23,409 nucleotides of DNA, from positions 1-23,409 of the IMG/VR virus record IMGVR_UViG_3300047358_000251. The stretch is one strand, 5' to 3'. This stretch comes from a virus. The notes under the pieces were generated by a model. The model had not been told where the DNA came from, did no database searches, and was given only the letters and a program-made list of their open reading frames with translations. Shown here piece after piece: positions 1 to 23,409 of the stretch (the first letter of the stretch is position 1; every line of letters begins with the position of its first letter). A program made the position numbers and the translations under genes.

Positions 1-882
1 TAACGGTAGTGTTATTTGACCTATCAAGTCATTTGGATTTTTGGGACTAGTAAGATATATTCCTATATCAGTATATATCTTTTGATCTTGTGGGTTGTTA
101 AAGTTACTCTTAATATACTGCAAGTCACCACGTTTTATAATTGTAAAATCACTCTTTGCGTTTTCTTGTGTGGGACCTGGTACATGAAACATTCTTCTTC
201 TTGTAAATCTTGTTTTGTAATCTACGCCAGTAAAGTTTGCTCTACGTTGTAATCTATATGTACTAAAAATTTTCTTTGTTAATATACTTAATTCACCCAA
301 TCCGCATATTCTACGCAATGGGGTCATATCAAAAATCATATAGCCTTCTTCAATAAGTTCTGCAGGATCAACTGTTACAGTTTTTACCAAAAAGTTTGGA
401 TCATTTTCCTTAATAAGGTAAAGTGTAATAGGATCATAGACTCCGTCTTGTTCTGGATTAAGACTTACATTTTTAAAAAATCTTTTGCCAGTCATTCTAT
501 ACAGCGTGTCTTGATTAAAGTTAACTTCCATTTTCCAGTTGTTAACATACATAATAACATTTACATCTGCTTTTTCTTTCATGTTATCAGGAACCATACT
601 GAGTCTATCCTCAGCCGCTTTGATTCTAAGCACAGCAGATTTTGCTACAAGTTTTAGTTCTTGATTAACTTCTACGACAGCAAATTTTTTAGGATCAACT
701 ACACCCATAAGCATTTTACGGGCATCATCACTATCAGTAACAATAAAGTTATGTTTGATGAAATCCTTTTCGCGGTTAGTAACTGTAACTACATCACCGG
801 TATCCTGCTCGTAGTAAACACACCACTTGGGTGGCGGTTTATCTCTCTTGTAGTCTTGTAATAAGTTTAGATCTGAAGACAT
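1..882 (-). CDS. Unidentified late protein, partial (C-terminus outside window)
   Basis: An open frame of 294 codons runs from ATG at 882 off the left edge without a stop. It starts MSSDLNLLQDYKRDKPPP and then has mixed alpha/beta sequence with no transmembrane stretch or signal peptide. Visible features are a basic stretch (YRLQRRANF, then FTRRRMFHVPGPTQ, roughly residues 225-255) and many Val/Lys/Asp-rich segments. I do not recognise the family. By position, at the end of a baseplate and fibre cluster and behind two glycosyltransferase-like genes, it could be a virion or neck-region protein; this is inference only. The start overlaps the preceding gene by 44 nt. That is unusually long here, but the next in-frame ATG would remove about 55 well-formed residues. 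Only a weak GAAG precedes the ATG. It is probably co-transcribed from the late promoter at 3054-3061. Confidence 0.7.
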   Translation of the reverse strand, partial: MSSDLNLLQDYKRDKPPPKWCVYYEQDTGDVVTVTNREKDFIKHNFIVTDSDDARKMLMGVVDPKKFAVVEVNQELKLVAKSAVLRIKAAEDRLSMVPDNMKEKADVNVIMYVNNWKMEVNFNQDTLYRMTGKRFFKNVSLNPEQDGVYDPITLYLIKENDPNFLVKTVTVDPAELIEEGYMIFDMTPLRRICGLGELSILTKKIFSTYRLQRRANFTGVDYKTRFTRRRMFHVPGPTQENAKSDFTIIKRGDLQYIKSNFNNPQDQKIYTDIGIYLTSPKNPNDLIGQITLPL

Positions 883-1762
883 CTATCACTTCATCTGTTA
901 AAAATGTTTCATCGCTATAATGAATAATTCCACTGCTAATGATACTGTTCTCGATTTGTATTTTCTGATTATCGGTTACCCAATAATTCAACATATCTGT
1001 CCAGTTTCTTGGCACTTCTTCTAAACTTGGAAATGCACCATGTGACAGACTGTGTAGATCATAATGATTGTTTAGATAAACTCCAACTTCATCATGCATA
1101 TCCATAAAATGTGTTGTAATGTTTCCAAGTATATTTTTTTCAAAATCTTCTGGCTTTCTGTCTGTAAATGTGTTAGTGTACACATCTCTCCAATGTTGAA
1201 AAACTGGATCAGCCATTTTAAACCATTGCATTGCTTCCTGGCTTTCTTTATGAAAGTAAATCATATTGTAGTAGAGTCTTGGAAGTTGATATTGTAATTC
1301 AAATGTATGTCTAAAATCTGGTGGAACATGAAAGTTTCTATAGCTTAATGCATTCTTAGGAAAACTAATGGTTTTGTTTACACTCATTATGTCCCAAAGG
1401 TTAGTGGTATCTACATTAACAAAAAGTGTATCATAGTCTACATAAATTGTTTCTTTGTAAGGTGTACAATGAAATACTTGCCACAGGTTCATGCCATGAA
1501 ACCCGTCTTTGTGAGCACTGTTACCATAAGGCAATTCGATCATATAATCAAACACATGCTCATAATATGAAGGTACTGTACCACTTTGTCCTTTGTCTAC
1601 AACAAGAGTAATACTAGCATTTGGATCACAGTTTAAAATACTACATGCAAGTGCATAACAGTATCTAACATTATCTTCGCCTGTGTTAATACCAAGTGTT
1701 ATGTATCCTCTACTAGGAGCTTCGTCTGCTATTTCTTGTTGTGTTAGTTCTTCGTTAGACAT
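839..1762 (-). CDS. Glycosyltransferase-like protein (GT-A type, DxD motif), second of a tandem pair
   Basis: A predicted nucleotide-sugar-dependent glycosyltransferase of about 307 residues. The central segment TPYKETIYVDYDTLFVN carries a D-Y-D triad (about residues 109-111) after a hydrophobic strand. This is the metal- and nucleotide-sugar-binding DxD arrangement of GT-A folds such as family GT8. The N-terminal part (YITLGINTG...ALACSILNCDPNASITLVVDKG) fits the first Rossmann-like strands. The upstream gene shares the TPYxxT...DxD...N pattern, so the two are probably paralogues. I chose ATG 1762 over TTG 1780. It is preceded by GAGG with a 6-nt spacer, and it overlaps the upstream stop by 8 nt (ATGTCTAA), as expected for translational coupling. 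The substrate and acceptor cannot be read from the sequence. Virion or fibre decoration is possible from the context, as is modification of host glycans. Confidence 0.62.
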   Translation of the reverse strand: MSNEELTQQEIADEAPSRGYITLGINTGEDNVRYCYALACSILNCDPNASITLVVDKGQSGTVPSYYEHVFDYMIELPYGNSAHKDGFHGMNLWQVFHCTPYKETIYVDYDTLFVNVDTTNLWDIMSVNKTISFPKNALSYRNFHVPPDFRHTFELQYQLPRLYYNMIYFHKESQEAMQWFKMADPVFQHWRDVYTNTFTDRKPEDFEKNILGNITTHFMDMHDEVGVYLNNHYDLHSLSHGAFPSLEEVPRNWTDMLNYWVTDNQKIQIENSIISSGIIHYSDETFLTDEVIDVFRSKLITRLQER

Positions 1763-2666
1763 TTGTAGCCTCATTTGCAAACTTCATTAGATCATCATAA
1801 TGTCTGTCCAATGAACGCTTGTTCATAATATGTAGATTTTGATCTGTGTATCTACACAGTACATTCTTCCATTGTTCTTTTCTATTGTGCTTTAGAAATA
1901 CCACATCTTTATAGCCGTTAATTTTTGCAATGTCATCTTTTTGATCCATGTTTAACAATGGCTGTCCTAGAAAGTCATGCACAAAGTCATCATTGTTTAG
2001 TCCATTCATTAAGTGTACTGCAATACTAACACAAAAATCTGTTCTAAACAAGAGTCTTGGAAACTGATATAATAAACTGTAGTATTCCCAATTATCTTTA
2101 ACATGACTCCAGATATCAAAAAACAATTTGGATTCTTCACTTTGGTCGAAATACACAATAGTACTCCACCAATGGTTGATGCCAGCATTGTTGAGTGTAA
2201 TCTCATTTACATATGGGATATCGTGTCCAACATAAGTTGCATACCTATGTAGTGCTACCGCTTCATCTGTATCAAAAATATAATTGTAAAAATCATTACA
2301 TATTAGATAATCTGTATCGATCAACAATGTTTTTTCATACGGAGTAAGTGTGTAAACATCATGTTTTGTATTGTTGTAAAAAGGCGCATTAAACTCAGTC
2401 CAAGGACTGTCCATGTGCCGACGCATATTTCGTTTGTTTGCAACGCCACCATTTTCAACAATCATCTTATCGAAGGTTGCGTCTAGCAATTCTTTACTAT
2501 GCGTTTCTTCCATCCATCCTTTAGTACCATCATCTACGATGATACTCACTGGAAGTTTAAGTTGCTTTTTAGCGTATGTTGCCGCTACTATAGCAAATCT
2601 TGTATAATCTAGCTGGTCGTTATTATAACAGAATAAAACAACGCCGTTACCTTGCTTGTCTTCCAT
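1755..2666 (-). CDS. Glycosyltransferase-like protein (GT-A type, DxD motif), first of a tandem pair
   Basis: A protein of about 303 residues opening with a strand-turn-helix layout (NGVVLFCYNNDQLDYTRFAI). This is followed by LPVSIIVDDGT and then TPYEKTLLIDTDYLICN, where D-T-D (about residues 117-119) is the likely metal/nucleotide-sugar site. Later come a YFDQSEESKLFF helix and a Trp/Tyr-rich segment. The layout is typical of small phage and bacterial GT-A transferases. Similarity to the next gene is clear around the DxD motif, but overall the two have diverged strongly. ATG 2666 lies just behind the upstream stop at 2670. An in-frame TTG at 2669 would add one residue. The Shine-Dalgarno sequence is weak (GGA about 10 nt upstream), so translation probably depends on coupling. 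No signal peptide or membrane anchor is visible, so it should act in the cytoplasm. Acceptor unknown. Confidence 0.6.
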   Translation of the reverse strand: MEDKQGNGVVLFCYNNDQLDYTRFAIVAATYAKKQLKLPVSIIVDDGTKGWMEETHSKELLDATFDKMIVENGGVANKRNMRRHMDSPWTEFNAPFYNNTKHDVYTLTPYEKTLLIDTDYLICNDFYNYIFDTDEAVALHRYATYVGHDIPYVNEITLNNAGINHWWSTIVYFDQSEESKLFFDIWSHVKDNWEYYSLLYQFPRLLFRTDFCVSIAVHLMNGLNNDDFVHDFLGQPLLNMDQKDDIAKINGYKDVVFLKHNRKEQWKNVLCRYTDQNLHIMNKRSLDRHYDDLMKFANEATNV

Positions 2667-2669
2667 CAA

Positions 2670-3017
2670 TCACCAATCCATCAAACTCTTGATGTTCCTT
2701 GCTTTTTTAATTTTTTCAGCTTGTACTTTATAAGCATTACTTGCCTCTGTGTAAGCACTAACTAAAGTTTCTAAAAATTCCTCAAGGTCTTCAATGTGTA
2801 TTGGATTTTCTTTTGTGTCAACAATAATTGCATCTTCTTTGTCGAGATCAATTAATGTCTTAACAAAAGCGATAGTTGTTGGATTAGCTTGAAACACACC
2901 CTTTGCATAGTGTACTGTTTGTAAAACCAATGTACGCTGTTTCAGTGTGCGTTTTTGATTACCTAAAGTAATTCTGTAATTTGCAAACTCTAAAGCCTTT
3001 TCGAGTCTCTCGTCCAT
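2670..3017 (-). CDS. Small conserved protein of marine T4-like phages, function unknown
   Basis: A 115-residue, charged, mostly helical protein (MDERLEKALEFANYRITLGN...). Its C-terminal half holds IHIEDLEEFLETLVSAYTEA followed by a Lys/Glu-rich helix ending KSLMDW. From memory, proteins with this pattern (ERLEKAL-FxNY at the start, IEDLEEFL in the middle) recur next to fibre genes in cyanophages and related marine myoviruses, usually annotated as hypothetical. I cannot verify this by search. The heptad-like hydrophobic spacing near the C-terminus suggests a short coiled coil. The gene is the first of its transcription unit: a late octamer lies 37 nt upstream, and GGAG (3027-3030) is 9 nt from the ATG, giving it the most conventional leader in the window. 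A role in fibre assembly is possible from position but unproven. Confidence 0.8.
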   Translation of the reverse strand: MDERLEKALEFANYRITLGNQKRTLKQRTLVLQTVHYAKGVFQANPTTIAFVKTLIDLDKEDAIIVDTKENPIHIEDLEEFLETLVSAYTEASNAYKVQAEKIKKARNIKSLMDW

Positions 3018-3030
3018 AGTGAGTTTCTCC
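3018..3030 (-). promoter_or_regulatory. Ribosome binding site for the 2670-3017 gene
   Basis: The leader reads ATAGGAGAAACTCACTATG on the minus strand. GGAG at 3030-3027 lies 9 nt from the start codon. It is a conventional site inside a leader of about 31 nt and contrasts with the absent or minimal leaders at the other two late promoters. Confidence 0.7.
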
Positions 3031-3053
3031 TATAATTATATACTACTATAACT

Positions 3054-3061
3054 TATTTATG
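3054..3061 (-). promoter_or_regulatory. T4-type late promoter octamer CATAAATA
   Basis: The minus strand reads CATAAATA, 7 of 8 identical to the T4 late promoter TATAAATA and matching the NATAAATA form described for cyanophages. It lies in the 64-base gap between two genes, and T4 spacing puts the start near 3048, leaving a 31-nt leader with a Shine-Dalgarno sequence. A TTGACA hexamer at 3074-3069 lies just upstream. T4 late promoters have no -35 element, so this may be chance or a second sigma70-like input; the only -10 candidate at 17-bp spacing (TTATAG) is poor. Confidence 0.72.
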
Positions 3062-3081
3062 TGAGGTTTGTCAACAGTTTT

Positions 3082-4278
3082 TTAGCTATCATCTGAGCTT
3101 GTAAAATCGTTGACTATTGCGAATGTAGGAGCAGGAGTTACATCAAAGCTAGTTGTACCCACAGTTAATGTATCTGGCATCAAATAACTAATTGTTGGTG
3201 TTATGCTACCGTCAATTACGTTAGCATGTGTAGTATCATCTAATATCATTTTAAATTGAACTCCTGCACCATTGTTAATATACTTGCCATATAACTTAAA
3301 TTGTAGACTTTGGTATGTACTGTATGCACTGTATGAACTTACATAAATGCCACTGTATCCATATCCGTAGCCATAACCATATCCGTACCCATATCCAGAA
3401 CCGCCACCTCTTATAGCAGGGTCAGTCCAAGTTGGATAATTACCTTCACCTGTAATGTAACCGTAACCATAGCCATATGTGCTACCATATGTTCCAACTT
3501 TTCTACCTATTGTAACACCACTTGACGTAAAGAGCAAGCCTTCATTTGTGTTTGGTCCATCGCTACCGTCACCGTATTTGTCTGTTAAATCATAAAATCC
3601 TTTACCTTCGCTAGTACCACTTGTAATAGCCGCACTCTGCGTAACAGTATCCCAATTAAAGTTTAACACACCCATTTCATTGATAACATCACTCCAGTTA
3701 TAGTATCCTGCTGTACTACCGCCTGTCATATTTAAACTAAGTCTAAGTTGACCACCACCATTAAAAAAGTATCTAGCTTTGTTATAACTAGCCCAATCAA
3801 ATTTGTGTTCACCTATAAGTCTATAGTCCCAAGTTGATGTTCTGCCATACCCTGCACTGTTAGCAACAAACGCACTTGCATTTGTAGGATCTACAGTTGT
3901 ATGAGTATTGTTTGTAAGTACGTTTGCAAACTTGCTACGAATTAAATTTAAATCTTCTGCTCTAATTGGTGTTTGAGCAGATATTGTTGTTCTATTAGCA
4001 GGCACTGCAAACACCAATACGTTATCAGTAAGTGTTGTGTGGTCAATACTAATATTTGTTCTGGTTACTAATTCTTGAAGTCTTTCGGCTGTTATTAACA
4101 CACCTTTTGCAACTGCATCGTCTACATTAATGGCACCCCAGCCAAATTTGTGTGTGTTTACACGATTAGGATCAGTAACTACCGCAGTCGAGTACTTGTC
4201 TCCAAACACTTTGTTTACGTCTACTGCTACAAGATTGTAGTCAGTGTTGGTTACTAGATCACCTATAGCCTGAGCCAT
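3082..4278 (-). CDS. Tail or fibre structural protein with Gly-Tyr repeat tracts
   Basis: A 398-residue predicted virion protein, probably in the baseplate periphery or a tail fibre. The N-terminal 130 residues (MAQAIGDLVTNTDYN...) include a helix around AERLQELV. The segment KARYFFNGGGQLRLSLNM (about 168-185) resembles a pattern I recall from marine T4-like structural proteins. FNWDTVTQS follows. Two Gly-Tyr tracts occur: three GY units at about residues 269-274 and seven at about 295-308, separated by a segment ending RGGGSG. The C-terminal region is beta-rich. GY and glycine-rich loops are known in T-even adhesins (gp38 of T2) as receptor-contacting surfaces; applying this here is inference. 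The ATG directly abuts the upstream stop. GGAG (4287-4290), embedded in the end of the preceding gene, serves as the ribosome binding site with an 8-nt spacer. It is the last gene before the 3054 promoter. Confidence 0.75.
   Translation of the reverse strand: MAQAIGDLVTNTDYNLVAVDVNKVFGDKYSTAVVTDPNRVNTHKFGWGAINVDDAVAKGVLITAERLQELVTRTNISIDHTTLTDNVLVFAVPANRTTISAQTPIRAEDLNLIRSKFANVLTNNTHTTVDPTNASAFVANSAGYGRTSTWDYRLIGEHKFDWASYNKARYFFNGGGQLRLSLNMTGGSTAGYYNWSDVINEMGVLNFNWDTVTQSAAITSGTSEGKGFYDLTDKYGDGSDGPNTNEGLLFTSSGVTIGRKVGTYGSTYGYGYGYITGEGNYPTWTDPAIRGGGSGYGYGYGYGYGYGYSGIYVSSYSAYSTYQSLQFKLYGKYINNGAGVQFKMILDDTTHANVIDGSITPTISYLMPDTLTVGTTSFDVTPAPTFAIVNDFTSSDDS
3355..3396 (-). repeat. Seven in-frame hexanucleotide repeats encoding Gly-Tyr
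   Basis: Seven consecutive units of the form GGN-TAY on the minus strand (GGATAT, GGGTAC, GGATAT, GGTTAT, GGCTAC, GGATAT, GGATAC) encode (Gly-Tyr)7. Third positions vary, so selection on the protein is likely. The units are still similar enough for slippage or recombination to change the number in steps of two residues without a frameshift. Confidence 0.9.
3457..3474 (-). repeat. Three in-frame hexanucleotide repeats encoding Gly-Tyr
   Basis: GGCTATGGTTACGGTTAC on the minus strand encodes (Gly-Tyr)3, immediately preceded by Thr-Tyr. It lies about 60 bp (20 residues) before the seven-unit tract in the same protein. The two tracts may be copies of one ancestral run. Confidence 0.85.
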
Positions 4279-5193
4279 TTACTTTGCTCCCACTACTACT
4301 TCTATTGTACCTTTGCCAGCTGTGGTTTTGTCTTCCAAAGCCCTGCCAATAACTTGTCTCCAAGTGTGATATTCCGGATTCTCTACTCTCGCATGTCCTG
4401 GAACTTTACTGCTTACTAGCCTGTCGCCTTTAGAAATTTCTCCAATTACTTTACACGGAACTCTACCTGCTAGTGCTACAAAAGGATGTGTTGCATCTGT
4501 GCCTGCACCTGCATTCATTTCAAATCCTGGTGCACTACTTACTATTCCAAACACAGCATCTTCGCCATTTTCAGTTGTTTGTGTAATTTCGTGTGTACCG
4601 CCAAGTTTTACTACTGTACCTGCTGTATATTTTTTATCTGCCGCATAACGTTCTGCAAGGTCAGCATACTCTGCACTGGTAGCTAATCCTCTAAACTTAT
4701 AGTTTGTGGTATTGTTCATTGTTGTACCAGCCGCTATAGTTGGAAACTGTGTGCTTAGTAGTGTAACACCATCTTCTAGTTTTTCATCTGCATGAGGTGT
4801 CCAAGCTGTAGTATCGTCTGTCATAATCGTTACAATGTTGCCATCTACAATATGTTCGATTGTCTTGTGGTAATTACCAAGTGTGTCTTTTCTATTTCTA
4901 AATTCAATCTTTGTTGTACCTGAACCAGATAGCAATACGCTCCATACACCGTTATCGTATACTTTCATCTGACTATTTGCGGTATCGTACCAAAGTTGGC
5001 CTTCTGTTGGATTTGTTGGAGCACTGCTATTAGCAAAATTTTCTAATAGATGCAACATATTTTCGTTTAATATTTCTCCAAAGCGAGTATAGTTTTTGCC
5101 GATCAATCCAATACTAGTACTGGTATCTATTGTTCCGTCATTTACAACTATTGCTGTCTTACTGCTTTGACTATAATCTATTGTGTATGGCAT
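4279..5193 (-). CDS. Tail or fibre structural protein with a C-terminal G2/chaperone-like domain
   Basis: A 304-residue predicted virion protein in two parts. The N-terminal 90 residues (MPYTIDYSQSSKTAIVVND..., NYTRFGEILNENMLHLLENFA, then PTEGQLWYDT...VYDNGVWS) form a module I recall at the start of marine T4-like fibre or baseplate proteins. The C-terminal third has YADLAERYAADKKYTAGTVV, then FGIVSSAPGFEMNA, then VALAGRVPCKVIGEISKGD. This resembles the all-beta domain at the ends of phage appendage proteins (Peptidase_G2-type in phi29 gp12 relatives), which in some proteins acts as a self-cleaving chaperone. I see no proof of cleavage here, and an uncleaved structural version is equally likely. 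AAGGA with a 6-nt spacer precedes the ATG. The gene is second in the unit starting at the 5827 promoter. Confidence 0.72.
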   Translation of the reverse strand: MPYTIDYSQSSKTAIVVNDGTIDTSTSIGLIGKNYTRFGEILNENMLHLLENFANSSAPTNPTEGQLWYDTANSQMKVYDNGVWSVLLSGSGTTKIEFRNRKDTLGNYHKTIEHIVDGNIVTIMTDDTTAWTPHADEKLEDGVTLLSTQFPTIAAGTTMNNTTNYKFRGLATSAEYADLAERYAADKKYTAGTVVKLGGTHEITQTTENGEDAVFGIVSSAPGFEMNAGAGTDATHPFVALAGRVPCKVIGEISKGDRLVSSKVPGHARVENPEYHTWRQVIGRALEDKTTAGKGTIEVVVGAK

Positions 5194-5205
5194 GTCTTTT
5201 CCTTA

Positions 5206-5808
5206 TTATAAGTCTGCAAAACTTGATCTAATTCTTAGTGTATAAATTACTTGTATTTTTCTGTTGGCACTTTTTTGTACTGGATGAAAAATTACGTGGG
5301 TTAACAAATCGTTGTTACCTGAGTAAACTGCTAGTTCATCAAACACATATGTTCCGTTCATATTAGTAGCAGTGTCTGTTAAGTCTTCTCCTGCTACACC
5401 TGCAAAATCAAGTGTACAAGTAATAACAACATCACTGTATGTGTTTGGCGCAGTGTGGGCTACTTCTGTTCCGTTATCGGCACTTCCGCTTACTGCTTCA
5501 TCAACCGTTTGGCTGAAAGTTTGATTATACAAAGCACCGCTAGCACTATTAGTGTTAGTTGCTTTATAAGTTACTGTGCCTAATCCGTCAATGGTTGTTC
5601 CACCATTACCAAATCTCATTGTGGCTACACTATGAGTTCCTGTATTGCCTGCCTCATTGGCAAGTAAACTTGCAATAGCAATACTCATATTTTCAAAATT
5701 AATTGCGTTGCGTCTACGAACCAATACTTCTCCTGATTCAGGATCCCATATTTTGATATGTCCTTCAATGCCAATTAATGATGTATCGTTGATCTTGTCT
5801 AAACTCAT
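5206..5808 (-). CDS. Predicted virion structural protein (baseplate or tail)
   Basis: About 200 residues beginning MSLDKINDTSLIGIEGHIKI. The protein is beta-rich, with no signal peptide or membrane segment. The middle (ATMRFGNGGTTIDGLGTVTY) and C-terminus (YVFDELAVYSGN...THVIFHPVQKSANRKIQVIYTLRI) look like a jelly-roll structural protein. HVxFxPVxK...xxVxYxLRI endings are familiar from phage tail proteins, but I cannot name the T4 counterpart. An in-frame ATG at 5820 would add MERA. I prefer ATG 5808 because GGAAAGAG lies 7 nt upstream (GGA to ATG), and because the promoter at 5827-5834 predicts a transcript start at 5821, one base before the 5820 ATG. It is the first gene of a three-gene unit of structural genes. 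Confidence 0.72.
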   Translation of the reverse strand: MSLDKINDTSLIGIEGHIKIWDPESGEVLVRRRNAINFENMSIAIASLLANEAGNTGTHSVATMRFGNGGTTIDGLGTVTYKATNTNSASGALYNQTFSQTVDEAVSGSADNGTEVAHTAPNTYSDVVITCTLDFAGVAGEDLTDTATNMNGTYVFDELAVYSGNNDLLTHVIFHPVQKSANRKIQVIYTLRIRSSFADL

Positions 5809-5818
5809 TGCTCTTTCC
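5809..5818 (-). promoter_or_regulatory. Ribosome binding site deciding the start of the 5206-5808 gene
   Basis: GGAAAGAGCA on the minus strand precedes ATG 5808. It lies within the codons that would follow the alternative ATG at 5820 and supports the inner start. Confidence 0.55.
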
Positions 5819-5826
5819 ATTTAATG

Positions 5827-5834
5827 TATTTATA
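5827..5834 (-). promoter_or_regulatory. T4-type late promoter octamer TATAAATA
   Basis: The minus strand reads TATAAATA, identical to the T4 late promoter consensus. It overlaps the last codon and stop of the giant gene (stop at 5830) and precedes the 5206-5808 gene. With the T4 layout (octamer at -13 to -6), transcription would begin at 5821, leaving 13 nt before ATG 5808. Confidence 0.78.
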
Positions 5835-8800
5835 TCGTTCCTTTGCCTGCATTTCTAATGAATCTGTGTTCAGGCGTTTGTGGGACCGAAACATGTTCAG
5901 TTAAGCTCATCCCACTATCATTATAAGCTAATCTAAGTCCATTTCCGTAATGTGAGAACTTATCTGTGGTAGGTATTCTGGTTCTTGGACCACTGTTTAC
6001 TACTTCAGCACCACTTAAATGCTCTTGTACGCTTGTACCTAGTGTACCTCTTGTACAGAACAGTAAGTCGTTACCGTCTATAGCTTCGTATGTAATTCTT
6101 TCATTGCCAATGTAAATTACACCAGGTTGTCCTGATGTAACACTTGGATCATCTAATACTGTAGCATCTACAACTGGAATTGTAGTGCTTGTTGGTGTAA
6201 TGTCAGATGTTATTGTTGTTTTTTGTGTATCTACAATCACATTGCTTATTTGTATGTTTTGTGGCTGATACTGCGTCATTCTAAATGATCTTGTATGCCC
6301 ACTGTCTAATGTAGCATTTAACATTGTTTGTACTTTAATGCTAATATTTTCTGTAAAGTCTGTAGCCATAAGCTCTTCGCCAAATCCTTCACAAGCAGGT
6401 TGTACAAAAACATTACCATTGTAATCATATTCTAAATCTGCTTGTTGTGTAGTGAATAAACTGTAGTCTACACTGGCTCCAAATATTGTATCAAACTCAC
6501 CGCCATCTAGTACTAAATCACATGCCCAATCTCTGGTGCTATGATCTTCGTATTTCATAGTAATAACCGCTTGACGATCTTGTTCATCAATTTGTATATT
6601 AGTCGACTCACCGTGTGTATTACTTTCTATACTGCTCAATAGCTTAGTATGGAAAGGTTTAATATCATTAATGAATTGTTCTATAGTATCTATACTGTAT
6701 TCTTGATATTGCGGTTTGTTAATTAACAACGGTCTTTTTACTCCTAGACTTGCATAAGTTGTCTTAAATGCAAAGTCGTCTGCTGTATTTTGTAGTATCG
6801 ATGTAAACAGTAACTTGAACCACATTTGGTTGTATTTGACATGATGTCTGTTAATGAAAATTTCTGTTCTCAAAAGATCCATCAATCTACTTATAGCATT
6901 ATCACTACATGCATCAAACGGAGTAACATCAAATCCTATAGCGTCAAATCCGTGTCCAAATTTTGCTTGGTTCCACATCTCTTCACTAAGTTGTACTGTG
7001 GCTTTTTCTTTGTATACTAATTTGTCAGCACCATTAGTATATAGATACATTTCACTTCTGTCAATATCTGATCCTGGACTTGTACTCTTAATCAGTACAT
7101 ATGTACCATCATCAGTTGGTTCGCCTGCATCAATATAATCTTGTTTGGTGTTGTATACCAAATCAGCTACTGTGTTAGGATTAAATCTAAATGTAACATT
7201 GTTGTCAGTATCTCTTTCAACAAGATTCCAATCAACAAGGTTTACATAATCATTTATTCTATAAGTTACTGTTCCTTCTACAAAAGTGCTAGTAAATGCA
7301 TTTTCCCAATTATTAATTTCGTCAATAACATTTACTTCACTTAACAAAGAGTTTACAGCATAAACAAAGTTTTGTCTAGCTTCTTTTAAATCTCTAAACA
7401 AACTTTGTCTTGGTCTGACCTGATGTCCAAATCTGCCGTATTTGTGCAATTTTAAATCTGGTACAGGTTGTCCTCTCCAAATACTAATATCATCAGCTTG
7501 TGTGCCTTCAATGAAGTTATAGTCATATACTCTACTCCAATTACTCATATCTGTATCTGTGCTAGGTTGTTCATTACCATTGTTTGAAATCAAACTAATA
7601 TAATAATTTGCACCTTCTTTTACTACTGCGTCTTTTGCATATACTGTAGTAGGGCTCCATGTAGAGTAAGTTGTATCAAATGTGTTTCTGTTAAATCCTG
7701 CTAAACTATCTCTAACTTTGATATGCAAATATTCAGGGATGGTGCAGTTAGGATCATTTTCACTAATCATATACCAGTCTTGTTGTGCAGATGCATTTGA
7801 CGGAATCTTTTGATTCAACTGACATACTGTACTATCTACTACAAATGGTTGGATATTTTCTAATAGCAATGCATTAGGACCAGTTTGTGCGGCCCAGCTA
7901 ATATTAAAACTATTTGGGTTTGCTAATATCAACGACATCTGTAATGTGTTGTAATTTTTATTAGGCGCACTGTTGATTCTATTTTTAACCCAGAAGTAAT
8001 AAACAACTTCAGTCTTCTTAAGTCTGTCATTGTAATAAGATTCTTCTGTCCAGTTATAAACTTGTTGTCCGTTAATTATTACGCTGTATGCTTCACCACT
8101 AGCTTCTCTGCCATCAATTATTGTTTTTCGAATAACTTCAGTTTCCCATTCTTCAGGTAATACTGGACTTGCTGTCCATTCATATATGTCAATAGTTGAC
8201 CCATCAAATAAACGACCCCAGTTGTTTTGCTGGTAATCAATTGTGCTTTGTTCGTAATCTAAATAAACTGCGGTGCTGATATCCCACCAAATTTTACCTA
8301 AGTAATTTCTACCCCATGCATTTATATTTTCTACTTCACCATCTAGTGTATTGTAGTTGTAATTTGCAATATCGTTTGTTACTTTATAATCAATCTCTTT
8401 GTCTATAAAGCCAAATATAATTCCTTTTGCTGGATCATAAATTTCCAAGTGCTTGAGTGTTTCTTGCTTTTCAGCATCATACAATGTAATGCTTTCCATC
8501 ATATCGTTTCGTGCTTGTCTGATGCTGTCTCTAACTTTAGTCCAGCTACCAATATGTCCGTTAGCATCACTCCATGTGCCTGTCCATTTATATACCGCAC
8601 TCTTTTCTGTACCATCATTGTCTACAAAAGCATATATAGGTGCATTGCTTTGTGTTTGTCTTACACCAGCAAAATTATATTTGAATACATTATTAATTTT
8701 TGTTTGTCTGCTAGCTTCTAACTCAGTAAATGTACCAAATCTCATTTGTCTCAACGGATAGATGTTACCTGCACTGCCTTCTTCATCAATATACTCATCA

Positions 8801-11800
8801 ATATAAATTCTAGTACTACTGTTACCGTCTACCCTTGTTACTTGATGTATACCATCTAAACTAGGTTTGCTGTTACTACCTCTAATAAGAATGTAGTCGC
8901 CAACTTGTAGGTTATGTGCTTGCACATCACCACTTTGTCTTACGATATCTATTTGTGCTTCGTCAGAACTTTGATTACCTACACATATGTTGTCAGTATA
9001 CATACCAAAGTCCATGCTTTGATAAACTTGATATCCTAGGTTGTAGTTGCCAAACTCGCTGTTATCTGCTACCCATATATTGAAAATGTTTGGATCATTA
9101 GCATCTTCAATAAACACAGGATTACCGTTGTTGTCAACCAATGCACTGAATATGTTAGCTGTAACTCCTCTAGTTGCATTGTATGTTTGTGCAGTCAATC
9201 CTATTGAGCTATTTGCAGTTCCGCTACCAATTGTTAATATTGAATTTGTACTTGTTAATCTAAATTCATTGTTGCTGATGCTAGCTGTAACTCCAGTTAT
9301 GTTTGCGGCATTAAACTGCTCAACCATATCTGATAGACTAACACTAACACTGCTGGTAGTTGTTGTAGTACTTGCCGGAATAACACCAGATGGTAAACCA
9401 ATCACAGCATTTGCTGTGCCAGCACCAATAAACAAACTGCTCAATGTACAGTTAATTTGTAACAAGTTATTATTGTTTGCACCTCTTTGTGCAGTGATAC
9501 CACTGATGCTTGCTTGGTTAATTTGATCTATTACTTGTTGTAAAGTTAAATTTGGATTTACTGTGTTACTAGATCCAAGAGCAGATATTGTTTCTTGTCC
9601 TGAACTAAAGCCTACAGCGGCATTCATTGTACCAACACTGATTGTCATACTAAAAATAGTTGAGGGCGTATTAGTAGTTTTAGTTATTTTTAGTCTATTA
9701 GCATCAATACTTGCACTTACATTACTAATACCAGCATTGTTAACTTTTTGTACTATATCAGCTAGTGCATATGTTTGAAATGTTGTTCCAGCTTGTGTTG
9801 AAACTATTGTTGTTGTTAAAAATGTAACTGTGGCATTAGCTTGTAGATATGTTGCAATATCGCTTGTATATGCTCCATTATTAAGTGCAATTTGGCTAGC
9901 TGTAATATCACTAGTAGATACTATCTGTGAACCATTGCCTACGTTAGTACCAGTATAGTTTGTGTTTCTAATATTGTTAATAACTATACAGTCTTGATCT
10001 AATAAGAATTGTGCGGCTTGTTGTGTAGAATCATTTAGTTGTATTTGTTGTAGCAAATGCGGTATATTCAATCCTGCACTGTTTGTGTAGTACGTTCCTA
10101 TCCATGTTGCCCATGCCGCCGCACTATTAGCCGCAATGTATGCCGCTCTAAGACCTTCTATTCTTGCAATTCTTGTTGAAGCTGTTGAACTAATTGTGCT
10201 TGTGTTAGACACCCAACTAGAATTAAATGCATTTTCATATGCTACCTGTGCAGTTATATTTGAGCTTGTTGGTACTAGGTCATCAAATTGTACAGTTGTA
10301 CCATCAATAATAAGTGTTGCTGTTGAGCCTCCATTGATAGTTGGATTTACAGTTGAACCGATCTTATCAATGTCAGCAAACGTAGTAGTTGTAACCGCAT
10401 TAGTAAATGTAATTGTGTTATTCAATGCGGCTGTCTGTCCAAGTATTACAGTTGTCCCGTCTTGAACTAGATTGCTACTGGCTATATTTTGTGTACCAGT
10501 TACTGCAATACTATTTGTGGTTGTACTTGTTGCACTTTTACTAAATGTAATTGTGTTGCCATCTACTATTAATGTTTGTCCACTGCTAGGTACAGTTGGT
10601 AGCTGAATGTTACCATGTATTTCAATTGGATTTTGTGCAGTTGTTAATCCACTGCTTCCATCTTCGTCTAACATTGTCCAAGTTCTGCCTTTGTGCAATA
10701 CTTTTTCGTTGAACTTGTAACTTCTTCTTGTATCAAAGTTTTCGATATCTTGCCAATCGCCTTCGTGATTGTATGCACTTCTAACTTCAGTTGGAAATTG
10801 TGTAAAGTCTTCTTTGCTTAATACTCTGTAATCTGCTTCACTTAACAACGGCAATCCAGCAGTGATTAAATCATCTTTAAACATAGGATCACTTGTGTTC
10901 TTGTATGTTTGTTCATCTCTTGTAAAGAAATTATTACCTAAGTTATCATAAACTAGTAACGGACTTGTCTTGTCAATATCTATTACAATATCGCTGAGTA
11001 CGTCATATTTTGTAGTGTTATAAAACCTAACAGGCTGTGGACTAGTTTCTAGTAAATCTGGAGTAATTTGAAATTCTAGTGTTTCTCTGTTTCGAGTATC
11101 GCCGTAGTCTGCCATTCTAACAGCCCACTTTTCTAATAGCTCTGCACTAGCTATGCCATCGTATAAACCTTTGTTACGCATAAATGCTTGTAGAGCATGT
11201 GCGGTACTTTTGTACTTGTAACTTCCTTTAACAAATTCAAATACGCTGTCATCGTCCATATCTAATGTTTCAGCCCAACTTGGTTTATTATAGCCAGTAT
11301 TAAATCTAGCTACATCGCTGAGTTGTTTATTAGCTAGTGTATTGGTCCTGCCTAAATATTGATCTACTTCTTTTGCTGTAGTATCAAAGTTTGGTAAGAT
11401 AGAATCATTATTAACAATATAACCTGGTGAGTAAAGTTTACCATTCCAGTCTTTAGTTCTTGAGCCTCTCCAAATAATTCTATCATGACTTTGTCCAATA
11501 GTAAGATTTGAGATAGTGTCATCGAAGTTTGTAATATTATCAAAAACAAATATGTGTTCTAGCTGAACTTTGTATAGTCTAATACCATATAGCAGTGTGT
11601 CATCATCTTTAACTCGAAAAGTAGTTTCTGAGTCTGTCTCCATACTTTTTCTATCAATAATGAATTTGTTACTTTGTAGTTGATTACCGCTGGCATCAAT
11701 TAAATTATAAACACCATCATAGCGTTTGTCTATGTTGTCAAAATATCCATCTAATCCATCTGCTACTACAACTTTGTTTGGATCAGGAATAAGATTTAGT

Positions 11801-14800
11801 GTTATTGTTGTGTCACTAGCGGCCCAGTTTACAAAACTAGCACCTGAACTTCTCCATTGCTGATTAAATCCTAAGCCATTGAGATAGTGTCCATATCCTT
11901 GTATAAAGTCATACACTTCTTGTATTGTTCTCAGTTCAGTATTATAATCCAATATGCTTATCATAGGTTCATATGATTTGTATCTCACAACTCTAATATT
12001 TTCAGCACCATCTATATTAACTGTTATAGGATCAGTTGCTGTATTAGGTTTGTTGTAGCTAAAGTATGCTAAACTATTATCATAGCCGTTAATTTTATAA
12101 CCGTTGTCTGTTTTATCAATTTTAATACCGCCATAAAAATATTCAATGTCTGGTTTGTTGGTGTAAAGCAATGTAGTAACATTTTCTTCAGGAACAAAAA
12201 CTCTTCCTTTGTCCTGACTGCTTTCTAATATAAAGTTATTATTTCTGTTAACAAAGCCACTAGCTTTGATAACGTTTTGGAAAGTTATGTTTTCTAATCT
12301 GTTTCTCAGCGTATCAGCGCCTGTGCCATAAACATTGGCAAATTCTACAATACTATTACTCAGCCCGTTATAATAACGTGTAGCGTTTTCAACTAGTATT
12401 GGGTCTAAGATAGCATTTCCAGTAACTTCTAAATTAGGTCTATTGTAATATTGACTACCTTGATTTGTAACTCTAGCTCCGACTATAGCTCCGTTTTCTA
12501 CTATTGCTTCAACAGTGCCGTCGATACCAAAGTTATCATTAACTTTTACAGTTGGTGCAGTTGTGTATCCGCTTCCGCCATTTTTAACAACAACACTTTC
12601 AATTATTTTACCTAGTATACTGGCGCCAGTTAATTTTGTATCTTTCCAGCTTACAAGTTTAAGAGCAATAGAATCTATGTCTTGTGGATGGTCATACCCG
12701 CTTACGCTTTTTACTGTTCTTCTCAGTGTTCTAAAATAGTTGTTAAGAACAACCAATGGTCTTGTTCTCATAATAGCAATTATGTTTGCAATTTTACCTT
12801 CGCTGGTTCTGCGCCATTCAGCTTCTACAGGACCCCAATCTCCAAATACAAAGTCTTGTGTTCTTTCTGCCGCACCTGGACTAGGAACAACACTTGCTGT
12901 AACAGGATCATTCAATACACCCAGTAGTGTTACAAGAGTTTGTCCTTGCCAGTCATAGTTTTTGAGAGCATAGTTGATATCAAATACATCTGCTGTACCT
13001 GGATCGCTTATTTTTCCAAACTCAAGTGCTAGTAAAAGTGCTTGACGTTTTACTGCATCAGTCCAACTATAATATGTGTCCCACCATGCAGGCTCTTTGT
13101 TAAATCCTAGCATCTCCCAAGGATGGGTATGTGGTCTATCTGTATTGAAGTAGTAAATGTATAGTCCTCTCCAGCCACCAATGCCAGGACCTACACTGCT
13201 ATAGTTCCAAGTAAATTTATCAACGCCATCATAATATGTTGTACTATTGAGTTCTGTAATATTGTTTTTGATTTTGTACTTGTTAAATTCACTTCTAATT
13301 GTATTTTGATATTCTCTCCAAGTATACACTGCTGGTCTGTGTGCATTTATAACATGTGCATTTAAATTTTGTGTTTGATCTAACGCACTACCTAGGTTAT
13401 TGTAAATTCTTGTTTCTAAATCCCATAAGCCTGCATCAACTGGATCATATCCTGCTGTTTGTCTCTGATATAATTCTGTACCGTTGCGTAGATGTATACT
13501 TCCGTCATGTCCAATAATAACATTGTCAGTTGCAGTACCTGTACTATCTTTGCTGTAATCACTTCTAATCTCAGGTGTGTAAGGCTTGTTTAATCCTAGT
13601 TTAACATCACTAGTAGGAATAAAACTTACACTATTTCTACCGAACCATCTAATTACTGCATTGTTTTTACCACTGCCTGGCATTTGATTAGCATTAGGAT
13701 CTGTAATAGTAACTTTGGTTGCAGTTATTGTATATCCAATATCTTTTACCAAACTCTTCCAAGTGTGATCTCCGTTTGCATCTGGAATTTGTATATACAC
13801 TTGTACGTGATTAAAAGTATCGTCATAGTTATTAATTTCTTCAGGTAAGTCAAACACTGGTGTTTGATTGAATACCCAACTAACTTCTAGCTCTTTGTAA
13901 TCTCTGTACATTGCCATTTGACTATTAGCAAATGCTTGACTTGCATTCTTACCAATGTTCATTGCTTCTAATGTTTTGTCAACCAATGCATATGTAGGCA
14001 ATGTAATATCTAAACTATTGTGTAGTTGTACAATTTTTTGTTTGAATCTTTCTTTAAAACTACTATATTGACTGCTATTGAATTGTAAAGCACTATAAGG
14101 ATTAGTGTTTGTGTCAACTAGCAGTTGATTAAGTAATTCTGGACTATAAGGCTGTTGTCTAATAGTACCAACATTCTCATGTACTCTTGCAATGTTTCTG
14201 TAGTTATTTGCTCCGTACCAATCACCTTCAAACTGTGGGTGGTTACGCATTTGACTACGCATATGATCAACTAAGTCTCCAAAACTTAATTTACCAAAGT
14301 TTTGATTTTGAGGATTAAACAGTTGTGTACTTGAAACTTTATGCGAACCTTCGCCTGTTAAACTATAATCGTCATCAGTACTAAAACTAAATTCATAAAC
14401 GTCATCTACTATTAAGCCACTGCTTATTGTAGCAATGTTGCCTACATGAGTATAGTTGTTAAATGTTACACCGTTCTTTTTAACTCTAACATTTGTTTCA
14501 TTTGTTTTTACATCAAAAAAGATAACACCAAACGTTGTAGGATCTGCAACCAGTCTATACTTTACACTGTCGACTGTTGGCGTAGTAATTGTTAATTGAA
14601 AATGATTGCCAGCACCTGCTGTTCTTGTTATACCTGCACCTAGTGGAGATCCATCTATATTAACAAACTCAATTTCTGCTTGTGGAAACTGTGTAGTGAT
14701 TTCATATACGTTGTCGTTGTAAAAGAATAGTGTAGGCATTTTTCCGCCTATACGTTTTATTCTACCTTTGTCAACATTCAAATCTTGTTGACTGAATACA

Positions 14801-17133
14801 CCTAGTGTGCTATGTTCTTTAAAAAATGTATAGTGTCTATCACTGGCATACTTTGCATGTCCTAAATCTACAACCATCGGAACTGTCTGATCAGTAACAA
14901 CTTTCTTAATTACTTTTTCAAGTAGCTGTCCTTCTCTTGTTAGTACCCAACCATTATAGTATCTACCTTTTGTAAAGTCTTTATAATAGTAGTATCCTGG
15001 AATATCAATTTGATTGCTTTGTTCAAAGTCCGCACTTTGATTTATGTATGTAAATCTACGATCTAATAATTCCATACAAAAGTTTAGTCCTGGATTATTT
15101 CCATAGTCTACATACTCTGGTCTAAAACCTAGTGCATCATCATAATCGTTATTATCATTATGCTGAAAATCAAATATAGTTGCGCCTGCAAAATCACTAG
15201 TTGGATATTTTGTAGCATCACTTAGTGACACTAAGTCAGTGTCATACAGTTCTACACACATACCTTGACTTCTGTGTTCTTTTTGTTTACTGTATCTCCA
15301 ACCTGTTGTAGTTGTTGGATCAACATAAAGTTCTGCACCACTTTTAGGTGCTTCAGCCTCTCCTTGTCCAGTGCCGCCAATTAGTCCAAAATCAAATGTA
15401 TTAAAACCGTTAAGCAATAATATTTTATCATCAGCCTCTAACTTGGTTACTCCACTGCCACCAACAAAGTCATATGCTAACAATAATTGAATGCTTGTGC
15501 CTACGCCAGTAACTTTAAAAATTTTGTTTTTATAACTTGCATTGCTAGTAGCAAAGAAAATAATCAAGTCATCATCTTCAAGTTCTACTGGAGTAATTTG
15601 CTCCCAGAATTCTCTGTTTTCACCGTGTGTAGGTTTACGAATTTCGCCGTGTGCTTGTACACATTCCCAATATGTCACAACAAAGTTTGGTGCTGTTCCG
15701 CTAGTAACTTTAACTTGATCGCCTCTGTCATAGCCAACTATTCCACTCCACTCTGTGTTAATACCACTAACAGTAACACTATAGGCAGTTTGTCCCACAA
15801 TAGTTGTAGCCGGATCATCTCCTGACTCTAAGTAGTGATCTACATTAAGTACATGTCGTCTACCAAAGTTAAATTTGTCAATTCCAGCTTTGTATTCAAT
15901 AATAGGTCTCACAGCTCTGTATCTTTCAATAGCATAGATGTTATCTGTTATGCCTTGATATGTTAGCATTGCTGAAATAGTTTCTTCATGCACCCACAAG
16001 TTGCTTCTTGCCCATGCACTTTGATCTGGACTATAACGCTGTTCGCATGTATAATCTCTGGTGGTCATTCTGTGTTCTCTGAGATCATATGGTCTAAAAT
16101 CAAAACTTGCATCATCTGCATCAAAGCCTGCGGGCTCTTGACTACTGTAAGTTGTAATGTTTAACCACACTCGTTTACCTTGCTTGCCTTCGTATTGACC
16201 ACGTTCGAATTGTTTTGTTAATCTAATACCATCAGGATCACCTACACCGTCAACAATATAAATTGCTTGGTTAGCAAAATCGTCAGTTGCACTGTGTGAA
16301 TAGTGAGTATGTATCTCAATTTCCTGTGTAAGTGCTGGTGCAGTACCAAATGTAACAACACCTGCGGATTTATTAAGAGTATAGTGTATTCCTTCTTTCT
16401 GTCTTACATTGTTAAGAAAAACATCAATACTGTGTGCGCCAGTGACTGTTGCTGTAAAAACTGTAGTTCCTGTTACAGTTTGTGTAAATCTGTCCACTGT
16501 ATGTGGCGCAAACATAATACGCATGCCATTTTCAAGTTTAAGTGTTCTGCCATTTTTCTGTACAGGAGTTGTGTAATTAATCATACCAGGCAATGTGTCA
16601 ATGTTAAAATGACTTCCAGGTGTATATTTTAATTCACAAACTGGTACAACATCCATTACCCAAAAGTATCTATGATGATTTAAAAACATATCATAGTTAA
16701 TAGGTAAGTCTAATGTGTATCCTGGTTCATTTAAAATCTTATTGTGATTATTAGTAGGTACTTCATTGTACTTTAAACTTTTGATTAAGTCGTCATATGC
16801 TAATACTTGGTCAATGCTGTTATCTTCATTTTTGTTGACCATTGCTGGCTCAAATTGATATGCATCATTACTTCTATTGTCATGCAAGTAGCTGTCTGAA
16901 GCACTAGGAGCAAACTGTCTTCCAAATGGTTTACCAACAAAATGTTTAACAGATTCTAAACTACCACTTGACATTAGCTGTTCAAGTGTGCTATCAAAGA
17001 ATTGCTTGTTAACTGTGGTCTGTAGAATATCAGGTAAAAGCTCTGTTACTCTATTAGATCCTTTGCGTTCTAAACTTTCACCTGGTCTCGTAATATTAGG
17101 TGCTAGTTTTCTGTCAGGCTTGCGTTCGCTCAT
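5830..17133 (-). CDS. Giant (3767-residue) mosaic baseplate/tail structural protein in the gp7/gp8 slot
   Basis: An 11.3-kb uninterrupted frame coding a predicted virion protein. The N-terminus (VTELLPDILQTTVNKQFFDS, then YQFEPAMVNKN) matches a giant protein I recall after gp6 in marine T4-like phages. Visible modules, by approximate residue: a beta domain with DVFLNNVRQKEGIHYTL (222-268); W/Y modules at 459-513, 2122-2155 and 3157-3202; a GGSGYTTAPTV glycine module (1515-1578); a Ser/Thr/Asn/Ala-rich insert (2180-2660) with three flagellin IN-like repeats; and a C-terminal IGNERITY...TRGTLGT motif (3670-3711). T4 gp7 has 1032 residues and gp8 has 334, and I see no clear sequence match to either, so the wedge role rests on position. 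GGAGG lies 6 nt before the ATG, which overlaps the gp6 stop by one base (TAATG). Confidence 0.8.
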   Translation of the reverse strand: MSERKPDRKLAPNITRPGESLERKGSNRVTELLPDILQTTVNKQFFDSTLEQLMSSGSLESVKHFVGKPFGRQFAPSASDSYLHDNRSNDAYQFEPAMVNKNEDNSIDQVLAYDDLIKSLKYNEVPTNNHNKILNEPGYTLDLPINYDMFLNHHRYFWVMDVVPVCELKYTPGSHFNIDTLPGMINYTTPVQKNGRTLKLENGMRIMFAPHTVDRFTQTVTGTTVFTATVTGAHSIDVFLNNVRQKEGIHYTLNKSAGVVTFGTAPALTQEIEIHTHYSHSATDDFANQAIYIVDGVGDPDGIRLTKQFERGQYEGKQGKRVWLNITTYSSQEPAGFDADDASFDFRPYDLREHRMTTRDYTCEQRYSPDQSAWARSNLWVHEETISAMLTYQGITDNIYAIERYRAVRPIIEYKAGIDKFNFGRRHVLNVDHYLESGDDPATTIVGQTAYSVTVSGINTEWSGIVGYDRGDQVKVTSGTAPNFVVTYWECVQAHGEIRKPTHGENREFWEQITPVELEDDDLIIFFATSNASYKNKIFKVTGVGTSIQLLLAYDFVGGSGVTKLEADDKILLLNGFNTFDFGLIGGTGQGEAEAPKSGAELYVDPTTTTGWRYSKQKEHRSQGMCVELYDTDLVSLSDATKYPTSDFAGATIFDFQHNDNNDYDDALGFRPEYVDYGNNPGLNFCMELLDRRFTYINQSADFEQSNQIDIPGYYYYKDFTKGRYYNGWVLTREGQLLEKVIKKVVTDQTVPMVVDLGHAKYASDRHYTFFKEHSTLGVFSQQDLNVDKGRIKRIGGKMPTLFFYNDNVYEITTQFPQAEIEFVNIDGSPLGAGITRTAGAGNHFQLTITTPTVDSVKYRLVADPTTFGVIFFDVKTNETNVRVKKNGVTFNNYTHVGNIATISSGLIVDDVYEFSFSTDDDYSLTGEGSHKVSSTQLFNPQNQNFGKLSFGDLVDHMRSQMRNHPQFEGDWYGANNYRNIARVHENVGTIRQQPYSPELLNQLLVDTNTNPYSALQFNSSQYSSFKERFKQKIVQLHNSLDITLPTYALVDKTLEAMNIGKNASQAFANSQMAMYRDYKELEVSWVFNQTPVFDLPEEINNYDDTFNHVQVYIQIPDANGDHTWKSLVKDIGYTITATKVTITDPNANQMPGSGKNNAVIRWFGRNSVSFIPTSDVKLGLNKPYTPEIRSDYSKDSTGTATDNVIIGHDGSIHLRNGTELYQRQTAGYDPVDAGLWDLETRIYNNLGSALDQTQNLNAHVINAHRPAVYTWREYQNTIRSEFNKYKIKNNITELNSTTYYDGVDKFTWNYSSVGPGIGGWRGLYIYYFNTDRPHTHPWEMLGFNKEPAWWDTYYSWTDAVKRQALLLALEFGKISDPGTADVFDINYALKNYDWQGQTLVTLLGVLNDPVTASVVPSPGAAERTQDFVFGDWGPVEAEWRRTSEGKIANIIAIMRTRPLVVLNNYFRTLRRTVKSVSGYDHPQDIDSIALKLVSWKDTKLTGASILGKIIESVVVKNGGSGYTTAPTVKVNDNFGIDGTVEAIVENGAIVGARVTNQGSQYYNRPNLEVTGNAILDPILVENATRYYNGLSNSIVEFANVYGTGADTLRNRLENITFQNVIKASGFVNRNNNFILESSQDKGRVFVPEENVTTLLYTNKPDIEYFYGGIKIDKTDNGYKINGYDNSLAYFSYNKPNTATDPITVNIDGAENIRVVRYKSYEPMISILDYNTELRTIQEVYDFIQGYGHYLNGLGFNQQWRSSGASFVNWAASDTTITLNLIPDPNKVVVADGLDGYFDNIDKRYDGVYNLIDASGNQLQSNKFIIDRKSMETDSETTFRVKDDDTLLYGIRLYKVQLEHIFVFDNITNFDDTISNLTIGQSHDRIIWRGSRTKDWNGKLYSPGYIVNNDSILPNFDTTAKEVDQYLGRTNTLANKQLSDVARFNTGYNKPSWAETLDMDDDSVFEFVKGSYKYKSTAHALQAFMRNKGLYDGIASAELLEKWAVRMADYGDTRNRETLEFQITPDLLETSPQPVRFYNTTKYDVLSDIVIDIDKTSPLLVYDNLGNNFFTRDEQTYKNTSDPMFKDDLITAGLPLLSEADYRVLSKEDFTQFPTEVRSAYNHEGDWQDIENFDTRRSYKFNEKVLHKGRTWTMLDEDGSSGLTTAQNPIEIHGNIQLPTVPSSGQTLIVDGNTITFSKSATSTTTNSIAVTGTQNIASSNLVQDGTTVILGQTAALNNTITFTNAVTTTTFADIDKIGSTVNPTINGGSTATLIIDGTTVQFDDLVPTSSNITAQVAYENAFNSSWVSNTSTISSTASTRIARIEGLRAAYIAANSAAAWATWIGTYYTNSAGLNIPHLLQQIQLNDSTQQAAQFLLDQDCIVINNIRNTNYTGTNVGNGSQIVSTSDITASQIALNNGAYTSDIATYLQANATVTFLTTTIVSTQAGTTFQTYALADIVQKVNNAGISNVSASIDANRLKITKTTNTPSTIFSMTISVGTMNAAVGFSSGQETISALGSSNTVNPNLTLQQVIDQINQASISGITAQRGANNNNLLQINCTLSSLFIGAGTANAVIGLPSGVIPASTTTTTSSVSVSLSDMVEQFNAANITGVTASISNNEFRLTSTNSILTIGSGTANSSIGLTAQTYNATRGVTANIFSALVDNNGNPVFIEDANDPNIFNIWVADNSEFGNYNLGYQVYQSMDFGMYTDNICVGNQSSDEAQIDIVRQSGDVQAHNLQVGDYILIRGSNSKPSLDGIHQVTRVDGNSSTRIYIDEYIDEEGSAGNIYPLRQMRFGTFTELEASRQTKINNVFKYNFAGVRQTQSNAPIYAFVDNDGTEKSAVYKWTGTWSDANGHIGSWTKVRDSIRQARNDMMESITLYDAEKQETLKHLEIYDPAKGIIFGFIDKEIDYKVTNDIANYNYNTLDGEVENINAWGRNYLGKIWWDISTAVYLDYEQSTIDYQQNNWGRLFDGSTIDIYEWTASPVLPEEWETEVIRKTIIDGREASGEAYSVIINGQQVYNWTEESYYNDRLKKTEVVYYFWVKNRINSAPNKNYNTLQMSLILANPNSFNISWAAQTGPNALLLENIQPFVVDSTVCQLNQKIPSNASAQQDWYMISENDPNCTIPEYLHIKVRDSLAGFNRNTFDTTYSTWSPTTVYAKDAVVKEGANYYISLISNNGNEQPSTDTDMSNWSRVYDYNFIEGTQADDISIWRGQPVPDLKLHKYGRFGHQVRPRQSLFRDLKEARQNFVYAVNSLLSEVNVIDEINNWENAFTSTFVEGTVTYRINDYVNLVDWNLVERDTDNNVTFRFNPNTVADLVYNTKQDYIDAGEPTDDGTYVLIKSTSPGSDIDRSEMYLYTNGADKLVYKEKATVQLSEEMWNQAKFGHGFDAIGFDVTPFDACSDNAISRLMDLLRTEIFINRHHVKYNQMWFKLLFTSILQNTADDFAFKTTYASLGVKRPLLINKPQYQEYSIDTIEQFINDIKPFHTKLLSSIESNTHGESTNIQIDEQDRQAVITMKYEDHSTRDWACDLVLDGGEFDTIFGASVDYSLFTTQQADLEYDYNGNVFVQPACEGFGEELMATDFTENISIKVQTMLNATLDSGHTRSFRMTQYQPQNIQISNVIVDTQKTTITSDITPTSTTIPVVDATVLDDPSVTSGQPGVIYIGNERITYEAIDGNDLLFCTRGTLGTSVQEHLSGAEVVNSGPRTRIPTTDKFSHYGNGLRLAYNDSGMSLTEHVSVPQTPEHRFIRNAGKGTI
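9180..9775 (-). repeat. Three tandem protein repeats resembling the flagellin/FliD IN motif
   Basis: Within the giant protein lie three units, at about 9590-9775, 9380-9553 and 9180-9350, spaced about 70 residues apart. Each has the pattern [L][x][D/Q][I/V/M]V...N-x-A-x-I-[S/G/T]-x-[V/I][S/T]A, then N-x-[L/F]-x-[I/L], then a G-T-[A/M]-N-[A/S] tract and [I/V]-G-[L/F]. Examples are DIVQKVNNAGISNVSAS, QVIDQINQASISGITAQ and DMVEQFNAANITGVTAS. Each is preceded by a Ser/Thr-rich leader. The order INxA...GVTAS...LxLTS...GxANxxIGL resembles the IN repeat of flagellar hook-associated proteins. Confidence 0.65.
12400..12590 (-). repeat. GGSGYT glycine-rich module in the giant protein
   Basis: The segment starting KNGGSGYTTAPTVKV is followed about 35 residues later by a degenerate second unit (NQGSQYYNRPNLEV). 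The same two-unit arrangement occurs in gp6 at 18600-18815, pointing to a mobile structural module shared by adjacent genes. Confidence 0.75.
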
Positions 17134-20100
17134 TAATAGCCTCCACTTGAAGTTGCGTTTTCGCTAATTGTTGTAAGGTTGGCACTTGAAGTATTAGTAA
17201 CTACAACATTATTTGTTTTAACTACTGGTAAAAATAGTTCGTCACTGCTACAACTTATTTGGAATAAATTTGTGCTATCACTATTATCAGCAATACTGCT
17301 AATTGTAATTTGACTTATTTCACCAATCATATTATTGTGTATAAAAGCCGCCATTTCAGTAAAGTAAAAGTCTTCGCCAAAGTCCCAATTATCAATATTA
17401 AAATATGTACTAATCAAGTTAATGACTCTCTGCTTAATCTCTGTATCACTTAGCGTACTGTTTATTGTTTTTGTAACATGAAATTTAGCTTGTAGTTCAG
17501 CACTTGCTAAATCACCAAACAATAACTTATACTTAACAGGTCTGTATATTACCTGATCACTGATACTCTTTTTACTATTCAAGTTATCAAACAAATCTGT
17601 TAACTCACTAATAGTTGGCGAGTTGGGTTTTGTTTCTGGTCTACCGTCATACAATGCCCAGTTTCTAAATAGTGAATTGAAACTATCTAACAATACATAA
17701 GTGTCAATTATATTTGTTGTGCTTGGATCAATTAAATGATTGATGTCAGCAATTCTATTATACTGTGTATGTAAGTTTCCTATACCACTAACAACCGAAG
17801 TTCCGCTAACTTCATCATATGTAGTATAATCAAAACCATCAATAGTTTTAGTACCCAATTTAATTGTTTCGTCACCTACAATATTTGCAAATGCTTCTGG
17901 ATCATTTGGGTATCCATCGTTATCAGGATCAGCTAGTGTTACTCTTACATTGTGAGGATCAGTATATCCATCATTGTAAGTAAAGTATCCAAATGCATTA
18001 AACTGATAATCTTTGTTTAGTGGAGTTGGGTCTACAGTACTCTTAGGATTAATTTTTAATACTTTAACATTATCTCTGAGAGGTTTTTGTGTTTCACTAC
18101 TAAAGGTATCTTTAAAGTTTAGATTTGTAAACCTTAACTTTTTCTTACTACCCATAATAAACTGTGTCTTTCTCGTTAACATTTCCCATTCAGTCGCTGT
18201 ATGATTTAATCTTATAATCCAACTGTTATCTAGTCCTGTACCAGATCCATCGCCTTCGTATTGTCTACTCCAGTTTGATGCATCATTTAGTGTTGTACTA
18301 TTTGTTGGAAGGTTACTACTATCAATAATAATCCATTTCTGACTAGGTGCATCGTATCTGAGACCAAACGTATTATTGCTGTCTATTTTTGCAATTACGT
18401 TTGTTCTAGTTGTTTCGTCTAAGTCCACGCTAAGTCTCGGAACAATTCTTCTAATTCTGCTTCCGCTCGGAACTACTCCATTAACAACAATACTTCCTTT
18501 GCCTGTATTGTCTATACCTGTTGGGTTACCAGCACTGTTATCATCTCCATAACCGCTTTTATAAAGTCTGTCAACTTTTACCCATTGTGTGTTTGCATCT
18601 ATAATAGTACCTCTAGCTGTAGCGCCTGTGCCGCCTCCGCCTGAGATAGAAATATTTGTACTCTGATCATATCCGCTACCACTTGAAGTTATTGCTATTG
18701 ATGTTACTGCTCCATTAGCAATAGTACAAATTGCTGTTGCTCCTGTACCTTTTCCACTTATAGTTACTGTTGGTGTACTTGTGTATCCACTTCCGCCTGC
18801 TGTAATTACTGCATTAGAGATATATCCCATTTTGTATGGTGCTTCGATAAATTCAATCAAACCGTTAACATCTGCTTTACTTAAACTGTTAGTAGCAGTT
18901 TTACCCATACGTTGAACAATACTGTTATAGGTAATATATCCACTACAACTATTGTTTCCTTTGGTTATTTGATTCCATCTAAAAGTATTTGCATCAGTGC
19001 CATTGGAATTGATTACAGTAATATTCTGTGTTGTGTCTGTAAAATCTTTAAAAGCATTATGTGTTGTGCTACTCCAACCCTGTCTGTTGTAATAAAAATT
19101 AAAAATCTCTGGGTGACTTAGAAATGGTTTTAGATGTTTGTCATATATCTGTGTTGCACTTAAATTGTTAGGCAAACTTACAACCGATCTTGTTGTTAGG
19201 TTCTTTTCATACAAATATGCATCATCTGTATATTGTGTGCTATCGCTATATGTTCCAGTCGGATCATAGATATCTCTAAATCTACTGTGTCCGCTGTGTA
19301 CTCTATTCACACTTTTAATTTTTCTAATATTCTGACTTGCTGTTAGAGGCATAATTGTATAGTCATCTGCTGTGACCATTCTATCCTGCGTAGCAAAGAA
19401 TCTAGGAGCGTTTGCTTTTATACTGCTAATACTTTCTCTTGTACTTGCATTGCTTACTGTGCTTTTCAAACTTGCTGTAAATCTTGCAGTGTTCACATTT
19501 CCGCTTGCACTTACATAGTCTAAAGTAAATGCTACTTGGTTAAAACTGTCTGGCGTTAGTGTGTAGCTTTGATTAAGCCCTGTTCTGTACCAAACTCTGA
19601 TGTTGCCTCTTGGAATGTTTCCAAAATTGCCATCGCCAAATACAATACTAATTTGATCATTCTCTCTACTAGCAATAGTATAGATATCTCTGATAGCATT
19701 GTTCTTTGCATTAAACATTGTGTTAGCGCCAAATAGTCTATCTACTCTACTCCAAGTTTTTATTACTTGTCCAGCTTCGTCGATGTTTTGTACCCATACT
19801 TCGCCATTGGCTACATTGTCTGCATTGATGTCTAGTATCATATTAGGCAAACCATTGGTGATTGTAAAGTCACTGAATTCAAGTGATCCTTGTTTAAATC
19901 CAATAAAAAATCCAGTGTCGGGTGATCCGAATCCACTGTTATCATTTTTATAAAGTAAATCAACTACTCCGTATGGATTTGGATCTTTTTCTTTTAAACT
20001 ATTTGTTGCGTTGTTAGTTGATACACTATGCAAACTAAATGTTGATTTGCTGTTGTTAACACGGTTGCTAAATTCTCTGTTGCTGGTATTGTTTGTGCTA

Positions 20101-20669
20101 TTAGTTCTGTACACATCATTTACAATACCGCCTCTGGTAATAGTATCAAACGGACTACCAAATTGGCTACTGTTTTGAAAAATACTATTCATAATTGTTA
20201 AAAAGTTTTGGTAACTTTGAGGATTAGTCACATCTTCAAACTGTGTGGAAACGTTGGCAAGGCTTACTCCAGTTGAATCAAATACTTCTTCGTCAGTCTG
20301 TACACTATCAATTTTTAAGAATCCACTAGCAACAACGTTTCTAGTAGGAGTATATCCTAAGAACTGTGCAATACGCAAAGCACTTTCTCTGCGTTCTGCT
20401 GTACTAAGATAGTTTTCTCTTTGACCTAAATCTGCTCTAAATGCAAGATTGTGTCCGAGAAATGCAATTAATTCAATAAGTGCAATAAATTCACTGCTAT
20501 TAATATAGTCATTAAAGTTTTCTGGATAGTTTGTATTGATGTAGTCTACCATAGAATTTCTTATGGTTTCAAAATCATATGCTTGCAAATTAGCTTGAGC
20601 AAAACTTTCGTATGCTACTGTAAAATCTTCTGCCGCAAACAAACTACTCTGACGTGCGCCTTGTGCCAT
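17133..20669 (-). CDS. 6: Baseplate wedge protein gp6 (J/gp47-like), enlarged
   Basis: A 1178-residue homologue of T4 gp6 (660 residues), a ring-forming wedge subunit that joins neighbouring wedges in the contractile-tail baseplate. The N-terminal helical part (about 18-120) has YESFAQANLQAYDFETIRNS, INSSEFIALIELIAFLGHNL and LSTAERRESALRIAQFLGY, a characteristic J-like opening. FGDGNFGNIPRG (about 340) and ATQDRMVTADDY (about 425) are core signatures. The C-terminus (FNIDNWDFGEDFYFTEMAAF, then SCSSDELFLP) matches the gp6 dimerisation end. The extra length is largely in the middle, including a two-unit GGSGYTSTPTVTI module (about 619-690) absent from T4 gp6. The ATG overlaps the gp25 stop by one base, with GAGGAAT just upstream. 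It is likely expressed from the late promoter at 21037 and translationally coupled to gp25. Confidence 0.93.
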   Translation of the reverse strand: MAQGARQSSLFAAEDFTVAYESFAQANLQAYDFETIRNSMVDYINTNYPENFNDYINSSEFIALIELIAFLGHNLAFRADLGQRENYLSTAERRESALRIAQFLGYTPTRNVVASGFLKIDSVQTDEEVFDSTGVSLANVSTQFEDVTNPQSYQNFLTIMNSIFQNSSQFGSPFDTITRGGIVNDVYRTNSTNNTSNREFSNRVNNSKSTFSLHSVSTNNATNSLKEKDPNPYGVVDLLYKNDNSGFGSPDTGFFIGFKQGSLEFSDFTITNGLPNMILDINADNVANGEVWVQNIDEAGQVIKTWSRVDRLFGANTMFNAKNNAIRDIYTIASRENDQISIVFGDGNFGNIPRGNIRVWYRTGLNQSYTLTPDSFNQVAFTLDYVSASGNVNTARFTASLKSTVSNASTRESISSIKANAPRFFATQDRMVTADDYTIMPLTASQNIRKIKSVNRVHSGHSRFRDIYDPTGTYSDSTQYTDDAYLYEKNLTTRSVVSLPNNLSATQIYDKHLKPFLSHPEIFNFYYNRQGWSSTTHNAFKDFTDTTQNITVINSNGTDANTFRWNQITKGNNSCSGYITYNSIVQRMGKTATNSLSKADVNGLIEFIEAPYKMGYISNAVITAGGSGYTSTPTVTISGKGTGATAICTIANGAVTSIAITSSGSGYDQSTNISISGGGGTGATARGTIIDANTQWVKVDRLYKSGYGDDNSAGNPTGIDNTGKGSIVVNGVVPSGSRIRRIVPRLSVDLDETTRTNVIAKIDSNNTFGLRYDAPSQKWIIIDSSNLPTNSTTLNDASNWSRQYEGDGSGTGLDNSWIIRLNHTATEWEMLTRKTQFIMGSKKKLRFTNLNFKDTFSSETQKPLRDNVKVLKINPKSTVDPTPLNKDYQFNAFGYFTYNDGYTDPHNVRVTLADPDNDGYPNDPEAFANIVGDETIKLGTKTIDGFDYTTYDEVSGTSVVSGIGNLHTQYNRIADINHLIDPSTTNIIDTYVLLDSFNSLFRNWALYDGRPETKPNSPTISELTDLFDNLNSKKSISDQVIYRPVKYKLLFGDLASAELQAKFHVTKTINSTLSDTEIKQRVINLISTYFNIDNWDFGEDFYFTEMAAFIHNNMIGEISQITISSIADNSDSTNLFQISCSSDELFLPVVKTNNVVVTNTSSANLTTISENATSSGGY
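18600..18815 (-). repeat. Two-unit GGSGYT glycine-rich module in gp6
   Basis: Two consecutive units of about 36 residues (GGSGYTSTPTVTISGKGTGA and SGSGYDQSTNISISGGGGTG) share the pattern GSGY...(V/I)(T/S)I..G..GTGATA. The codon use is richer in glycine and slightly in GC than the flanks. The same module type appears in the giant protein. Confidence 0.8.
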
Positions 20670-21031
20670 TATTCCTCACCTGTAAATGTTAGGAACAGTT
20701 CTTCTGCTGTTCCTGTGCTAATATATTCTAATCTAACTTTGATGTTTAGTGTATGATCATCTGGTTTACTGACTAGCGTTTCCAATACTCGCCAACGTGG
20801 ATCATTTGTTACTATTCTATCAACATCTTCTGTAGCTTCTCTTTCAGTCATTTCATCCAATGGTTCAAACACCAAGTCGGGTAAAATGCTACCAAACAGA
20901 GGATTTTGTACTCGTTCACCTCTTCTGGTGTAAAAATTGTTTAATAGATCACGTTTAGCAAGCTCTGCATCTACCAGAGTTTTGCTTCCGTTAATACTGT
21001 CTATTGTGCTATATCCGATATAGGTTACCAT
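20669..21031 (-). CDS. 25: Baseplate wedge protein gp25
   Basis: A 120-residue member of the GPW/gp25 family, a small wedge component conserved in contractile phage tails, R-type pyocins and type VI secretion (TssE), where it helps link the sheath initiator to the baseplate. The opening VTYIGYSTID, then ELAKRDLLNNFYTRRGER, LFGSILPDLVFEPL and finally NDPRWRVLE follow the family consensus in the right order and at full family length (T4 gp25 has 132 residues). The ATG at 21031 has no Shine-Dalgarno sequence. The late octamer at 21037-21044 places the predicted transcript start exactly on the A of this ATG. No other in-frame start would preserve the conserved N-terminus. It is the first gene of the gp25-gp6-giant unit and shares a TAATG junction with gp6. 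Confidence 0.93.
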   Translation of the reverse strand: MVTYIGYSTIDSINGSKTLVDAELAKRDLLNNFYTRRGERVQNPLFGSILPDLVFEPLDEMTEREATEDVDRIVTNDPRWRVLETLVSKPDDHTLNIKVRLEYISTGTAEELFLTFTGEE

Positions 21032-21036
21032 ACTAT

Positions 21037-21044
21037 TATTTATG
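21037..21044 (-). promoter_or_regulatory. T4-type late promoter octamer CATAAATA, predicting a leaderless mRNA
   Basis: The minus strand reads CATAAATAATAGTATG. The octamer ends 5 nt before the gp25 ATG. With the T4 spacing (octamer at -13 to -6) position +1 is 21031, the first base of the start codon. The 32-base intergenic gap contains no AGGAG-like site. Confidence 0.72.
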
Positions 21045-21063
21045 GTAAAATTAAATACTCAGT

Positions 21064-21966
21064 TTATATTTTAATGGTGGTTGATATAATATCACCTGTA
21101 GTCATTGGCTTGCTAATAGTAAGTTGATCTCCTACTACTTTAAAATCAAAAAGATGTTGTTGTATAGCGCCATTTATGAGTACTTCTAGCTTTTCTTGTG
21201 GGGTCATGCTAGGAGAACGTTCTAATGTAAACGTTGTATTTGTTCCATCAAACGTAAAACTTTTCTTAATAAGAGTAGCTTCGTATTCTTTTACTAATTG
21301 TTGTTTAGCACCTTCTGGTGTGTTAGGCAAAAATTTAAGTGTTTCAGCGTAATATGCATATCTAGCTCGTCTTGTTTCTTCTACAGTAAGTATACCCAGC
21401 TCATTTCTGTCACGCATACTGAAAACACCTTTACTTCTATATTGTTCTCTGGTTCTAAGTTGTCCATAGTCAACCAGTCTCAACAAAGTTGCAATTTTGA
21501 CACACAATGATTTGTTATTTGAACTGTTTATAATCATATCTGCGACTGTATCATAATCTTGCTTTATCAACGGATTAAGTAATCTGTATTCAATCTTTCC
21601 ATTTGTTACAACCAATACTTTGCCAGTAGCCCAATGTAGTAAAATTATACCATCATACACACTCTGAGTAATTCTAGCTACTCCATTGGCTATAAGTTGT
21701 TTCTTTGCTAGTGCTTGCTGTTTATTAAATTGTTCTTGCCACAAATCGTGTGCTTGTTGTTCTGTCAATCCTGTTTTATAGTTACCTTCGCCATATGCTT
21801 TGCCGTTCCATCCGCTGTATACACCAAAAAAGCTCAAAGCCATAAGTTGGGCTTTGTCGCTAGCAGTTGTTGATGTTGTATCTAAAACTGTACTGTAACT
21901 TTCAGTATCTTTTACTGTAAAGTCGTCCCATACCATTCGCAATTTGTTGTCAATTATATCTGTCAA
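21064..21966 (-). CDS. Baseplate-region protein with possible lysozyme-fold core and C-terminal beta domain
   Basis: A 300-residue protein beginning MTDIIDNKLRMVWDDFTVKD. Residues of about 65-120 (YGEGNYKTG, LTEQQAHDLWQEQFNKQQAL, TQSVYDGIILLHWATG) follow the helix pattern of the GH24/T4-lysozyme C-terminal lobe: LT-x-x-[EQ]A-x-x-L...QxxxDxxxxLxxxxG. The Glu-Asp-Thr catalytic arrangement of T4 lysozyme is not evident, so it may be an inactive or divergent relative. The last 65 residues (KSFTFDGTNTTFTLERSP ... EVLINGAIQQHLFDF ... TGDIISTTIKI) form a beta domain like those in tail proteins. The start is TTG at 21966, overlapping the upstream stop (TTGA) and preceded by a perfect AGGAGG with a 6-nt spacer. 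Its neighbours are the hub protein and gp25, which suggests a hub or wedge role. Identity uncertain. Confidence 0.6.
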   Translation of the reverse strand: MTDIIDNKLRMVWDDFTVKDTESYSTVLDTTSTTASDKAQLMALSFFGVYSGWNGKAYGEGNYKTGLTEQQAHDLWQEQFNKQQALAKKQLIANGVARITQSVYDGIILLHWATGKVLVVTNGKIEYRLLNPLIKQDYDTVADMIINSSNNKSLCVKIATLLRLVDYGQLRTREQYRSKGVFSMRDRNELGILTVEETRRARYAYYAETLKFLPNTPEGAKQQLVKEYEATLIKKSFTFDGTNTTFTLERSPSMTPQEKLEVLINGAIQQHLFDFKVVGDQLTISKPMTTGDIISTTIKI

Positions 21967-23378
21967 CGCGGGCCTCCTCTTGGATTAGTTACATCTGATA
22001 TCATATCTTCACCGCTAGGCAATTCGCCTGCACATGCATCTTGTGTAAGATCATCCATTTGAATATCTTTGACGACTTGCGTTGGATTAGGATCAGCCAC
22101 TTGAGGTAAGATTTTAGAATCAGGACTGGAATCACCATGTCCTCCCCAAGGTTCTTTCTCAGGTACTCTACCTACTATACTTTCTTTTACTGTTTTGTTT
22201 AAAGTGTGATTGATTGCTGTAGTTTTTTCAGCAGGTGTAGCGGCAGGGCCGTTCAAATCAATCATTGCCGCTGTTACTCTAACAAATCCACTAGCTTTAA
22301 TATGACCATTGAGATCAGTTGTAAGTTTTATATCTTTGTTAGCATGAAGATTAAATTCGCCTGTTGAACTTTCTAGTTTTATTCCATCAGTTCCTCTTGC
22401 TTTAAAATTAATTGCATCTGCTTCTACATTGAAATTATCTTTACAGTGTAGATTAAAGTTTGCTTCGGTATGCATACTAATATCGTTTCCAGCATAGATG
22501 TCAATTTTACCATCACTACTCATTTGTATCCAAGTACTACCAGCTTGATCACTTATATAAATCATTCCTGGGCCATCATGTATTAAAAACTGAGCGCCAC
22601 CAGCACTACGCAATCTTAATAATTTACTAAGACCTGCTTGTCTGTCAGGATCAGGATTTATAACTCTGTCACCTGTAGCCTTTGTTCCATCATCCATTAC
22701 AAACTGATGTCCGCCTGGAGTATTAAACCCAAACACTTGTGTAGGTGATTCTCGTCTAGCACTACTACTGCTAAGTCCTCTGATGCTGTCGATCCCTGTT
22801 CCAGTTTCACTGATTTCGCAGTTGTTTACTTGGTCTTTGAAATCACTATTTTCTCTGCGTATTCTATCAGGATTAGCTCTTGGTCTTAGATTGTTTACTG
22901 TTTTGTTGTTAGGACTTGGGTCGTATGTTGGTCCTACAGCATTAGGCTCACTGTCTACTCTAGCGGCAGGTTGTGTTGGATATGATGCATTACGAGTAGT
23001 GTCAGGTAAGACACCAATACAAATGCCAACATCACTATTGTTTGCAAACGCAACTAACACTTGTGTACCTGGATTAGGTGGGTGACTACTAAATCCATAT
23101 GAATTTGTAAATCCTTCAAATTGTATACTCCCTCCATAAGGACTTGAACGTCTTACACGAGCATATTCTTTTCTTGATTCTTTACTATCTACATCACCTT
23201 TATATCCTTCTCCAATAATTTCAACATTCATATAACCTTCGTATCTATCATCAGTAATATCGATAACTTTAGCAATGTAGAGACCTGATAATTTTCTTAT
23301 ACCACCAGCAAATCGAGTTTTGTCTGCTTTTTCGTCAATGCCGGGTGTAGCTGTTTCATTGCTTCCTAAATATCTCAT
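21963..23378 (-). CDS. 5: Baseplate hub/needle protein gp5-like, without lysozyme domain
   Basis: A 471-residue homologue of the T4 gp5/VgrG family, which forms the trimeric hub and membrane-piercing spike. Residues of about 30-125 form the OB-fold (SGLYIAKVIDITDD ... YGFSSHPPNPGTQVLVAFAN ... GICIGVLPDT). A polar linker follows, with GLSSSSARRESPTQVFGFNT at 201-220, a segment conserved in marine T4-like hubs. Residues of about 220-380 are the repeating spike beta-helix (GGHQFVMDDGT, GGAQFLIHDGPGMIYISD, NFNLHCKDNFNVEADAINF). T4 gp5 carries a lysozyme domain between the OB-fold and the beta-helix; here the linker is only about 90 residues and has no such domain. The ATG at 23378 has AGGA 7 nt upstream. 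The gene overlaps the next by 3 nt (TTGA). Confidence 0.9.
   Translation of the reverse strand: MRYLGSNETATPGIDEKADKTRFAGGIRKLSGLYIAKVIDITDDRYEGYMNVEIIGEGYKGDVDSKESRKEYARVRRSSPYGGSIQFEGFTNSYGFSSHPPNPGTQVLVAFANNSDVGICIGVLPDTTRNASYPTQPAARVDSEPNAVGPTYDPSPNNKTVNNLRPRANPDRIRRENSDFKDQVNNCEISETGTGIDSIRGLSSSSARRESPTQVFGFNTPGGHQFVMDDGTKATGDRVINPDPDRQAGLSKLLRLRSAGGAQFLIHDGPGMIYISDQAGSTWIQMSSDGKIDIYAGNDISMHTEANFNLHCKDNFNVEADAINFKARGTDGIKLESSTGEFNLHANKDIKLTTDLNGHIKASGFVRVTAAMIDLNGPAATPAEKTTAINHTLNKTVKESIVGRVPEKEPWGGHGDSSPDSKILPQVADPNPTQVVKDIQMDDLTQDACAGELPSGEDMISDVTNPRGGPR
21967..21978 (-). promoter_or_regulatory. Perfect Shine-Dalgarno before a TTG start
   Basis: AGGAGG at 21978-21973 is fully complementary to the 16S rRNA tail. 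It is followed by a 6-nt spacer, CCCGCG, and a TTG start codon. It is embedded in the final codons of the hub gene and is noticeably GC-rich for this window. It decides the TTG start of the 21064-21966 gene. Confidence 0.8.
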
Positions 23379-23382
23379 TGTG

Positions 23383-23409
23383 TTATCCTGTCATAATATC
23401 TTTTAGCCA
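23383..23409 (-). CDS. 3' end of an upstream late gene (partial)
   Basis: The last nine codons at the right edge read in frame as WLKDIMTG followed by TAA (23385-23383). The stop lies 4 nt before the hub gene's ATG and overlaps its AGGATAA ribosome binding site, as at other junctions in this cluster. Too short to identify, and the reading frame is inferred only from spacing. Confidence 0.45.
   Translation of the reverse strand, partial: WLKDIMTG

Follow-up and report, generated by a model that had tools for sequence, protein, structure and literature searches.

Domains that resemble parts of the flagellar cap protein FliD have already been reported in phage virions. The tail sheath of Vibrio phage XM1 was found to contain a FliD-like domain, for which a host origin has been suggested (PMC10457771), and crAss001 has likewise been reported to carry one in its auxiliary capsid protein (PMC10172136). 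According to the Adele paper, this fold is shared by FliD and flagellin with sheaths, podovirus nozzles, and auxiliary capsid proteins (PMC12846349). For extra sheath domains, which sit away from the tube contact, a contribution to stability or adhesion has been considered (PMC9230969). The locus described here resembles XM1, in which an insertion domain similar to FliD D3 is found in a contractile-tail protein (PMC10457771); however, XM1 carries one domain in the sheath, determined by cryo-EM, whereas three tandem copies are predicted here in a giant protein. It also resembles crAss001 in reusing a FliD/FliC-like domain in the virion (PMC10172136), although the FD domain of crAss001 decorates the capsid and the present array probably belongs to the tail. 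FliD-like modules in phage virions are therefore known, and what is well supported as new is their location and tandem arrangement in a giant baseplate-type protein. The reuse of FliD/flagellin-type modules, hitherto described for sheath, nozzle, and auxiliary capsid, thus extends to a protein of this type, in which tandem modules occupy a slot of variable length, apparently after a single gain in a clade without cultivated members.

The window, i.e., the whole stretch of DNA analysed, is one entire IMG/VR virus record of 23,409 bases. Its minus strand codes for hub-like, gp25-like, and gp6-like proteins and for a protein of 3767 amino acids. The virus is an uncultivated, bacteria-infecting phage that is probably very large and, judging by the IMG/VR sample numbers, putatively marine. 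The features referred to below are as follows:

20669..21031, minus strand: gp25-like baseplate wedge protein (PF04965, 28.7 bits, above the cut-off of 27.2)
17133..20669, minus strand: gp6-like baseplate wedge protein (PHROG 10646 'baseplate wedge subunit', 2.3e-260)
5830..17133, minus strand: giant virion structural protein, 3767 aa, probably a baseplate wedge (open reading frame; PHROG 10938)
10984..12156, minus strand: conserved block flanking the slot upstream, residues 1660-2050, from which the tree was built
9151..10602, minus strand: Ser/Thr/Asn/Ala-rich insert in the length-variable slot, residues 2178-2661 (composition; slot lengths in relatives)
10543..10575, minus strand: first hairpin, TLIVDGNTITF, residues 2187-2197, which may open a degenerate module without a helix (sequence; beta-only in the AlphaFold2 model)
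10285..10317, minus strand: second hairpin, TLIIDGTTVQF, residues 2273-2283, likely the first strands of unit a (sequence)
9838..10251, minus strand: all-helical sub-insert between the second hairpin and the unit a helix, residues 2295-2432 (AlphaFold2)
9595..9774, minus strand: IN-like unit a, residues 2454-2513 (HMM; hhalign to cellular IN; AlphaFold2)
9373..9552, minus strand: IN-like unit b, residues 2528-2587 (HMM; hhalign; AlphaFold2)
9175..9342, minus strand: IN-like unit c, residues 2598-2653 (HMM; hhalign; PF07196 match at 9244-9360)
7288..8544, minus strand: conserved block flanking the slot downstream, residues 2864-3282

The giant protein matches PHROG 10938 ('virion structural protein') with an E-value of 3.2e-218, and its PA5oct homologue bears the annotation 'virion structural protein' together with the note ESI-MS/MS. 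The closest named relatives of both the gp6-like and the giant protein are found in jumbo myoviruses, namely Agrobacterium phage Atu_ph07, Sinorhizobium phage Phosso, PA5oct, SCTP-2, RaK2, BF, Munch, XaC1, and others. Gene order, relatives, and PHROG naming together suggest that the 3767-aa protein is probably a baseplate wedge component. Its resemblance to T4 is confined to the gene order 25-6-giant; PDB searches by sequence and profile gave no link to solved structures such as T4 gp7, to which the giant protein may be remotely homologous. The gene is not itself a fliD or flagellin gene: its neighbours are those for gp25 and gp6, and a Pfam scan of the giant protein found no flagellar family, including the terminal D0/D1 domains of flagellin and FliD. 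Some further observations concern the surrounding genes. In the gp6-like protein (17133-20669, minus strand), residues ~613-699 contain GGSGYTSTPTVTISGKGTGATA repeats, which are common to several PHROG virion families; similar repeats partly occupy, in the slots of Atu_ph07 and Phosso (L022 and L023), the place of the IN array of the window. Within the virion gene cluster, two adjoining open reading frames (839-1780 and 1755-2669, minus strand; 313 and 304 aa) look glycosyltransferase-like by reading (motifs DYDTLF and DTDYLI); neither had a match in Pfam, PHROG, or NCBIfam, nor did the product of 839-1780 in PDB. Downstream of the giant protein, a 398-aa protein (3082-4278, minus strand) contains a long GYGYGYGYGYGYSG run and had no match in Pfam or PHROG.

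The insert had been described as Ser/Thr/Asn/Ala-rich and different from the rest of the protein, and its composition bears this out: these four residues make up 49.8% of it, compared with a maximum of 31.4% in 484-residue windows clear of the insert. Moreover, charged residues are scarce (D, 3.3 vs 7.9%; E, 1.0 vs 5.2%; K, 1.0 vs 4.6%; R, 1.7 vs 4.4%). The two expected copies of the motif TL(I/V)xDGxT(I/V)xF are present at residues 2187 and 2273, with a spacing of 86 rather than ~88 residues. From their sequence, these hairpins are plausible unit starts, the second one being likely separated from the rest of unit a by the helical sub-insert. In the single-module phage proteins L096, L098, and L105, a hairpin of the type NPTI..TLII..TI.L immediately precedes the IN helix; a hairpin-only profile scored 8.6 bits on the first hairpin of the window and 1.7 bits on the second, the best shuffle reaching 7.1. 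In the records L019, L020, and L021, an extra beta-rich stretch of ~100 residues (KFFTYKGYFMSTFQ...) lies within the helical sub-insert.

The three units start at residues 2454, 2528, and 2598, i.e., at intervals of 74 and then 70 residues. That they are homologous tandem repeats, as proposed, is confirmed by HMMs built from single units, which recover the other two at 16.7-44.2 bits, far above the best scores obtained with 500 shuffled inserts per model (6.4, 14.3, and 11.1). Units a, b, and c are kept in this order in ~65 orthologous records, and in a tree of units from 41 orthologues they group by position: cleanly for b, with 40 of 41 copies for a, and with 33 of 41 for c, the most diverged copies of which fall outside. 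Because the unit types group separately across orthologues, the duplications must be old and predate the clade, and a recent duplication or an assembly artefact is ruled out. AlphaFold2, run on the insert with 41 orthologues, returned a mean pLDDT of 85.6, most block means exceeding 90, and predicted the same secondary structure in all three units: a helix, three strands, a short helix over TANxxIGL, and two linking strands. N-terminal of unit a, the model contains a beta-only part followed by the helical sub-insert (model positions 150-287, pLDDT above 90). A two-unit construct without the linking hairpins reached a pLDDT of 75.6, below that of the full insert; the units therefore probably depend on their neighbours, and a single module may not constitute an autonomous domain. 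Helicobacter pylori FliD (6iwy) ranked first in both fold searches of the PDB, with weak E-values (0.014 and 0.57) and low TM-scores. Among viral predicted structures (BFVD), four were hit at E <= 0.001, two of them tail sheath proteins. By sequence profile, a SUN-domain construct (5ywz, E 1e-4) was placed above FliD (E 3); a SUN-domain identity was judged to be a chance match, which indicates that chance motif-level similarity of this strength is possible.

Flagellin_IN (PF07196), found in FliD and flagellins, has a curated gathering cut-off of 22.7 bits. The window units show a similar arrangement, in which a helix is followed by a GVTAS strand and an LxLTS strand, and their predicted secondary structure is compatible with that of the family. 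In contrast to Flagellin_IN proper, they score below the cut-off (19.3 bits for unit c, and 19 bits over units b-c, where the match is split into two stretches) and have a GAGTANxxIGL tail that is found in other phage modules. One orthologue (L069, contig G021) exceeds the cut-off, with 23.3 bits. Pfam gave nothing on the whole insert or the full-length protein, apparently owing to HMMER filters, and PF07196 surfaced only with shorter pieces and in a genome search. When a set of 31 IN modules taken from genomes of Pseudomonadota was compared with the units by hhalign, a, b, and c reached 91.1, 76.2, and 88.9%, respectively, whereas other parts of the insert gave 0.1-0.3% and column-shuffled profiles no more than 3.7%. 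Single-unit HMMs matched cellular IN loci only marginally. A profile of 81 positions (A3) matches many Pfam IN loci; since it includes sheath modules that themselves score on Pfam, more weight was put on a profile built from the window clade only (A4). Among 150 Pseudomonadota genomes, the latter yielded nine hits at E <= 0.05, five of which overlap separately found Pfam Flagellin_IN matches, while a sixth shares a contig with such a match, at a distance of ~4 kb. These results support kinship of the units to the flagellar IN module, albeit a remote one: the resemblance to flagellin and FliD repeats noted in the original prediction holds at the level of profiles, and does not extend to Pfam membership.

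The nearest relatives of the units are, by profile comparison, modules in other phage virion proteins, including tail sheaths, and not flagellar modules. Compared with modules of other IMG/VR phage proteins, which comprise sheath-like proteins of 1115-1175 aa (L097, L105) and proteins of 207-210 aa (L096, L098), the window units reach 98-99%, as against 76-91% with cellular IN modules. In the PF07196 genome search, the annotated tail sheaths of Atu_ph07 (YP_009611797) and Phosso (XYS97550) are above the cut-off with 26.6 and 32.3 bits, respectively; in a whole-protein hmmscan, the Phosso sheath passes (28.4) and that of Atu_ph07 is borderline (19.6). Their modules reach 96.6% with the cellular profile and 61-68% with the window units. 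These two phages thus resemble the window virus in having an IN-type module in a virion protein, but carry it in the sheath, their own giant proteins being devoid of it. A BLAST search of the insert against 50,697 phage records returned no match.

The slot lies between the conserved blocks that end at ~2050 and begin at ~2864, and measures 637-947 aa in proteins with units and 209-1536 aa in those without. A tree with 63 rows was built from the upstream block and rooted at its midpoint; a branch with 99/95 support sets apart all 38 rows that bear units, a distribution that requires one change in 98% of bootstraps, and there is no named isolate among them or elsewhere on their side. Under this root, a single gain in the ancestor of one clade of uncultivated phages is a simpler reading than loss in the other clade, and the wide spread of unit-less lineages favours it further. 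The IN/FliD-like module thus behaves as an accessory domain, being inside a virion structural protein and missing from related ones. The insert had also been expected to vary among orthologues; it is indeed missing at the same place in other lineages, but it is fixed within its own clade. A variable receptor-binding cassette within the clade is ruled out, since every record with units has the array, the slot measuring 637-947 aa. The slot of SCTP-2 looked lectin-like by eye, which Pfam did not support.

Taken together, these data favour, with a probability of about 60%, a three-module array of FliD/flagellin type that was gained once at a variable slot and serves as an exposed accessory arm. 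In this reading, the array, which follows a beta-rich part and the helical sub-insert, consists of three serial Flagellin_IN-like alpha/beta modules, acquired once by the ancestor of an uncultivated clade related to jumbo myoviruses, in the giant protein adjacent to gp6. The array itself, the variable slot, the single gain on the tree, and the kinship to tail sheath modules are established, and kinship to flagellar IN modules is supported at a remote level. The small, presumably rigid domains would stand off the structural core at the surface, where the arm would contact neighbouring subunits or tail fibres and stiffen or decorate the baseplate; it may also bind the host surface weakly, as has been proposed for extra tail sheath domains. 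We consider it unlikely that the units are instead a beta-rich repeat peculiar to phages, with an INxA..GVTAS..LxLTS pattern that came to resemble Flagellin_IN by convergence, without common descent with flagellar proteins. Their scores below the Pfam cut-off, the weak PDB fold E-values, the ranking of a SUN domain above FliD by sequence, and the fact that the closest relatives are all phage proteins would fit convergence; however, each unit separately matches the cellular IN profile while compositionally similar neighbours do not, the clade-only profile finds flagellar IN loci, an orthologue passes the Pfam cut-off, and the Phosso and Atu_ph07 sheath modules link the cellular profile to the window units. 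Recent direct capture from a host fliD or flagellin gene is very improbable: motif similarity and the host origin suggested for the XM1 sheath domain (PMC10457771) speak for it, but the units are closer to phage than to cellular modules, their duplications are older than the clade, and terminal D0/D1 domains were not found by Pfam in the giant protein. Since the closest relatives are phage virion modules, nothing indicates that a flagellar cap module was captured directly, and the source was probably a pool circulating among phage virion proteins. Of the predicted acquisition of a filament-cap-type module, remote IN kinship is therefore retained, and a direct flagellar source is not.

It is similarly doubtful that the array functions mainly in host binding (to a receptor or glycan, possibly the flagellum), as an adhesin rather than a structural spacer. 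Slot length and content do differ between lineages, and help in adhesion has been proposed for extra sheath domains (PMC9230969); nevertheless, the order and position of the array are conserved throughout the clade, whereas a receptor-binding tip would be expected to be hypervariable, and Pfam detected no lectin or adhesin family in the slots of the lineages tested. The accessory-arm reading is preferred. A filament-cap-like role, in which copies from adjacent wedges would form a ring or fringe around the baseplate, either to engage host flagella or to help the tail polymerise, appears highly improbable; if true, the flagellar cap principle would have been reused for its function as well as its structure.

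A further observation concerns the distribution of modules between sheath and giant protein. The module is found in the sheath and not in the giant protein in Atu_ph07 (L022), Phosso (L023), and contig G036 (L105), whereas contigs G026 (L082) and G040 (L118) have it in the giant protein, their sheaths (832 and 820 aa) being without that stretch. This either-or pattern, which comprises the five records in which both proteins are readable and is too small for a rule, hints at an interchangeable surface role for the modules. In PA5oct, a further weak match to the IN-module profile (L132; E 1.6e-6, 26.5 bits) is located at 207720-207881, within gp181, a structural protein annotated with ESI-MS/MS.
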